A stretch of 64,000 nucleotides of DNA from Longimicrobiales bacterium (GTDB taxonomy: Bacteria; Gemmatimonadota; Gemmatimonadetes; Longimicrobiales; Gaopeijiaceae). Below are positions 1-64,000 of this stretch, piece after piece. Every line of letters starts with the position of its first letter. The stretch's first letter is position 1. A model generated the notes under the pieces. It did not search any database and was not told the origin of the DNA. It saw only the letters and a program-made list of their open reading frames with translations. The stretch is from the NCBI GenBank assembly GCA_951813395.1, contig OX638356.1, positions 124,001 through 188,000 on the forward strand, written 5' to 3'. Made by a program: the position numbers and the translations under genes.

Positions 1-1208
1 TACTCGGCTTCGCCGCCGTCGTCGGGCAGAAGGCGAAGCGCGTAGTCGTGGTAGATGAAGTCCTCGACGTGCGCGCCCCCCGCAAAGATGCACGCGCCTC
101 GCGCGACGGCCTCGAACGGGAGCCATTCCCGCACCTTGTCGCGGCCGAGCACGTCGCCCACGACGTTGCGCACCTCGGGCAGCAGCGTGGACCCGCCCTC
201 GAGGATCACGTCGTCGATCTTGTCGGGGAACACGCCGTGCCGGGTTCGCAGCTCGGTGAGCAGGGCGTCCAGGAGCTCGCGGATCCGCGCGTACAGGCCG
301 TTTGCGGCAAGAATGTCGTGCAGGACGTCGTAGTCCAGCTTGCCGAACGACTCGTTGCGGAAGGTGAAGTCGCCCTCGTTCCCCGCGCTCGCGAGCAGTT
401 TCACGCGCTCGGCCTCCCACCTGAGCGCGACTTCCCATTCGGGCCAATCGTGGAGGGCCGTCGGCACGAAGCGCTCCAGGATCCAGCCATCGACGTCGTC
501 GCCCCCGAGCTCCACGGCCTGCTTCGCCAGCACCTCGGCGCGGCCCGTCTCCGCCGTGCGCGCACCATGAGTCCTCATGACGGCGGCCTCCATCGAGCCA
601 CCGCCGAAGTCGAATGCGACGAGGGTGGTGGCGCGCCCCACATCGACCCCGTAGCCGAGCGCGGCGGCGACGGGTTCGTCGAGCGTGCGAAACACGATGC
701 CGGCCGGCTTGCCCCGCACGCGCGCCCAAATGCGCTGCCACCAGCTGCGGTGCTTCACGTTCCGGACGATCGTCTGCAACTCGGCGCGGTACGTCTCGTA
801 GAAGCCGCTGGGCGTCGCAATGGTCAGATCGGCAACGTCTTCGCCGAATCGCGTCTCCAGCGCCCCGACGGCCTCGCGGAGGAACAGCGACGCGACATCC
901 TGCGCGGTGAAGGTCCTGCCGCCCACACGCGCCGCGGCGCGGCCGCTCTCGGTATCGAGGTGCCGCTTGAAGCCGCGCGCGAAGCCGGTGGCCCGGCCGT
1001 CCCAGTTGTAGGTGACGGCCTGCTGTCCGATCAGGACTTCCGCACCCTCACGGTCCATGACGCACACGCATGACGGGATGACCGGGGTCTGCGTGAGGGG
1101 CTCGATCTTCGCGAGTTCCGGCAGGTTCACGACGTGCGGCCGCCCCGACCGGTCCTCGCAGATGGTCGTGTTGGAGGTGCCGAGGTCGATTGCCCAGTGG
1201 GTTGGCAT
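1..1208 (-). CDS. Hsp70-family chaperone-like protein (3' end outside window)
   Basis: The minus strand is open from an ATG at 1208 to the window edge (402 codons). The N-terminus has the Hsp70/actin phosphate-1 loop (AIDLGTSNTT, residues 6-15). A second phosphate loop FDFGGGSMEAAV lies near residue 200, and the adenosine motif ILEGGSTLLPEV near residue 335. These are the ATPase-domain signatures of the Hsp70/actin fold. The segment between the phosphate loops matches the Hsp70 nucleotide-binding domain in spacing, but the sequence is not canonical DnaK, so it is probably one of the divergent Hsp70-like proteins. The C-terminal substrate domain, if any, is outside the window. The start sits at the beginning of the ATPase fold. 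It is transcribed away from the 1274 gene. Confidence 0.88.
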   Translation of the reverse strand, partial: MPTHWAIDLGTSNTTICEDRSGRPHVVNLPELAKIEPLTQTPVIPSCVCVMDREGAEVLIGQQAVTYNWDGRATGFARGFKRHLDTESGRAAARVGGRTFTAQDVASLFLREAVGALETRFGEDVADLTIATPSGFYETYRAELQTIVRNVKHRSWWQRIWARVRGKPAGIVFRTLDEPVAAALGYGVDVGRATTLVAFDFGGGSMEAAVMRTHGARTAETGRAEVLAKQAVELGGDDVDGWILERFVPTALHDWPEWEVALRWEAERVKLLASAGNEGDFTFRNESFGKLDYDVLHDILAANGLYARIRELLDALLTELRTRHGVFPDKIDDVILEGGSTLLPEVRNVVGDVLGRDKVREWLPFEAVARGACIFAGGAHVEDFIYHDYALRLLPDDGGEAE

Positions 1209-1273
1209 GCGGGAAGCTACACCGCAGTCTGTTGAAATGGAAACCGCAGTCAATACGCCGTCAGGGGCCAGCC

Positions 1274-1609
1274 ATGGGTGATTCCAACATCGATCGCACA
1301 GCCGCGGAAGGGAGCGCGCACGAGGGGGAGGGCCCGGGCATTCATGCCGACTCGGGCATTCCCGCCGGACTGCTTGCAGGGCTCGTCGTGGTGCTCCTGA
1401 CGGCTACCGGCATCGTTGCCCGCTACTATGTGACGTCGCTCTACTGGGTCAGCTTCTTCGTGGCCCACCGGAAGGCCCGTATCACAAGGGGCGAGATGTT
1501 CGCCTACATTGGCGTCCCGAACGCAGTCTGGGTGTTCATGCCGGCGTTCGGACTGTATGTCTCCATTCGCCTGATCCTGGAGGGGAACTACGGTGTGCTG
1601 GGGTACTGA
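1274..1609 (+). CDS. Small membrane protein, two TM segments
   Basis: 111 codons. An acidic, hydrophilic N-terminus (about 30 residues) is followed by a TM helix (about 31-52, GLLAGLVVVLLTATG), a basic loop (HRKARITRGE) and a second TM helix (about 80-105). I do not recognise a family. The last 17 bases overlap the thymidine kinase start, so the two genes are probably translationally coupled. An upstream in-frame ATG at 1190 is less likely because it overlaps the divergent Hsp70-like gene. Confidence 0.6.
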   Translation: MGDSNIDRTAAEGSAHEGEGPGIHADSGIPAGLLAGLVVVLLTATGIVARYYVTSLYWVSFFVAHRKARITRGEMFAYIGVPNAVWVFMPAFGLYVSIRLILEGNYGVLGY

Positions 1610-2240
1610 TCCCTCGCGACACGGTTGGATCGAGGTCGTCGCCGGCGTCATGTTCAGCGGAAAGTCGGAGGAACTGATCCGGCGTGTCCGGCGCACCCTC
1701 ATCGCCGGCCGGCGGGTTCAGCTCTTCAAGTCCCACCTCGACGACCGCTACGGCGGCGAGTTCCGCATCTCATCCCACGACGGCCGCCAGATCGACGCCG
1801 ATCCCGTGTCCAACTCGGTGCAGATCGCCGAAAAGGTCGACCCGGCAACGCAGGTCGTCGCCATCGACGAGGCCCAGTTCCTGGACGACGGCATCTGCGA
1901 GGTCGTGGATGCCCTGGCGGACGCCGGGATCCGCGTCATCGTGGCCGGCACCGACATGGACTTCCGCGGCGAGCCCTTCGGGCCCATGGGACTGCTCCTG
2001 GCGCGCGCCGAGCGGATCGACAAGCTCACCGCGATCTGCGTCGTGTGCGGCGACCCGGCGACGAAAAACCAGCGCCTCATCGACGGCAAGCCGGCGCCGG
2101 CGGAGGGCCCGACGATCCAGGTGGGAGGCGCCGAGTCCTACGAGGCGCGCTGCCGGCGCTGCCACGTGGTGCCGAAGCGGGACAGGGCGCAGGCGGAGTT
2201 GTTGTTCGGTGGGGCCGCCGAGGAACGGGAGAGGGCGTAA
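1593..2240 (+). CDS. tdk: Thymidine kinase
   Basis: Phosphorylates thymidine to dTMP in the pyrimidine salvage pathway (cytosolic type II kinase). The 215-residue length fits the family. Visible motifs are the P-loop GVMFSGKSEELIRRV (about residues 18-32), the Walker-B-like VVAIDEAQFLDD (about 88-99) with its catalytic Glu, and zinc-binding Cys pairs CVVCGDPA and CRRCH in the C-terminal lasso region. The GTG start at 1593 is supported by an AGGGGA ribosome site at 1581-1586 and by the overlap with the preceding gene. It ends two bases before the convergent carboxypeptidase gene. Confidence 0.95.
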   Translation: MCWGTDPSRHGWIEVVAGVMFSGKSEELIRRVRRTLIAGRRVQLFKSHLDDRYGGEFRISSHDGRQIDADPVSNSVQIAEKVDPATQVVAIDEAQFLDDGICEVVDALADAGIRVIVAGTDMDFRGEPFGPMGLLLARAERIDKLTAICVVCGDPATKNQRLIDGKPAPAEGPTIQVGGAESYEARCRRCHVVPKRDRAQAELLFGGAAEERERA

Positions 2241-2242
2241 GG

Positions 2243-3853
2243 TCAGCCCCCCGGCACCCTCGCAATCGGATACACCCCGCCGGCCTGCAGCCGGTCCGCC
2301 AGGAAGCCCCAGTTCGCGAAGCCGTCGTCGGACTGCGGCTCCAGGAGGCTGAAGAGCAGGCGGCCCAGGGGCTGGTCGGCGCGGGCCCACATGTCTCCGG
2401 GGGCAGGGGTGACCCGGGTGCTCTCGTAGCGACCGAAGAGGGTCTGTTCGTTGCGCCCCTGGAACGGCCGCTCGGCGGTCCGGATGGAATCGATGCGGAA
2501 GACCTCTGCATCGACGGGCGTCGCCCCGGCCGGCTCCAGCGCGACGCCGTGTGCCCCGAGCCGGATCTGCACGTCTTCCAGCTCGGCGGGGACCAGGTAG
2601 GCGCGGGGGACGCGCTCGCTGAGCGTGGGCGCGAACGTCCCGTACTCGTACATGGGCACGACGTACTGCGTGTCGGCGCGCAGGAGCATGGGGCTTCCGG
2701 TGAGCGGGTGAACCTCCTCGACGACCGCGCCCATGAGGATGTCGACAGGCGCGGCAGAGCGTTCGGGCGCGGCGCGCAACGCGAGCGACTGGCCCACCAC
2801 GGATGCGGCATCGGCGGCCGCGACGATTTGGCGGACCTCGTCCGCGTGCTCGTGCACGTAATTCAGGATCTCCTCGACGAAGTACAGCGTCGCGAGGACC
2901 CGCTCCTCGAAGGTCGCGTACGAGTACGCCTCGCTCAGGATGGCGATCCGGTTGCGCAGGCCGATGTAGTTGTTGTTGAACCGGGGGCGGTGGTCGAAGG
3001 TGTACCAGCCGGGCTCGCCGCCGCCGCGCGCAAACGCGTTCCCGTAGTGGTAGAAGTGCCAGCCGTGCTTTTGCCGGATGGACTCGGTGACCTGGGGCAG
3101 GAGACCCTGCCGCAGGAAGGCGTCGATACCCGCAGGCGTGTTCGGGTGGAGCGGCGGGGAGTACGTGAGATGATAGGCGTGCCGCGTCCCGTTCGTCGTG
3201 TGCAGATCCACCGCCACCTGCGGATCGTATTCGTTCAGGAGACGCGCGACCGAACGGGCCTCGGGCGATTCGAGCTTCATGTGATCGCGGTTGAGGTCGT
3301 AGCCCTGGGCGTTCGGGCGCTGGCCCATGCCGCCGATGGGACCGTGCTGACGGCCTCGGTTGGTGAGGGTCACGCGCTCGTTGCCGTCGGCGTTGTAGAT
3401 GGGCGCGATCAGCAGGACCATCGACTCCCGCCATTGGCCGTGGCGGCCGGCCAGGAGGTCGCGGAGCAGCATCTGGAGCGCCTCTTTCCCGCACACCTCG
3501 CCCGCGTGGATGTTGCCCTGCAGGTAGACGACCGTCTTGCCGGAGGCGCGGACGGACGCGGGGCTGGGGTCGGCGACGTCGCCTACGACGGCCAGCGGAA
3601 GCGCACGGCCCTCGTTCGTGAAGCCGTATGTGGTGTAGTGGACCGACGGCGAGCTGGCCGCGGCGCGCTCGAGGAAGTCCACGATATCGGCGTAGGAACT
3701 GGTTTCGCGGTAGTCGGTGCGCTCGGCGCGGGTGAGGAAGGTGTCCGTGGGCGGGGAAGGGTTGCAGGCGCTGACGGCGACGGCCGTGGCCGCGCCCACC
3801 ATGTATGCCGACAGCCGGTGCGTGGCCGCACGCCTCTTTGCCGAAGTCGCCAT
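2243..3853 (-). CDS. M14-family zinc carboxypeptidase, lipoprotein
   Basis: 536 residues. The signal peptide ends in a lipobox (VSAC, about residues 27-30), which predicts outer-envelope anchoring. The metallocarboxypeptidase signature is complete: zinc ligands in NIHAGEVCGKE (HxxE, about 114-120), the substrate-binding stretch NADGNER, the arginine/asparagine loop DLNRDHMKLE, and the third ligand in VDLHTTNGT. A C-terminal extension of about 200 residues follows the catalytic domain. Substrate is unknown; the family removes C-terminal residues from peptides or peptidoglycan stems. It is convergent with tdk. Confidence 0.92.
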   Translation of the reverse strand: MATSAKRRAATHRLSAYMVGAATAVAVSACNPSPPTDTFLTRAERTDYRETSSYADIVDFLERAAASSPSVHYTTYGFTNEGRALPLAVVGDVADPSPASVRASGKTVVYLQGNIHAGEVCGKEALQMLLRDLLAGRHGQWRESMVLLIAPIYNADGNERVTLTNRGRQHGPIGGMGQRPNAQGYDLNRDHMKLESPEARSVARLLNEYDPQVAVDLHTTNGTRHAYHLTYSPPLHPNTPAGIDAFLRQGLLPQVTESIRQKHGWHFYHYGNAFARGGGEPGWYTFDHRPRFNNNYIGLRNRIAILSEAYSYATFEERVLATLYFVEEILNYVHEHADEVRQIVAAADAASVVGQSLALRAAPERSAAPVDILMGAVVEEVHPLTGSPMLLRADTQYVVPMYEYGTFAPTLSERVPRAYLVPAELEDVQIRLGAHGVALEPAGATPVDAEVFRIDSIRTAERPFQGRNEQTLFGRYESTRVTPAPGDMWARADQPLGRLLFSLLEPQSDDGFANWGFLADRLQAGGVYPIARVPGG

Positions 3854-3968
3854 GCGAGTGCCAACCTTTCGATAGTCTGGCTGTGTCCTGAATACGGGAC
3901 TTCAAGTTAGCAGCGGTACCGCGTCCGATACCTCACCGAAGCCACTGAGGCCCTGCGGGCCGCTTTCT

Positions 3969-4376
3969 TCAGAACAACGCTTCCAGTGCCTCCGCCGGTG
4001 TGACCGCGGGGATCGGCGAGCGCCTGAAGTCCCTGGTGTTCCGCGTGACGACGAACCCGGCCCCGCACGCGCGCGCCGCGGCAACCTGCATTGCGTCCTC
4101 GAAGTCGGTCATGTCCAGGCGGGCAGCGTAGGCAATCGCGTCGGTGCCGCATTCTGCCACAGCCACAAAGCGGGTCAGTTCGGTGATGAAGTCGCGGACA
4201 TCCGACTCGCCGCGCGAAGGTGCGACGAGGTAGCAGAAGCTCGACAGGGTGTGCCAGGCGACAAACGCACGCCTCGGCCCCGTCTGAAGTCGGTCGAGCA
4301 GTTCGGAGGCCGCCCCGGAAAACGGTTGACGATCGAGCGCCACGTCGATGAGCACGTCCGTGTCGATCAGGATCAC
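3969..4376 (-). CDS. PIN-domain toxin, VapC type
   Basis: 135 residues. PIN ribonuclease fold with the acidic residues in place: LIDTDVLID at the N-terminus, a Glu in FITELTRF, Asp in MTDFEDAM, and the C-terminal VTRNTRDFRRS. VapC toxins cleave RNA, often tRNA. The GTG start at 4376 overlaps the antitoxin stop by four bases (GTGA), the normal coupled arrangement. The frame stays open upstream but that part is antisense to nothing recognisable and lacks PIN features. Confidence 0.85.
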   Translation of the reverse strand: MILIDTDVLIDVALDRQPFSGAASELLDRLQTGPRRAFVAWHTLSSFCYLVAPSRGESDVRDFITELTRFVAVAECGTDAIAYAARLDMTDFEDAMQVAAARACGAGFVVTRNTRDFRRSPIPAVTPAEALEALF

Positions 4377-4594
4377 AGGTACTTCCGGGCCAACGCGTCG
4401 TACAGGGGATCGTCGAGGCTGGCGGCCTGGAGCCGGCCCCTCCAACGCGACGCGAAGGACGGTTCGCCGACGGCAGCCTCTGCCCGCAATGCGCGTTCGA
4501 CCAGCGCCGACAGCGACACGCCTCGCGATCTTGCGTGCCGCTTCGCGGCGATGAGGACTTCGGGATCCACCGTGATCGTGAGCTTCTGTTTCAT
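4373..4594 (-). CDS. Antitoxin, ribbon-helix-helix type (DUF6364-like)
   Basis: 73 residues. Begins MKQKLTITVDPEVL, a ribbon-helix-helix beta strand, followed by AKRHARSRGVSLSALVERAL for the two helices. The C-terminus (ASLDDPLYDALARKYL) is the kind of segment that occupies the PIN active site. It is the first gene of a two-gene operon with the PIN toxin and should bind its own promoter. An AT-rich stretch at 4600-4650 with several imperfect palindromic steps lies just upstream and is a likely operator. Confidence 0.82.
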   Translation of the reverse strand: MKQKLTITVDPEVLIAAKRHARSRGVSLSALVERALRAEAAVGEPSFASRWRGRLQAASLDDPLYDALARKYL

Positions 4595-4761
4595 GCAGGA
4601 TTCCGAGATAATACGTATACGTGTTATTCAACACCGTATATGTATTCCGTTGGCACGTCAAGACAGGGGAGCGAATGTGAGAGACCCGAAGGAACGTCGT
4701 GGCCCGTGTCCTGGTAAAACGCTCTGGAAGCCCCGGTGTCCCTCGAACAAGGAGTCTCGGA

Positions 4762-5010
4762 ATGACCCGACGCCTTCCACCGGCCGTCATCGGAATCGCC
4801 GCAGCGGGCGTCCTGGCGACTGTCGGGTGCGCCAGCCGCACCGTTCCGGTCCCGGACGTCCTGACCCTGCACCCCTACAACGGCGAATGGGTGCTCGAGG
4901 CCTCGGCGCGGGCCCCCGTCAGGGTCCAGTTCATCTCCCGGGACGGCTACGGGTTCTCGTCCCGGACAACCGGGTTCCTCTACACCCGGCATACAGGCTC
5001 CAACCCGTGA
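4762..5010 (+). CDS. Small lipoprotein upstream of a propeller gene
   Basis: 82 residues. The signal peptide ends in ATVGCAS (lipobox). The mature part is short and contains HPYNGEWVLEAS, otherwise unrecognised. An AGGAG ribosome site precedes the ATG at 4762. The stop overlaps the GTG of the next propeller gene by four bases (GTGA), so the two are coupled. It may be the truncated N-terminus of a longer lipoprotein, because the mature chain is unusually short. Confidence 0.65.
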   Translation: MTRRLPPAVIGIAAAGVLATVGCASRTVPVPDVLTLHPYNGEWVLEASARAPVRVQFISRDGYGFSSRTTGFLYTRHTGSNP

Positions 5011-6242
5011 CCCGGTCCAGCCACCCTGGCAGGCAGCTATCGCTGTGGCTTCCCGCGCCCCTGGCGCCGATCGTACTCCTGGGCTTGCTCTCCGCCTGCG
5101 CCCCGGACACTTCGCCCCCCACGCACACCCCACCCCACATCGCGGACAGCGCCGGCGTCCGCATCGTCACCTACGACCACGCCCCAACCACCCCGGCCCC
5201 CTTCCAGCTCGCCGCCCAGCCCCGGTACCGCCACGGCGCCAACGCGGGTGACTATTCCTTTCAGGAGGGCAGCGTCGGCCGGCTCCTGCCGGACGGCAGC
5301 GCGGTCGTCTACGACCCGTGGAGCATCGAGCTGGTCGCGTTCAGTCCCGACGGTACAACGCACTCCGTCCTCGCCACAGAGGGAGAGGGACCGGGGGAAG
5401 TGCGCTACGTCAGCGCCATATTCGCACCGGGGCAGGACAGTGTCCTGATCGCTGACCCCAACCTCGCCCGCGTGACCCTCTTCGTAGGAGGTTCGGCAGC
5501 CCGTATCTCTACTCTTCCGCGCTCCGCGCGCCTCGAAGTCGAGGGCATCGGGTCATCCGGCGAGCTCCTGCTGGCCACTACCTACGGCTCGTTCAGCGAC
5601 GTAGATGCGTGGCGCCCAGGCCACATGGCCCGGTTCGACGTGGAGACCGGGGCGCTCGACACCGTCGCATCGTACGACTTCATGCCGCGCATCCCGCCAG
5701 GTCTCGAGCAGGACCCGATCCCGGCTTACGGCGAAATAACGGTCGCGGCCGGGCACTTCGTCCAGACCAGGTCCGACAGACCGCAGGTTACCTGGCGCCT
5801 CCCCGACGGTACCGCGACGCAGATCGCCCGCTGGCAGGCCGCTCCGGTCCTGCTGACAGAGGAGTGGATGCAGCCCATCGAGGCCGACTACCGGATGGAG
5901 GTCCGCAAACACAGCCCCAACGTTGCCGAAGCTGGAATCACGGAGAGCACCCGGCGAGTCATGGGCATCTATCGTGCCAGCATCGGCCGCCCCATGCCGC
6001 TCTTCGCCGAGCCGTTCGCCGACGCCGAGGGAAGGATCTGGCTGCCCTCCTATAAGCCGGGGGGCGAGCGCCGCAGCGTGCCGCCGTATGCCGTGATCGC
6101 GCCCGACGGGGAATGGCTGGGCACGGTGAACGTTCCTCCCGGGTTCCGCATTCTCGACGTGGCTGGGGGGCTCGTCCTCGGCATGGAGCTGGACGAGATG
6201 GATGTGGAGAGCGTGGTGGTGTTCGAGTTGGTGGGAGGGTAG
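5007..6242 (+). CDS. 6-bladed beta-propeller lipoprotein (copy a)
   Basis: 411 residues from a GTG at 5007 that overlaps the preceding stop. Signal peptide with lipobox LLSACAP (about residue 27). The family loop EGEGPGEV is near residue 127, after a blade with PDGSAVVYDPWSIELVAFS. Repeated DG-turn strands continue to the C-terminal DAEGRIWLPSY, typical of NHL/TolB-like propellers. The protein should sit in the envelope; ligand unknown. The frame is open about 250 codons upstream, but that part is antisense to the VapBC pair and is not counted. Confidence 0.8.
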   Translation: MTRSSHPGRQLSLWLPAPLAPIVLLGLLSACAPDTSPPTHTPPHIADSAGVRIVTYDHAPTTPAPFQLAAQPRYRHGANAGDYSFQEGSVGRLLPDGSAVVYDPWSIELVAFSPDGTTHSVLATEGEGPGEVRYVSAIFAPGQDSVLIADPNLARVTLFVGGSAARISTLPRSARLEVEGIGSSGELLLATTYGSFSDVDAWRPGHMARFDVETGALDTVASYDFMPRIPPGLEQDPIPAYGEITVAAGHFVQTRSDRPQVTWRLPDGTATQIARWQAAPVLLTEEWMQPIEADYRMEVRKHSPNVAEAGITESTRRVMGIYRASIGRPMPLFAEPFADAEGRIWLPSYKPGGERRSVPPYAVIAPDGEWLGTVNVPPGFRILDVAGGLVLGMELDEMDVESVVVFELVGG

Positions 6243-7028
6243 GAGGTCCCATTCTTCTCCACCTGTTGGACACAGCGTCCGCATGACTTCCAGAGGTGGT
6301 GGTCGTCGGCCGGCCATAGTCGACTGGTTGAGGTAGTCCTGGCTATAGGCCTGGAGTATCCACGGACCCCTGGTTCTCCACACTTCGACAAGGGCGAAGT
6401 CACGAGGCTGAAACAAGGTGAAATCCGCAAGACGGACCGGCTGATCGTCGATGAGAAGTTCGACGACTCGCCTGCTTCCCTCGATGTTGGCAATTGCGCA
6501 TCCGTAGTCGGAGTACCCCTCGAAGCTGAAGCCAAAGAGCGAGCCGGCCATCTCCCAGACGTTCTCCGCCCAATGGGTGTTCAGCGCTTCGAGTCCGATG
6601 GCCAATGGTCTTCTCCTCAGTGGGGTGCCGTTGCGCCTGACCCTGAGGCGTTGCTGATAGCTGCCCACTTCGGCCTCGATTCCTTCGAGCAGGATGGGTC
6701 TCGGCTGCAACGTCACGACGATCGCGTCGGAAGAGGTGGCGTCGAGGCTTACGACCTGGGGAATGTACCCGAGGGCAGATACGCGCAGTTCCCGGTTTGG
6801 GGGAAGCTCCCCGTCCAGGTCAATGAGAAAAAGGCCATCCTCGTCGGTGAGATCGTATGCCCGAGTCCCGTCCACAGTGACGAAGGCACTGATCACGGCA
6901 CTTCCATTCGAGCCGTCCACTACCTGGCCGCGGACCTGCGCGACTTGCCCGGTGGCGGAGTGAGGGGCCAACGCGCCCGCCACAAACACGCATGCCGCTG
7001 CAAACGAAAGGCTCCGCGCGAGGCTCAC
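5553..7028 (-). CDS. Carboxypeptidase-regulatory/plug-like protein, copy 1, with read-through tail
   Basis: From a GTG at 7028 the first about 258 codons encode a Sec signal peptide (AGALAPHSATGQ), a carboxypeptidase-regulatory-like beta-sandwich (VRGQVVDGSNGSAVISAFV to about residue 110), and a C-terminal region reminiscent of a TonB plug (VELLIDDQPVRLADF, then FALVEVWR). The duplicated DNA ends at 6252, before any stop. Translation then runs about 233 codons through DNA antisense to propeller copy a, ending at 5553. The tail is therefore an accident of the repeat junction. The N-terminus also differs from copy 2 (SLARSLSF). It starts 14 bases after the stop of propeller copy b. Whether a stable protein is made is unknown. 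Confidence 0.5.
   Translation of the reverse strand: MSLARSLSFAAACVFVAGALAPHSATGQVAQVRGQVVDGSNGSAVISAFVTVDGTRAYDLTDEDGLFLIDLDGELPPNRELRVSALGYIPQVVSLDATSSDAIVVTLQPRPILLEGIEAEVGSYQQRLRVRRNGTPLRRRPLAIGLEALNTHWAENVWEMAGSLFGFSFEGYSDYGCAIANIEGSRRVVELLIDDQPVRLADFTLFQPRDFALVEVWRTRGPWILQAYSQDYLNQSTMAGRRPPPLEVMRTLCPTGGEEWDLLPSHQLEHHHALHIHLVQLHAEDEPPSHVENAEPGRNVHRAQPFPVGRDHGIRRHAAALAPRLIGGQPDPSLGVGERLGEERHGAADAGTIDAHDSPGALRDSSFGNVGAVFADLHPVVGLDGLHPLLCQQDRSGLPAGDLRRGTVGEAPGNLRSVGPGLDEVPGRDRYFAVSRDRVLLETWRDARHEVVRCDGVERPGLHVEPGHVAWAPRIYVAERAVGSGQQELAG
6252..7014. repeat. 763-bp direct repeat, copy 1
   Basis: Identical in length and colinear with 8386-9148 (offset 2134). By eye I count about seven substitutions and no indels, so roughly 99% identity. 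It carries nearly all of the carboxypeptidase-regulatory/plug-like gene on the minus strand. The edges fall inside that gene: just after the start region on one side and a few codons before the stop on the other. Confidence 0.93.
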
Positions 7029-7041
7029 CCGGCGCGTTCAC

Positions 7042-8181
7042 TCATCGGATCTCCCCGTCACAGGTCGACGGATTCACCTCGAATCTCCTGACGACCGTCG
7101 ACACCTCGCCGCGGGCCACGGGGATCTGGTCCACGACGAGCAGCAGAGATCCCTGCAACGCCACCCTTGCCCGACCACCGGACGCCACGGGGATCTCCGT
7201 GTCGGCGCACTGGCGCGCACCGTCGGGGCTCAGGCTCGATACATGGAATCTTGTATCCGAGAACCGCGGGCCCATGCCTCCGGCCGCCCGCCCGACCTGG
7301 AGGTCGCTGTGTACAACGATGATGTTCCCGACCTCGTCCCGGGACAGTGGCCCCAGTACGGAGATCTCGTTGGCGAACAGCAGCGGATCCATGGCTTCGG
7401 TGAAGCTGCCTACGTCCTCCTCGGCCGGCGCCCCGCGGCGCAAGCGAGGCTGGAGGTAGAGGGTGTCAATCGGTTCGCCGGTACGGGAAAGGAGCAGATA
7501 GGGCGTGCCCGAAAAGCCCACTACCATGTCGGATGCCCCCACGTCGAGAAACACACTTCCCAGGGCGCCAAACATGAGCGGGTTGGTACGGTAGGGCGAA
7601 GGAACGGCGACGCGGTCAAGTTGCAGGGCATCCCGCGATCCGGTCCGGGCCAGCGACGGAAGCCGGGTCGCGCCGAGCGTGCCCACGGACATCCAGGTGT
7701 CTCGCTCCATTCCCGAGATCCACAGGGAGTCGCCGACCTCGGTCATGGACGTGAGCCTCATGGTCGGTCGCAGGCCGATCGCCCCGATGGCCACACCGGT
7801 TTGCTCGTCGAAGACTTCGATCTCCATGCCCCGCAGGTCGACGGCGCCAACCACCCCGCCCACCGCAATGACGGGGCCAACCCCCATGAACTCACCCGGC
7901 CCCTGCCCCGGCCCACCGAACGCCCGGACGAAGCGCCCGTCGCTGTCGAATTGCAAAACGGCGTTGGCGAACGCGTCCGAAACCAGAAGAGAGCCATCAG
8001 GCCTCTGCACGACGTCAATGGGTGCGCTCACGTAGTGCTCGGCGTCTTCCTGCAGGATCAGGCTATCGCGCAGGATGAGCGACGGACCAGGCAGCTGGCC
8101 GAGCGCGTCGGGGGCAGCGAGCGGGGGAAGGATGGCGAGGTGGACTGCGATCAACGCGGTGCGCGCCAGTGTTCGGCTCAA
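7042..8181 (-). CDS. 6-bladed beta-propeller protein (copy b), secreted
   Basis: 379 residues. TTG start at 8181 preceded by AGAGGAAAAC. The N-terminus is a Sec signal peptide without lipobox Cys (LAAPDALGQ), so this copy is probably soluble in the periplasm or exported. Blade motifs PDGSLLVSDAFANAVLQFD precede the family loop GPGQGPGEF near residue 91. It ends in DGEIR and is followed closely by the plug-like copy 1, suggesting co-transcription. Confidence 0.8.
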   Translation of the reverse strand: MSRTLARTALIAVHLAILPPLAAPDALGQLPGPSLILRDSLILQEDAEHYVSAPIDVVQRPDGSLLVSDAFANAVLQFDSDGRFVRAFGGPGQGPGEFMGVGPVIAVGGVVGAVDLRGMEIEVFDEQTGVAIGAIGLRPTMRLTSMTEVGDSLWISGMERDTWMSVGTLGATRLPSLARTGSRDALQLDRVAVPSPYRTNPLMFGALGSVFLDVGASDMVVGFSGTPYLLLSRTGEPIDTLYLQPRLRRGAPAEEDVGSFTEAMDPLLFANEISVLGPLSRDEVGNIIVVHSDLQVGRAAGGMGPRFSDTRFHVSSLSPDGARQCADTEIPVASGGRARVALQGSLLLVVDQIPVARGEVSTVVRRFEVNPSTCDGEIR

Positions 8182-8278
8182 GTTTTCCTCTCGGTCTCCG
8201 TCCGGCGAGTCACGTTACGCTGGGGACGGCCCCTCGGCCGCCGGACGATGTGGTTCGACTTGGTGGAAGGGTAGGAGG

Positions 8279-8377
8279 TAGCAGGTAGTCGGTTTCCATC
8301 GACGAATCGGTGTCTTCGGCCGCGATCAGCGCGACCGGCTTCTTTCCCCGTCGCCGGTTCACGACCGGCTCATGGGT
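8279..8377 (-). pseudogene. YefM/Phd antitoxin fragment
   Basis: About 33 codons on the minus strand read THEPVVNRRRGKKPVALIAA followed by EDTDSSMETDYLL. This is the central helix-strand region of YefM/Phd antitoxins (typically ...PVVINRRGKKPVALI...). It lacks the family N-terminus, has no evident start, and has no toxin beside it. It lies between propeller copy b and repeat copy 2, so it is a leftover of a toxin-antitoxin module at this rearranged spot. Confidence 0.6.
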
Positions 8378-9180
8378 ATCGGTCGTTCTTCTCCACCTGT
8401 TGGACACAGCGTCCGCATGACTTCCAGAGGTGGTGGTCGTCGGCCGGCCATGGTCGACTGGTTGAGGTAGTCCTGGCTATAGGCCTGGAGTATCCACGGA
8501 CCCCTGGTTCTCCACACTTCGACAAGGGCGAAGTCACGAGGCTGAAACAAGGTGAAATCCGCAAGACGGACCGGCTGATCGTCGATGAGAAGTTCGACGA
8601 CTCGCCTGCTTCCCTCGATGTTGGCAATTGCGCATCCGTAGTCGGAGTACCCCTCGAAGCTGAAGCCAAAGAGCGAGCCGGCCATCTCCCAGACGTTCTC
8701 CGCCCAATGGGTGTTCAGCGCTTCGAGTCCGATGGCCAATGGTCTTCGCCTCAGTGGGGTGCCGTTGCGCCTGACCCTGAGGCGTTGCTGATAGCTGCCC
8801 ACTTCGGCCTCGATTCCTTCGAGCAGGATGGGTCTCGGCTGCAACGTCACGACGATCGCGTCGGTAGAGGTGGCGTCGAGGCTTACGACCTGGGGAATGT
8901 ACCCGAGGGCAGACACGCGCAGTTCCCGGTTTGGGGGAAGCTCCCCGTCCGGGTCAATGAGAAAAAGGCCATCCTCGTCGGTGAGATCGTATGCCCGAGT
9001 CCCGTCCACAGTGACGAAGGCACTGATCACGGCACTTCCGTTCGAGCCGTCCACTACCTGGCCGCGGACTTGCGCGACTTGCCCGGTGGCGGAGTGAGGG
9101 GCCAACGCGCCCGCCACAAACACGCATGCCGCTGCAAACGAAAGGCTCTTCGGTCGTCTCGCCGCCCGACTCACACTCAC
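8359..9180 (-). CDS. Carboxypeptidase-regulatory/plug-like protein, copy 2
   Basis: 273 residues from a GTG at 9180 (GAGGTGAT just upstream; a GTG at 9192 is also possible). Domains as in copy 1: signal peptide, regulatory-like beta-sandwich, then an unassigned region with WEMAGSLFGFSFEGYSDYG, then a plug-like end. This copy stops nine codons beyond the repeat (ERPIPMSRS). The protein is much shorter than a TonB receptor and has no barrel. It follows propeller copy c by 13 bases and is probably in its operon. Confidence 0.68.
   Translation of the reverse strand: MSVSRAARRPKSLSFAAACVFVAGALAPHSATGQVAQVRGQVVDGSNGSAVISAFVTVDGTRAYDLTDEDGLFLIDPDGELPPNRELRVSALGYIPQVVSLDATSTDAIVVTLQPRPILLEGIEAEVGSYQQRLRVRRNGTPLRRRPLAIGLEALNTHWAENVWEMAGSLFGFSFEGYSDYGCAIANIEGSRRVVELLIDDQPVRLADFTLFQPRDFALVEVWRTRGPWILQAYSQDYLNQSTMAGRRPPPLEVMRTLCPTGGEERPIPMSRS
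8386..9148. repeat. 763-bp direct repeat, copy 2
   Basis: Partner of 6252-7014. Beyond 8386 the flank reads into the YefM fragment; beyond 9148 it reads into a different N-terminal segment of the plug-like gene. Confidence 0.93.
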
Positions 9181-9193
9181 AGTCCCGATCACC

Positions 9194-10378
9194 TCAAAAC
9201 CCCACAATCTCGAGTGCCACGATCGACGATTCCCCCAAACTGCCTGTGTGGAGCGTCCAAACCCTGCGCCCCCTGGCTTCCAGTAGTCGCTGACCGTCCG
9301 GAAGGCGAATCGAGCCAAGAAACCGGCCGGATTGGAGGAAGACGTCATACATGGCTCCGGGTGCCCCGTGTCCGTCGAACGTACCAGGCAACGAGCGGTC
9401 TCGCTGGACCCAGATCCGTCCGTCCAGATCAACGACGATTCGAGAGGTGATCGCCGGGTTCGGGGGCTCGCCGAGTTCGCGGAGGGCTTCCCGCCACTCG
9501 TCTGGCATTTCCGCATCGGCATCCTCCCCGCGCTCGGCAGGCGAGAGCGGGACTGCCTCGCCGACATGACAGAACCGAACGAGGCTCGTGCCATCGCGGC
9601 CGAAGACCTCCAGTTCGTAGCGCCCGTCCGGGCTGGAGACGGCCCAGGTCTCTGCACCGACACCCAGTAAAGCGCGCGGCCATGCGGCCAGTGTCATACC
9701 AGCAAACGCTCTGGCGCGGGACCACATAGTCGTGTCGTTCACAGGTTTGTCGGGAGACCAGCGGACGAAGGATCGCTCCTCCCAACCATCCTCGATTGGG
9801 CCGGGGTATTCCAGCCACACGGTGCTGTCCGGTTGGAGGGCCACGAACCTGACCTGACCGGATGTATAGACCGGTGACAGAAACGCCTGATCGACCGGAG
9901 TGACGCTGGCCGAATGAGAAGCAAGGTCAAGGGTAACCATCCGGAATGCCCCGAGGTCCAGGACAAGGAGCGTGTTGGCGTCCACCCAGGTCACCGCGGC
10001 GGGTGCCTGGACCTCCGCCGGGCCTTCGCCGCGAGTCATGACCGGCCCCTGCCACTCACCGCCGGGGCCGAGAACGATGACTTCGGCCAGGCCCCAGTCT
10101 GCGATGGCGACCGATCCGTCAGGACTTACGGCGACGCCAGCCGGCCGGAGCAGTGTTTCGTCGTCATTGAGGCCACCGGCACGCCAGACCTCACGCCAGG
10201 AGAGCTCCGCAGGCCAGGCACCGAGGCTCGTGTTCGCTACAGCCTGACCATCGGGGTCAGTGATTTCACAAGGAGCGGATGCGGGCAAGTCGCAACCGGC
10301 GATCAAGGCGATCCAAAGCGACATCCATGCCAGCCTTGCCGCGATGCGTCCAATTGTGCCCTCCGCCCGGCGCGTCAT
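9194..10378 (-). CDS. 6-bladed beta-propeller lipoprotein (copy c)
   Basis: 394 residues from the ATG at 10378. Signal peptide with lipobox LIAGCDL (about residue 26). The blade VSPDGSVAIADWGLAEVIVL leads into the family loop RGEGPAEVQAP near residue 114, where Ala replaces the usual Gly. The C-terminal strand has DLDGRIWVQRDRS. The start is one base after the stop of the methyltransferase gene, so the two are coupled, and the plug-like copy 2 follows. Confidence 0.82.
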   Translation of the reverse strand: MTRRAEGTIGRIAARLAWMSLWIALIAGCDLPASAPCEITDPDGQAVANTSLGAWPAELSWREVWRAGGLNDDETLLRPAGVAVSPDGSVAIADWGLAEVIVLGPGGEWQGPVMTRGEGPAEVQAPAAVTWVDANTLLVLDLGAFRMVTLDLASHSASVTPVDQAFLSPVYTSGQVRFVALQPDSTVWLEYPGPIEDGWEERSFVRWSPDKPVNDTTMWSRARAFAGMTLAAWPRALLGVGAETWAVSSPDGRYELEVFGRDGTSLVRFCHVGEAVPLSPAERGEDADAEMPDEWREALRELGEPPNPAITSRIVVDLDGRIWVQRDRSLPGTFDGHGAPGAMYDVFLQSGRFLGSIRLPDGQRLLEARGRRVWTLHTGSLGESSIVALEIVGF

Positions 10379-10379
10379 T

Positions 10380-11213
10380 TCATCCTGCACGACTGTGCGG
10401 ACGACCTTCCGCTGCCTGCCGCGACACCCGTACCAGATAGCAGCTGGTCGATGCCTGCCAGTCGTCGATTCGCATCGACAGGCTGCCGAGCAGGCGGGCG
10501 ATTGCCGACTTGTCACGGTACGGCTGTGTCTCCGGCGCCGCTTCGATGAAGGCGTCGGGATCTCCGGCCTGAGCGACCACCCGCCGCATCGCGAGGGCGA
10601 TCGCGCGTTCCTGTCTCGTCGACTTGAGTCCGGTGCTGATGCACAACCGAACGGCCTGGAACGTGCTGATCCTGGCCATTTTCGCTACCCAACCCACCAG
10701 CGCGCCGAAGCCGAGGCGATGCACCGCCAATGCCGACCGCATGTGCAACGTGTCATCCCGCAGGAGTCCAAGCGAGGTCAGGAAGTGCTCCTGCGCGGCA
10801 CTGAATCTGTAGAACGCGACGATGACGTTGCCCGTTGCGGAAACGATCCGGTGCGCTTCACGCATGACCGTCTCGATGTCCTGCAAATCGGCCATGAAGT
10901 CGATGACGCCGGTCGCAAAGACGACCGTCTCATAGGTCCCGTCGCCGAACGGCATCGCGGCCGCATTTGCGCGGACAAGGGTCAGGCCTCTTCGCAACCT
11001 GGCATATTCCATCATCCTGGCGCTCAGATCGATGCCATCGCATCGGAGCCCCTGACGCCGCAACTCCTCGACAATCAGCCCCTGCCCGGCACCGGCGACC
11101 AATACGGGTTGGCGAATGTCGCCCAGGATCAGACGCACGCTCGACACGCTCAGGTAGTTGTCTTCGATGCGCCAATGATGCGGTGCCAGGGTGTCCCAGT
11201 AGCGCTTGCTCAC
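10380..11213 (-). CDS. Class I SAM-dependent methyltransferase
   Basis: 277 residues from a GTG at 11213. Rossmann motif I is VLVAGAGQGLIVEELRR, followed by CDGIDLSARMMEYAR (motif II acidic residue) and ANAAAMPFGDGTYETVVFA (motifs III-IV). The fold is that of small-molecule or lipid methyltransferases; substrate cannot be read from the sequence. The same frame is open for about 400 codons upstream, but that is antisense to the dehydrogenase fusion. Stop and next start are almost touching, forming an operon with propeller copy c. Confidence 0.82.
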   Translation of the reverse strand: MSKRYWDTLAPHHWRIEDNYLSVSSVRLILGDIRQPVLVAGAGQGLIVEELRRQGLRCDGIDLSARMMEYARLRRGLTLVRANAAAMPFGDGTYETVVFATGVIDFMADLQDIETVMREAHRIVSATGNVIVAFYRFSAAQEHFLTSLGLLRDDTLHMRSALAVHRLGFGALVGWVAKMARISTFQAVRLCISTGLKSTRQERAIALAMRRVVAQAGDPDAFIEAAPETQPYRDKSAIARLLGSLSMRIDDWQASTSCYLVRVSRQAAEGRPHSRAG

Positions 11214-11248
11214 TGTCGATGCGCCTTTGACATGAAGGAACCCGACCG

Positions 11249-13423
11249 CTACCGCCTCACGCGCACCACGTCCCGAATCCGGTCGCGCACCTCGCCGGCG
11301 CGACCCGCTTCCTCCAGCAGGCTCCACAGGCGTTCGATCGTGCGGGAGTCGACATATCCGGGTACGGTCGTCTGCCAGTTCTGGTCCGCGCGGAACCGGT
11401 TCACGGCGTCCACCGACTCCTGGTCGTAGACGAGCACGCCGGGAGAATCGATGTCCGGTGACGGCGACGCGGGGCGGTAGTAGCCGAGCACGTGGAGCAT
11501 CACCTTCAACTGGAACACGTCGCGGCCCACAAACTGCTCCAATCTGCGGAAGCCGAGGGTTTCCGACGCCACGCCGTAGATCCGGCGCAGTTCGCGGACC
11601 GGCTCGGGGTGTTCGCAGACGTTGATGTCGGTCGTCACCCCGTCGGGACGCCTGGACATTCCGGGCCGCGGGTCCGCCACCAGCACTGCTGCGGACTGGG
11701 TCTCTCCGTGCCGGCCGTCGCCGCCCAGATCCTGGCCCGCCTGGAGCGCCTCGATCAGCCTGTCGGCGAGGTGGCGCCCCGATCCCTCGCTTCTCTCGAA
11801 GACGACTGCCACCGAATCCACCACGGCCGTCCCGACCAGCGCGTTGCCCTGAACGGCGTAGTGCAGGCCCGACCGCTCGGCGACCCAGTCGCCCCGCTCT
11901 TCGGCTCCATACTGCCCCGATCCCGTCCACTGCGCCGACCGCCCGTCCGCACCGATCACACCCACCTGCCTGCGGTCGCGTCCCTCGTCCGCGGCCACTA
12001 CCCGGTCCATGGCTTCCTGCGGCGCCACCCCCTGTTCCAGGAGATCGAGCAGGTCGTTGCCGTACTCCACCCGGGTGCCCCCCTGGGTCGCCACGGCGCC
12101 TACACCGGCGCGGACCCACGGAACCGCGTTGCCCACGCAGGGATTCCGCGTCGTGACCGCCACGCCGGATTCGCCGGTGGAAGGATTGATCGCCACAATC
12201 GAGAAGGTGTTGAACAACGGCTCGATGTCGTTGGGAACCGGCTCCAGCCGGACCACGGCGGTCAGCTCCTCGGCGTGTTCCAGAGCCAGGTAGATGAGTC
12301 CGTCCGGACCCTCGCGGACGTCGCGGATCCGTCCCAGCTCCCGTGCGAGGAGCGTCTCCAGGCTGACGGCATCGCGACCCGCCAGCGTCACACGGGCGAG
12401 CTGCTGGCCGACCATTCCTCCGACGAACGCGCTCCCCCGCCACCAGGGGAAGCTGTCCCCCCGGTAGATGACCATGCCCGACACACCGATCGAAGGCGTC
12501 CAGACGAACCGGGGCGACTCCAGGCCCGAGCGCCGCGTTTCATTGGTGAACACCGTCCCGTCGTAGTTGATGCCGTGGGAGACCACCGGCCAACCGTAGT
12601 TGGCTCCGGCCACGATCAGGTTGAGTTCGTCCCCGCCCCGAGGGCCGTGTTCGTTCGCCCAGACATCACCGGTGAGCGGGTCGACTGCCAGCCCCTGGAT
12701 GTTGCGGTGGCCGTAGCTCCAGGTCTCGGGGAGCGCGTCGCTCCGTCCGACGAACGGGTTGTCGGAGGGCACGCTCCCGTCGTCGTGAAGCCGGACGATG
12801 GTCCCCATGTGATTGCTCGGGTCCAGTGCCGGGTGATCGGCCAGGGCGTTGGGCGTCACCATCCTGTCCCCCACCGCGATATACAGATAGCCGTCCGGAC
12901 CGAACGCCATGCGGCCGGCGAAATGGTTGTTGTTGTCGCCCCATGCATCGGCTTCGAAGACCTCGTCCACGTCCGTTACCCGGTCCCCTTCCCAGCGTCC
13001 CCGAACAACCGCGGTCGCCCCCTCCGACCCGTCGTCGTTGGGCTTGCCGTAGCTCAGGTAAAGCCAGCGATTCTGCGCGAAGTCCGGGTGCGGGAGTACG
13101 TCCATGAAGCCGCCCTGGCCTTCTTCGCGATAGACCGCGGGCAGGCCCGCGACGGGGTCGGGCTGAAGGGCACCGTCGCGCACTACCCGGAGTCTGCCCG
13201 GGCGCTCGACGATCAGCATTTCGCCGGTGGGCAGCCACGCCATCGACCACGGATGGTCCAGCCCGTCCGCCACAGTCGTCACGCGGAAGTCGTGGCGCGC
13301 CGAGGAGTACACCCGGGCGGTGGAATCGTCCCCGGCAGGCTCTTCCGACGCTGGAGGCGGCGAGCACGCGCAGGCCAGGGCGGTGAGCAGAATCGCCGCG
13401 AAGGGGTAGGTGGCGGGTCTCAT
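11249..13423 (-). CDS. PQQ-type sugar dehydrogenase fused to DUF1028 domain
   Basis: 724 residues, lipoprotein signal (LACACSPP). Residues about 45-400 are a GSDH/Yli-type six-bladed sugar dehydrogenase: HPWSMAWLPTGEMLIVERPG, then GQGGFMDVLPHPDF, DPSNHMGTIVRL, YGHRNIQGLAVDP and NEHGPRGGDELN, which hold the PQQ and calcium ligands of the family. From about residue 405 the chain switches to DUF1028, an Ntn-hydrolase-like domain (FNTFSIVAINPSTGESGVAV, later AVPWVRAGVGAVATQGG), with its usual C-terminal peptidoglycan-binding-like end (NRFRADQNWQ). The two halves are normally separate proteins. The frame is continuous with no stop between them. Confidence 0.85.
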   Translation of the reverse strand: MRPATYPFAAILLTALACACSPPPASEEPAGDDSTARVYSSARHDFRVTTVADGLDHPWSMAWLPTGEMLIVERPGRLRVVRDGALQPDPVAGLPAVYREEGQGGFMDVLPHPDFAQNRWLYLSYGKPNDDGSEGATAVVRGRWEGDRVTDVDEVFEADAWGDNNNHFAGRMAFGPDGYLYIAVGDRMVTPNALADHPALDPSNHMGTIVRLHDDGSVPSDNPFVGRSDALPETWSYGHRNIQGLAVDPLTGDVWANEHGPRGGDELNLIVAGANYGWPVVSHGINYDGTVFTNETRRSGLESPRFVWTPSIGVSGMVIYRGDSFPWWRGSAFVGGMVGQQLARVTLAGRDAVSLETLLARELGRIRDVREGPDGLIYLALEHAEELTAVVRLEPVPNDIEPLFNTFSIVAINPSTGESGVAVTTRNPCVGNAVPWVRAGVGAVATQGGTRVEYGNDLLDLLEQGVAPQEAMDRVVAADEGRDRRQVGVIGADGRSAQWTGSGQYGAEERGDWVAERSGLHYAVQGNALVGTAVVDSVAVVFERSEGSGRHLADRLIEALQAGQDLGGDGRHGETQSAAVLVADPRPGMSRRPDGVTTDINVCEHPEPVRELRRIYGVASETLGFRRLEQFVGRDVFQLKVMLHVLGYYRPASPSPDIDSPGVLVYDQESVDAVNRFRADQNWQTTVPGYVDSRTIERLWSLLEEAGRAGEVRDRIRDVVRVRR

Positions 13424-13441
13424 CGTGGACGGATCATAGGA

Positions 13442-14446
13442 CTACTTGAACACGCGCGCCAAGCCGTCGCGCTGGGAGGCCGTGCCGGCGACGAGCACAT
13501 GCTCGCCGCTGCGCAGAACATCTCCGGGACGCGGATGGGGGTTGACGACGCCGTTGCTCTCCACGGCGATGACGGCGAGCCCGGTGCGCGCCAGAATGCC
13601 GCTCTCGCGCAGCTGCTTGCCGTTCAGCGAGCGCGGCACTTCCGCGTTGAAAAGCTCGAGCCCCTCTCCAAAGACCATGGGCTCCTGGATTCCGACGCGC
13701 TGGATCACGCGGTGATCCGCGGCGTCCCCGATCACGATGTCATCGGTGACCTCCTCGATATTCTCACGCAGGCTCCGATCGCGCTCCACGACCCGAACCG
13801 ATGCCCCCCGCCCCTTTAGCGCCCGCGCGACCTCGCACCCGACCCGGCCTCCGCCGATGACCAGGACGCGACCGCCATCGTTCATGCCGTCACCCAGATA
13901 GCCGTCGAGCGCCTCCACCTGGTCGACGGCCCCCACGGCAAGCCCGATGCAGTCCTCCCTGAGCAGCGTGTCGGGCAGTCCCGGCTCCAGGTAGCCTCGC
14001 TTGGCGAGTTCATTGGCCACGTCGTCGTATGTGGTGATGATGACGTGTCCGTTGAGATGCGGAGCTACCCGTGTGCTGACCCTGGTCTTGAGCTGGGTCT
14101 CCAGCCAGGGAGCGTAGAAGAAGTGGATGAAGGCGAAGGGCAACACGATGAGCAGCAGCATCACCCCGGTCACCAGCACGACCATGCTGAACGCGCGCCC
14201 GAGGTTGGACTGAAAGACGATGTCCCCGTAGCCCAGCGTGCTCATCGTCGTGAGCGTCCAGTAGACGCCGACCAGCCAGTCGTGCTCCTGCCCCTCGCGA
14301 GCCATCAGCACCTGGAAGATCACCGAGAACAGGACGACGAACGCGGCGAGCACGACCGCGAACTTCAGCAGGGTCCGGGTCTTCAGTTCGGAATTGTGCC
14401 GATGGTCACCGACGAAGTTCGCGATTGCCCCGAAGGTTCGTTTCAT
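13442..14446 (-). CDS. Potassium channel with shortened RCK (TrkA-N) domains
   Basis: 334 residues. Two TM helices (about 24-48 and 80-105) flank the pore helix and selectivity filter TMSTLGYGD. Then comes an RCK start HVIITTYDDVANELAKRGY, a second nucleotide-binding start GRVLVIGGGRVGCEVARALK, and a TrkA-C end (LNGKQLRESGILARTGLAVI). Relatives with two full RCK domains are usually about 550 residues. Here the first RCK jumps from its first helix into a short linker and the second from VIGDAADHRVI straight to TrkA-C. Both look internally deleted in frame. Channel gating by nucleotide may be impaired. Confidence 0.83.
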   Translation of the reverse strand: MKRTFGAIANFVGDHRHNSELKTRTLLKFAVVLAAFVVLFSVIFQVLMAREGQEHDWLVGVYWTLTTMSTLGYGDIVFQSNLGRAFSMVVLVTGVMLLLIVLPFAFIHFFYAPWLETQLKTRVSTRVAPHLNGHVIITTYDDVANELAKRGYLEPGLPDTLLREDCIGLAVGAVDQVEALDGYLGDGMNDGGRVLVIGGGRVGCEVARALKGRGASVRVVERDRSLRENIEEVTDDIVIGDAADHRVIQRVGIQEPMVFGEGLELFNAEVPRSLNGKQLRESGILARTGLAVIAVESNGVVNPHPRPGDVLRSGEHVLVAGTASQRDGLARVFK

Positions 14447-14786
14447 GCCGGCACACCCGTCATCGTGTGATGTTCTCGTCGAGGCCAGTTTCCAGAGGAA
14501 GATAATGGCCGGCGCGGGACGGGCGGGGGGCGGGGGTTGCCGGCGTCGGGGTCTCGTTGTTTGACGGGTTCATGCGGTTGGACCTGGAGCGGGGAAGGCG
14601 GGCTGGCAGGTACACTGGGAGGACGGCCGAACCTGCCGCTCGTCGGTCGCCATTTCTGTCGCTCTGATAATGCCATTCCTGCCGTTATATTCGCGCCATT
14701 TCTGCCGTTCGCCCTTCCACACGTCATCCGCGACTGCTAGTATCCTTCCACACCGACCATCCGATCAAGCCCGTGCACGTACCCGC
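14447..14786. other. Intergenic region between divergent channel and ATPase genes
   Basis: 340 bases. It holds the three 15-bp direct repeats listed separately and otherwise only a G-rich stretch (14517-14535). No open frame here has coding character. Confidence 0.6.
14649..14709 (+). repeat. Three direct repeats with 23-bp period upstream of ATPase gene
   Basis: GCCATTTCTGTCGCT (14649), GCCATTCCTGCCGTT (14672) and GCCATTTCTGCCGTT (14695) are spaced exactly 23 bases apart, about two helical turns. They end 77 bases before the ATPase start. The layout is that of an operator array or iterons; function unproven. Confidence 0.6.
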
Positions 14787-16034
14787 ATGACCTATCATCC
14801 GAGAATCGTGGACCGCGAGTTGAGCGAGCGTCTGCAGGCCACGGGAGCGGTGGTGATCGAGGGCCCGCGGGCTTGCGGAAAGACCACCACGGCCAGACAG
14901 ATCGCTGCCAGCGAGGCACGGCTCGACGTTGACGAGGTCGCTCGCCGCCTGGCCAGTCTGGAGCCCGCCCGCGTCCTGATTGGCGACGCGCCGCGGCTGA
15001 TCGACGAGTGGCAGCTGGAGCCGGCGATCTGGAACCACGTGCGGAGGGCGGTGGACGACCGGCGCCTACCGGGACAATTCATTCTTACCGGATCCGCGGT
15101 GCCGACCGACGACGCGACCCGCCACACGGGAGCCGGCCGGCTGACCCGGCTTCGCATGCGCCCACTCTCGACATACGAGCTGGGTCGCTCATCCGGCGCA
15201 GTCTCGCTGTCGGGTCTCATGGACAGCGCACGTGCCGAGGCAGGCAGGTCGGTGATCCCACTCCACGATCTGGCCGAACTGATCTGCGTCGGCGGCTGGC
15301 CCGTCAATCTGGGCCGCACCACCGAACATGCGCTCCGCGCCAACAGGGACCACCTGGACGAGGTCCGTCGCCTGGACATCGCGAAGGACGGCAAGAGGAG
15401 AGATCCGGTGAGGGTCGGCATGCTCCTTCGGTCACTGGCAAGGAACGTCGCGACCCCCGCCGCAATCGCGACCCTCGCCTCCGACACCGGTGAGGGCGTG
15501 TCTGCCATCAAGGAACACACGGCCGCCGACTACGTCAGGGCGCTGGAACGGATCATGATCGTGGAGAACCAGGCGGCCTGGCCGACGCACCTGAGATCGA
15601 GATCGGTACTCAGAAACAAGCCGGTCAGGCACCTAGCGGATCCCTCGCTCGCTGTAGCCGCCGTTCGTGCGACGCCCGCCCTCCTGCTCCGCGACCTGGA
15701 CTTCCTGGGACTTCTCTTCGAATCGATGGTCGTGCGGGATCTGCGGGCCTATGCCCAGGCGGCGGACGCCGAGGTGTTTCATTACCGTGAGAAGGGCGGA
15801 CTGGAGGTGGACGCGATCATACAGGGCAATGATGGCCGTTGGGCGGCGTTTGAGGTCAAGCTGGGTGAGAGGCGGGTGGACGAAGGGGCTCGCAACCTGC
15901 TCCGCCTGGCGGAGAGGGTAGACGAGCGGCGGATGGGAAAGCCCGCGGCCCTTGGAGTAATCGTGAGCAGGGGCTATGCGTATACGCGGCAGGATGGCGT
16001 GCATGTGGTTCCGGTGGGGGTGCTGGGGCCGTGA
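14787..16034 (+). CDS. AAA-family ATPase with DUF4143
   Basis: 415 residues. Walker A is VVIEGPRACGKTTTARQIA (about 20-38), and the Walker-B-like strand PRLIDEWQLEP is followed by sensor QFILTGSAVP. The C-terminal half is DUF4143 with the nuclease-like signature EVFHYREKGGLEVDAII and AFEVKLGE (E-x-D and E-x-K pattern of a PD-(D/E)XK fold). Such proteins are widespread and mostly uncharacterised. It is monocistronic by spacing, with the repeat array upstream. Confidence 0.85.
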   Translation: MTYHPRIVDRELSERLQATGAVVIEGPRACGKTTTARQIAASEARLDVDEVARRLASLEPARVLIGDAPRLIDEWQLEPAIWNHVRRAVDDRRLPGQFILTGSAVPTDDATRHTGAGRLTRLRMRPLSTYELGRSSGAVSLSGLMDSARAEAGRSVIPLHDLAELICVGGWPVNLGRTTEHALRANRDHLDEVRRLDIAKDGKRRDPVRVGMLLRSLARNVATPAAIATLASDTGEGVSAIKEHTAADYVRALERIMIVENQAAWPTHLRSRSVLRNKPVRHLADPSLAVAAVRATPALLLRDLDFLGLLFESMVVRDLRAYAQAADAEVFHYREKGGLEVDAIIQGNDGRWAAFEVKLGERRVDEGARNLLRLAERVDERRMGKPAALGVIVSRGYAYTRQDGVHVVPVGVLGP

Positions 16035-16158
16035 AATGCAGACAAGGACTGCGGTCGGCGCGGTACGCCTCGCGGACGTATTGACCATGCGCACCGGACT
16101 GGATGCAGAGACTACGGCGACAGTAGCGAACAACGGCCCGGCGAAGTAGGAGTCCCCA

Positions 16159-17487
16159 ATGCCCATCACCACCTCCCCGACCATCGTCATTCCCGGTATC
16201 ACGGCGTCCGTTCTGCACGACGAGTACGAACTTCCGCCCGAGGCGGTCTGGACCGCGGTCCGCAACAAGCGCTACGACCGGATCACGCTGCATCCGGAGG
16301 ACCAGCGCTACGAGCTTCACGAGCCGGCCCGCGTCTCGTCCGGCGGTCCCTTTCCGCTGATCTACGAGGACCTGACCGAGGAGCTGCGAGACGGCCTGGC
16401 CGGTGAGGACAATGAGCCGGCGCCCGTCTTCCCCTTCGGCTATGACTGGCGGCTGCCGCTGGACCGGATCGAGGAGCGGCTGGCCGCGTTCGTCCAGGAG
16501 GTCATCGACCGAACCCTGTTGCTGAGGGACTACCGGGACGACGAAAACTACAGGAGCCACCCGACGGTCAACCTTGTCGGCCATTCGATGGGAGGGCTGA
16601 TCATCGCCGGCTACATCGAACGCCACGGCGGCAGATCGGTCAACAAGGTGGTGACGCTCGCGTCTCCGTTCCAGGGGTCGCACGAGGCGATTCTCAAGCT
16701 GGCCACCGGCACCGCCGACCTCGGCGACAACTCGGGCGGGGCACGCGAACGCCGCATGGCGCGGATGACGCCGGCGCTCTATCACCTGCTGCCGAGCTTC
16801 GACGGCGCGCTCGTCGCGGACGACGGCATGGAGACGGACATCTTCCACCCGGACGCCTGGCAACCCAGCGTGATGCGCACGATCGTGCACCAGGTCAGGG
16901 GCTGGCGCGTTGCGGGGACGGAGTTGTTCAAGGACATGCTCGACGCCGCCAGGACGCATCGGGAGCGGATCTCGGCGCTGAGGCTGTCGACCGGGGGCGG
17001 CGAGTCGGGCGAGGAAGCCGGTGGCGAGTCGAATGGGGACCTTGTCCGTGATGACGACTGGCTCGCGATCGCGGGTGCCGATGCCGAAACCCGGGTCGCG
17101 CTGAGGGTCGGGCGCGACGAGGACGGGAGGCCTCGCTTCCTGCTCCGTTCAGACGAACGCCGAAACGACTGGGATTCGGAGGATCAGCACGCGAGGCGCA
17201 ACACCGGCGACGGGACCGTACCGCTTGCCGGTGCCATCCCCCCGTTCATGGACGAGTCCCGCGTTGTCTGCGTCACGCCCGGCGACCTTGGCTACTGGGA
17301 ACTGCGGGACCGGGCGCTGTCCGGTCTGGCCGGCTTCCACGGCTTCGTCCCGAAGGTGAACATGCTGCACCGACTCGCAATCCGGTTTCTGCTGGGGGCG
17401 AGCGATCCCCACGGCAACACCTGGGGCAGGCGTCTGCCGGGCGTGGAGGAATGGAGACCGCCGCTGGAGCTGCGGGAGAAGGGGTAG
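16159..17487 (+). CDS. LCAT-like alpha/beta hydrolase
   Basis: 442 residues, no signal peptide. The N-terminus has the LCAT/lipase oxyanion strand IVIPGITASVLHDEY. The nucleophile elbow is NLVGHSMGGLIIAGY, followed by KVVTLASPFQGSHEAI. The acid is in RNTGDGTVPLAG and the histidine probably in GFHGFVPKVNMLHR. The family hydrolyses or transfers acyl groups. An acidic, Gly/Ser-rich insert (GGGESGEEAGGESNG) interrupts the domain. Neighbours give no clue to the substrate. Confidence 0.85.
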   Translation: MPITTSPTIVIPGITASVLHDEYELPPEAVWTAVRNKRYDRITLHPEDQRYELHEPARVSSGGPFPLIYEDLTEELRDGLAGEDNEPAPVFPFGYDWRLPLDRIEERLAAFVQEVIDRTLLLRDYRDDENYRSHPTVNLVGHSMGGLIIAGYIERHGGRSVNKVVTLASPFQGSHEAILKLATGTADLGDNSGGARERRMARMTPALYHLLPSFDGALVADDGMETDIFHPDAWQPSVMRTIVHQVRGWRVAGTELFKDMLDAARTHRERISALRLSTGGGESGEEAGGESNGDLVRDDDWLAIAGADAETRVALRVGRDEDGRPRFLLRSDERRNDWDSEDQHARRNTGDGTVPLAGAIPPFMDESRVVCVTPGDLGYWELRDRALSGLAGFHGFVPKVNMLHRLAIRFLLGASDPHGNTWGRRLPGVEEWRPPLELREKG

Positions 17488-17504
17488 GATTGGCGGCCGG
17501 GGCG

Positions 17505-17690
17505 TCAGACGCCGTGACGGGGGAGGCACCATGAAGGATCCCTGTAGCGCCGGTGATTCCAGATTCGACCGCATAACCTGGATATCACGCTGGCTGGGAA
17601 ACTCTTCAACGTAGTTCGGGGCCTGGAGAACGGTGGCGGTCTGAGTGCGGCGATCACCACCCGCGCGCGTCGATACGCAGATTTGGACAC
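17505..17690 (-). CDS. Possible 61-residue peptide after propeller copy d
   Basis: A GTG at 17690 lies five bases after the stop of propeller copy d, with GGGAGG well placed inside the end of that gene. The peptide is very basic with two late Cys residues. Arg richness is also what an out-of-frame high-GC reading gives, so this call is weak. Listed because another propeller gene (29876) is followed by a short peptide gene in the same position. Confidence 0.28.
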   Translation of the reverse strand: MSKSAYRRARVVIAALRPPPFSRPRTTLKSFPASVISRLCGRIWNHRRYRDPSWCLPRHGV

Positions 17691-17695
17691 TGAGC

Positions 17696-18853
17696 CTACC
17701 TCCCTCCGCGTTTCTCGTCCATGTGGTCCGGAGCGGCACTGAATTCCAGCACCGAGACAGTGTAGGAGCCAGTCGACTCCCCGTAGCCCACAATCAGCGG
17801 ACGGCCCCGAGAATCCCGACCCAGCAGCGCACCGGATGCTTCAAACATTCCGACAACCGCGATTCCTCCGCTGCCGTCGAGAGTCATAACGCCGATTCTC
17901 CCGCCCTCCACGCGGTCTACCCCGACATCTGCATCGTAGCGATGGAACTGAATGGCCACTCGCCCGCTATCAAGCGCAACGACTTCGAGGGGGCGAGTAT
18001 GACCGTGAAAGATCCACGACCCGTCCGACCGTTGGGGCCGACCGCGGTTTCGCCTGAGTGTTTCCTTGACGGAAATCGGCATCCACTCGGTCGGGAACCG
18101 CTCGCCAGCCACGCGCGTCCCCCCGTAATCGAACACGAACAGCGAATCGTCGACCGCCCCGTAGACATGCCCGCTCCTCGCGTCTCCCTCGATCGACGTC
18201 CATTGCAGCAAGTAGGGGTCACGCCCCAAATACGCTTCGCGGTCGAGCATTGCCGACAGGCAACAGGCCCCGCTCGGCTCGAGAAGTGCCAGGAGGTTTC
18301 GCGCGAATCCGCCTTGAAGAGTTGTGACGGCAAGGAAGAGCGAATCGTCCACCGCACGGAGCAACCAGGGGCTCGCATGGGGCGCCTCATCAATGGTCGC
18401 AGCCCGCACGAATGCACCGCCAGCGTCAAACACCGACAAGCTGTCAGCGCCGCCGTCGTATCCGACCAGGGAGTCGCGGAAGAACGTTGCCACCTGCAGG
18501 TTCTCGAACTCGCCGGGGCCCTGGCCCGCGCGTCCCACCGTCCCGACACGTTTTCCTCGTCCGTCGTAGAGTTTGACGTCCTGGTCAGCCCCATCGGATA
18601 CTGCGAAGATTCCTGCTCTGGATTCCGATATCCAGTTTGGTACGGCCAGGATCGGCCACGAGAGATCGTCGGTGACGAAGAGCTTCGTCTCCGAAAGGAC
18701 GAGCGGTGTCGATGAGGAAGCGATCGGGCCTCCAAAGGTCCGGTTTGTGTTCCGCTCGGGTGCCCCCGCGTCACACCCGCCCAGCACGGCACCGAGGGCG
18801 ACAAGGACACTCAGGCAGCCGTTGCTTGCGTGGGTGGTGCTGCGGCCAGGCAT
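17696..18853 (-). CDS. 6-bladed beta-propeller lipoprotein (copy d)
   Basis: 385 residues. Signal peptide with lipobox VLGGCDAG (about residue 27). Strand SDGADQDVKLYDGRGKRVG leads into the family loop RAGQGPGEFENL near residue 108. A CC pair in EPSGACCLSAML may form a disulfide. It starts seven bases after copy e ends, so copies e and d form a tandem operon. Confidence 0.83.
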   Translation of the reverse strand: MPGRSTTHASNGCLSVLVALGAVLGGCDAGAPERNTNRTFGGPIASSSTPLVLSETKLFVTDDLSWPILAVPNWISESRAGIFAVSDGADQDVKLYDGRGKRVGTVGRAGQGPGEFENLQVATFFRDSLVGYDGGADSLSVFDAGGAFVRAATIDEAPHASPWLLRAVDDSLFLAVTTLQGGFARNLLALLEPSGACCLSAMLDREAYLGRDPYLLQWTSIEGDARSGHVYGAVDDSLFVFDYGGTRVAGERFPTEWMPISVKETLRRNRGRPQRSDGSWIFHGHTRPLEVVALDSGRVAIQFHRYDADVGVDRVEGGRIGVMTLDGSGGIAVVGMFEASGALLGRDSRGRPLIVGYGESTGSYTVSVLEFSAAPDHMDEKRGGR

Positions 18854-18860
18854 CGTGACG

Positions 18861-20087
18861 TCACCTCACCGCAACCGGCGCCCTCACCACGTACGGCACA
18901 TCCATCTCGTCCTCGATCAACGTGTAGATGTTGCCGTGCTGAACCCGGAGCGGGCGGTAGGGTGCGGGTGTGAAGGTGAGGCGAATCGAGCCCAGGTAGT
19001 CGCCGTCGTCGGAGAAGAGGTCGAAAAACGGTGGAGTGTCGACCGGGACGGCCCTTTTCACCCAGAGCCGGCCTTCATCGTCCATGAACATGTCCTGGAG
19101 GACCGGCTTGAAGTCCGGCATGAGGGCAGTTACCGCCTCGGCGGCGCGGCGTTCCTCCGGTCGGCGCTCGACGATTTCCTCGACGTAGGAGGACCGGTCT
19201 TGCGACGTCACGGGGATTGGCGGCAACGATGCTTCGATCACCATGAGCGTGTCTCCGTCCTCGCCGCGGCGAGTCAGGCGGTATGAACCGGTGTTCGCGG
19301 TCCAGAACCCGCCGGACGGGTTCACGATTGCGATGTCGGAGACGTCAAAGGGGATCTGGTAGTACGAGCCCCCTTCAGCCCTTATGGAAGCATATCCCCG
19401 GTATGTGGACTCACCCAGGGAGACCGAGTCGACCTCCTCCGTGGACAGATCAAAGGACTTGTAGTAAGCCCGGTACGAGCCCGCGTACGGACCGGTCTCC
19501 TCGTCGCCCTCATCCTCGTCGTCGTAGTGCTCATCCTGCCTCCAGTAGCGCCCCTGCCCGTCGAACACCCCATCCCAGATGTATCCGTAGCTGAGGATCG
19601 GCTTCGTGAACCGGCGAATCTCCTCGCCCTGCGGATCCACTCCGACGACCACCCCTTGCCCGTGATCGTTGACCCACAGCAGGGTGTCTCCCGAGAGAAA
19701 GATCCCGTTCGCTTCCATGACCTCGCCCGGACCCCCGCCCTGCCGTACGATCGTCCGGAGGAACTGGCCATCCGGACTGAAGACGCGAACCTCGACCGCC
19801 TGGTAGTCCAGCACGAAGATGGTGCCGTCGCTTGCAGCCTGAACACCGCGGATGTCGCCGAAGATGAAGTTCGGGTCGTCCCCCCCGCGGCTGCCCAGCT
19901 GCAGGTCCACCTGCGACTCCGTGACTTCCGGGCCGACGGAGTCCATGGCGGGGAGAGCGGGGTAGCGCACGAGAACCGCCCCGTTCGGAAGCGTCTCGCG
20001 CGTGGGGTTCCCCGCCGGCGATCCCGCTTCGCAGGCGCCGACGCCCACGGTCAGCGTGAGGGCGCAAAGGATCCTGTGGTGCTTCAT
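18861..20087 (-). CDS. 6-bladed beta-propeller lipoprotein (copy e)
   Basis: 408 residues from the ATG at 20087, chosen for its GGAGG site and because the signal peptide with lipobox VGVGACEAG follows directly. The blade DGTIFVLDYQAVEVRVFSPD precedes a variant family loop RQGGGPGEVMEAN near residue 114. An unusually acidic insert (YDDEDEGDEETGP) lies near residue 200. First gene of the e-d pair. Confidence 0.83.
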   Translation of the reverse strand: MKHHRILCALTLTVGVGACEAGSPAGNPTRETLPNGAVLVRYPALPAMDSVGPEVTESQVDLQLGSRGGDDPNFIFGDIRGVQAASDGTIFVLDYQAVEVRVFSPDGQFLRTIVRQGGGPGEVMEANGIFLSGDTLLWVNDHGQGVVVGVDPQGEEIRRFTKPILSYGYIWDGVFDGQGRYWRQDEHYDDEDEGDEETGPYAGSYRAYYKSFDLSTEEVDSVSLGESTYRGYASIRAEGGSYYQIPFDVSDIAIVNPSGGFWTANTGSYRLTRRGEDGDTLMVIEASLPPIPVTSQDRSSYVEEIVERRPEERRAAEAVTALMPDFKPVLQDMFMDDEGRLWVKRAVPVDTPPFFDLFSDDGDYLGSIRLTFTPAPYRPLRVQHGNIYTLIEDEMDVPYVVRAPVAVR

Positions 20088-20368
20088 GGCGGGCCTCCGG
20101 GTCGATTGCGACCGGACATGGCGCATGTGGCTGTGGCGCTCCCCTCGCCGAGGCGCCAAGGGACGGTAACGCCCAGCGTTCCTCACCGCCAGCAGCGGGC
20201 CACTTGACTGGCAGGCCGTGCCACGTGGGTCAGGTTCGTGGCAAGATTGCTCTCTCCGCTGTCGGCGCTCGGCTTTCTCTCGGGCTTGACTCGGCTGACT
20301 CCCAATCCTTTAGTTGTTCGGGGTAACAGATTCCCGCTACTCAGCCAGCCATCACGTCGGAGTGGATA

Positions 20369-21637
20369 ATGAACGCCGTAGACCGTAGACCGCTGCCGAG
20401 AACGCTGCTCGCCGTTTCCTGCCTGGTGCTCTGCGCCGCCTGCCAGGGCGAGCCATCGGACCCGGGGGCCGCAGGTCGCGAGGCTGTTGCGGACCTGTTC
20501 TCCCCATGGCCTGGTGACGAGTCGTTCCGGATCGCTGCGGAACCAAGCCTGGTGGTCGGATTGGACGAGTCGCTCCCGCTGGGCAGGGTTTCCGGAGCGG
20601 TCTTCTTCGCCGACGGCATCGCTATCGCCGATGGCCAGGCTTACGAAGTCCTGATCCTGGATGCTGCCGGACGGCTGCTTGCTCGGCACGGCAGGAATGG
20701 AGAGGGTCCCGGCGAGTATAAGAATCTGGCCGGGATCGCTCGCCACGCGGACGGACTGATCACTTGGGACGCGTACCACTTCCGAGTAACCCGACTCGAC
20801 GCCTCTGGGAGGTACGTCGGCGAGACCAAGCTCAGAACGCGTGGTTATGTAAGGATCGAGATGGCTGGAGCCATCGGAAACAGCGTGCTGCACGAAATCT
20901 GGCAGTCGGGATTCCCGGGGGTCGGGGACGCCGGGCCGATGGAGATCCGGCTGCCGGTGGCATATGAGATCGCTCGTCTTTCTGACGCGGAGGTCGTCTT
21001 CCAGGACACGCTTCCCGGTGAAGAGAAGTGGGGGGCGAGGGAGAGTGACGGCACCGGCGGGTACGTGCACGGCGGGCCACCCGTGATCTTCGGACGGACC
21101 GCCGTCTCTGCCGTCACCGACCGCTACGCCTACCTGGCAACGACCGACTCGATCGCGATCACGCGCTACGACGAGGCAGGGACCGCTGTGGAAGTCTCAT
21201 TCGAGCAGCCCCGAGCGCGCGCGGAGGAAGCTTGGGTGCGGTTCGTCACAGATACCATGCGGGCGCGGCTCGAGAGTAGAGGTCCGGGCCAGCTGGTCAT
21301 CGCCGGAAGGAACTTCCTGGAGACCATGACGGAGTTCCGCCTCCGCCTGCTCGAGGATCTGCCGGCCCGCCCGACCCTTCCCGCCTTTTCCGCCATGAAG
21401 GGCGGAGCCGACGGCCTTCTGTGGATCCGGGAGTACCCTGACCCGTTTCAGGACCAGGTGGCCTGGGTCGGGTTCAACGAGGCGTGGGAACGGAAGAAGC
21501 GGATCGCGATGCCCGCAAGCCTGCGCATTATGGATATTCTGGATATTTCGGAGGACCAGGTACTCGTCCGCGCAAAGGGCGCCTTTGACGAAACTCTGAT
21601 CGAGGTCTACCCCATTGAGCCGGCACCGTCCGGTTAG
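20369..21637 (+). CDS. 6-bladed beta-propeller lipoprotein (copy f)
   Basis: 422 residues. Signal peptide with lipobox VLCAACQGE (about residue 25). The family loop RNGEGPGEYKNL is near residue 109, after ADGQAYEVLILDAAGRLLAR. The C-terminus has GADGLLWIREYPD. It is divergent from copy e with a 281-bp spacer that must hold both promoters, and it overlaps the end of copy g by four bases tail to tail. Confidence 0.84.
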   Translation: MNAVDRRPLPRTLLAVSCLVLCAACQGEPSDPGAAGREAVADLFSPWPGDESFRIAAEPSLVVGLDESLPLGRVSGAVFFADGIAIADGQAYEVLILDAAGRLLARHGRNGEGPGEYKNLAGIARHADGLITWDAYHFRVTRLDASGRYVGETKLRTRGYVRIEMAGAIGNSVLHEIWQSGFPGVGDAGPMEIRLPVAYEIARLSDAEVVFQDTLPGEEKWGARESDGTGGYVHGGPPVIFGRTAVSAVTDRYAYLATTDSIAITRYDEAGTAVEVSFEQPRARAEEAWVRFVTDTMRARLESRGPGQLVIAGRNFLETMTEFRLRLLEDLPARPTLPAFSAMKGGADGLLWIREYPDPFQDQVAWVGFNEAWERKKRIAMPASLRIMDILDISEDQVLVRAKGAFDETLIEVYPIEPAPSG

Positions 21638-22920
21638 CCGGAACGCCCCACCACCACCCGACTCACGACCAGCGTCGGCACATCGAATTCATCGCGCTCC
21701 AGATGGACCACGAGCCCATCGGGTCCGAACGCGACCGGCATCGCCGGCTCCCCGGGCGACAGCGTTCCCACGTATTCCCGATCCGCGTTGTACACGTCGA
21801 TCGGCCCTGCGTCGTCCCACGGATTCTCCCCACGGCGCTGTATCCACAGCCCACCGTCCCAGGTGGCCCTGATCCCCTGGACCACGGGGACTTCGTGGTA
21901 GAATCCCCGGTCCCGAATCCTCTGCCGTCGCTGCTCGGGATCCGTCCCAAAGGGCAAGCCTGTGGAGGGACCGCTCGCCAGCCAGTCCTCAAGACGCTGG
22001 AGGTGGAAGGCGATCGTCGCCTGCCGGATCCGTTCCGACACCGGCTCCGGCGAGAGCGGCCGTTCAAGCACCTCGGTCACCGATCCATCGGGAGAGGCGA
22101 GCTTGATCGCGTACGCCGACGAGTCGGAATAGGCGATGGTGCCGTCGGGCAGCACGTCCCAGAGAAACCCCGGCTCGAAGTATCGGTCCCGAATGGCCGC
22201 GACGACCTTCGGCCAGTCCTCCAGGTCGGTGGATGTGAACTGTAGCTCGGGACGGGGAGCCCGCCAGCCCTGCAGGACCGGCTCTGACGCGGTCACGTCG
22301 CCGGAGAGGTCCAGAGTCTCGAGCGCGCGGTCGTCGACGCCCTGGGGATCGTCCTCCGGGTACCCCATGCGCCGGTTCATGAAATCCATCATCTCGACCA
22401 GCACGCCCTCTACACCCTGCGCGATGATCCTGTCGCCCAGCGGATCGGCCCGAATCTCCCGGTGACGGAGGGCGCTGGACAGAATCCTGGCCTCGCCGGC
22501 CCACCTGACGAACCGCTCAAGCTCGCCGTCCGCACTGAACACCTGGATCGCGGAATGTTCCGTGTCGGGCACCGCGAAGCGGCCGTCGCGCCACACCGCC
22601 AAGGCTTGTACTGCCTGAAACTCGCCCGGTCCCTCGCCCTGGCGACCGACGATTCGCACAAGCTGCCCACCGGGTCCGACGACGACGACCCGCTTGTTGA
22701 AGGCATCCAGCACAACCAGGTTGCCGGCCCCGTCGAAGCTCGCCTGCAGGGAAAGCCCGAAGAGGGCCCACTCCTGCGCGTTCACGCCGCCCGCGCGGTA
22801 CACCTCGGTCATGTCCACGGTCAGCGGTCGGTCCTGTGCGACGGACGGCGTGGCAAGCACCGGTGCGAGGGCCAGGACCGAGCCAATGGCCACCAGCGGC
22901 GACAGGGGATGCTTGGCCAC
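21634..22920 (-). CDS. 6-bladed beta-propeller protein (copy g), secreted
   Basis: 428 residues. Sec signal peptide with AXA-type site (ATPSVAQD), no lipobox. The mature start EVYRAGGVNAQEWALFG resembles copy c (REVWRAGGLNDDETLL). The family loop RQGEGPGEFQAV is near residue 92. C-terminal GGLWIQRRGENPWDDAGPID. A promoter shared with the divergent broken copy h probably lies in 22921-23015. Confidence 0.84.
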   Translation of the reverse strand: MAKHPLSPLVAIGSVLALAPVLATPSVAQDRPLTVDMTEVYRAGGVNAQEWALFGLSLQASFDGAGNLVVLDAFNKRVVVVGPGGQLVRIVGRQGEGPGEFQAVQALAVWRDGRFAVPDTEHSAIQVFSADGELERFVRWAGEARILSSALRHREIRADPLGDRIIAQGVEGVLVEMMDFMNRRMGYPEDDPQGVDDRALETLDLSGDVTASEPVLQGWRAPRPELQFTSTDLEDWPKVVAAIRDRYFEPGFLWDVLPDGTIAYSDSSAYAIKLASPDGSVTEVLERPLSPEPVSERIRQATIAFHLQRLEDWLASGPSTGLPFGTDPEQRRQRIRDRGFYHEVPVVQGIRATWDGGLWIQRRGENPWDDAGPIDVYNADREYVGTLSPGEPAMPVAFGPDGLVVHLERDEFDVPTLVVSRVVVGRSG

Positions 22921-23015
22921 GTCGGCTTTCCTTTCCTTGCCGGGCTGTAGCGGGGCCGGGTTGGGGATTCAGGAAGCTAGACTATTGAGGGGGATGGCGT
23001 ACCGAACAAGGGAGA

Positions 23016-23890
23016 ATGAAACCAGTGATCACGCTCATGACCGGCTTCGGCCAACTCTTCCTGCTCCTGCCTCTGCTCTTCGCCCAAGGCGCGGATGCAA
23101 GGAAGCAGCAGGACGGGGCATGCACCGCCTCGCTGCTAGCGTCTTCTCTGTCCAGAGCCCGCGTTCGCGGCATTGTGGCTGCCGTTGTGGTGACGGCGGC
23201 CACCTCTGTGTGCACTCGTGACGTAGCCGACGAATCAGTCATCTCGTTGCGGCCCTTCGCGTCCAGCGGGGCTCCACTGAGTATGATCGGCGATGTTGCC
23301 CTTGTATCGGAAGAGGTCGCGTGTGTCGTCAACTCCTACGAGTCTCGCATTCACTGCGTGGATACCGGTCGCCGGACGATCGGGGTCTTCGGGCGCGAAG
23401 GTGAAGGTCCAGGAGAGTTTCGCGGCTTTCCCCGGATCATGCGCGGGTCTGAAGGGATGTTGGTGGTCTCCGAACTGCGCTCGGCAGGACCGGACACGCT
23501 CCGAAGATCAGCCCGACTATGTCCCCGTCGAGGCCGATGCCATTTCGGGTGAGATCCTGTGGCAGCGCGAGGACCTCCCGGACGCGGTGGGGCGCGACTG
23601 CTTTGATGGGCGTGTGGGTCTCCGGGATCCGGAGGGTGGTCTTGTGACGACGGCCTGCGGGCATGAGCTCGTTTTCCTTGACCATCGGGACGACACAATC
23701 GCCACGGTAGTATCCTCTCCGAACTACTTTGACGCGTTGCCCAACCAACGTGACGTGGACGCATACGTTGACGGGATTACCAGCATTGGTGGTGGCCGCG
23801 TTTCTCTCTCGCCGGCACAGAAGGAAGCCTACGCAGCGGGATACCGGGAGGAACCCAAGCGACATCGGCGATGTGGAGGTAGGTCGTTGA
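23016..23890 (+). pseudogene. 6-bladed beta-propeller (copy h), frameshifted and truncated
   Basis: Starts at an ATG (23016) with an AAGGGAGA site. The first part reads through SYESRIHCVDTGRRTIGVFG and the family loop REGEGPGEFRGF, then leaves frame at about 23495-23505. The homologous reading continues in the next frame (DQPDYVPVEADAISGEILWQ, later ACGHELVFLDHRDDT) to about 23850. No C-terminal blades follow before the convergent HTH gene. Its first 25 codons resemble the leader of copy k (GFGQLFLLLPLL) but the lipobox Cys is lost. Closest in sequence to copy m. Confidence 0.75.
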
Positions 23891-23924
23891 TGCCGGTCGC
23901 GGCGAAAACCGCCGTGCCCACCCG

Positions 23925-24209
23925 TTACCCCAACCTCACCCAGGGCCGATTCACCGTGTAGCGGCCGACGGAAGTGATGGTGTCCCGCTCGACACCAATG
24001 AGCCCGCGGCCCTCCAGCCTGGCCAACGCAGCCTGGACCGCCCGCCTGGACAGGCCCGTGCCCTCCGCGATCTGCCGCAGGCTCAGTTCAGCCGTGTTAT
24101 CGGCCACCTGCCGATACAGATAGAGGTAGGTCAGATAGGCGCTGGGATGCCGATCGTGCCCGACCAGATCGGGCAGAAGAACGTCGATGACATAGGGGTC
24201 GATTTCCAT
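23925..24209 (-). CDS. Winged helix-turn-helix protein
   Basis: 94 residues from an ATG at 24209. The HTH is ELSLRQIAEGTGLSRRAVQA, with the wing LEGRGLIGVERDTITSVGRY. The N-terminal half (IDPYVIDVLLPDLVGHDRHP, then AYLTYLYLYRQ) resembles replication-initiator or phage-type helix-turn-helix proteins. Alone on its strand. Target unknown. Confidence 0.72.
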   Translation of the reverse strand: MEIDPYVIDVLLPDLVGHDRHPSAYLTYLYLYRQVADNTAELSLRQIAEGTGLSRRAVQAALARLEGRGLIGVERDTITSVGRYTVNRPWVRLG

Positions 24210-24342
24210 CGCCCAAAGCTGGGCGTTCGTGGGATATGTGGCAACCGTTGCACTAGCATTCCCTTCACGCCTTGACCACACGAGGCGGCCCGGTTTTGAC
24301 TTACGGCATTCGCAGGGAAACGTCCAATCACGGAGGGCCCCA

Positions 24343-24708
24343 ATGATCCGAGGAATCAAGTTCGCTTCCATTCCCGTGCGGAACCAGGACGCCGCGCTCG
24401 ACTTCTACACAAGCAAGCTGGGCTTCCGCGTGGCCACCGATCAGCCGCTCGGCGACCAGCGCTGGATCGAGCTGCGCATCCCCGGGGCCGACACCCGCGT
24501 CGTGCTCTTCACCCCTCCAGGTCAGGAAGACCGCATCGGAACGCCGTCGAACGTGGTATTCGCGAGCGACGACGTGCGGGCGACTTACAGCGAGCTGGCA
24601 GGGCGCGGCGTGGAGTTTGAAGCCGAGCCAGAGGAGCAGCCATGGGGCACCTTCGCGACATTCAGCGATCCCGACGGGAACCAGTTCGTGGTGTCGTCGA
24701 GACACTGA
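24343..24708 (+). CDS. VOC-family (glyoxalase-like) protein
   Basis: 121 residues. Two beta-alpha-beta-beta-beta modules: IRGIKFASIPVRNQDAALDF YTSKLGFRV at the N-terminus, and NVVFASDDVRATYSELAGRG to FATFSDPDGNQFVV at the C-terminus. Metal ligands of the glyoxalase fold are partly conserved. Members include isomerases, dioxygenases and resistance proteins. GGAGG precedes the ATG at 24343. Confidence 0.88.
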   Translation: MIRGIKFASIPVRNQDAALDFYTSKLGFRVATDQPLGDQRWIELRIPGADTRVVLFTPPGQEDRIGTPSNVVFASDDVRATYSELAGRGVEFEAEPEEQPWGTFATFSDPDGNQFVVSSRH

Positions 24709-24802
24709 GGGGTGCCCGAGGGGTTGCCGGAAGTGCTCAAGGGGGTGGGCGCGATCCCGGTGGCCCCGGTCGTCGGAAAGGAGGGGGGTCGTGGCGACTT
24801 CA

Positions 24803-24828
24803 CCAATACACTATGTGAACTAGAGTTT
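24803..24828. repeat. 26-bp direct repeat left of HigBA-like module
   Basis: Matches 25472-25497 at 23 of 26 bases; shared core TATGTGAACTAGAGTTT. It ends on the first base of the antitoxin stop codon. Confidence 0.75.
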
Positions 24829-25112
24829 CATCGCGACTCCATTAGTGCGCGCCTGACCGCGTCGGGCTCTTGCGCGATGATGCGCAGAAGAGTCGCGGCC
24901 GGGCCACTGACGCGACGCGTTCCCTGCTCCCATTTTCGGTAGCCGGACACGCTCATGCCCATCAGGACGGCCATCTGGGCCTGCGTCAGCTTGGCCTGCT
25001 TCCGGACCTCGCGCGGAGCCATCGGCGAGTGAACAGTGGCAGGGCCGTCGCCCTTCGCATGAGCCAATGCTTCGCTCAGGGACTGGATCAGGTCTTCTCC
25101 GAACGTACTCAT
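24828..25112 (-). CDS. XRE-family antitoxin, HigA/NadS type
   Basis: 94 residues. Helix-turn-helix VRKQAKLTQAQMAVLMGMSV followed by SGYRKWEQGTRRVSGPAATL, characteristic of HigA-like antitoxins encoded after their toxin. The ATG at 25112 overlaps the old toxin stop (ATGA). The toxin gene is broken, so this antitoxin is orphaned unless it controls other loci. Confidence 0.82.
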   Translation of the reverse strand: MSTFGEDLIQSLSEALAHAKGDGPATVHSPMAPREVRKQAKLTQAQMAVLMGMSVSGYRKWEQGTRRVSGPAATLLRIIAQEPDAVRRALMESR

Positions 25113-25328
25113 TGCTTTTCTCTCCAGTGACTCTTGATCGCCTTCACGAGTGCGGCTACTGATCGCCGCTCTCCGGGACTCAAGTCGGTCCTATCGGATT
25201 TCGAATATGCGAGAAGCGCATAGATCGGGATTCTCGGCCAGGTAGTCGATCAGATCGCGCTTCCCTTCCTCTCCAAACAGCTTGTCGGCTTGGCGGGAAA
25301 AGAGCGGAGTCTCGGCAACGGTCTGCAT
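25109..25328 (-). pseudogene. RelE/HigB-type toxin with internal deletion
   Basis: The N-terminus MQTVAETPLFSRQADKLFGE and DYLAENP is intact. Then the frame shifts: the family C-terminus PIYALLAYSKSDRTDLSPGE, RRSVAALVKAIKSHWREKQ continues in another frame up to the antitoxin. The roughly 40-residue middle of the family, with the catalytic core, is missing at the junction near 25230. The direct frame terminates at 25191. Nonfunctional as a RelE RNase. Confidence 0.8.
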
Positions 25329-25471
25329 GCGACCTAAGATAACCCATTGGGGTAGTGATAGCCAATCTCCACCACACCCTGGCGTCTCCCCGGCACCGCA
25401 GCCACGACCGACCGCGCGCCGCAAGCAACACGAGGCGGATGCTGCCAGAATAGCAAAGGAATGTACACTAT

Positions 25472-25497
25472 ACCATACATTATGTGAACTAGAGTTT
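25472..25497. repeat. 26-bp direct repeat right of HigBA-like module
   Basis: Partner of 24803-24828. The two copies bracket a 695-bp unit containing exactly the toxin-antitoxin pair and its promoter region, suggesting a mobile or duplicated cassette. Confidence 0.75.
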
Positions 25498-25660
25498 ACT
25501 TTTTTGTAGCCTCCGCCCGACGGCAGCGCGACGACTCTGCGGGTGGCGGGAGGGGAGAAGGGCGACCACGGCAGTCATGAGCCCTTGGCCGATTCCGACA
25601 TAGCGCAGTCCCACGCTTCTGCCCATCTTCGAGGGATCACCCGCACCCAAGGGGCCGCAA

Positions 25661-26544
25661 GTGCCGCAGGTAAGCCCCGACATCCTCAGGTGGGCCCGCG
25701 AGACCGCCGGGCTAACCCGGGAAGATGCCGCCAGGAAGCTGGCCATCCGCGACACGAAGACTGCCATGGCGGTCGACCGGCTGCGGGCGATGGAGGACGG
25801 CGAACGGCCACCGACCCGCGCCATGCTGTCCAGGATGGCAAAGCAGTACCACAGGCGCTCGTGGCGGTCTACCTGTCGCAACCCCCTCCGCCGGCGAACT
25901 GGGGTAGGGACTTTCGCGCACCTTCGACGGATCGGTCCGCAAGGGACGAGGCAGTGCTCAACGCTCTTGTTCGGAATGTCCAGGCCCGTCAAGGGCTCCT
26001 GCGCTCGGCCATGCTGGACGATGACGACGACCTGGCACCTCTCCGGTTTCTCGGATCCGCGACCATTGATACACCGGTCACGCGCGTCGTCGCCGACATC
26101 CGCGACACGCTCGGACTCCAACCGGCCGAGTTTCGGGCCGCCAGCAATCCGGACGAGGCGTTCCGGCTTTTCCGGACGCACGCCGAGCGCGCTGGCATCT
26201 TTGTGCTGCTCCTGGGCAATCTGGGGAGCCATCACACCGACCTGGATGTGGAAGTTTTGCGGGGATTCGCACTACTGGACGATTTCGCGCCGTTCGTCGT
26301 GGTCAACCCCAGGGACTCGGCGGGTGCACGATCCTTCACGTTGCTACACGAACTCGCTCATCTGTGGCTCCGCGAGCCCGGGGTGAGCGCGGGCGATCCA
26401 ACGGATCCGGTCGAGGTGTACTGCAACCGGGTGGCCTCGAGCTTCCTGGCGCCGGACATCGAGCTCGCGGCGCTCCGCACGGAGGGCGGAAGCACGAACG
26501 TATTTCCGCCACTGACGGGCGCTGGAGAACAACCGACTGGGTGA
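25661..26544 (+). pseudogene. XRE-HTH plus ImmA/IrrE metallopeptidase, frameshifted
   Basis: The N-terminus MPQVSPDILRWARETAGLTR (HTH) runs to MLSRMAKQYHR. At about 25852 one base appears lost and the homologous reading continues as LVAVYLSQPPPPANWGRDFR. The metallopeptidase motif FTLLHELAHLWL (HExxH) and YCNRVASSFLAPD follow. The C-terminus is short (GAGEQPTG). Intact relatives are at 41503 and 59791. Confidence 0.78.
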
Positions 26545-26568
26545 TCACCGACGGCGTCGCCGTCTAAC

Positions 26569-28107
26569 CTAATTCCCGACCCGCAGGAACTCCTCGCCGC
26601 TATCCGGGCCCGTCCGAAAGATGAGGCTTGACGCCGGTCCTCCGTCGGGCGGGAATTCGAAATCCAGGACGTTCCCGCCCGCGAGCTCTGCTCGCAGCAT
26701 GTCTTCGCTCGCGTCGAACACCTCGGCCCGGCCTCCCGCGACCCCCATTTGAACCTCGAGGCCGTTCGCCACCACTCGCCACTCCATCCGGCCGTATCGA
26801 GCGTTTTCGTATATGCCGGTATAGTGCTCGAGGGGACGTGAGAGAGGAGCGAGACGCGCTTTCCGCTCCGCCAGGTGGGCGGCCAGTCCGCGACGGGCCT
26901 CCTGCATGCGTCCGCCCAAACTATCGATGCGTGCGGCAAATGTGTCCTCGACACCCGCTTTCCCACGCAGGCGATCGTAGACGTATGTCGCCAGCAGGTC
27001 GGCCGCGAAAGGTGTAGGGCCATCCCCGTTCACGAGCACGACAACTCCGATGCCGTGCTCCGGCATGAACGACATGTGGGAGTGATACCCCGAGAACCCG
27101 CCGTGGCGATGCACGACCGTGTCGCCTTCGTACGTGCCCAGGTCCCATCCGTAACCCCAACCGAAGCGACGCAGCGACAGGTATTGGCGATCCTGCTCCA
27201 CGTGCTGCCGCTGCGTTGCCCGGAGCGCGCTCCAATGCGACAAGACGCCCCCGCCGCCTACCGCTTTGCCAGTCAGGTGAACGGCGACGAACCGTGCCAG
27301 ATCCCGCGCGGTGGCAAAGTGTCCTCCCGCCGCGTGCATGTTCGCGTCGGCCTTGCGTAACCGAATCCGCCCGAAGCCGTCGGGCTGGAAGCCATGCGGC
27401 TGCGCGAGGCGCTCCGGGGAGATCTGCGACACGTACCCGGTCGTCTGATCCATGCCAAACGGGTCGAGCACCTCCTGCCGCACGACTTCCTTCCAGCTCT
27501 CGGAACCCGTGCTTTCGAGAACCATGCCCAGCAGGTTGTAGCCGAGGTTCCCGTAGGCGAAGCGGCGCCCGGTCGACGAAGGGTCGTAATCCCGCAGGGC
27601 GTCGATCAGCTGTGCCCGAGTGAAATCACCGGTAAAGGCCGTTCGGAACACCACCGGTCCCAATCCCTGGCGGATGCCGTGCGTCATCGTCAGGAGGTCG
27701 TGGACCGTCACCGAATCTGCGTCAAGCGGTGGCTGGAAGCGGAGCTCGGGCATGTACGTCGTGATCGGTGCGTGGAGGTCGATGAGCCCCCGGTCAGCGA
27801 GTGTGACCACTGCCGTCGCGGTGAGCGCCTTGGTGCTCGAGGCGATGTAGAACGCCGTTTCCGTATCGACCCGCCTGCCGGCATCCATATCGGCGACGCC
27901 AAAGCCGCGCGTGTACAGAACCCAGTCATCCTGGACGATCGCGAGACCGATACCCGGGGCAGCGCCCATGTCGACGAGCTTGTCCGCGATCCTGTCAACA
28001 TCCGACCGCCAGTCGCCCCCGAGGACAGCCTGCGCGTGCGCAGACTGGCAGAACAGGAAGGAGATCGCCAGGATTGCCAAGTGCGCGCTGCGTGTTCTTA
28101 TAACCAT
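26569..28107 (-). CDS. Beta-lactamase-family serine hydrolase, secreted
   Basis: 512 residues with a signal peptide (FCQSAHAQ). The penicillin-binding fold motifs are SxxK in YIASSTKALTATAVV (about 90), YxN in FAYGNLGYNLLG, and HGG in HRHGGFSGYHSHMSF replacing KTG. The C-terminal lipocalin-like domain (from about 420) is usual for class C-like esterases/peptidases. Probably a D-amino-acid peptidase or esterase, not a resistance enzyme. Confidence 0.88.
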   Translation of the reverse strand: MVIRTRSAHLAILAISFLFCQSAHAQAVLGGDWRSDVDRIADKLVDMGAAPGIGLAIVQDDWVLYTRGFGVADMDAGRRVDTETAFYIASSTKALTATAVVTLADRGLIDLHAPITTYMPELRFQPPLDADSVTVHDLLTMTHGIRQGLGPVVFRTAFTGDFTRAQLIDALRDYDPSSTGRRFAYGNLGYNLLGMVLESTGSESWKEVVRQEVLDPFGMDQTTGYVSQISPERLAQPHGFQPDGFGRIRLRKADANMHAAGGHFATARDLARFVAVHLTGKAVGGGGVLSHWSALRATQRQHVEQDRQYLSLRRFGWGYGWDLGTYEGDTVVHRHGGFSGYHSHMSFMPEHGIGVVVLVNGDGPTPFAADLLATYVYDRLRGKAGVEDTFAARIDSLGGRMQEARRGLAAHLAERKARLAPLSRPLEHYTGIYENARYGRMEWRVVANGLEVQMGVAGGRAEVFDASEDMLRAELAGGNVLDFEFPPDGGPASSLIFRTGPDSGEEFLRVGN

Positions 28108-28356
28108 CCGAAACCCCTTGTGAAGCCGACTGACGGGGATTTTGTTGCTTGTACCCGTGATTGCTCTCCAGACGAGCGCGAGGACCTGTTGGTGTCACTC
28201 CATCGGGTGAGGCCCAGCAACCAGGCTTGGGTCGCGTCAACTGCCCTCCGCCAGATTCATTTCATACACGATCTCGCCGCCTCGACGTACCAACATCCCC
28301 TGAAAATCCTACTGCGCGCTTGGTGGGAGGTTCGCCCTCTCATTGACCGATGGGCG

Positions 28357-28398
28357 AAAAAAAAGCCCCGCCCGAGGCCTCTCGCGTGTCGGGCGGGG
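28357..28398 (-). terminator. Rho-independent terminator of propeller copy i
   Basis: On the minus strand a perfect 10-bp stem CCCCGCCCGA / TCGGGCGGGG with a 13-base loop is followed by C then eight T. It lies about 70 bases past the copy i stop. Confidence 0.9.
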
Positions 28399-28468
28399 AG
28401 CAAGTATGAGGCATGATGCTACACCAGGGGATGCCCGTCAATCTCGGTACCGGCCGCCGTGCTACCAG

Positions 28469-29728
28469 CTACCCTATCGGACGGAGTGTGCGGACGGCTA
28501 CCCGATGGACACCAAGCTCGTTCGCCGTTCGCACGAGCGCCCGATCTCCATCCGCATCCATCAAGACCTCGCGCACCGACATCTCCACGGAAAAAGCCTG
28601 CCGCTCGCCGTCCCATACCGTCCACCGCTGTTTCGCGTCGCCCGGCATCAAATGGGCTCTGATCCATATCCGTCCGTTTGCGTCGACTTTGACCGCATCA
28701 ATGGGCGGCAATGGACCGGGACGGGCATCGTACTGGGGTGTTGGAGGCTTCACAAAGGGGGGCGGAAGCTCGGGGCGTCCATCCCAATCCGCCCTTAGGG
28801 AGTCCCTGATATGGGCGATCTGTCGGTCCGAGGCCACTCGTCTCCGGGGGGGCATCGGGATCCGTGCGACGATGTCTCCGCGCCGACTGTAGACCACCAC
28901 GGAATCCTCCGCCGTGTCAGCGACGACTATGCGACCCCGCGAGACCGCGAGGTGGGTCGTGTGGCCAAAAATCACGGGAACCAGGCGGAGCGGATACATG
29001 GGCGGGTCGCGAACATGATCGTATTCCCTCGACGGGACCACAGCCACCAACCGGGACGTTCCGTTCGACGAGACCACCCGCACCTCCCTGGAGTGCCGAG
29101 CCGTTCCCTCCGGCATGCTGTCGAACGGAGGTCCGTTGGCGAATACGAAGCTGCTGTCGTCCAGTGCTCCAATGAACCCTTGCCTCCGGTCGACGCTCCG
29201 AAGCGCCATCGCCTGCCGAAGCTCGCCGGATTGCGTAAAGCTGGATGCCCTGCGCAACCGATCATCCCAGACGATGAGACCCTCTGGCACTCGCGACACC
29301 GATGGTAGTAAGGCGAGGATCTCGCCCGGTCCCTCGCCAGCGCGGGGCACCTTGCGGACCCGCTCGGCATCCAGGTCGACGAACATTACTCTGGCTCTGT
29401 CCACGAACACGGCACCATCGTCCACAAACACAGCGCGAGTGACACGCCCAAGTTCGGACAACTCGACATCGGCGGCTCTTTCCGAGTCGAAAAGGATCGG
29501 TCCGCCTATGCTTCTTGTCGGACTCGGGGCGTCGGAGGGCGCCCCATCTCGAATCCCGGACGTACCCAGGCTCTCCAGGGCATCGCGGCGTACTCCGATG
29601 CCGGACGGACCGAAGAGCAATACCGACAGCGTGGTCAGGATCGCAACGCTGACCACGATGCCAAGCCTGCGCCCTGTTGCTCCTCGGGCGTCAGCGTCCT
29701 GATGCCCACCGGGAATCTTGCGCGTCAC
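28469..29728 (-). CDS. 6-bladed beta-propeller protein (copy i), membrane-anchored
   Basis: 419 residues from a GTG at 29728 (GGAGG site). An uncleaved-looking TM helix near the N-terminus (GIVVSVAILTTLSVLLFGPS) replaces the lipobox. The family loop RAGEGPGEILAL is near residue 128. Long proline-rich stretch PELPPPFVKPPTPQYDARPG late in the chain. It follows the 35-codon peptide gene by 35 bases and ends at the strong terminator. Confidence 0.8.
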   Translation of the reverse strand: MTRKIPGGHQDADARGATGRRLGIVVSVAILTTLSVLLFGPSGIGVRRDALESLGTSGIRDGAPSDAPSPTRSIGGPILFDSERAADVELSELGRVTRAVFVDDGAVFVDRARVMFVDLDAERVRKVPRAGEGPGEILALLPSVSRVPEGLIVWDDRLRRASSFTQSGELRQAMALRSVDRRQGFIGALDDSSFVFANGPPFDSMPEGTARHSREVRVVSSNGTSRLVAVVPSREYDHVRDPPMYPLRLVPVIFGHTTHLAVSRGRIVVADTAEDSVVVYSRRGDIVARIPMPPRRRVASDRQIAHIRDSLRADWDGRPELPPPFVKPPTPQYDARPGPLPPIDAVKVDANGRIWIRAHLMPGDAKQRWTVWDGERQAFSVEMSVREVLMDADGDRALVRTANELGVHRVAVRTLRPIG

Positions 29729-29763
29729 CGTGCCTCCGCAGTTCGCACCGGTGCGAGGGGCTT

Positions 29764-29871
29764 TCAATCGTCGCAGTCGTACGGCCCGCACACCCGCTCG
29801 ACGTAGGTCGCGGCCGCGGAAATCGCCCCGGATCGTGTCGGGCCGGGGGTAAGGAATCGAACGGCGTTCAT
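29764..29871 (-). CDS. 35-residue peptide with C-terminal CGPYDCDD
   Basis: Starts at ATG 29871, four bases after the stop of propeller copy j, with an ideal GGAGGT eight bases upstream. The peptide begins MNAVRFLTPGPTRSG, has a small-residue segment AISAAATYVERV, and ends CGPYDCDD. No signal peptide. The layout, a leader plus a two-Cys tail between two propeller genes, suggests a small secreted or modified peptide. Family not recognised. Confidence 0.55.
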   Translation of the reverse strand: MNAVRFLTPGPTRSGAISAAATYVERVCGPYDCDD

Positions 29872-29875
29872 TGGC

Positions 29876-30889
29876 CTACCTCCGGGAACGGGGCGACCCC
29901 CAGGTCCGCCTTGACCATGCCAGGTACTCGGCGTCACTCTCGGGTTCGGGTGTCCACCGCGGGTCGGCGACGATCGAGTACGTCCACAACAGACCGTCCT
30001 CGGCTTCCCAGAGATGACGGAGAATGTTGGGGGGCGGCGCTTCCTGAAACCACGCCCTAACGTCGTCCGGGGAACCAGGGTCGCCGGGCGGGAACCAGTC
30101 GACATCCCGGACGATGGTCAGGTCAGGCCTCCCGGCCATCGTCCAACGTTGAATTTCGTAGGTCCAGTATCTGGCCGCCCAGTAATCGCCGGTCCGTGAT
30201 GGGCCGACCGTTCGCCTGTCCATGTCAGCCATACGCTGCCGAACCATCCTCCGCGACGGAAGCTGGCGCGCGGCCAATTCCTGTCCACTGCCGCTATACC
30301 TTCGAAGCAAGGGGTTGTCACCGCCGCGGATTCCGTGTGCAAGGGTGTGGAAGATGAAACCTCCGTCGGCGAGACGCGCAAAGCCGAAGACGCGCGGCGG
30401 TAGCGTGAACGACGCCACGTAGTTCCCGCTCGGGCCGAGGGTCGTGAGCCGGTCCTGCGATCGGTCGACCACGAACAGGGTATCGGCAGGCCCGACGATC
30501 ACACTGAGGTTCTGTCCGAGTTCGCCTGGACCCTCGCCGCGACGACCCCGCCTGCCCACCAGGGTCCCCAGATGGTCGTAGACGAAGATCTCGCCGCCGC
30601 CCGCGATACCGCTCGACACGTATTCGCCGGTGGAAAGCCGACCGACGATGCAGGCAGTGTGCGCGTTGCCGGACGCGATCGAGGCGGGATCCTCCAGACT
30701 GCCGAGCGTGACCAACTCCTCGAGGACGATTCTACATTCTGCACAGGATGGATCGCCCGAAATGAAGATGCGGCCGTCATCGGCCTCCCGGTCGTCGTAC
30801 GAGCACCCGGTACCGAAGGGGATCGCCACAAGCAAGACTGCTCGAGCGAGGACACGGGAACCTGAAACGCTCCGACCACCGCGAGCCGG
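29876..30889 (-). pseudogene. 6-bladed beta-propeller lipoprotein (copy j), 5' end displaced by IS3
   Basis: The reading frame is open up to the IS3 end at 30890. Beyond the first in-frame start left (TTG 30835, no good ribosome site) the frame still reads RVLARAVLLVAIPFGTGC, a complete lipoprotein signal. The true ATG is at 32321 on the other side of the IS. The family loop RRGEGPGELGQN and three blades are intact to the stop at 29876. Two Cys pairs occur early in the mature chain (CAEC). Expression now depends on a start within the remnant or on an outward promoter. Confidence 0.82.
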
Positions 30890-31060
30890 TGGACCTGCCC
30901 CGCTTTCACGGACGGTTGGTTTTTGGGGGTTGATGGTGTGTGAAGTAGTTTCTTCGCCCCCTCCTGCAGCGGTGGAGAGGGGCGACGAGCGAGCCCGGAG
31001 AAGCGAGCGGGCCAGAGAAGCCCAGAGAGCTTCGGGTCGCTCCGGCGCTGCTGGTTCGCT

Positions 31061-31912
31061 TCAGGCCGCATGGTTGAGTTTCTCGAAGTTCGCCGGCGAC
31101 GTGTAGCCGAGCGCCGAGTGGAGCCGTCGGGTGTTGTAGAAGCCTTCGATGAAGCAGAAGACTTCCCGCCGCGCCTCGGCCATCGTGCGAAAGCGCCGCC
31201 GGTCGAGGAGTTCGCACTCGAGCGTCGCGAAGAAGCTCTCGCACATCGCATTGTCGTACGCGTCGCCGACCGAGCCCATCGACTGCACGACGCCCGCCGC
31301 GCGGCACCGCCTCCCGAAGGCCAGCGACGTGTACTGCGAGCCCTGGTCGGAATGATGGATCACCGGACCCTCCGGCTGACGGCAGGCGATCGCCATCGAC
31401 AGCGCGTCGCCAACCAGATCGGCCGGCATCCGGGGCGCCATCGCCCAGCCGACGATCCGGCGGCTCCACGCGTCGAGCACGACCGCGAGGTAGAGCCAGC
31501 CCGCCCAAGTGGGCACGTAGGTGATGTCGGCCACCCACAACTGGTCGGGCCCTTCGGCCGAGAAGTCCCGGTTCACAAGGTCCGGCGCGGGCTTGGCCTT
31601 GGCGTCCCTGAGCGTCGTGCCCCTCCTGAAGCGCCTGCGCGTCACACCCTCGATACCCAGTTCCCTCATCAGCCGCGCCACCCGCTTGCGGCCCACCCGC
31701 TCGCGCTCGGCCAAGAGCGCCGCGTGGATCCGCGGGGAGCCGTAGACCCCGCCGCTCTCAACCCAGATCGTCAGGATCCTGCCCTTGAGCTCCGCGTCAC
31801 GCCCAGCCCGCGCCGACGGCGGACGGCGCAGCCAGTCATTGTACCCGCTGGTGGAGAGACCCAGCACCCGGCACATGGCTGCCAACGGGAACGCGGCCAG
31901 GTTCGCCTTCAT
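31061..31912 (-). CDS. IS3-family transposase orfB (DDE)
   Basis: 283 residues. HTH_21-like N-terminus, then the rve integrase core with catalytic residues in WVADITYVPTWAGWL (D), VIHHSDQGSQYTS (D) and NAMCESFFATLECEL (E). Start overlaps the orfA stop by four bases, so expression may be by coupling or by frameshifting to an OrfAB fusion. Appears intact. Confidence 0.93.
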   Translation of the reverse strand: MKANLAAFPLAAMCRVLGLSTSGYNDWLRRPPSARAGRDAELKGRILTIWVESGGVYGSPRIHAALLAERERVGRKRVARLMRELGIEGVTRRRFRRGTTLRDAKAKPAPDLVNRDFSAEGPDQLWVADITYVPTWAGWLYLAVVLDAWSRRIVGWAMAPRMPADLVGDALSMAIACRQPEGPVIHHSDQGSQYTSLAFGRRCRAAGVVQSMGSVGDAYDNAMCESFFATLECELLDRRRFRTMAEARREVFCFIEGFYNTRRLHSALGYTSPANFEKLNHAA

Positions 31913-32226
31913 GAACGCATACCCCCGCTGGGGATCGATCCGCTCTCCTTCGCGAACCAGGCCGCGGCTCGCTTTAGGATGTCCCGCTCCATCCGCAGCC
32001 GCTTGTTCTCCCGCTTCAGGCGCCGCATCTCCTTGCGCGCCTCGGTCGTCAGTCCGTCGCTCCGGCGGCCCTCGTCCAGGTCCGCCTGCTTCACCCAGTT
32101 GCGGATCGTCTGCTCAGACGGCTCAAACTCCCGGGCCAGCGATCCCGCACTACGCCCGGCCCTCGCCAGCTCGACGATCCGCTCCTTGTACTCGGGCGAA
32201 TACCGCCCTCGTCTCCTTCCCGCCAT
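31909..32226 (-). CDS. IS3-family orfA (HTH)
   Basis: 105 residues. Begins MAGRRRGRYSPEYKERIVEL, with HTH GSLAREFEPSEQTIRNWVKQ and a leucine-zipper-like tail RRLKRENKRLRMERDILKRA, the usual oligomerisation segment. It ends inside orfB. Confidence 0.92.
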   Translation of the reverse strand: MAGRRRGRYSPEYKERIVELARAGRSAGSLAREFEPSEQTIRNWVKQADLDEGRRSDGLTTEARKEMRRLKRENKRLRMERDILKRAAAWFAKESGSIPSGGMRS

Positions 32227-32284
32227 GGCTCACCTCCTCGGTTGGCCCAAAGGAAAAGGTGTCCGTCAGAGCGGGGCAACTCCA

Positions 32285-32321
32285 CCGGTACAGGGTCGTC
32301 TACGGCTTCCTGGAGCTTCAT
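32285..32321 (-). pseudogene. Displaced start of propeller copy j
   Basis: Reads ATG then KLQEAVDDPVP. If the IS3 element and one CCGG copy are removed, codon 12 (CCG) and the following G join to CT at 30885-30884. The frame then runs ARGGRSVSGSRVLARAVLL into the lipobox of copy j without a break. Confidence 0.82.
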
Positions 32322-32600
32322 TGGACTTCGCGTTCGTGGCTGACCATCCTCCAAGATAGGCGCCTCGGGTCTTCGCGGAATCCGCTGGATCATCGCCCAC
32401 CAGATCAACCGCAGAGCCACGGGATCTACGCGGTATCGGCGTAAGCGTCGGATCTGGGCGACCAACCCTTTGCAGCGGAACTACTTGAGGTCGCAAGGGC
32501 CCGTCAGGTTTCAGCCCATTCCGGGTTGCCGCCAAGCCTCGCGCTCCGCATACTTCGGTCCGGTGGCGAACCTCGATCCCCCTCTAACCTGTGAGCCCTC

Positions 32601-32999
32601 GTGAACAAGAGCTTCCTCCTGGCCACCGTCGCCGGTGGCGCCACGCTGGGCGTATTGAGCGCGGTCATCTACGGCGTGTTGCTGGCGGACTTCTTTGCCG
32701 CCACGATCAGCGCCGAGCCCATAATGTGGGCGGTGACGCTGGGCCAACTTCTGTCAGCGGCATTCCTCACCATCATTCTGGGCTGGAAGGGGGTGGGCAG
32801 CGCGAAAGATGGCTTTCAGGCGGGAGCCATCATCGGGATCGTGATGGGTCTGGCCAACGGCCTGATGACGTATGGCAGGAGGGACAACGTGGAAACCATC
32901 ACCACCCTAATTGGCGAGGCGGTGGTCACGCTGTTCGTTTACGGGATCGGGTGCGCGGTCATCGCCATCGTCCTCAACCGAGGACGCGCCGCAGCCTGA
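32601..32999 (+). CDS. Small four-TM membrane protein
   Basis: 132 residues from a GTG at 32601. Four hydrophobic helices (about 5-27, 43-62, 74-92, 106-126) with short loops. Glycine-rich helix GFQAGAIIGIVMGLANGLMT. Resembles small DUF1761-type membrane proteins in layout, but I cannot name the family. No operon partner. Confidence 0.65.
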   Translation: MNKSFLLATVAGGATLGVLSAVIYGVLLADFFAATISAEPIMWAVTLGQLLSAAFLTIILGWKGVGSAKDGFQAGAIIGIVMGLANGLMTYGRRDNVETITTLIGEAVVTLFVYGIGCAVIAIVLNRGRAAA

Positions 33000-33344
33000 C
33001 CGATTCCGATCATGTCCGGTCGTTGACCTGCGGGCCAAGTTTGAAGGACCGCGGGAGCGAATCAACCGGTCGCTGGCGATACCACTGCTCGCGCTGCTGC
33101 CCATCATGTACCCCTTCCGGGCCAAGGCGTCCAACGATTCCGAGCCAAGGCTTCCGGGTGATCGGCATGGAATGGAATCACTGATCGCCATGGGCCGGAA
33201 TCAGCAGCCGCGATCTGGGCGCATCCAGGTGGACGATTTTTCGTCGGAATGGGTGGACGGCATCCGTCGGAATCAGCACCGCTGGAAGGGGGGTTGCGCC
33301 GTCTTTTTCGGGGTGGCTCTTCACACTGTGCCGTGATTCCGGCG
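33000..33344. other. Intergenic region with an orphan IS21-type end
   Basis: 345 bases. It contains the 33153-33204 segment listed next and imperfect repeats of a GGAATCAG(C) motif (33198, 33272). No coding frame supported. Confidence 0.5.
33153..33204 (+). repeat. Orphan IS21-like terminal sequence
   Basis: Matches the reverse complement of the left end of the IS21-type element (48808-48858) at about 46 of 51 bases, including two copies of the GATCGGCATGG-type unit. No transposase gene is nearby, so this is a solo end left after excision or deletion. Confidence 0.65.
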
Positions 33345-33863
33345 CTAGCAGGGGGGCGACTCAAGAAGCCGTTCTAAAAGGGCCCTGAGTTGGTCTTCAG
33401 CTCCGCCAATCTCATTTTCTTCAATGATCTCGACGAGCCGACCCTGATCCGCTACGTAGACGGCACTCGTTGGCGCACCGTGTCCGAACTCTTCGAAAAA
33501 GACCTGTCGGTTCCACAGAGCCACTCGTGCACTCACCCGCTCCGCACGAAGAAAGTTGCGCACCAACCGATCGTCGTTTTCGTTTACCCTGTCGTCAAGC
33601 GCGACCACCACGACGTCCACCCTGTCGCCGAGCCGGTGTTGCAATCTTCGTACAACTCGCGCCGACGGGCCCAAGGTGCAGCCAAGACACTTCTCGGCAT
33701 CAAAAACCCACACGAGCGACGGGTGGGACAGCGACAGTTCACCCAACGGTAGAGGATCGCCAACGCTCAGCGTTGGGTTCCGATCCACACACCCTGTTGC
33801 AGTCAAAAGGCCCAGTCCCACGACCACGGCGCTCAATCCGCCTGACCGCGCGTGTCGACTCAT
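33345..33863 (-). CDS. Thioredoxin-like lipoprotein with CxxC
   Basis: 172 residues. Signal peptide with lipobox TATGCVDR. Redoxin strand LVWVFDAEKCLGCTLGPSAR carries the CxxC active site. The cis-Pro strand is HGAPTSAVYVADQGRLVE. Probably a periplasm-facing thiol oxidoreductase or reductase. The ATG at 33863 overlaps the stop of propeller copy k by four bases, so they are coupled: a redox partner for the propeller or for the Cys-rich peptide upstream. Confidence 0.8.
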   Translation of the reverse strand: MSRHARSGGLSAVVVGLGLLTATGCVDRNPTLSVGDPLPLGELSLSHPSLVWVFDAEKCLGCTLGPSARVVRRLQHRLGDRVDVVVVALDDRVNENDDRLVRNFLRAERVSARVALWNRQVFFEEFGHGAPTSAVYVADQGRLVEIIEENEIGGAEDQLRALLERLLESPPC

Positions 33864-34951
33864 GACGCAATTCTCCGCCGGGCCACGATCAGGCGATTGG
33901 GCAAGACAGAAGCCGGGTCATCGAAGTAGTAGAGGTCCTCGCGATCGACCAGCAGCAATCTCGGACTCCTGGCAAGCTGCAGGCTGGCCTGGCCGAACCG
34001 GTCCATGATCAGAAGGTCGGTCTCGAAGCCGCGGCCGTCGCTTCGGGCGGCCTGAACCGCGACCTCTCCGTTGGCTAGCAGGAATACATCAGCGACCTGG
34101 GTTATCGCACCGATGGCATCGATGGCATCAGGGTCCACCATCGCCATGCCCTCGATCGAAGGAACGGGCCCAGTCGGATGGGGTAGCGGCATCGCCACCT
34201 CCGCGAGACGCTCCCCGCCGCGGCTGAACTTGTAGAGCGTATCAGACAGCGCCCACACAGCCCAGATGGTGTCCCCTTCAACGACGGCGCTCACGGACGG
34301 AAACGAACTACCGGCCGCGCGGGACGCTTCTGGAAGGCCCATTGGAAGAAACCTCCGTTCAACCCGCCCGGCCGTCGTGTCCCATATGTGAAGGAAACGA
34401 GGTTGGCCGATATCGCCTCCCCCTGGACCAAGGAGCAGGAACCGGCCAGCCCCAAGATCCTTCGCGCCCAGGAAAGGTGTCACCGGTACGTTTCCCGCCA
34501 AGCCCGCGAAGCTTCCCTCAGGCGAGAAAAAGCTCATCCGCGAAAGCGTCGGGTCCGTCACAACGATGCGCCCATCCATGGCTCGTGAGGCCGACACGGG
34601 CGTCAGAAACTCACCTGGTCCCTCACCCCGGCGCCCGATCACCGTCCGGAGCGAACCGTCTTCACTGTAGAGGCGGACCTGGGCTTCAGGCTGATCGACC
34701 ACGATCAGCTCACCAGTCCGACCGGCGCTAATTACCGGAACTACGGTGATCACTTCCTCATTCTCTTCCAGCGTGAGCGCGCGCACCGGCTCGAACGCAG
34801 CAAAGAACGCAGCGGTGTCCACCGAAAGCTCTTCTGGGACTTGGCGCGGAGCGGCGCTTCCCCCGTCCTGCTCCTGCCTCGCCTCCACGCCACAGGCGCC
34901 GAGTAGAGGCAGGAGCAGGAACAGTTGGCCGAAGCCCGGGGCGAGCTTCAT
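33860..34951 (-). CDS. 6-bladed beta-propeller lipoprotein (copy k)
   Basis: 363 residues from ATG 34951. Leader GFGQLFLLLPLLGACGVEA with lipobox. The family loop RRGEGPGEFLTP is near residue 106 after QPEAQVRLYSEDGSLRTVIG. The start overlaps the Cys-rich peptide stop and the end overlaps the thioredoxin-like start, both by ATGA, giving a tight three-gene operon. Confidence 0.86.
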   Translation of the reverse strand: MKLAPGFGQLFLLLPLLGACGVEARQEQDGGSAAPRQVPEELSVDTAAFFAAFEPVRALTLEENEEVITVVPVISAGRTGELIVVDQPEAQVRLYSEDGSLRTVIGRRGEGPGEFLTPVSASRAMDGRIVVTDPTLSRMSFFSPEGSFAGLAGNVPVTPFLGAKDLGAGRFLLLGPGGGDIGQPRFLHIWDTTAGRVERRFLPMGLPEASRAAGSSFPSVSAVVEGDTIWAVWALSDTLYKFSRGGERLAEVAMPLPHPTGPVPSIEGMAMVDPDAIDAIGAITQVADVFLLANGEVAVQAARSDGRGFETDLLIMDRFGQASLQLARSPRLLLVDREDLYYFDDPASVLPNRLIVARRRIAS

Positions 34952-35193
34952 GCGTCGCCGCCGACCCAGAAACAGCACCAACCCGGGGTGCACGCGTTTT
35001 CGCACAACAAACCCCAAGGCATGAAATAAGCCTTCCAGGGATTCGAACCGGCCGCGGGCGAAACCGCAGTGACAGTCGTTTCGGTCGGCGGGAGTGTCGT
35101 CGCCGCGCTGGCGGGCACGGAGGCAGTCACGAACAGCAGCGCCAGGAAGAGGGGAAAGCGATACAGCCAGGTCCTTCTAATGGTCGAGTCCAT
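34948..35193 (-). CDS. Secreted Cys-rich small peptide (81 aa)
   Basis: ATG at 35193 with AAAGGAC upstream. Signal peptide of about 30 residues (FLALLFVTASVPASAA), a Thr/Pro linker (TTLPPTETTVTAVSP), and a C-terminal aromatic/Cys segment WGLLCENACTPGWCCFWVGG with four Cys. Coupled to propeller copy k by a 4-base overlap. Size, position and Cys tail recall the NVEALA-type peptides that accompany 6-bladed propeller genes in Bacteroidota, but the NVEALA motif is absent. Function unknown. Confidence 0.68.
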   Translation of the reverse strand: MDSTIRRTWLYRFPLFLALLFVTASVPASAATTLPPTETTVTAVSPAAGSNPWKAYFMPWGLLCENACTPGWCCFWVGGDA

Positions 35194-35377
35194 TGGTCGT
35201 CCTTTCGGCAAGGGGTGGGACTCTGAGGTTCCGCGACCCTCGTGGCCGCGGGCTTGAAGCTTGTAAAGGAATGGTGGATCTTCATCGGAATGTGACACTC
35301 TCGCCACTCCATATACTTGACAGATGTCGCAGCCGAAACGTGCAATCCCGATGGGAACGAACCCAATGCGCCGCAGA

Positions 35378-35968
35378 TCATGTCCTTCCGCCGCCAAGCG
35401 CTCGAGCCACCTCGGGAAGGCCGTTGCCATGACCATCGATCACGACCCGGCCCTCCTGGTCCAGCGCGATTACCCATGGTGTCCGTCGAGTCAGCATGGC
35501 GGCGTCCGGCTGGCCTGCAGGATGCTCCACAGACACAACCTCAACGGGCCATTGGTGCTCGTTGGCGAAGTCAATCGCTTCGGCCAGGGAGCCCAACGAC
35601 ATCGCTAGAAGGCGATATCCTTCAAGCTCTTTGCCAGCAAGCCAAGACGACCAAGCTGGCGCAACACGACGCGTGTGGACGCAGTCAGGATCGAAAACGA
35701 GCAGCAGGGTGGATTGGCCCGCCCCCAACTTGGCCAGGGTCCCGTCGGCATGCCTTATGAGTACTGACGACAGATTGTAGCCGACCGGAATCGGATTGAC
35801 TCGCGAGTCGGAATCGAACATCGGGGCACGTAGGACGCCCGCCTGACCAATCGCTGTAGCAGCCAAGACAATGACGAACGTGTGGCTCCGCCAAGCTCGC
35901 CCACGAGCGGGCCTACGGCCCACGGTGCGAGTCACGGGGCAGGTTCGATGGCTGAGTTCATCGGTCAA
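35378..35968 (-). CDS. Redoxin-like protein, membrane-anchored
   Basis: 196 residues from a TTG at 35968. N-terminal TM helix (SHTFVIVLAATAIGQAGVL). Thioredoxin-fold strand TLLLVFDPDCVHTRRVAPAW has a single active-site Cys (CVHT instead of CxxC), then RRTPWVIALDQEGRVVIDGH with the cis-Pro. Resembles TlpA/peroxiredoxin-like proteins lacking the resolving Cys. It is 184 bases upstream of the Cys-rich peptide gene on the same strand. Confidence 0.72.
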   Translation of the reverse strand: MTDELSHRTCPVTRTVGRRPARGRAWRSHTFVIVLAATAIGQAGVLRAPMFDSDSRVNPIPVGYNLSSVLIRHADGTLAKLGAGQSTLLLVFDPDCVHTRRVAPAWSSWLAGKELEGYRLLAMSLGSLAEAIDFANEHQWPVEVVSVEHPAGQPDAAMLTRRTPWVIALDQEGRVVIDGHGNGLPEVARALGGGRT

Positions 35969-35986
35969 TGAGATGTGGCCCGCGCC

Positions 35987-36193
35987 TCACGCGCGAGTGC
36001 GAGGCCTTTCCCGGGTCAGTTGGCTCATCTCGTCTCTCAGTGCGCGAAGCTCAGGCGGCGGATCAGTGTGACCGTGGGCGATGAGACGATCCAGTATCTC
36101 GCTGTGGCGATACGCCAGTGTCTCGACACGCCGGAGCCTCTGCGTCAGGGTCAGTCGCACTTCTGGAATGTCGCCAGCCGTTCTGTTGGCCAT
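35987..36193 (-). CDS. Small helical protein, unknown
   Basis: 68 residues from ATG 36193 (TGGAGCAG upstream). Predicted amphipathic helices: RLTLTQRLRRVETLAYRHSE and PPELRALRDEMSQLTRE. It ends 18 bases before the redoxin-like gene, so it is likely co-transcribed. No family recognised. Confidence 0.45.
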   Translation of the reverse strand: MANRTAGDIPEVRLTLTQRLRRVETLAYRHSEILDRLIAHGHTDPPPELRALRDEMSQLTRERPRTRA

Positions 36194-36490
36194 GATGTGT
36201 CTGCTCCACATGATCCAAGCCGAATCTTGGGCTCGGCTACTAAGGTCTCCACTCAACTGACAGTTCTCGTCGCCCAAATGTGCAATGCGCTGTTCCGCGG
36301 GCCGTGGGCTGTAGGTAGGGGCGCTCGCCAATGCGGTCAGGACCGTGCTCGATCGGGTTGGGGACTCGGTCAGAGTCGCCGCTGACCACGGGGATTGCAC
36401 TTTTCTTCCTTGAGAACTGTCAATTAATGGTATCGCCAGTTTTGCCTCATCAACTCAGGGGCCGTCAGGTCCCAAATCGGAGGACGAAAG

Positions 36491-36688
36491 TTGCGAACGA
36501 TCAAGGTGGTCCTTATCCTGCTCAACCTCGTTCTGGCAGTGGCTTTGGTGACGGGGGCGAGCGCCGCACGCTCGACCGACGCAAAGCGCTCTTGCTGTCG
36601 GGGGGATGGTCCGGAAGCGTACTGTTGCTACGGCTGCTGTTGGCTCTTTCCGGGCTGCGATCGCGACAGCGACTGCCGGGAAGGGTAA
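36491..36688 (+). CDS. Secreted Cys-rich small peptide (65 aa, 8 Cys)
   Basis: TTG start at 36491 with GGAGG nine bases upstream. Signal peptide IKVVLILLNLVLAVALVTGA cleaved after SAA. Mature about 40 residues with RSCCRGDGPEAYCC, YGCCWLFPGCDRDSDC: three vicinal CC pairs plus two single Cys. The codon order is coding-like and the ribosome site strong. Followed 39 bases later by a membrane protein and then the sigma/anti-sigma pair. Function unknown; disulfide-rich toxin, signal, or modified peptide are all open. Confidence 0.65.
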   Translation: MRTIKVVLILLNLVLAVALVTGASAARSTDAKRSCCRGDGPEAYCCYGCCWLFPGCDRDSDCREG

Positions 36689-36727
36689 GCAGTAGCGACG
36701 GCTTTCCGAGGGAGCACGACGGCGACG

Positions 36728-37561
36728 ATGGCGGATACATTGCGCGGATACGCAGCGTGGATGGGGGCGGTCGCGAGAGCGATGTTGCCCTGGTGTTTGC
36801 TATTTGTCGTCGGCAAGCCGCTGTTGGAACTGCGGCGGCCTCCGTATGAGTGGTCCGTAAGCTCTCTACGGTGGGTGTGGGGTGTTACTGAAGACGCCGC
36901 GTTAGCTCTCCCGTTCTTGGTCTTTGCGGGTGGCGTGGCACTGGTTCGGGTGCTGGGAGACTCCCGGCGCCTCGTACGAACGGCGGTGACTGTCGGTATC
37001 GCAGCGGGTACGGTTTCATACGCTTTGGGCGCTTGGGTAGCACCAGAGGTACACAGTCGTTTCTTGGCTGCCTTGGACGCCGAAACCGTGGATTTGCGAC
37101 GGTTCGGGCCAAGAACCCCGACCGGCATCCTAGAGAACCTGCGGTTCGTGGAGGCAACCCCGCCCGAAGAATACACCTTGAGTGTCAGGGCTCCACACCG
37201 GTTCCCTCCGAACGTGCTCCGTTGGGAGCTGCATGGCCCTCCCGCGATGGCGGTGTTCGGCGTCATCAACGTGCTTCTGGGTGTGCTGGCCGCAAAGCTG
37301 ACCCTCGATCTTAGTCGTCGGGCACAGCGGCACGCTCGACTGGCAATCGGTGTGTTCGGAGGGATCGGTTTCTTCGCATGTCTCGCCGCAGCATCTCCCG
37401 TGGAGTCCTTTCTGCGCGATGGCACCATGCGATCGGGAATCCTCGGTGCGTGGGCGCCGCTCGTCTTCCCGTTAGTACAGGCGTTCGTGCTCGTGTACCT
37501 GGTCCGTCGGCGGGCACGCCGCCGAACCAGGACACGACCGGCCGTACCCGTCGGGAGATGA
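36728..37561 (+). CDS. Polytopic membrane protein, six TM, LptF/G-like layout
   Basis: 277 residues. Three TM helices (about 15-32, 55-75, 88-108), a periplasmic segment (about 109-165), then three more (about 170-190, 208-225, 238-260). This 3+3 layout with an intervening beta-like domain is seen in LptF/LptG permeases, but the domain is too short for a confident call. Basic C-terminus RRRARRRTRTR is cytoplasmic. In a plus-strand cluster with the Cys-rich peptide and ECF pair. Confidence 0.6.
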   Translation: MADTLRGYAAWMGAVARAMLPWCLLFVVGKPLLELRRPPYEWSVSSLRWVWGVTEDAALALPFLVFAGGVALVRVLGDSRRLVRTAVTVGIAAGTVSYALGAWVAPEVHSRFLAALDAETVDLRRFGPRTPTGILENLRFVEATPPEEYTLSVRAPHRFPPNVLRWELHGPPAMAVFGVINVLLGVLAAKLTLDLSRRAQRHARLAIGVFGGIGFFACLAAASPVESFLRDGTMRSGILGAWAPLVFPLVQAFVLVYLVRRRARRRTRTRPAVPVGR

Positions 37562-37591
37562 GCAATGCGAGAGGCCGGTCCGTAGGCTTCG

Positions 37592-38140
37592 ATGGGTGAA
37601 TCGACCCGGCCCGACTTCGACAGCTTCCGGCCACTGTTGCGGCGTTTTGGTCCTCTCATCGAGACGGTCGCCGCGCAATACGCCACAGACGGCGATGATC
37701 AGGATGATCTATACCAGGAGATTTGCATCCGCATTCTGGACCGAATACACCAGTACGAAGGCCGCGGCGCGCTGGGGGGATGGATCCAGAGGTTGGCACA
37801 TCGTTTCGCCAGGAACTGGTGTAACGCGCGCACGGCCCACAAGGCGCGGCTGGAACGATACGCTGCGGAAATGCTGCCGATGGAAGCTGCTGGATCTCTG
37901 GTCGACAACCCGGAGAAACTGATGGACTACAAGGAGTTCCTGAAAGGTCTGGGACACGCCTTCGCCCGCCTCCCGGAACGGCAATCGGATGTGATGGTCT
38001 TGATCCACTTGAAGGGGTGCAGTATTGCTGAAGTGGCCGAGATCCTGAAGTCGAAGGAAGCAACGATACGATCTCATCATCGGCACGCCAGAGAGAGCCT
38101 TCGGAAGATGCTGGGAGACGGAAATGATGACTTGCCCTGA
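37592..38140 (+). CDS. ECF-type RNA polymerase sigma factor
   Basis: 182 residues. Sigma region 2 is DQDDLYQEICIRILDRIHQY to GGWIQRLAHRFARNW. Region 4 is LPERQSDVMVLIHLKGCSIA, EVAEILKSKEATIRSHHRHA, with the HTH that contacts the -35 element. Stop overlaps the anti-sigma start by 17 bases, as in ECF/anti-sigma pairs. Confidence 0.92.
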   Translation: MGESTRPDFDSFRPLLRRFGPLIETVAAQYATDGDDQDDLYQEICIRILDRIHQYEGRGALGGWIQRLAHRFARNWCNARTAHKARLERYAAEMLPMEAAGSLVDNPEKLMDYKEFLKGLGHAFARLPERQSDVMVLIHLKGCSIAEVAEILKSKEATIRSHHRHARESLRKMLGDGNDDLP

Positions 38141-38567
38141 CAGCACCATGCTTGCCCGCACGGACGCGCCGGATGCCGATCCGGAGTTGGTCGAGCATAT
38201 CAAGACATGCCCTTCGTGCTGGCTGGACTGGCAGATTCAGAATGGCTTGCGCCATGTTTTGGATCCCCAGATAGAGGTTCGGACGGATCTGAACGAACGG
38301 GTAATTGCCAGGATGGCCCTGAGAGCAGCGCAGCTGGAGAGGACTCTACGGTGGCAGGATGTCGCGATGTCCGTGGTGCTGGTCGTGGTAGCGACGGGCG
38401 TCTTTTTTCTGGCGACCGAGACCGCGGGCCCGGTAGTGTCCGTCTCAACGGCGCTCTATGCGATCGCGGCAGGTATCGCGACCGCGCTTTACGTGAAACG
38501 AGAGGACCGTAACGAACGCGCGGCGGTAGTAGCTGAGGCGGGAGCGTCTCTGGGGTCACCCGCCTGA
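38124..38567 (+). CDS. Membrane anti-sigma factor, ZAS-type
   Basis: 147 residues. Zinc-binding H25-xxx-C29-xx-C32 in ELVEHIKTCPSCWLDWQ, with Cys4 as a possible fourth ligand. Two TM helices (about 70-90 and 95-115) anchor it. It should hold the ECF sigma factor inactive until an envelope signal arrives; the Cys-zinc centre also allows thiol-redox sensing. Confidence 0.85.
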   Translation: MMTCPDSTMLARTDAPDADPELVEHIKTCPSCWLDWQIQNGLRHVLDPQIEVRTDLNERVIARMALRAAQLERTLRWQDVAMSVVLVVVATGVFFLATETAGPVVSVSTALYAIAAGIATALYVKREDRNERAAVVAEAGASLGSPA

Positions 38568-38617
38568 TCCTGCCCGTCTCTTGGCGGACGGCTGGTCCTG
38601 CTCCCGTTGCCGGTCGC

Positions 38618-39041
38618 GGCGATGTTCCGGGCGCACCGCGAGCTGAGAGAATGTCCGGCCGAGACGGCCCCACTCCCCGACGTGGCCGACCCCCTGGGAG
38701 GACTGGGTATCAGCACGGTCCTGGTGGACATGGACGAAGGGATCTCCGGGCTCACGCTGATCAGCGCCGACGGCAGTGTGCTCGTCGCCGCAAACCGGAC
38801 ACATCCCATCCTGCGGCGTGCGAAGCTACGTCAACGCGCTGTCCAAGGGGCTGGGCAGCCGAACCAGAGCCGACACTTTCGATGAAGAAGCAGCCACGCG
38901 AGTGGAGGTAGGGCTGCCCGCCGAGACGCAGAACCTCGAGATGCATGACATGGTCAGGATGGCTCACCATTTCGGGGTCCAGCTGCGCCGCCATGCTCTA
39001 CCGGCTGAAGGGGTGGGGTGTGTTCGTGCTCACGAAGACCA
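38618..39041 (+). pseudogene. Decayed partial copy of the XRE-ImmA gene at 41503
   Basis: The segment follows the 41735-42740 gene nearly base for base (MFRAHRELRECPAE..., STVLVDMDEGISGLTLISAD, ALSKGLGSRTRADTFDEEA) but with three blocks missing: about 41781-41966, about 42120-42265 (removing the HExxH helix) and the stretch after RLKG to the last codons. The frame shifts at the second junction. No HTH domain remains. Confidence 0.85.
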
Positions 39042-39306
39042 ATGAGCACCCAGAGTTCCTCGGCGACTCCAGGACTGTCGTTCCCCGGCCTCCACCGGAG
39101 ATTCCCCCGGAACTGTCCCATACCATCATGGCGGCGCCCGGCACGCCCACCCATCTTTCCGTATCTCAAGGCGGCATGGAAAACTCACAGATGGACGCCC
39201 TTGGACTTAACCCCCGAAGGCAGGACGTGGCGGCCCAGAATTCAACAGGAGACAACGGTTGGCACCACCCGACGTGGAAGCCGTACGTGCGGTTTCCGAG
39301 CAACCC

Positions 39307-40113
39307 ATGAAGACTCAGTGGAAACCTGTGGACCTCGTGTGCCGCCACGGTGAAGAGGAGGTAACCGTTCGTACCAAGCTAGCTCGCGATCAGCGGTCGA
39401 CCGCGGTTAGTGTCGCGGAGTCCGTGTCGCATGCCCTTCTCCTGGCCAATGGATTCAGAATGGCCGAGGCGTTCTGCGTGGTCGTCGGACGGCAGTTTGC
39501 TCGGGACCTGACGGTTCAGTATGACTTCCGGGAGCCCGTTAAACCGGGGCGACACTGGGGTACGCGGCTAATGCGCCACGGAGTTCAGGAGGTCGAGTTC
39601 ACCGCTGCATTGGTCAGTGATCTGGCAGATCCGTCCGCTCTTTTTCGGCTCTACCTTGCAGATGTCATCTTGGGAAACCCCGATCGTCGGACGCATGGCA
39701 ACGTGCTCCTCGCGCATAGCGCCTCGGACTCTCGTAGGTTCGATCTGATCCCGATCGACCAGAGCGAAGCCTTCCTCAGCCCGTCGATCTTGATCGACCC
39801 CCGGCGGCTTCGCGCTCATTTCAACAGCGCCCGCGCTCAGCCCCTCGATGGCATGGAGAGCGTCCTCCTCGACAGCGGACCCAGCGTGGTCGAGACCTGT
39901 TTCACGGACGCCAAGAGGCTCAAGGATAGCTTGGGAGATTGCCTGGCAGCCTGTCATGAAGAATGGTTCGAACGGGCATCCGTGGATCCCGCCGAACTGG
40001 AAGGATTCCTCGAACATCGGTTGGACACCCTGGAGACTTTGGCTCGTAAGGAGCATTGGTTGGGGGTGGCTTCGGTTGACACAGGAGGACAGCATGTACT
40101 CACCATCCAGTAA
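39307..40113 (+). CDS. HipA-family kinase-like protein
   Basis: 268 residues from ATG 39307. Shows the short HipA-like kinase pattern: SVAESVSHALLLANGFRMAE, catalytic loop LADVILGNPDRRTHGNVLLA (N-P-D-R-R-T-x-N) and the metal-binding FDLIPIDQSEAFL. Unlike classical HipA it has no N-subdomain and no HipB-type antitoxin beside it. Partner gene at 40094 overlaps by 20 bases. Confidence 0.78.
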   Translation: MKTQWKPVDLVCRHGEEEVTVRTKLARDQRSTAVSVAESVSHALLLANGFRMAEAFCVVVGRQFARDLTVQYDFREPVKPGRHWGTRLMRHGVQEVEFTAALVSDLADPSALFRLYLADVILGNPDRRTHGNVLLAHSASDSRRFDLIPIDQSEAFLSPSILIDPRRLRAHFNSARAQPLDGMESVLLDSGPSVVETCFTDAKRLKDSLGDCLAACHEEWFERASVDPAELEGFLEHRLDTLETLARKEHWLGVASVDTGGQHVLTIQ

Positions 40114-40954
40114 CCAGATTCGTCACGGGTATTCCGTAATCCGAGTAAGCCTGGACGACCATCGCGACCACACCGTCCCTGTTGGCGTCGTCGCATGGCA
40201 GACCACCAATCCGTGGTACGGATGGCGGTGGTTGGAACACGACGAAAAGGTGCGAGGTGTCGATCCGGTGACTCGGCGGCTCATGCGCATTACGAAAGAT
40301 CAGATCCGCCGCTGGGCCAAGGCGCGGAAGGTTCCCTACGAGCCAGGGCCTGTAGAACCGACAAGTGACCGTTTCTGGAAGGCCGTCTCCGAGATCCTCT
40401 CCACTAGCGTACGCCTCGATCTGCCCAAGGCGATGGAGCCGATGGATGAACCCGACGCAGGAATCGAAGCGCTTTTTGAGGCGGTTGTTCAGCCCGCACA
40501 GACTCGGCAGCGGCGGACGGAGCGTATCGACTCGGCAATCAAGCGGGCCCTCGGCGAGTGGGCCGATCGCATTCCTCCGAGACAGAGCGTGTCCGCTTTC
40601 GGTGGCGCGACCGAGCAGATTCAGCGGGGCCTGGAGACCGAGCGCGGCGTCCTGTTGGTCGAAGGTGTCAACCTGGCCGCCCCGAAGGCTCGCAAGGAGG
40701 CGGATGCCCTCGTCTCGCGCTTCCTGAGAATCCAGGCAGCGTATCCGAGTAGGAGCGTTTGGATGGTCGTGGGCTACTCGTCTTCTCCCGGTGGCCTGAA
40801 CGGGGAGGCCCATATGTGCGAGTGGATTCGCGAGAAGGTGACCGGTGACGTGTACGACGTGAACGGCCAGCCGGAGGAACTGCAAAAAGCGGCTGCGGAG
40901 GCGTGGATACGGATCAAGGGGGAACCGCAAACGGGGCTTCGCGGCTCAACGTGA
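40094..40954 (+). CDS. Partner of HipA-like kinase, DUF3037-like
   Basis: 286 residues from ATG 40094 with AGGAGG upstream. The N-terminus RHGYSVIRVSLDDHRDHTVP, VGVVAWQT resembles DUF3037 proteins that accompany HipA-like kinases. The middle is charged and helical. The C-terminal part has LLVEGVNLAAPKARKEADAL, SRSVWMVVGYSSSPGGLNGE, a possible nuclease-like fold. Translationally coupled to the kinase. Confidence 0.68.
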   Translation: MYSPSSNQIRHGYSVIRVSLDDHRDHTVPVGVVAWQTTNPWYGWRWLEHDEKVRGVDPVTRRLMRITKDQIRRWAKARKVPYEPGPVEPTSDRFWKAVSEILSTSVRLDLPKAMEPMDEPDAGIEALFEAVVQPAQTRQRRTERIDSAIKRALGEWADRIPPRQSVSAFGGATEQIQRGLETERGVLLVEGVNLAAPKARKEADALVSRFLRIQAAYPSRSVWMVVGYSSSPGGLNGEAHMCEWIREKVTGDVYDVNGQPEELQKAAAEAWIRIKGEPQTGLRGST

Positions 40955-40982
40955 GTCTACATTCCGTGGCTCGCCTACAACC

Positions 40983-41297
40983 TCACGTGACGAACGTTCC
41001 AGGCCTGCGGCCCAGGCGTACCAGCGGATGCTGCGGATGTTGCATGGCCAGCCAATGGTAGAGCGCGAGCGTCGTCTCGGCCCGTGAGCAGCCGCCCGAA
41101 CACCGGACCTCCACCGATTCTATCCGCCGCTCGGCCCGCTCTCCGCGCAAGACCGTTTCGTCACAGCGAATGCGCAGCCGACCGTCGCATCGCGGGCACG
41201 GGCCGCGCCACTCGCTGTCGCCCAGCGTCTGCGCGACACGCTGCCATACTTCTTCGACAGAGACCTTGACCCACGTTGGGCCGGGGGAATGGGTCAT
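40983..41297 (-). CDS. Small zinc-ribbon-like protein
   Basis: 104 residues. CPRCDGRLRIRCDETV gives one Cys pair plus a third Cys, and VRCSGGCSRAETTLALYHWL a second group, consistent with a zinc ribbon. It ends convergently with the DUF3037-like gene. Function unknown. Confidence 0.58.
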   Translation of the reverse strand: MTHSPGPTWVKVSVEEVWQRVAQTLGDSEWRGPCPRCDGRLRIRCDETVLRGERAERRIESVEVRCSGGCSRAETTLALYHWLAMQHPQHPLVRLGRRPGTFVT

Positions 41298-41502
41298 CTG
41301 CCGAGCGGATGGCCGGAAAAGAGCGCGTCCCAGATCATGGCTCCAAGATGGACCTGGCGCGTTCCCATGTCAAAGGACGACGAAGGCAGCAATATCGCCT
41401 TTTCAAACATCTACTGGACGATTCTTGCCATATGTCGTCCTAATAGCAATCTTCCTTCCCCCCACCCTCAGACACGCCGACCCCAACCAGCAAGCCCCCT
41501 CG

Positions 41503-42756
41503 ATGCCCATCACCCCCCTCCAACTCGCCCGCCGTCTCCGGGCCGCGCGCAAGGACTGCCACATCACCCAGGCGAAGGCCGCGAGAGTCCTCGGGATTCC
41601 GCGCTCCGCCGTGTCCCAGATGGAAACGGGCCAGCGGGGTGTGTCGGCCCTGGAACTCCACCGGCTGGCGCAGCTCTATTCCCGCGATGTCGGCGGTTTC
41701 CTGGAGGACCGGTTCGAGGAGAGCAATCCGGTCGCGACGATGTTCCGGGCGCACCCCGAGCTGAGGGAATGTCCGGCCGCCGAGGCATCTCTTCGCCTCT
41801 GCGGAGACGTTCATCGCGAGGTCGCGAATCTGCGCGAGCTGCTGGAGCTGGACCGCGGAATCCCGCCGATTCCGGAGTACTCGCTACGCGCCCCAAGGTC
41901 GAAGTGGGATGCCGTTCAACAGGGCAGCGCCGCAGCCGAAAGGGAGCGCCGGCGGCTCGACCTGGGCATGGCCCCGCTCCCCGACGTGACCGACCTCCTG
42001 GGAGCACAGGGTATCAGCACGGTCCTGGTCGACATGGACGACGGTATCTCCGGACTCACGCTGATCAGCGCCGACGGCAATGTCCTCGTCGCCGCAAACC
42101 GGAACCATCCCATCCTGCGCCGCCGCTTCTCGTTCGCGCATGAGTACGCACATGTCCTCCTGGACCGCGAGCTGAAGGCCATCCTGAGCCACACCCGGGA
42201 CCGGTCGAGCCTGATGGAAGTGCGGGCTAACGCGTTCGCGGCTTCACTCCTCATGCCCGCCGACGGCGTGCGACGCCAGGTCAACGCGCTGTCCAAGGGG
42301 CTGGGGAGCCGAACCAGAGCGGACACTTTCGATGAAGAGGCCGCCACGCGAGTGGAGGTAAGGCTGCCTGTCGAGACGCAGAACCTCGAGATGCATGACG
42401 TGGTCAGGATGGCTCACCATTTCGGGGTCAGTTGCGCCGCCATGCTCTACCGGCTGAAGGGGCTTGGCTTCGTGACCGAAGAGGAGCGTTCATCCCTGGC
42501 CGAGCAGGACGGCGCGGGGCTCGGCAAGGCCCTCAGGGGATTGCTTGGACTTCCGGAAGCGGACGATTCCCATGGCGAGATGGGGGTCCACGCCGGGTTC
42601 GTGGCGATGGCGATCGAGGCATTCACGCGGGCGAAGATCACGGAGGGCAAGCTGGATGAGTTGGGGAGGCTGGTTCAGGCATCGGATCTGAGTCGGCGGC
42701 TTCGGCGGGCTGGGGTCGGGATGGGGTGTGTTCCTGGTCGCGAAGAGGTCCGGTGA
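41503..42756 (+). CDS. XRE-HTH plus ImmA/IrrE metallopeptidase
   Basis: 417 residues from ATG 41503. HTH near 5-60 (ITQAKAARVLGIPRSAVSQM ETGQRG). Metallopeptidase motif FAHEYAHVLLDRELK (HExxH, about 211) and the later acidic ligand helix EVRANAFAASLLMP. ImmA/IrrE proteases cleave phage-type repressors or antitoxins. Source of the decayed copy 2.9 kb upstream. Upstream in-frame codons to 41170 overlap the convergent zinc protein and are not counted. Confidence 0.88.
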   Translation: MPITPLQLARRLRAARKDCHITQAKAARVLGIPRSAVSQMETGQRGVSALELHRLAQLYSRDVGGFLEDRFEESNPVATMFRAHPELRECPAAEASLRLCGDVHREVANLRELLELDRGIPPIPEYSLRAPRSKWDAVQQGSAAAERERRRLDLGMAPLPDVTDLLGAQGISTVLVDMDDGISGLTLISADGNVLVAANRNHPILRRRFSFAHEYAHVLLDRELKAILSHTRDRSSLMEVRANAFAASLLMPADGVRRQVNALSKGLGSRTRADTFDEEAATRVEVRLPVETQNLEMHDVVRMAHHFGVSCAAMLYRLKGLGFVTEEERSSLAEQDGAGLGKALRGLLGLPEADDSHGEMGVHAGFVAMAIEAFTRAKITEGKLDELGRLVQASDLSRRLRRAGVGMGCVPGREEVR

Positions 42757-43343
42757 GGGTCCGAGGTCCGCGCGGGCGTTGGTGAAGAAATGGTGGGCTG
42801 AAGGCGCGGGACTCTATCCTTGCTGACCCTTCCGGACGGGTGACTGTCCGGAGTTCTGGACTGCTTTTGCCCCCCAGCGCGGGTTCCAGCGGGTACCCGC
42901 CCAATTTGACCCCCACCTCCGCGACCTGTTTCGCGGCCTGCTGGCTACGGTCCATTGCCGTTCGATCCAATCTCTTTCTCCCCTCGTCTCGCGCTTCGGC
43001 GGAGGAGCGGGAAGGAGAAGAGGGCGACCGCGGCAGTCCCGACCGGGTTGGACGCGCGGGCCGACAACCTTGTGGGAAACGCCGGTCGGGGAAAGGTTGA
43101 CCGTACCCTGCGGCCTGGGCTTGGCGCGGAGTACCCTAGCAGACCGGCCTGGGATCTAGGTCGCCAGGCGGTTACGCATTCCCGCCGAGCGGCCCGCGGT
43201 CGGCACGATTCGCTGGCCCGGATGACACAACACAGACGGGCCGAGCAGTTCCGTTGCCGCCCGCTATTGGGGGCGTTACGTTTTGTGCTGCTGTCTAGGG
43301 ATTCGTACTAGTATCAAGTCACGCAACCGCCGAGCAACCATTC
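42757..43343. other. Intergenic stretch with a dispersed repeat
   Basis: 587 bases without supported coding. Contains repeat 42858-42968 and a G-rich segment (42995-43040) resembling 25545-25575. The last 80 bases before 43344 are AT-richer (TATTGGGGGCGTTACG, then ACTAGTATCAAG) and probably hold the AbiJ-like promoter. Confidence 0.55.
42858..42968. repeat. 110-bp dispersed repeat, copy 1
   Basis: Resembles 57094-57204, about 80-85% identical by eye. Longest shared run is TTTCGCGGCCTGCTGGCTAC. Confidence 0.7.
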
Positions 43344-44192
43344 ATGTTTTCCCACCGATACGGCTACCGAGAACTGCCGAAGGCAATGCAGCTGGAGGAG
43401 TTGTCATCTGAATTGCGTCGGGAGGTATGGAATACTACCAGAGCATTCCTCAACGATCAGCGAGCCGAAATGGGATGGGAATTCTGCTTCCCGGCGGCGG
43501 CGGCGGCCTTCGTGGAGCGTATCTTTGGACAGCTACTGGAGAAGGCCGAGGACGAAATACCGACATCGTATGACCACGTTATGAACATGACCAAGGAGTT
43601 GATCTGGGCAGGTCCTTTTCATGCGGTCCTCGACCTTGCTGAACTCATGATTAACGATCCTTTCACGGGTGTCTCGTTTGCTCGAACCATAGCCGCATCG
43701 TTTGATAGGCTTGGTGCACCGTATTCCGTTGATATGTCCCAACAGCCATTCGAATTCCGACCACACGCCAGCATTGCGCAACGAGACGCAATCAAGAAGG
43801 CCGTCGAGGATATACGGGGAAGTAGCATGCATGGTGCCGATATCCATTTGCGTGATGCCGCCAAACACATCAACGCAGGTCAGTTCGCGGATGCGATCAC
43901 AGATAGCATTCACGCTGTTGTATCTGTGGCAAGGACCATTGACGACCAAGAGAGCAAGACGCTCGGCCCAGCATTGGATTCCCTCGAACGGGTCGGACTT
44001 CTTAAGCATCCCTCATTGAAGCAAGCGTTCAAGACCCTGTACGGATACACGTGCGAGGAGCAGGGTATCCGACATCCCTTGATAGCCGAGAGCGCGGCCA
44101 ATGTCGGGTTGGACGAGGCACTGTTCATGTATGGTGCGTGTGCGTCGTTTGCCGGCTATCTGGTATCTAAACACCGGCAAATCGGCCAGTAA
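43344..44192 (+). CDS. AbiJ-like abortive infection protein
   Basis: 282 residues. The N-terminus MFSHRYGYRELPKAMQLEEL, SSELRREVWNTTRAFL fits the AbiJ N-terminal domain family (NTD4 type). The C-terminal part (DAAKHINAGQFADAITDSIH, then GYTCEEQGIRHPLIAESAAN) is a HEPN-like helical domain with an R-x4-6-H-like pair, the RNase type used in abortive infection. Known members protect lactococci and others against phage. Stands alone by spacing. Confidence 0.78.
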   Translation: MFSHRYGYRELPKAMQLEELSSELRREVWNTTRAFLNDQRAEMGWEFCFPAAAAAFVERIFGQLLEKAEDEIPTSYDHVMNMTKELIWAGPFHAVLDLAELMINDPFTGVSFARTIAASFDRLGAPYSVDMSQQPFEFRPHASIAQRDAIKKAVEDIRGSSMHGADIHLRDAAKHINAGQFADAITDSIHAVVSVARTIDDQESKTLGPALDSLERVGLLKHPSLKQAFKTLYGYTCEEQGIRHPLIAESAANVGLDEALFMYGACASFAGYLVSKHRQIGQ

Positions 44193-44275
44193 GCGAGCTT
44201 ATCCAGTTGGCCGCGGTTGGAACCGACGGGTCCTTGCCACCACTTCGTTACCGATCAGAGGCCGACCAGATCAAC

Positions 44276-44605
44276 TCATGGCCGCTGCACCGTCTCCGTC
44301 TTGTCGTCACCGCGATTGTCTCGTATTCGTCCCGCGAACCAGAAGGATACAATGGACGCAGCCACTGGCAGGATAGTTTTGAAGAGATCGATCGCCTTGT
44401 CGACTCTGCCGTTAGCCGGATCTCCGTTCCCCGTAACGAGGAGGAAGCCAATCACAGCAGCTCCGCCCGCGAAAAGGAACCAAGCGGCCCCATGAGTGAC
44501 CGCCGTCCTTACCCGGCTCCGTCGAATCGTGATCTTGTCCTTGACGCTGAGCTCAGATCTCCACATCCGCTGCAGCCATCCAGGCCGTGCCTCGGAGTCT
44601 GACAT
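44276..44605 (-). CDS. Small membrane protein, two TM
   Basis: 109 residues from ATG 44605 with GGGGGAAG upstream. Basic N-terminal region (VKDKITIRRSRVRTAV), TM helices AAWFLFAGGAAVIGFLLVTG and KTILPVAASIVSFWFAGRIR. Charged tail. In size and topology like small effector or accessory membrane proteins in defence loci. Family unknown. Confidence 0.6.
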   Translation of the reverse strand: MSDSEARPGWLQRMWRSELSVKDKITIRRSRVRTAVTHGAAWFLFAGGAAVIGFLLVTGNGDPANGRVDKAIDLFKTILPVAASIVSFWFAGRIRDNRGDDKTETVQRP

Positions 44606-44793
44606 GTTAGCTTCCCCCTTCTTGAGATAAATGGTGCCCCGGATCACTCTGGACACTAGCCCAGCAAACGCCCCAGGTCCAGGCAACGGGACGCCCTGAG
44701 TGCCTCGAGTTTGCGGAGTGCTCTGAATTGCGGCTGGGCTCGCCGGACGGCTGACCCGTAGACAACCAAACACGCCGAAGGAGATGCCACGAA

Positions 44794-45030
44794 ATGACAG
44801 CCAGCTACGGTTCGGGAGAGGTGACCATCGCACTGTCCACTGTGGGCAATGTCGCTGTGTCGAACGTTCGCCCGGTCCCAGCCCTGATCCCGCGAATTCG
44901 CTTCGATCTGTCCTGGACCCTGCATCACGCACTTTCCCTGGAAGAGGGCCATCCGGGAGAGGAGTTCGTCCTGACCGACTTCCCCGGCCAGTTGACGGTG
45001 GGCCCTGACAACCTGTTCGTTGGCAACCTA
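44794..45030 (+). pseudogene. HEPN-like gene, 5' part (split by IS630)
   Basis: 79 codons from ATG 44794 (GAAGGAGATGCC upstream): ALSTVGNVAVSNVRPVPALI, RIRFDLSWTLHHALSLEEGH, QLTVGPDNLFVGNL. The IS630 element begins after the TA at 45029-45030. The 3' part resumes at 46309. Confidence 0.78.
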
Positions 45031-45062
45031 GTAGACCGGTTCAGAAGTTCGGTGACGTATTC

Positions 45063-45926
45063 TCATGCGGCTTCGCGGAGTGAGGGATGGGCGGGGGTGG
45101 GCGAGCGGGCCAGGAGGCGGTTGAGATCGCAGCGGGTGAACTTCCATTCGAAGGGCGAGGCGATTTGTTGGTAGTGCTGCTGGAAGTCGAGGATGCGCTC
45201 GGCGACTGCGTCCTGGGAAGAGAAGTGGGCGGGGGTGAGTGCCTTGCGCTGGAGGATCGAGAAGTAGATCTCGATCTGGTTCATCCAGCTGGCGTGCGTG
45301 GGCAGATGCACCAGGGTGAGGTTGTCGAACCGTGCCTGGAGACGGTCGGCGGCGCGCTGGCCGCGATGGATCGTGCCGCCATCGACGATCCAGAAGACGC
45401 GCTCGGCGGACCGGTAGGGTTCACGGGCCATCACCTGGGCGACGAGGGCATCGAAGGCAACGATGGAGATCTTGGCGACGACGTCGCCGAAGAGCCGGGC
45501 TCGGTGGACGTCCCACGCGGCGATGTAGGCACAGACGCCATGGCGGCGGTACTCGTGCTCGACCCGCATGGAGCGGCCCGGACCCGGCGGCGTGATCGGA
45601 TGGCGGCGGGTGCGGATCGGGATCTGCGTCTTCTCGTCGGCGCTGATGACGAACTCGTCGCCACAGAGCGCACGCCCGTTCCATTGCCGGTGATAGAGGT
45701 CGAGGACGCGCTCCGCCTTGGGCCCAAACTCGGGATCGCGCGGAAAGATCCAGCTCCGCCGGCTCCAGGGGCGCAGGGCGTCGGCATGAAGCCACCGCCA
45801 GATCGTGGTGCCGCTAATGTCGGCGACGATGCCGGCCGCCAGGACCTGCCGCCGCAGTTCGGAGCGGCTGAAGCGCGACAGCGGCAGCCCCAGCGTGGAG
45901 GGCAGTTCACAGGCCAAGGCCTTCAC
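45063..45926 (-). CDS. IS630-family transposase, DDE part
   Basis: 287 residues. Contains EFVISADEKTQIPIRTRR (first D), VFWIVDGGTIHRGQRA (second D) and LVHLPTHASWMNQIEIYFSI (E in NQIE), the family triad. It has no HTH of its own; that is in the upstream frame, joined through a C-run (about 45945). Confidence 0.88.
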   Translation of the reverse strand: MKALACELPSTLGLPLSRFSRSELRRQVLAAGIVADISGTTIWRWLHADALRPWSRRSWIFPRDPEFGPKAERVLDLYHRQWNGRALCGDEFVISADEKTQIPIRTRRHPITPPGPGRSMRVEHEYRRHGVCAYIAAWDVHRARLFGDVVAKISIVAFDALVAQVMAREPYRSAERVFWIVDGGTIHRGQRAADRLQARFDNLTLVHLPTHASWMNQIEIYFSILQRKALTPAHFSSQDAVAERILDFQQHYQQIASPFEWKFTRCDLNRLLARSPTPAHPSLREAA

Positions 45927-46218
45927 TTCGGCGACGACCCGAGGGGGGAAAAGCCGGCGGCCGACCTCGCCGCGACCGGTCCTCGAGTCCCTCGAGGCGT
46001 TCTCGGAAGAAACGTTTGCGCCACTTGCTCACCACCGGGCGCGGCATATCGAGACGCTCGGCGATCTCCTTGTTCGGGGTACCCTCGGCAGCCAGCAGGA
46101 CGATCTTGGCGCGCACCACGTCCCGATACGGTAACGTATACTGGCGGGCTCTCGCTTCGAGGACACGGCGTTCGTTGGGCGTCAACGTGATGACGTACGG
46201 GCTGGATCTGGGCATCAT
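45907..46218 (-). CDS. IS630-family transposase, HTH part
   Basis: 103 residues. PNKEIAERLDMPRPVVSKWR KRF is the HTH; ends SRRGRPPAFPPSG then leaves the family reading. A +1 (or -2) shift at TTTTCCCCCC (about 45944-45953) would continue as PRVVAEVKALACEL into the DDE frame. Either programmed frameshifting or a simple mutation. Confidence 0.82.
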   Translation of the reverse strand: MMPRSSPYVITLTPNERRVLEARARQYTLPYRDVVRAKIVLLAAEGTPNKEIAERLDMPRPVVSKWRKRFFRERLEGLEDRSRRGRPPAFPPSGRRRSEGLGL

Positions 46219-46308
46219 TGGCCCCCTGGTTGAACCAAGATGGCCATTCCTTACCGCAGGCGCCAGTGGCTTGCTGATACGTGCTATTATTTATGTCCAT
46301 GTGTACTA

Positions 46309-46947
46309 GTGAGGGAAGCATCGGGCCACCCCATTCGGTCGCTGTCGCATATTGCTACGCAAGCAGGCTCGGTCGCTCTCGATCTGGGCGGACACCGGCT
46401 CGAACGCCTTGAAGAGCATCGGGCCGGTGGCGCACTCACCATGCAGATACACCTGTGGCCCCGTGTCGAGATGGACGGGACGACAATCAATGCCAAGGTC
46501 GCCAGCATCGAGTTCCGAATTCCCCGTGACGACTGGTTGGCGGTGGTCGGCGCGTTCAGCGGAGAGCAGATCGACCTCTTGGAGATCCGCTACCACCTCA
46601 CGCACGCGAGTCGTTTCCGGCCAAGCCTCGGGGTACTCCAGCGTGCGCGCGAGGCCATCGACCGGGGCGACTTCGACGCGGCCGTGATCCAGGCGAGAAA
46701 GGCTGTCAGCCTCATGGAGGAGTCCTTCCAGGGGCGGGACGGAGGTAGCCTCAAGGCCATCCTGGGCGGCAGACTCGACGACCGACATGCGAAACTGTAT
46801 GCGGGCCTCATCACCCGCGCCAAAGACATGGGCAATATCACCGCACACCGTGCCTCAGCCCGCGAGCACACGCGTGGCGAAGCCCTGTTCGCGATCCGCT
46901 TGGCGACGATCCTGCTCGAACTGATCGCCGGGTTGCTGTTAGACTGA
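46309..46947 (+). pseudogene. HEPN-like gene, 3' part (split by IS630)
   Basis: With the IS and one TA removed, CTA (45028-45030) is followed directly by GTG AGG GAA, in frame, reading VREASGHPIRSLSHIATQAG to the stop at 46947. Full product would be 291 residues. The last half is all-helical: LQRAREAIDRGDFDAAVIQA RKAV, then DMGNITAHRASAREHT, which resembles HEPN-type proteins. Probably disrupted at present. Confidence 0.75.
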
Positions 46948-46985
46948 GCTGCCGGGCGGGTTGATCGGAATGGGAGAGAAAGAGA

Positions 46986-47306
46986 ATGATGATCTGTTGT
47001 GCCGACATCGGATCGGTGGCGAACGAAAGGTTCGGATGGGCAGCCCACTCCGGTGAGCCCGACCGCGAAGAATCGTCTGGAACAGACATTGGCGAGTTTG
47101 CGCAGTTCGTAGCAGATATACTCGCCGTCGAGGAAAAGGTCTCGCTGGGCTTCGAGTGTCCGCTGTGGATTCCAGTCGCCCATGAGCCGTCTGGGCTGAC
47201 ACGGGCGCGCCCGGGAGAGGGTGATCGCGCTTGGTCCGCTGCCGCTGGTTCTACCTCTCTTAAAGCTCGCATGCCAGAACGGCAATTCGTTTTTCGATCC
47301 TACTAG
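46986..47306 (+). CDS. Unknown protein, probably C-terminally truncated
   Basis: 106 residues from ATG 46986. Coding-like sequence CCADIGSVANERFGWAAHSG, VEEKVSLGFECPLWIPVAHE and LTRARPGEGDRAWSAAAGST. The alternating strand-helix pattern with an acidic residue in the first strand looks like the start of a nuclease-like fold of about twice this length. The last 12 residues lose that character just before the next gene (47308), suggesting truncation. I cannot name the family. Confidence 0.55.
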   Translation: MMICCADIGSVANERFGWAAHSGEPDREESSGTDIGEFAQFVADILAVEEKVSLGFECPLWIPVAHEPSGLTRARPGEGDRAWSAAAGSTSLKARMPERQFVFRSY

Positions 47307-47307
47307 G

Positions 47308-48540
47308 ATGCTCATCACCGGTCCCTTCCACCCGTGCTCCCGTTGCGGACAGCGGCAACTGGGCTCGCTGTCCATCACGGACAACGTTCATACCCGCCGC
47401 TGCCGGAACTGCTTCCACAGGGAGAGAGAGCACCTACCGCCACTGCAGAAGAAGGTGATCTATCTGGACCAGATGGTCCTCAGCGGTATCGCGAAGGAGC
47501 TCGATCCGGATCAGCAAGAGGAGACACGGCACCGTGACGATTTCTGGCTGGATGTCTTTGACCGGATCGATCGGTTGGTAAAGCTCCAGCTGATCGTTTG
47601 CCCCAAGTCGCGCATCCATGAAAGGGAATCGTCGATGGATGACCGATACCAACCGGTCTGGCGACGCCTTTACGGGCATCTTGCAAGCGGCGTTAGCCTC
47701 CGTTCTTCCGACCAGGTACTGATGAGGCAGATGGTGGAGGCGTTCGACGCTCGGTCCACAGATCGCGATCCTGACTGGAACCGCATCTCTCGCGATGACG
47801 TTATCCGCGGTCGGCTGGACCGTTGGAACGACCGTCTTCGCATCACTGCTCACATGGACCACTGGTCCGGGCGAATCAGGCGGCGTCGAGACTTTCGGGA
47901 CCGTGCACATGCGATCCTTCAGCGCCTGTGGGACCAGGAGTGGGCATCCGAACCTGAAATGCCATTCGAAGATCGCTTTCAGGAACAGCGTCGCGTAGCT
48001 GCGGAAGCAGCGATCATCGCGTACGAGCAGCATAGGCCGGGGTGGCCGTTCCAACTCTTCCGGTGGGTATTACGCCGTCTTGAGCAGAAGGGCGTTCCGC
48101 CCGAGGCTCGCCGTGAAGAAGCTGTACGGTTCCTTTACTCGGAACCGGCTCTGCGTGCACCGCAGAATCACTTGGAATCCCTACTCTATGCTGGCTTGGC
48201 CCGGCGGGCGGGCCTTGGTCAAAAGTGTCCCGACCGAGGTACCCCCAATGACATAAAGTTCATTTCCGCGTACCTGCCGTATTGCGACGCCATGTTCATC
48301 GACAAGCAGTTCGACCTCCTCTTGAGCGAACCGCCGGTGGCTCCGCGAGTGAAGGACCACCCCGCGAGGATCTTCTCCAGTCGGAATCGGCATGACTTTC
48401 TGTCCTACTTGGCTGAGCTGGAAGCTGAAGCAGACCCGGATCACGTTAGCCTTGTGGTCCGTACTTACGGCGAAGGGTGGCTCCAACCGTACCGCTCTAT
48501 GCTCGCCCACGAACGGGGGAAGCCCAACCCCTCTCCGTGA
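47308..48540 (+). CDS. Zinc-ribbon plus PIN-like protein
   Basis: 410 residues from ATG 47308. N-terminal zinc ribbon CSRCGQRQLG ... RCRNC. Then a PIN-like first strand KKVIYLDQMVLSGIAKELDP, a helical middle (about 120-300) and a C-terminal PIN-like end DIKFISAYLPYCDAMFIDKQ with acidic residues. This strand order is typical of large PIN-like RNases. It is in the defence-rich block, so an antiviral or toxin role is plausible but not shown. Confidence 0.62.
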   Translation: MLITGPFHPCSRCGQRQLGSLSITDNVHTRRCRNCFHREREHLPPLQKKVIYLDQMVLSGIAKELDPDQQEETRHRDDFWLDVFDRIDRLVKLQLIVCPKSRIHERESSMDDRYQPVWRRLYGHLASGVSLRSSDQVLMRQMVEAFDARSTDRDPDWNRISRDDVIRGRLDRWNDRLRITAHMDHWSGRIRRRRDFRDRAHAILQRLWDQEWASEPEMPFEDRFQEQRRVAAEAAIIAYEQHRPGWPFQLFRWVLRRLEQKGVPPEARREEAVRFLYSEPALRAPQNHLESLLYAGLARRAGLGQKCPDRGTPNDIKFISAYLPYCDAMFIDKQFDLLLSEPPVAPRVKDHPARIFSSRNRHDFLSYLAELEAEADPDHVSLVVRTYGEGWLQPYRSMLAHERGKPNPSP

Positions 48541-48945
48541 TCTTTTGCCAAAGGCAATCGTGGACCGCACCCCCGAGTCTGAGTTCCGTTGCGGCCTGGT
48601 GGCCAAGGGATGGACGTAAGGCGAAGACGATAGGATTCGCGTCCAGCGCGACCGGCGGCCTGAGCCTGAAGTGGGGCCGGTGCTACTCCGTGACCCAAGG
48701 CCTGGGACCAGCAGACAAGGTAGTTCCGCAGGAGCGATCCGCCGATGGGGATGCCCGGCCCGCTGAGTGCTTCCCGTGATCCCTGGGATGCGTGGTCGCT
48801 GCACTTACTGAATCCGGCCCATGCCGATCACCGATTCCATTCCATGCCGATCACCCTGGAGTGAGCGAGTAGGAGCGCTGGAGAACCTGCTGTAGCGACG
48901 TCTTCTTCCATCCTCGCCGAGGTCCCTTGAGACGAGGAGGAAGAG
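48541..48945. other. Intergenic stretch and left end of the IS21-type element
   Basis: 405 bases. 48808-48858 has two copies of an about 22-bp unit with CCATGCCGATCACC, the multiple terminal repeats of IS21 elements. The rest holds no supported gene. Confidence 0.55.
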
Positions 48946-50078
48946 GTGTCGCAGAAGAGGTTATCCATGCGCAAGATACGAGAGCTTCTGCGCCTGAAGT
49001 ACGAGCTTGGGCGCAGCCATCGCGAGATCGCCGCGTCGCTCGGCGTCGCCAACAGCACGGTGAGCGACTACGTGCGGCGGGCAAGCGCGGCGAGCCTCTC
49101 CTGCCCGTTGCCGGAGGGGTTGGACGACAGTGCGCTGGAGGCGGCGCTGTTCCCGCCCCCGCCGCCGTCGCGGGTTCGCCGGCCGGAGCCGGACTGGGGA
49201 GATGTCCCCCGGGAGCTTCAGCGCCACAAGGGCGTGACGCTACAGCTGCTGTGGCTGGAGTACCGGGCGGCTCATCCGGACGGCTATCAGTACAGCTGGT
49301 TCTGCGAGCGCTACAAGGCGTGGCGGGGACAGCTCGACGTGGTCATGCGGCAGGTCTACCGGGCGGGCGAGGAGGCGTTCGTCGACTACGCGGGCCCGAC
49401 GTTCCCGGTGGTGGACCGGGGCACCGGCGAGGTGCGCGACGCCATGGCTTTCGTCGGCGTCCTCGGCGCCTCGAACCACACCTTCGTGGACGTGACCTGG
49501 AGCCGGTCGCTGCCGGACTGGACGATGTCCCATGTCAGGATGTTCGAGTTTTGGGGCGGGGTACTTGAGCTCGTGATCCCGGACAACGAGAAGGCCGCGG
49601 TCCGTGAGGCCAGCCGCTACGAGCCGGACCTGAACCCCACGTACTAGGAACTGGCCACCCACTACGGCACCACCGTGCTGCCGGCGCGACCCAGGGCTCC
49701 TCGGGACAAGGCGAAGGTGGAGGCCGCGGTCCAGCACGTCGAGCGCTGGATCATGGCGCCGCTGCGCAACCAGACGTTCTTCTCGCTCGGCGAGCTCCGC
49801 GAGGCCGTCGCGCCGCTCCTGGCCACGCTGAACGAGCGGCCGTTCGACAAGACCGAAGGCAGCCGCCGCAGTTGGTTCGAGGATCTGGACCGGCCGGCGC
49901 TCAAGCTGCTCCCGTCCGAGCGCTACGAGTACGCCGAGTGGCGCAAGGCGCGTGTCAACATCGACTACCACATCCAGGTCGAGCACGCCCTCTACAGCGT
50001 CCCCCACCCGCTGGGCCGTTGCGAGGTGGACGTTCGCCTCACGGCCCAGACCGTCGAGATCTTCCACAAGCACCGCCG
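48946..50078 (+). pseudogene. istA: IS21 istA transposase, nonsense codon and truncated
   Basis: GTG start with AGGAGG. HTH REIAASLGVANSTVSDYVRR. Catalytic D in AFVDYAGPTFPVVD and D in LVIPDNEKAAV. A TAG at 49645 (after NLNPTY-type DLNPTY) ends translation. The same frame continues with [28 protein letters not shown] (catalytic E) to VEIFHKHRR, about 380 codons, where the usual last 100 residues are missing. Confidence 0.88.
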
Positions 50079-50480
50079 TCGTACATCGCCCGCGCGCTCG
50101 GCCACCAGGCCTGCCGCCTCGGCATCTCGACCCGCTACTACCGCGTCTCCCGTCTGCTTGACGAACTCACGCTCGCCCGGGGCGACGGATCGTATCCCAA
50201 GCTCATCCAGCGCCTCGCACGGACTTGGCTCCTCGTCCTCGACGACTGGGGGCTCGCCTCGCTCTCAGGCCAGGGACGCCACGACCTCCTCGAGGTCCTC
50301 GACGATCGCTATGCCCGCCGTGGCACGCTGCTCGCCAGCCAGGTCCCCGTCGACCACTGGCACGATGTCGTCGGCGACCCCATACTCGACCGCCTCCTCA
50401 ATAACGCACACCGGATCACCCTCAAGGGCGGTTCCATGAGAAGGCTCTACGACTCGACGAAGACGGACTCCACACCCTAA
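50079..50480 (+). pseudogene. istB: IS21 istB ATPase, N-terminally truncated
   Basis: Begins abruptly at [16 protein letters not shown], just after where the Walker A GPTGVGK should be. Walker B is [16 protein letters not shown]. The C-terminal part reads [27 protein letters not shown], then lacks a few residues before [10 protein letters not shown]. Fused head-on to istA by a deletion. Confidence 0.85.
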
Positions 50481-50712
50481 ACTTCAACCCTCAACCCCCA
50501 CACCCAGCGCCCCTATGGACCTCCGCTCCTCCAAGGTGATCGGCATGGCTTGGAATCTGCGATCGGCTTCGTGGAATCGGTGGTCGGCATCGGCGGATTG
50601 CGCATCCTCGTCGCGCTCTGATCGGAAAATATTATGTTGCGGAGATACAGAGGCCTATCGCGTCCGAGCAGCTGATCCGGACCATCCGCACCACAGTCCG
50701 ATCCGCAACATA

Positions 50713-50830
50713 TGTTGAGCAGACGGTCGAGGATAGCGTCTCCGAAGGTGAGGTCGCCGACAACGTCGGGCCAGTGCTCGACGGGGAGTTGGGAGGCGAG
50801 GATGGTTCCGCAGCGGGCGTAGCGATCGTC
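50713..50830 (-). pseudogene. IS21 istB fragment, opposite strand
   Basis: DDRYARCGTILASQLPVEHW PDVVGDLTFGDAILDRLLN is the C-terminal istB segment. It is a different copy from the neighbouring istB, on the opposite strand, without ends. Confidence 0.78.
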
Positions 50831-50844
50831 ACCCGTCCGATGAA

Positions 50845-51702
50845 TCACCGAATCGAGGTATACTCACGCAGAGCATCGGAAACTCGGATGCGCAGAGTCC
50901 TCTTGGCTGGCTCGCCGACGGTCCATAGAGCGAATCGGTATTCCGACTGATACGAAAACGACTTCGGCTTGATGAAGCCGGCGCGTGACGCTAGCCCGGC
51001 GGGTTCGCGGCCGGTGTCCAGTGTACCGGATGTGTCCTCGTAGGCTACCGGCCCGTGATCCACGTAAACGACTTTCTCAAACCCTTCGCTGCTGGCTATT
51101 GCTTCTTGGATCAGATGCCAGCCCGAAAGTGGCCTCGTGTGAATCGCGGCGTTCAGCTTGATCGCGAAATCGATACCCAGCTCCAGCGCGAACGCGTTAA
51201 CGTCCAGAACGTCCGTTATGGTGTCGTTGCTTGACGAGATTCGCTTCCCGAGCCTATAGGCGTCTCGCTCGCTGCCGGGATGGAATGCCGTGCAGTACAC
51301 CCACGGATCAATCGCGATGGCGTATTCCGCCTCTGCGGACGAGGATCTCCCTGCAGCGGGAGACCCGCCTTCCGACAGACGGCGGGCGAAAAAGGGCGTG
51401 GCGTTCAGCCTGACTCGCCCTTCCATCGGGTCGCGCTGGTCCGCTTCAAGGCCCTCGCCTTCCCGGTAGTGCGCAAGAGTCGACACCCATATCTCATCAC
51501 TCAGCCGTGGCGAATGCTCCCGCTTGGAAAACCGAACCACCCGCCGCGCGACTAGCCCACGCGGCAAGGAGTCATTGACACGGCGGACCTTGACGCGAAT
51601 GCTCTCCCGGCGCACGTTGTCGCGTACGGTCCAGACCTTGCTCTCGGGATCGGGAGCACCTAGCTCCTGGACAGATATGCCCTCCCGCACTGTGCGCTGC
51701 AT
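50845..51702 (-). CDS. Uncharacterised protein (285 aa)
   Basis: ATG at 51702 with GGGAGACGG upstream; a GTG at 51777 would add 25 residues. Segments AEYAIAIDPWVYCTAFHPGS, FALELGIDFAIKLNAAIHTR, and near the end FIKPKSFSYQSEYRFALWTV, a pattern (KP..F.YQ.EYRF) seen at the end of several phage-defence and DUF2971-like proteins. I do not assign a family. Divergent from the GIY-YIG gene. Confidence 0.6.
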   Translation of the reverse strand: MQRTVREGISVQELGAPDPESKVWTVRDNVRRESIRVKVRRVNDSLPRGLVARRVVRFSKREHSPRLSDEIWVSTLAHYREGEGLEADQRDPMEGRVRLNATPFFARRLSEGGSPAAGRSSSAEAEYAIAIDPWVYCTAFHPGSERDAYRLGKRISSSNDTITDVLDVNAFALELGIDFAIKLNAAIHTRPLSGWHLIQEAIASSEGFEKVVYVDHGPVAYEDTSGTLDTGREPAGLASRAGFIKPKSFSYQSEYRFALWTVGEPAKRTLRIRVSDALREYTSIR

Positions 51703-51911
51703 CGAGCCGTCTCCCTGCTGGCTCAGGCCTTGTCTCTGGCACATGTGTCTCCTGCTTGCGTTGTCCGGAGTCGGCACCCACGGCGGACCTTCACTACGGA
51801 ATGTAGTCGCTTCAGGCCTCTAGGATTTGGGTCCCATGCGCCTGTAGCGTGGAGCCGAAGGCGTGGTTCCAGACCTGTCCGGTCAGGTGCCGTGTTGCTA
51901 GTTCCCCCATC

Positions 51912-52433
51912 ATGCAGAGCATCGTTTGGCTCGATGCGTTTGACAAACGCCGACGGGAGTACAAGAGGCTGGGATGGGTCTACGTCGCGCGGAACCCGTG
52001 CTTTGCCGAACCCGTCTTCAAGGTTGGCCAGACGAAGGTCTCGCCGGTCGTGCGGGTCGAGCGGCTGAGCAGTTCTACGTCGGTCTATCGACCGTTCCAG
52101 CTGGTTTACTTCGTGCATGTCGCTGATCGCGACCGAGCGGAAGGCCACGTCCATCAAGCGCTGGCGGCCTCGCGGGTGAACCCGGCGAAGGAGTTCTTTG
52201 AAGTCCCCATCATGACCGTGGTACAAGCTCTCGACCAAGCGGCGAGCTACTGGCCCATTCAGCTTGGGCGGACGCCGCGTTCCGGCTATCTGGAACCCGC
52301 GTTGAAACCGCGAGTGGTCGCGTGTCAGCAGTGCGGCGGGAAGACCAAGGTGCCTCGGCTGCTCATCAGCGTCCACGTGACCTGCAAGCATTGCTCCGCA
52401 GGATTCGAGTTGGCTTCCGACGTAGCCGGATAG
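51912..52433 (+). CDS. GIY-YIG nuclease-like protein with zinc ribbon
   Basis: 173 residues. T5orf172/MUG113-type GIY-YIG: GWVYVARNPCFAEPVFKVGQ, TKVSPVVRVERLSSSTSVYR, then DRAEGHVHQALAASRVNPAK EFF. The C-terminus adds a zinc ribbon (ACQQCGGKTKVP, TCKHCSAGFE). Such domains occur in DNA-cutting phage or defence proteins; target unknown. Confidence 0.78.
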   Translation: MQSIVWLDAFDKRRREYKRLGWVYVARNPCFAEPVFKVGQTKVSPVVRVERLSSSTSVYRPFQLVYFVHVADRDRAEGHVHQALAASRVNPAKEFFEVPIMTVVQALDQAASYWPIQLGRTPRSGYLEPALKPRVVACQQCGGKTKVPRLLISVHVTCKHCSAGFELASDVAG

Positions 52434-53064
52434 TTGCGGGGTCAGAAGGCGCGTTTAGAGGCCGGTTGCGGGTATTCCGACGGCATTTCGGGTGTTCTAC
52501 GGGCCACAGAATGGCCCAGAATCGACGATCCCGCGTCTCCGAGGGGGGTCACGAGGAGTGATGGGTCGGCCGGTTGCCCTCGCGTCCGTGAGGCCGGCGA
52601 CGACGAGGCCGGGGAGATTGCCCGCGACGCCTCGATGGGCGTTGTTCCGGGCGGTGCCCGGAGAGGCGTTTTCGGCGGCTCCGCCGGGCTGGCTTGACCC
52701 ACTGTCACATGGTCATCAGCCTACCCCCGTGGCCACGCTCCGCGCGACCCCAGCAAGGCTGACGAGGGGCTCCGTCCCCTCGACCCCCAACAACGGCCTC
52801 GCTGACGCTCGGAGTTCGCGGGCCGCCGTCGGCCCCGTAGTGCGTATCGGCACGCCACGATGCCTGCTCGGCCGCGAACGCGGAAGACCCACGAAGCGCA
52901 CTTGCCCGACCAAGTCGCGCGACCCTTGCGCAACCATGAGCCCATACGGAATGTCTTAACGTAAAGGTTCTCGCCCCCACGGCCCGGTCCAGCCGCGATT
53001 CCAGTCCCCAAGCAGCGGCTCATGCTGGCCGTCCACGCCTGCGACGTCGTGGCGCGCGCCGCCT
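52434..53064. other. 631 bases with no supported gene
   Basis: Several short open frames exist on both strands but all are Pro/Arg/Ser-rich, as expected of non-coding high-GC DNA. No repeat or RNA signature seen. Confidence 0.5.
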
Positions 53065-53511
53065 TCATCTACTCCGGGGGGCCGCCTGTGCTGCCTGGGC
53101 CGCTTCGAAAAGCTTCGGATTCGTCTCCCGAACCCAATCGAGAAACGCCGGATCGAAGACGATTTGCTTGGCCTTCTCAGGCAAGAGCTCGATGTCTGCC
53201 GCGCCGCCGCTCCGGTCGCACCGGACCCGGACGGTCCTCGGCACGTATATGCCGGAGGTCAGCGCGGCCACGAGCCCGTTGACGAAGGTCTGCTCCTGCT
53301 CGATTCTCATGTTGCCGGAGGGACAAAACTGGCTGGCGTCGAACGCCTCGCCAGGCCCCACCAGCCCCCAGACGAAATGATGGTGCGACCGTTCGTAGAC
53401 GACGGGCGCGTTCATTGATGCGCCCGGTCCACTCACGAAGGCCTGCTTGTAGCAACCCCCGAGCAGCAGGAGTGCGGGCAGCGTGCCCGCCAGCCTTGCA
53501 GGTGTCTTCAT
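53065..53511 (-). CDS. Bor-family lipoprotein
   Basis: 148 residues. Signal peptide with lipobox LLLGGCYKQ. The mature part follows the lambda Bor/Iss pattern: HHHFVWGLVGPGEAFDASQF C, EQTFVNGLVAALTSGIYVPR TVRVRC. Bor is a phage-encoded serum-resistance lipoprotein; chromosomal homologues are widespread. C-terminal Ala-rich extension is unusual. Confidence 0.78.
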   Translation of the reverse strand: MKTPARLAGTLPALLLLGGCYKQAFVSGPGASMNAPVVYERSHHHFVWGLVGPGEAFDASQFCPSGNMRIEQEQTFVNGLVAALTSGIYVPRTVRVRCDRSGGAADIELLPEKAKQIVFDPAFLDWVRETNPKLFEAAQAAQAAPRSR

Positions 53512-53995
53512 GGTAGGGGTTCTCCTTTTTGAGGTTGGGGCAAAAGTGTGTAAACGTCGGATGGGCGTGACCCGCTCAGTGACGTTCGGGTAATCTACTC
53601 AGAATAGTCGTTCTTCTTTGTTGTGGCTAGTTGCGACGGCGTGCGAGGGATGCAAAAGATTGGATTCACTGAGGGGTGCTCGCCTCAGAGGCCGTTTCCG
53701 CGGGCTCCGGAGCGTTTTCGGGTAACCTGCGGGCCGCGGGATCGCCCAGAACCGACATCCATTCGGCACGGCGTTCGCGCCGCCTTTCCGGAGTCCGGAC
53801 TTGAGCGCCGTTCGGCGGAGCCCGTTGCCGATCCGGAGGTGTGAATTCGACGTCGGTGTGCTTGTGCAGCGGAATGCCGCGAAGCTGTGCGGAACGTGGA
53901 TTCCGCAAGTCGCTGGACGGCTTGGGGTTGTGCCACGGCCCGCGGATCGCCGGTGCCGATCCGCTTCTGCGGGCCGTGGACGGGAGCGACCCACC
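53512..53995. other. Stretch without supported gene beside ISL3 remnant
   Basis: 484 bases. All three minus frames are open for long stretches but none matches a family; composition is Arg/Pro-rich. Probably non-coding flank or heavily decayed sequence. Confidence 0.45.
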
Positions 53996-54032
53996 GCGGA
54001 GGTTGGGATGGAGTGCACATCCCAACCTCCGC
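53996..54032. repeat. Perfect 15-bp inverted repeat (hairpin)
   Basis: GCGGAGGTTGGGATG, seven-base loop GAGTGCA, CATCCCAACCTCCGC. No T-tract on either side, so not a standard terminator. It lies about 20 bases past the end of the ISL3-type reading. Confidence 0.8.
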
Positions 54033-54049
54033 AGATGCCACGGCAGGCA

Positions 54050-54685
54050 TCGAAAAAGGGGCTCTTCGCTGGTAGGCTATGGTGATGAAGTTCTCGGTGG
54101 TGCGGTAGCCGCGGGCCCGAACCTTCGCCGCCTGGACGAGCGAGTTCATGGCTTCCAGCATGCCGTTGCTGATGCGGGAATGTAGCCAGCGGAGGATTCC
54201 GGCCGCGTGCGCGCGGATCGTCCCGGCGACGGTGACCATCGGGGCAAGGCCGCTTTGCTTGGCGAGAGCGCACCATCGTTCCAGATGGCGCAGGGCTGAG
54301 CCGCTCGGGGTTCCACAGCCAGAGCCACCGGCTCCGCTTCAGCTCGGGACGCTCCTTCTGCTCCGTGCGCCGCACCTTCTCTACCGCGTCGTTCAGCAGC
54401 TTGACCACATGAAAGCGGTCGAAGGTGATCTCGGCGTCCGGAAACGACTCCCTCGCCCCCTTGATGTACGCCGGGGACATGTCCATGCACAGTTCCTCGA
54501 CCGAGTCCGCGCTTCCCCCGTGGGCCTCGAGATCGCCCCGGAACTCTCCCAGCACGTTACGCCTGGTGCTGGAAGAAGTTCAGGTAGAGATCCAGACGCC
54601 GCTGACCGGCGTCGAACTCCGTCCGCTCCACGTACCACGGCCGCTCCAGCCCCAGTGCCTGCTCGAAAAGCTCCGTCCCCTGCAT
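54050..54685 (-). pseudogene. ISL3-family transposase remnant
   Basis: Starts MQGTELFEQALGLERPWYVE RTEFDAGQRRLDLYLNF (zinc-ribbon N-terminal region of ISL3), then jumps, missing the zinc ribbon and HTH, to CMDMSPAYIKGARESFPDAE ITFDRFHVVKLLN (catalytic D). A frameshift near 54290 precedes LHSRISNGMLEAMNSLVQAA (catalytic E). It ends FITIAYQ. About half the normal length; inactive. Confidence 0.82.
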
Positions 54686-55126
54686 CTCGTTCTCTCGCTC
54701 GCCCGGTCCCCCATGGCCGGTGACCCCGGGAGAACCTGGAAGCCCGGGCCGAACAAAGCTCCCTCGGGGAACCGGGACGCTCCCCGGTCTCATCCCCCAA
54801 TCTCCGCCGAGCTTGCCCCCTCCCGAAAGACCCCCCGCTTCCTACCCAGCTTGACAGGGCGCTACCCGCCTACCCCATTCTGCCTGGCGAGGAGCCCGAA
54901 AACAGGGGTCGTTGGGGCCTTGGACGGTGGGACAACGGGTGTGTGATAAGAGGGACGATGGCACTTTTGGTCGATGAAAGGAAACACAGTCTCAATGAGG
55001 GCAAACCAGGCTCCAACGATCGTAGGGTCAGCCTCCGTGGATGTTGAGTTGGCAGAGCATTGCGAGGAGGTCATTGCCAGGGGAAGTGCGTCGAAGCCGG
55101 ACCCGGGGTCGGGAATTGAGACATTG
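54686..55126. other. Upstream region of propeller copy l
   Basis: 441 bases. The in-frame ATG at 54974 would extend copy l by 51 residues, but the extension is hydrophilic and precedes the lipoprotein signal, so it is unlikely. AT-richer 54935-55010 may hold the promoter. Confidence 0.45.
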
Positions 55127-56299
55127 ATGAGTGCCGTGGCGTTCACCTATGCGGTTCTTCTGGTGGCGTGCGGTGCTGGAGACGTGGTGCGGGATGGAGT
55201 CGGCAAGCCAACAGAGTACGCGCTGTCCAAGGAGCCCATATGGACTGTGGGAAGCCGCGCGACGGAGGCGGTCGTTGGCGGTTCGGGGGCGACGATGTTC
55301 GAACGCATTTCGGGGGGTGAGCGGCTGGGAGACGGTAGTGTCGTCGTGACTGACGCGGGCGCTCGGGAGGTTTGGAAGTTTGGCGCAGACGGCACACACC
55401 TATGGACGGTCGGCAGACGGGGCGAGGGCCCCGGGGACTTTGAAGAGCTGGCGCTGTTACGCAATTGTTCGGAGGGCAAGATAGTCACATATGATAGACG
55501 GCTCCATCGTGTAACGGAGTTCGGGCAGGGAGGCGAGTTGTTAGGGACGTGGGCGGTGCCGTTCGAAGAGACCCCGCCCTATCCGGATCAGGAGGTCACA
55601 TGCGCACCTGATGGCAGGATAGTCTATTACACAGCCGGCAAGTTTCCATCAAGACCGGGAATGGTCAGGTGGGAGGTCCCGGTCTGGTGGGCTTCGGAAG
55701 GGATTGGACCTCATTTGCTGCAGGAGCTTGTTCCGGGTCCAGAGAAGATCCTTGGGGACGGCTACTGGGATCGTCCTTGGTCGAAAGTGTTGGTTCTCGG
55801 GGGGACTGGTGAGGGTGTGTGGATTGGCACAAGCGACGATCATCTTATGGAGTTGATCGGATGGGACGGAACAGTCGTCCGCACCTTGCGATGGTCGGGC
55901 GACGATCTGATTGCGACTCAGGATGATGCCGATCAGTTGCTAGAGGAGTTTACGGACGGTGATGACGAAGTGGAGAAGGAGAGATTCGTCCGGGAGAGCT
56001 GGCCTACCTACGAAGAGGTTCTGCCCACCCGAGTGCCAGCCTACGCGCGCCTTATCGTGTCGGTGGACGGGAGCCTGTGGGTTGGGTCATGGAACGGAGT
56101 TACTTGGTGGCCGCGGTTGCCTGGACATCACGGAAGGCGGTGGGACGTGTTCGACGTCTCGGGGACTTGGTCCAGCCACATAACCGTGCCCGCGAACATG
56201 TCCGTTCTCGATGTCGGGGAGGATTGGGTGCTTGTAGTAGTTCGGGACGATCACAATGTCGAGATCTTGGCGATTTATGAGTTCCGAGAGCGCCCATAG
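55127..56299 (+). CDS. 6-bladed beta-propeller lipoprotein (copy l)
   Basis: 390 residues from ATG 55127. Signal MSAVAFTYAVLLVACGAG with lipobox. Family loop RRGEGPGDFEEL near residue 98, with Asp for the usual Glu. Many Trp residues (WWASEGIG, WNGVTWWPRLPG). Base composition is less GC-rich than the other copies and codon third positions are more mixed, so it may have a different history. Flanked by IS remnants on both sides. Confidence 0.8.
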   Translation: MSAVAFTYAVLLVACGAGDVVRDGVGKPTEYALSKEPIWTVGSRATEAVVGGSGATMFERISGGERLGDGSVVVTDAGAREVWKFGADGTHLWTVGRRGEGPGDFEELALLRNCSEGKIVTYDRRLHRVTEFGQGGELLGTWAVPFEETPPYPDQEVTCAPDGRIVYYTAGKFPSRPGMVRWEVPVWWASEGIGPHLLQELVPGPEKILGDGYWDRPWSKVLVLGGTGEGVWIGTSDDHLMELIGWDGTVVRTLRWSGDDLIATQDDADQLLEEFTDGDDEVEKERFVRESWPTYEEVLPTRVPAYARLIVSVDGSLWVGSWNGVTWWPRLPGHHGRRWDVFDVSGTWSSHITVPANMSVLDVGEDWVLVVVRDDHNVEILAIYEFRERP

Positions 56300-56389
56300 C
56301 ATCCCTCCCGCTTACGGAACAAGTTGCGTGCCGCAGTTGCAGCTTTCACGACCTCGGCGACGCCGGGTGTCAGGTGATTACCAAGCTAC

Positions 56390-56890
56390 AAAACGCGGAA
56401 GATCCTCCGCCAGCCGCAGGAGCCCCACGCCGGGGTCGATCCTCTCGTCATCTTGGCGTTCGCCCGCCCAGCAACGAATGCGGGCGCACCTCGTTGTAGA
56501 AGTCGATCCACGAGCGGATGATCCGCTCGGCGTCCAGCCTGTCGCCGGAGTTCGTGCAGGTACACCGCCTCGTACTTCAGCGACCGCCACAGCCTCTCGA
56601 TGAAGATGTTGTCGTGGAAGCGGCCCCGGCCGTCCATCGAGAACGCCACGCCCGCCCCCAGCACCCGGTCCGCGAACGCCTCGCTGGTGAACTGGGCGCC
56701 CTATCCGTGTTGAGAATCTCCGGGGCCCGCCGGCCCAGCGGGTCAGTCCAGGGCGTCCACGCAGAACGCCTCGTCCATCGTGTTCGACAGGCGCCACACG
56801 AGCACGTGACGGGTCGCCCAGTCCATGACGGCCACCAGGTAGAAAACCCCTGCGTGACAGGGGCATAGGTGATGTCAATTCAACTTTCAT
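56390..56890 (-). pseudogene. IS3-family transposase orfB remnant
   Basis: The clearest part reads VAFSMDGRGRFHDNIFIERL WRSLKYEAVYLHEL (catalytic E region) then shifts frame; upstream pieces in other frames fit the integrase core with several shifts. The family ending ..GTGTCAGGTGATTACC at 56367 also occurs at 63146 beside the second IS3 element. Confidence 0.72.
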
Positions 56891-57093
56891 GGCCATCCGG
56901 GGCTGGCCACCCCGCGGATCTGAAACTATAGATGAGGCGCGGCGGGGGCAGAGGCCGTCGCTTTTTGTGGTGCCTGGAGCCCGATTGTCAGCATGGCCCG
57001 GGGCGCTTCGGGGAACCCCGCAGTGCTGAGAAGGCCCGCAAGGGCCGACATCGCGGACGGAAGAATCGCATTCGAACAAGCGCCCCGCCCCCG

Positions 57094-57204
57094 GGACTGG
57101 TTTGCCGCCCAGCGCGGGTTCCAGCCAGTAGCTGCCCAGTTTGAGCCCCACCGCCGCGACATGTTTCGCGGCCTGCTGGCTACGATCAATCGCTGTTGGA
57201 TCGA
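57094..57204. repeat. 110-bp dispersed repeat, copy 2
   Basis: Partner of 42858-42968. Lies between the IS3 remnant and the 57431 gene; the region 56891-57430 otherwise has no supported gene. Confidence 0.7.
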
Positions 57205-57430
57205 TACTCGGGTTTCTCTTGGCAATTCTTGTCAAGGCATCCATTTCCATCTGCAGACCTCCTGCAACCCCCCGCCAGCACCGGGGCGCACTTCGTCCTC
57301 GGCGCGGCCATGGCGGGCGTTGGCGGCGGTGGTGCTGCTGGTGGCGGTGCCTGGAGAATCCGTCGGATCCGCAGCGTTGATTGCCGACGACGATTCGTCC
57401 ATCTTGCTTGGCGCCATCAACTGAGACCTC

Positions 57431-58453
57431 ATGTACCAAACCTGTATTTTCTGCAAGAAGCCCCTCGGCTCGAACGAGGTGGTGGAGAGCTTCCCGGTGG
57501 GGCGCCGCCTCGCCTTCGACGCCTCAAAGGGACGGCTCTGGGTGGTCTGCACCAGGTGCCAGCGCTGGAACCTCACGCCGCTGGAAGACCGCTGGGAGGC
57601 TGTCGAGGACTGTGAACGGCTGTTCCGGGCAACGCCGATGCGGGCGTCGACCGAGAACATCGGGATCGCACGCCATCGCGAGGGATTGGACCTGGTGCGT
57701 ATCGGCGAGCCCCAGCGCGGCGAGTTTGCGGCCTGGCGATACGGGGATCAGTTCAGAAGGCGGTATCGCAGACAGCTGGCTTGGGCCGGGGCCATGGGAG
57801 GATGCGTGCTGCTCGGGGGGTCAGGCTTCGTGTCACTCCCCTTCGCCGTCGTATCCGTGGTCGGCTTCGGTGTCTATCCTGCTCTGGCATGGGAATATCT
57901 GCGCCCACGCACGAAGGTCCGCATGGATGCGAACATGGCCGACGGTCCGGACACTCCGGGTCACGTGATCAGGTTCAGTCTTCGAGACCTGCGCTCTGTT
58001 CGGCTGCTGCCCAATGACGACGAACCCGGGTTCAAGGTCGAAGTGCTCAGGGGGATGCGGAAGGCCCGGTTCCTGGGCGAAGACGGGCGTCGCGTGGCGG
58101 CCTCAATCGTTCCACACCTCAACGGATGGGGCGGTTCACGCCTCTCTGTCCAGCGCGCGGTGCAGGAAATCGAGTCCGAAGGACACCCCAGCCGCTTCGT
58201 CACTCATGTGGCCGAGTTGGGCTATCGAGACTGGAGGGGTCGTTCGGGGTATATCAGGAGCATCCCGGATACGACAAGGCTTGCTGTTGAGATGGCCTTG
58301 CACGAAGAGCAGGAACGGCGGGCGTTGGAAGGCGAACTCTGGATTCTGGAGCAGGCCTGGAAAGAGGCGGAAGAAATCGCGGCCATCGCGGACGACCTGC
58401 TGCTCCCCGCGGGGACCGACGCGTTCTTCGCCCGGTACGGGGACGGCACTTGA
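57431..58453 (+). CDS. Zinc-ribbon membrane protein, uncharacterised
   Basis: 340 residues. N-terminal zinc ribbon CIFCKKPLG ... VVCTRCQRWNLTPLEDRWEA. Two adjacent TM helices near residues 118-155 (AWAGAMGGCVLLGGSGFVSL, FAVVSVVGFGVYPALAWEYL). Cytoplasmic C-terminal domain with GHVIRFSLRDLRSVRLLPND and charged helices at the end. Overlaps the start of propeller fragment m. Function unknown. Confidence 0.7.
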   Translation: MYQTCIFCKKPLGSNEVVESFPVGRRLAFDASKGRLWVVCTRCQRWNLTPLEDRWEAVEDCERLFRATPMRASTENIGIARHREGLDLVRIGEPQRGEFAAWRYGDQFRRRYRRQLAWAGAMGGCVLLGGSGFVSLPFAVVSVVGFGVYPALAWEYLRPRTKVRMDANMADGPDTPGHVIRFSLRDLRSVRLLPNDDEPGFKVEVLRGMRKARFLGEDGRRVAASIVPHLNGWGGSRLSVQRAVQEIESEGHPSRFVTHVAELGYRDWRGRSGYIRSIPDTTRLAVEMALHEEQERRALEGELWILEQAWKEAEEIAAIADDLLLPAGTDAFFARYGDGT

Positions 58454-58992
58454 GTTCGCTTTTGACGACAGCCCGGACCCTGGAAGTCGCGCTGCTCGCG
58501 GACGGGCGGGTGGCCTGCGTGATCGAGTCCTACGAGGAGCGCGTTCATTGCGTGGACCGGGAGGGCGTCGGCGTGGGGAGTTTCGGTCGCAAGGGTGAGG
58601 GTCCCGGTGAGTTCGGCGGTGCCTCTGCCCTCGTGCGCGGAGACGTGGGGACGATCGGGGTGGTGGACTTTGAGCTTTCCCGGTCCTCGGTCTTCGAGCC
58701 CTCGGGCGCGTTCGTTTCGAGCGTGAGCCTTCCCGGCGTCACGTTCAGCCCCGTCGCGTCGTTCGACACGGTGGTGACAGGCGTCTCGCGACGCCTCGTG
58801 ATGCCGGGCGATGACGATGACGGGCCTCTCATGACCCAACAGGGCTCTTGCAAAGTTGGGCCCTCGACCCTACGGAAAGCGTCGAGGAGCAGCTGGAAAG
58901 CTTCCGGGCCACGCCGAAGCGGTACTACCTGTCCACAAGCCAGCACTTGTTCGACGCCAACTACCGCTACTGGGTTGCCACCCACCGTGACC
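58450..58992 (+). pseudogene. 6-bladed beta-propeller fragment (copy m)
   Basis: No signal peptide. Opens with LEVALLADGRVACVIESYEE RVHCVDREGVG and the family loop RKGEGPGEFGGA (about residue 47). Reads well to VTGVSRRLVMPGDDDDGPLM, then shifts frame near 58845 and continues as LDPTESVEEQLESFRATPKR YYLSTSQHLFDANYRYW. It stops matching at about 58992 next to an IS-like scar. Most like copy h. Confidence 0.74.
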
Positions 58993-59613
58993 TCCACGTG
59001 TCAACTACGGTTTCCACTGAGTCGACTAAAGTTTACACTTCGCGGGTTCTGCCGTCAGCGGTGACGCGATTGCTGGTAGAGGGGGAGGGGAGAAATGGGC
59101 GGCCATGCCAGTTGCGGCCGAGTTGGACGCGCCGACCTGCAGCTACTGGGAAGCGGCACGGGGGAAGGTTGGCCGGGTGACAAAGCATTGGGCGGCTCGC
59201 GGAGGGTGGTGGCCGCGCCGGGCGGGATGCCAGGTCATGCGCGAAATGAGCCGCATGGCCGTCAGCTTCGGATACTCGACCAGCCGGACGTCAATGATCG
59301 CCTTGTAGGGGTCCAGCTTCGACGGCACCGGCGCCCTCGACCGATACCGCACCGCCTCTCCAGTGCTCAATGGAGACGCCAGTGTAGAGCACGGTCCGGT
59401 CAACCTCACGAACTCTCTGATCCACCGCCGAGAACCAGCCTCGGTCACCCACCCGAGATGTACGACTTTCGACGGCCACAACTGTCGAATTTTGGATGGC
59501 CGCCAACCGCCTCCGCGGAACTCCCATGCACCCCGTTGGGGGGGTGCCATCCGGCTTGCGCGGGTCGGCCAAATTGGCCAAGACTTAGTGATTACCACCC
59601 GCCGGAGGGATTC
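58993..59613. other. Rearranged stretch with IS scars
   Basis: 621 bases. Contains an AAACTTTAGTCGACTC-type scar (59013-59035), an istA fragment (listed) and no supported gene. Confidence 0.45.
59225..59350 (-). pseudogene. IS21 istA N-terminal fragment
   Basis: Minus-strand peptide APVPSKLDPYKAIIDVRLVE YPKLTAMRLISRM matches the istA segment just after the HTH (SKLDPYK..I..RL..YP.LSA.RL). About 40 codons only. Confidence 0.65.
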
Positions 59614-59787
59614 ATGCGGACGCTGAGCGCCAAGGACGCGAAATACGGTTTCGGGCGACTGATCGACCTCGCCCGGGCCGCGCCTGTAACGGTCGCCAAG
59701 TACGGGCGTCCGGTCGTTGTGGCGCTCTCGGTCGAGGAGTACGAAGTTCACCACGCCCCCCTGCGTGATGCCGGATGGCGCGGTTAG
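59614..59787 (+). CDS. YefM/Phd-family antitoxin
   Basis: 57 residues from ATG 59614 with GGAGGG upstream. MRTLSAKDAKYGFGRLIDLA RAAPVTVAKYGRPVVVALSV is the Phd/YefM dimer domain. First gene of a three-gene set, three bases before the ImmA gene. Short C-terminus with few residues left to bind a toxin. Confidence 0.8.
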   Translation: MRTLSAKDAKYGFGRLIDLARAAPVTVAKYGRPVVVALSVEEYEVHHAPLRDAGWRG

Positions 59788-59790
59788 CGG

Positions 59791-60939
59791 ATGATCCGCG
59801 TCCCGGTGCCCCCCGAGATGCTTCGCTGGGCCTGCGAACGTGCGGGCCACGACGTGGCAGATGTCGCTGAGCGCGTCCCGCAACTGTGGGCCTGGGTCCG
59901 CCGCGAGCGGCAACCGACGCTGAAGCAACTGGAAAGGCTGGCCAAAGTCACCCATACGCCGCTCGGCTACCTGTTCCTCCCGGAGCCCCCCGAGGAACGG
60001 CTTCCGGTGCCTGACTACCGGACCGTGTCGGGCAGCGCTACGGCCAGGCCGAGTCCCGACCTGTTGGACACGTTGTACACGATGCAGCGCCGTCAGGCAT
60101 GGCTCCGGGAGTCCCTCGTCGAGCACGAGGCAGAGCCACTGGCCTTCGTGGGAAGCGCCCGTCTTGCCGACGAGCCGGATGCGGCGGGGCGCGAGATGCG
60201 GCGAGCGCTCAACTTGGACGAAGGATGGGCGGCCGGAGTCCGAACGTGGCAGGACGCCGTGGGCGAGTTGCGTCGGGCGATCGAGCACCTCGGCGTAATG
60301 GCGGTGATCAACGGCGTGGTGGGGAACAACACCCATCGCCGACTGAGGGTGGAGGAGTTCCGCGGCTTCGCGCTCACGGATCCCTACGCGCCGCTGATCT
60401 TCGTGAACGGCGCCGACGCGAAGTCGGCACAGATGTTCACCCTCGCCCACGAACTGGCGCACATCTGGCTTGGCACGGAGGGAGTTTCCGGCTTCGATAC
60501 GCTGCTCCCCGGGGGTACCGAGGTGGAGGACTGGTGCAACCGGGCGGCGGCTGAACTGCTCGCGCCCGCCCGGGAGGTCAGAGCGCGTTGGATGGAAGTC
60601 AGGCAGTTGCCGAGGCCCTTCGATTCGCTGGCTCGGGCGTTCAAGGTGAGCCCGGTAGTCGCCGCTCGCCGCGCTCTGGACGTGACTCTCATCGACCGCA
60701 GCACCTTCTTCGACTTCTACGAGCGCTATGTGAAGCGGGAGCGCAAAAGGGGCACGAAGACTACTGGAGGCGATTTCTTCAACAACCAGAACACACGCGT
60801 CGGCGAACTGTTCGCGACCCAAGTTCTGCACGCGGCCATGGAGGGCCGTATCGGTTTCAAGCAAGCCTATGACCTGACCGGGCTGCGTGGAGGAACCTTC
60901 CAGAAGTACGCCAGGAGGCTGGGGATGGACCTCCGATGA
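59791..60939 (+). CDS. XRE-HTH plus ImmA/IrrE metallopeptidase
   Basis: 382 residues. N-terminal HTH (EMLRWACERAGHDVADVAER), then ImmA/IrrE with FTLAHELAHIWLGTEGVSGF (HExxH) and WCNRAAAELLAPAREV (third ligand). The C-terminal extension GGDFFNNQNTRVGELFATQV is typical of the ImmA proteins paired with DUF4411 toxins. Stop overlaps the next ATG by four bases. Confidence 0.9.
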   Translation: MIRVPVPPEMLRWACERAGHDVADVAERVPQLWAWVRRERQPTLKQLERLAKVTHTPLGYLFLPEPPEERLPVPDYRTVSGSATARPSPDLLDTLYTMQRRQAWLRESLVEHEAEPLAFVGSARLADEPDAAGREMRRALNLDEGWAAGVRTWQDAVGELRRAIEHLGVMAVINGVVGNNTHRRLRVEEFRGFALTDPYAPLIFVNGADAKSAQMFTLAHELAHIWLGTEGVSGFDTLLPGGTEVEDWCNRAAAELLAPAREVRARWMEVRQLPRPFDSLARAFKVSPVVAARRALDVTLIDRSTFFDFYERYVKRERKRGTKTTGGDFFNNQNTRVGELFATQVLHAAMEGRIGFKQAYDLTGLRGGTFQKYARRLGMDLR

Positions 60940-61730
60940 GGGTAGATCGGGCCTACCTCGTGGATTCGGATGTGTTCATCACGGCGAAGAACCTGTACTA
61001 CCCGTTCGACATCTGCCCCGGCTTCTGGAAGAGTCTGCTTCATCACCACCGGGCAGGCCGGGTCTACAGCATAGACCGGGTCCGCAGCGAACTCCTTGCG
61101 GGTCGCAGGACGGAGGATCTGGTGCAGTGGGTGAGGCGCGAAGTCCCGGACGGTTTCTTTCTCCCGGTGGACACCGCCGACGTGGCGGACACCTATACGG
61201 ACATCATGATGTGGGTCCAGCGCCATGCGAGGTATTTCGACCACGCGAAGGCGAAGTTCGCGACGGGTGCGGACGGCTGGCTGGTCGCTTACGCGCGGGT
61301 CCACGGCGCGACCGTCGTGACCAACGAGCAGAGCGCGCCGGAATCCAAGAAGGAGGTCAAGCTGCCTGATCTCAGGTTCAATGGGATGCCAGCATCGGAC
61401 CTTATGAATCTGTTGGACGGTGACTCCGATGACCTCGATCGCGTCCTCACGCAGATGGTTCAAGAGAATCGGGTTAGCCTGACGTTTGGCAAGAGACATC
61501 CAAATCGTCACATAAGGGCGTTCGAGCCGGAGTCCACGGAAGCGCAGCGGAACCTGCCAACGACTGTGAGACACTTTCCGATTCAGTTTAGCGAGCCCTC
61601 CTTTCCCCCGTTGGCCGACTCTGCGCCATCGACCGCCGTGACGGGGAGTGCGGGGTTGATCCAGACCTCCTCCGGGAGTTTCACAGCCCTCGGCGGGCCT
61701 CCCACGAAGCGGTCGGGCCGGGCGGCGTAG
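60936..61730 (+). CDS. DUF4411 PIN-like toxin, C-terminus replaced
   Basis: Opens AYLVDSDVFITAKNLYYPFD, the DUF4411 PIN signature, with the usual ICPGFWKSLL, ADGWLVAYARVHGATVVTNE and ESKKEVKLPD. Family members normally continue with CxxFGVRW..TF.ML and stop by about 165 residues. Here from residue about 146 the reading changes to NGMPASDLMNLLDGDSDDLD, VLTQMVQENRVSLTFGKRHP NRHIRAF, a coding-like piece of another protein, then runs into the IS3 element to 61730. Probably still folded but with an altered end. Confidence 0.72.
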   Translation: MRVDRAYLVDSDVFITAKNLYYPFDICPGFWKSLLHHHRAGRVYSIDRVRSELLAGRRTEDLVQWVRREVPDGFFLPVDTADVADTYTDIMMWVQRHARYFDHAKAKFATGADGWLVAYARVHGATVVTNEQSAPESKKEVKLPDLRFNGMPASDLMNLLDGDSDDLDRVLTQMVQENRVSLTFGKRHPNRHIRAFEPESTEAQRNLPTTVRHFPIQFSEPSFPPLADSAPSTAVTGSAGLIQTSSGSFTALGGPPTKRSGRAA

Positions 61731-62620
61731 GCCGCGGCCAGTACGTTCTGCCGGTGCTCGATCACCTCGAGGGCGCGGCCGAGGTGGACCTGCTCGGGGG
61801 TGAGCAGGCCGATGCCGCCGTGCCGGTGTTGGGTGTTGTACCACTGGAAGAACTCCCGGCAGAAGTCCTTCGCGTCGGCGATGCTGCCGAAGCGACCCGG
61901 GAAGCCCGGGTGGTACTTGAGAGTCTTGAAGTGCGCCTCCGAGTAGGGGTTGTCGTTGGAGACCCTGGGGCGGGCCAGCGATTGCGTGACACCGAGGTCG
62001 GCCAGGAGCTGCGCCGTGCACTTGGCCGTCATGGGAGCTCCCCGGTCCGAGTGCAGCGTGAGCACCCGGGGCTGCACACCGTGCTTGAGGCACGTCTCGC
62101 CAACCAGGTGTCCGGCCAGGCCGGCGGTCTCGCGCTCCGCCACCATCCATCCGGTGGCGTAGCGGCTGTAGATGTCCAGGATCACGTACAGATGGAAGTA
62201 CTGCCACTTCTGCGGCCCCAGCAGCCGGGTGATGTCCCAGGACCACACCTCGTTGGGTGCCCTGGCCACCACCTCGGGCTTCGGGTGGTTGGGATGGCTG
62301 CGCTGAGCCCGGCGCTCGCGGACCGCCTCCTTCTCGGCCAGGATCCGGTACATCGTCCGCTCCGAACACAGATAGACGCCCTCGTCCAGCAGCGTCGCGT
62401 ACACTTCCGCCGGAGCACGATCCGCGAAGCGCGGCGAGCACAGCGCACGAAAGACCTCCGCCCGCTCCGTCGCGTCCAGGGCCCGGGCAGGAGCCGGCCG
62501 GGGCTGCCGCTGCCCGGTCTTCGGCCTCCGGCGACGGTAGAACGTGGCGCGCGCAACCCCGAGGGCCTTGCATGCCGCGCGTACGCCCACGTGCCCGGCC
62601 AAGCCTCCGGCCGCGCTCAA
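61583..62620 (-). CDS. IS3-family transposase orfB
   Basis: 345 residues. Catalytic residues in EVWSWDITRLLGPQKWQYFH (D), VLTLHSDRGAPMTAKCTAQL (D) and RVSNDNPYSEAHFKTLKYHP (E). C-terminal extension PEEVWINPALPV. Different lineage from the element at 30890 (low similarity). Intact frame. Confidence 0.92.
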   Translation of the reverse strand: MSAAGGLAGHVGVRAACKALGVARATFYRRRRPKTGQRQPRPAPARALDATERAEVFRALCSPRFADRAPAEVYATLLDEGVYLCSERTMYRILAEKEAVRERRAQRSHPNHPKPEVVARAPNEVWSWDITRLLGPQKWQYFHLYVILDIYSRYATGWMVAERETAGLAGHLVGETCLKHGVQPRVLTLHSDRGAPMTAKCTAQLLADLGVTQSLARPRVSNDNPYSEAHFKTLKYHPGFPGRFGSIADAKDFCREFFQWYNTQHRHGGIGLLTPEQVHLGRALEVIEHRQNVLAAAYAARPDRFVGGPPRAVKLPEEVWINPALPVTAVDGAESANGGKEGSLN

Positions 62621-63048
62621 GAGCGCTTCCCGTCCCCGGGGCTCACACCCAGCAGCCCCGCAACTTTTCCCTGGACATCGATGATGATGCGCGCCTTGCG
62701 GAGTTCCTCGCGCAACCGCGCGTTCTCCCGCTCCAGCTTCCGCACCTTCTTCGCCTCACGCTTCCCGCCCGACGGCCTCGGGCCGCGCTTCTTCGCCAGC
62801 CTCCGCAGCGACCCCTCCCGCGCCGCCTTCCGCCACGACGACAGGTGCGAGCTGTACAATCCCTCGCGCCGAAGCAGCTCTCCGATCTCTCCCGGCGTAT
62901 CGCAGGCGTCCGCCTTCTCCACGATCGAAAGCTTGTACGCCGCCGTGAACCGCCGCCGCGTCGCCTTTGCCGACACCTCCGGATCCGGCCGGGCTGCCGC
63001 GCTTCGCTTGCCCTCCCCCGAAGAGAGGGGCGTTCCGTTCACCTTCAT
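62617..63048 (-). CDS. IS3-family orfA
   Basis: 143 residues from ATG 63048 (AGGAGAAGG). HTH RFTAAYKLSIVEKADACDTP, GEIGELLRREGLYSSHLSSW, then a coiled-coil tail KKVRKLERENARLREELRKA. Ends inside orfB. Confidence 0.9.
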   Translation of the reverse strand: MKVNGTPLSSGEGKRSAAARPDPEVSAKATRRRFTAAYKLSIVEKADACDTPGEIGELLRREGLYSSHLSSWRKAAREGSLRRLAKKRGPRPSGGKREAKKVRKLERENARLREELRKARIIIDVQGKVAGLLGVSPGDGKRS

Positions 63049-63181
63049 TCCTTCTCCTCGTTCCATTCTGCATCTCTCTGCCTCGCCCTACTCTAATCTC
63101 TCTCTCCTCTCCTGTCTCGCGCGTGTTGGCAGAGAGGGAGGCTCGGTGTCAGGTGATTACCGCACTTGGGCACACCTACCG

Positions 63182-63889
63182 CTACGTCAGCGATTCGAGC
63201 ACCTTCGTCGTAATCCTCTTTTTGCCGCCCGTTTCTCGTACCCACCGGCGCAGTTTCTTCTGAGATTCCTGACGATCATCCAGCTGCTGCAACACATGGG
63301 CTGCTATTCCGGTAATCGAGAAATCTCCACATTGCGCGCAATTCACGAAAACCGCATCGCGAACTCCCGCATCGTCCTGATCCTGTCTCTTGAAGCTAGG
63401 TTCCTCGCAGAGATCACAGGGCACAGACCGACTATCCGTTGTACCTCTGCCGACGCTTGGATGACTCTTAGTCAATTTTTCGACTCCCTCCATTGACTCA
63501 ACCTTTCTGACGCGATCCCACTTGCCCTTGCTCGGCCTTACTTGGTCCGCGTCCTCCAACCGCTTCAACGTGGAAAACACCACTGCCCGGAAGTTGTCTG
63601 ATTCGGTTGTGATCCCACCCTTCAGGAGCCCGTCTGCGATGGTCCTCGAACTAGACGGGCCATAGTCGTCAAGGAAAGCGAGGATCGCCCCACCCACGCT
63701 CATCCTCGCATACGCTCCTACCTCGCCCTTGACCCGCTCCTCCTCTTTGAGCGTCGCGATGGTGACCTGCAGGCTCTGTCGCTTGCTTCGGAGCCGCTCT
63801 GCTTGACGTTCCAATCGGGCAATCTGTCCCGTCGTTGCCTCTAGCTTCCTCACCATCAGGTTAATGGTCGCCGCCAAGCTGTCCGTCAT
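63182..63889 (-). CDS. Coiled-coil / winged-helix / zinc-ribbon protein
   Basis: 235 residues. N-terminal coiled coil (about 8-52), winged-helix-like domain (about 60-125, SVGGAILAFLDDYGPSSSRT IADGLLKGG), then a Cys4 ribbon CDLCEEP ... NCAQCGDFSI. Looks like a cytoplasmic regulator. The end lies next to the IS3 region and may be shortened. Family unknown. Confidence 0.62.
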   Translation of the reverse strand: MTDSLAATINLMVRKLEATTGQIARLERQAERLRSKRQSLQVTIATLKEEERVKGEVGAYARMSVGGAILAFLDDYGPSSSRTIADGLLKGGITTESDNFRAVVFSTLKRLEDADQVRPSKGKWDRVRKVESMEGVEKLTKSHPSVGRGTTDSRSVPCDLCEEPSFKRQDQDDAGVRDAVFVNCAQCGDFSITGIAAHVLQQLDDRQESQKKLRRWVRETGGKKRITTKVLESLT

Positions 63890-63947
63890 GATTGCCTCCC
63901 CTTCTTGTTGCGAGTATGAGTGCAGGCCGCTACGTTGCCCTAGGAAA

Positions 63948-64000
63948 TCCCCCCGGCGGGACTTGAACCCGCGACCTCGCGTTTGGAAAACGCGCGCTCT
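63948..64000 (-). tRNA. tRNA-Gly (UCC), 3' part only
   Basis: Minus strand shows the anticodon arm CGCGT-TTTCCAA-ACGCG (anticodon TCC), a 5-base variable loop, T-arm GCGGG-TTCAAGT-CCCGC, the 3' acceptor strand CGGGGGG and discriminator A at 63948. CCA is not encoded. The 5' half is outside the window. Confidence 0.85.

What the first reader, a model, noticed from the sequence alone, without database searches (positions are those of the whole stretch)
33345..35968. Candidate peptide/propeller/redox operon
Redoxin-like (35378), Cys-rich secreted peptide (34948), propeller lipoprotein k (33860) and CxxC thioredoxin-like lipoprotein (33345) lie on one strand; the last three overlap by ATGA at both joints. 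A small secreted Cys peptide coupled to a propeller and a thiol oxidoreductase suggests a system that folds, carries or senses the peptide in the envelope. In Bacteroidota, 6-bladed propellers also sit next to small NVEALA-type peptides, so the association may be general.
Basis: partly seen in the sequence, partly recalled or inferred. Interest (0 to 1): 0.75.

Follow-up and report, generated by a model that had tools for sequence, protein, structure and literature searches.

The report
Cysteine-peptide, propeller and thioredoxin module
In uncultured, largely sponge-associated Gemmatimonadota bacteria, a tiny secreted peptide with four invariant cysteines is consistently encoded together with a propeller-shaped lipoprotein and a thioredoxin-like lipoprotein, a previously undescribed three-part surface module whose job (probably folding and holding the peptide) is still unproven.

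Summary
On the minus strand, 34948-35193 (81-aa secreted peptide), 33860-34951 (six-bladed propeller lipoprotein) and 33345-33863 (CxxC thioredoxin-fold lipoprotein) overlap by ATGA twice. In 19 tabulated loci of related Gemmatimonadota the same parts recur, mostly as propeller-thioredoxin followed by 1-3 peptides; in one genome propeller and thioredoxin are one protein. All 31 aligned peptides keep four cysteines. In the genus, 15 of 23 genomes have the module and 8 lack it; at least five of those have the flanking genes without it. The peptides are under purifying selection.

One part is misassigned: the redoxin-like gene (35378-35968) belongs to a second conserved system, with another cysteine-rich peptide (36491-36688, eight invariant cysteines), a membrane protein and an ECF sigma/anti-sigma pair. 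That system too often has a propeller nearby.

In two genomes, secreted Cys-rich small proteins lie directly upstream of 7 of 120 propellers versus 3 of 803 other genes (p = 5e-5). The peptides are not NVEALA. Best reading: an envelope module in which the tethered oxidoreductase sets peptide disulfides and the propeller binds the peptide. Mechanism inferred; output unknown.

The parts
33345..33863 (-). CxxC thioredoxin-fold lipoprotein (172 aa, CLGC), part of module A
   Evidence: lipobox Cys and CLxC invariant in 18 homologues; AF2 model pLDDT 86, nearest solved folds TlpA/ResA-type thiol-disulfide oxidoreductases
33860..34951 (-). Six-bladed propeller lipoprotein (363 aa, DUF5128-like), part of module A
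   Evidence: PF17170 above cut-off; AF2 pLDDT 82, NHL/DUF4221-like six-bladed propeller; adjacent to the CxxC lipoprotein in the homologous loci
34948..35193 (-). Small secreted peptide PEP1 (81 aa), C-x3-C-x4-CC core, part of module A
   Evidence: Alignment A1 of 31 peptides with four invariant Cys; purifying selection in homologues; profile search
35378..35968 (-). Redoxin-like, membrane-anchored monothiol thioredoxin-fold protein (RED), part of neighbouring system B
   Evidence: Invariant Cys96 and TP motif in homologues; co-occurs with PEP2; distantly homologous to the CxxC lipoprotein (hhalign probability 91%)
35987..36193 (-). 68-aa conserved ORF of system B
   Evidence: 72-78% identical in G017 and G012 at the same place
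36491..36688 (+). Second Cys-rich peptide PEP2 (65 aa, eight invariant Cys), system B
   Evidence: Alignment A5 of 21 homologues; 19 of 298 phylum genomes
36728..37561 (+). 277-aa membrane protein following PEP2, system B
   Evidence: Homologue after PEP2 in nearly all system B loci; no Pfam family above cut-off
37592..38140 (+). ECF sigma factor of system B
   Evidence: Sigma70-ECF; conserved with PEP2
38124..38567 (+). Anti-sigma-like protein of system B
   Evidence: Conserved next to the sigma gene; function by position only

Best explanation
Module A is a three-component cell-envelope system. A Sec-exported precursor is cut to a roughly 30-50 residue peptide with a short aromatic/hydrophobic strand and four cysteines (C-x3/4-C-x3-8-CC). 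The lipid-anchored CxxC thioredoxin-fold protein makes, reduces or reshuffles the peptide's disulfides, and the lipid-anchored six-bladed propeller, translationally coupled to it and in one genome fused to it, binds the peptide as receptor, carrier or scaffold. Shown: the genes, their conserved linkage and co-loss, four invariant cysteines, conserved CxxC, folds by prediction, purifying selection. Inferred: export and lipidation, disulfide chemistry on the peptide, propeller-peptide binding. Unknown: whether the peptide finally acts as signal, toxin, metal ligand or protein subunit. The redoxin/PEP2/sigma genes beside it are a second system of similar logic.
For: Gene order and spacing in 19 loci; three arrangements (peptide-propeller-Trx, propeller-Trx-peptides, Trx-peptide-propeller) that keep all parts; propeller-Trx fusion L089:6615-8264; presence or absence as a unit in the genus and module-free sites in five genomes; four invariant Cys, invariant CLxC; TlpA/ResA-like fold; dN/dS about 0.3-0.7 for peptides, 0.18-0.29 for propeller, 0.26-0.48 for Trx; independent arrangements Cys-peptide + DsbA-like + propeller in L204 and L241; enrichment of secreted Cys-rich small proteins upstream of propellers, 7/120 vs 3/803, p = 4.6e-5.
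Against: No biochemical or expression data. The cis-proline typical of thioredoxins is not conserved in all Trx members. Most propellers in these genomes (about 94%) have no such peptide directly upstream, so propeller function is not tied to it generally. An orphan propeller copy without peptide or Trx exists in G027, and one peptide copy in G020 is split by rearrangement. Four cysteines and a thioredoxin neighbour are also compatible with metal binding.
Confidence: 0.5

Rival explanations
1. The peptides are secreted antimicrobial (bacteriocin-like) or host-acting disulfide peptides; the propeller and CxxC lipoproteins are folding factor and self-protection.
For: 1-3 divergent secreted peptides per locus; probable two-disulfide, aromatic cores; many hosts are MAGs that appear sponge-associated; module is gained or lost as a cassette.
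Against: Peptides are under purifying, not diversifying, selection; three distinct paralogues are each kept in four genomes; no dedicated exporter or protease gene is conserved beside the module; no defence or toxin family match.
Confidence: 0.15
2. The peptides are metal-thiolate ligands (copper, zinc or iron-sulfur); the CxxC protein keeps their cysteines reduced for metallation, as TlpA does for CuA and Sco, and the propeller docks the loaded peptide.
For: Four invariant cysteines; TlpA/ResA/Sco-like fold hits; the TlpA role is established knowledge.
Against: No conserved His or Met as in CuA; spacing between cysteines 2 and 3 varies widely, which suits loops more than a metal site; no metal transport gene conserved nearby.
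Confidence: 0.15
3. The peptide is a small subunit of a periplasmic propeller enzyme, as in methylamine dehydrogenase, where a thioredoxin-like protein (MauD) helps fold the Cys-rich subunit.
For: Same three kinds of part: propeller, thioredoxin-like protein, Cys-rich small protein (comparison from own knowledge).
Against: No conserved Trp pair in the peptides; six blades rather than seven; 1-3 divergent peptides per propeller; no MauE- or cytochrome-like partner noticed.
Confidence: 0.08
4. The peptide is a redox or peptide signal sensed through the propeller, with regulation by ECF sigma systems such as system B next door.
For: System B couples a Cys-rich peptide, a thioredoxin-fold protein and an ECF sigma/anti-sigma pair.
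Against: No regulator is linked to module A itself; the two peptide families are not related by profile (11% probability).
Confidence: 0.12

Closest known systems
TlpA/ResA-type thiol-disulfide oxidoreductases
   Same: Predicted thioredoxin fold, CxxC, predicted exported and anchored; among the best Foldseek hits, weak profile hit to ResA (E 0.04)
   Different: CLGC rather than WCxxC, no Pfam match, encoded with a propeller and a peptide gene
DUF5128/DUF4221-type six-bladed propeller proteins of Bacteroidota (3s9j, 4raa)
   Same: Six-bladed fold, PF17170 match for 5 of 19 members
   Different: Low identity (11-12%), Gemmatimonadota subfamily with its own conserved motifs, coupled Trx
NVEALA peptides (PF14055)
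   Different: 0 of 121 Gemmatimonadota genomes above cut-off; Bacteroides control positive
NHLRC2
   Same: Trx-like domain plus six-bladed NHL propeller in one protein, with a conserved cleft between them (PMC6107167)
   Different: Domain order reversed compared with L089, CCINC instead of CLxC, no peptide partner; its authors found no conserved neighbouring genes in bacteria
MauD/MauA/MauB of methylamine dehydrogenase
   Same: Thioredoxin-like helper, Cys-rich small subunit, propeller (own knowledge)
   Different: Seven blades, Trp-derived cofactor, different membrane partner

Membership tests
TlpA/ResA-like thiol-disulfide oxidoreductases | Thioredoxin fold | tested here: met
   AF2 pLDDT 86 and Foldseek E about 1e-6 to ResA/TlpA-like chains
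TlpA/ResA-like thiol-disulfide oxidoreductases | CxxC active site | tested here: met
   CL[GTAQ]C in 18 of 18
TlpA/ResA-like thiol-disulfide oxidoreductases | cis-Pro facing the active site | tested here: inconclusive
   Pro near the position in most, not all, members
TlpA/ResA-like thiol-disulfide oxidoreductases | Match to a curated Pfam family | tested here: not met
   No Pfam family at E 0.01 in 18 members
TlpA/ResA-like thiol-disulfide oxidoreductases | Oxidoreductase activity | not testable with these tools
   Needs biochemistry
DUF5128 six-bladed propeller (PF17170) | Score above the curated cut-off | tested here: met
   25.8 bits against 22.9 for the window protein; only 5 of 19 subfamily members match at E 0.001
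DUF5128 six-bladed propeller (PF17170) | Six-bladed fold | tested here: met
   Strand pattern and NHL/DUF4221 hits
NVEALA peptides (PF14055) | Score above the curated cut-off | tested here: not met
   No member above cut-off in 121 genomes, Bacteroides control positive; A1 has no Pfam match
NHLRC2 | CCINC-type motif with Trx domain before the propeller | tested here: not met
   Fusion L089 has propeller then Trx with CLGC
Methylamine dehydrogenase small subunit | Conserved Trp pair for the cofactor | tested here: not met
   Only Met1 and four Cys are invariant in the peptides
RiPP clusters with a modifying enzyme | Conserved maturase gene beside the precursor | tested here: not met
   Conserved neighbours look like nuo, phosphomannomutase, PIG-L deacetylase and permease genes, named by inspection

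The most novel reading that the evidence does not exclude
Gemmatimonadota carry a large, undescribed class of envelope systems in which many unrelated families of secreted Cys-rich peptides are each paired with a dedicated propeller lipoprotein and a dedicated thioredoxin-fold protein, that is, a modular peptide-folding and peptide-binding platform reused for different peptides, with sigma-factor control in some.
Probability: 0.3. Interest if true: 0.85.

Novelty: new variant of a known kind. Interest (0 to 1): 0.66.

Why it matters
Propeller lipoproteins are hugely expanded in these genomes (about 90 found in 718 kb of this one) and have no assigned role. A conserved, small, cassette-like partner set makes the function of some of them testable, offers a new family of tiny, probably disulfide-bonded peptides from apparently sponge-associated bacteria, and supplies a natural propeller-thioredoxin fusion for structural work.

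Tried and rejected
Two region requests failed on length. An early enrichment script masked real peptides lying inside longer ORFs; it was corrected. PEP1 single-sequence searches gave mostly chance hits; the profile was needed. Rejected: NVEALA membership; anti-phage defence; RiPP with maturase; relatedness of PEP1 to PEP2; the redoxin-like gene as part of module A. No paper describing such a module was found, within an open-licence library only.

Full report
What is there. The window lies in a 4.09-Mb single-contig genome. Relatives named by the genome collection are Gemmatimonadota, two labelled Longimicrobiales, all metagenome-assembled; I read the bin names as largely marine sponge samples, which is inference. 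All four ORFs of the finding are present. The peptide (34948-35193), propeller (33860-34951) and CxxC lipoprotein (33345-33863) are joined by two ATGA overlaps. The redoxin-like ORF ends 184 bp upstream of the peptide start.

Conservation of module A. The CxxC protein occurs in 19 of 154 genomes of the order at E <= 1e-6. In the fetched regions a homologous propeller lies beside it, normally directly upstream with an overlap of 4 bp or a gap of a few bp. Downstream or upstream lie one to three small ORFs with signal-like N-termini, RBS and Cys-rich C-termini. Aligned, 31 peptides share only the start Met and four cysteines as invariant positions. Arrangements differ: peptide first in the window and L088, peptides last in most loci, and Trx-peptide-propeller in L103. 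Parts are shuffled but kept together. In L089 propeller and Trx are one 549-aa ORF lacking the second signal peptide.

Wider set. A propeller profile at E <= 1e-40 finds 27 of 395 phylum genomes, reaching other families and orders of the class. Trx and Cys peptides again sit beside many of these (L154, L155, L156, L158, L159, L161, L163, L164, L167), while L157, L160, L162, L165 and L166 show a propeller without a convincing peptide. A peptide profile, blind to context, finds 20 of 298 genomes, 18 of which are in the propeller list; one of the other two has the propeller beside the peptide (L303).

Co-gain and co-loss. In the genus, the same 15 of 23 genomes carry Trx and propeller and peptides were found in each. 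The usual home is between genes that I read as nuoN-phosphomannomutase and a convergent PIG-L deacetylase with permeases. In G013, G015, G021, G023 and G026 these flanks are present with no module between them. The window copy is a second, accessory copy with relatives in G020 and G017 and lies near an IS3-like element (31061-32226, named by inspection). The corresponding peptide in G020 is split: its signal half, with the same upstream sequence and ATG, lies about 25 kb away on the contig.

Selection. Across G027, G017, G030 and G000, three orthologous peptide sets give pairwise dN/dS of 0.30-0.71, the Trx 0.26-0.48 and the propeller 0.18-0.29. The peptides are constrained, with no sign of diversification.

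Structure. The Trx model (pLDDT 86) matches TlpA/ResA-like chains. The propeller model (pLDDT 82 overall, N-terminal 40 residues disordered) is six-bladed, with NHL domains and the Bacteroides DUF4221/BF0058 proteins among its hits. The peptide has no convincing Pfam, NCBIfam or PDB relative.

The redoxin belongs elsewhere. Hits of the redoxin-like protein and of the second Cys peptide (36491-36688) pair up in genome after genome. In the 20 fetched loci the set is redoxin, PEP2, 277-aa membrane protein, ECF sigma, anti-sigma-like protein, with few members missing. PEP2 keeps eight cysteines in 21 of 21. The redoxin keeps one active-site cysteine plus the TP loop and is a distant relative of the CxxC protein. 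None of the 20 module A loci fetched holds a homologue of it. In L243, L248 and L252 it overlaps a propeller gene by 4 bp; a same-strand propeller lies downstream within about 2.3 kb in 13 of 21 loci including the window. In two of the nearest relatives, L234 and L235, that propeller is preceded by a secreted protein with seven cysteines. So the two systems share a logic, and the neighbourhood in the window is two adjacent systems, not one operon of four.

Generality test. In 800 kb of G033 sampled at roughly even steps and 718 kb of G000 chosen around propellers, secreted Cys-rich small ORFs lie directly upstream of 7 of 120 propellers and 3 of 803 other genes (Fisher p = 4.6e-5; G033 alone 2/37 vs 0/457, p = 0.005). 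The three exceptions are PEP2 itself, a spurious ORF inside the second module A locus, and a DsbA-like gene that precedes a propeller (L204). The association is real but concerns a minority of propellers, and the filter rules were adjusted between runs, so p-values are indicative.

Mechanism. The simplest account of a secreted four-cysteine peptide that rarely separates from a tethered CxxC protein and a propeller is thiol chemistry on the peptide plus binding by the propeller. The fusion and overlaps say propeller and Trx act together. What the peptide finally does is not settled; antimicrobial, metal, subunit and signal readings are listed as rivals.

Noticed in passing
window 35378-38567: A second conserved system: redoxin-like and a 68-aa ORF divergent from an eight-cysteine peptide (CC..G..AYCC-x2-CCW), membrane protein, ECF sigma and anti-sigma-like gene. 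PEP2's hydrophobic N-terminus carries an invariant Asn, odd for a plain signal peptide.
   Followed up: partly
L204:12312-14493 and L241:5997-8080: Cys-rich peptide, DsbA-like oxidoreductase and propeller in one run, an independent version of the same theme.
   Followed up: partly
L234:3713-4153, L235:3756-4199, L181:6106-6591, L250:3576-4040: Longer secreted-looking proteins (146-161 aa, 7-9 Cys) abutting or overlapping propeller starts; L234, L235 and L181 share a C-terminal stretch.
   Followed up: no
own genome, 718 kb sampled (window, L096, L170-L209): About 90 propeller ORFs, an extreme expansion; most have no Cys-rich peptide directly upstream.
   Followed up: partly
window 29876-30835: Another propeller whose N-terminus carries a CAEC motif, beside an IS3-like transposase pair.
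   Followed up: no
L109:4947-6029: Orphan propeller 72% identical to the window one, with no Trx or peptide beside it, near an HTH/ImmA-like gene.
   Followed up: partly
L087:9077-9096, L193:6145-6164: A short shared DNA stretch (GTGATYTCCTGCCGGGATTC) at the break in the G020 peptide and upstream of another propeller/peptide pair; possibly a repeat or recombination site.
   Followed up: no
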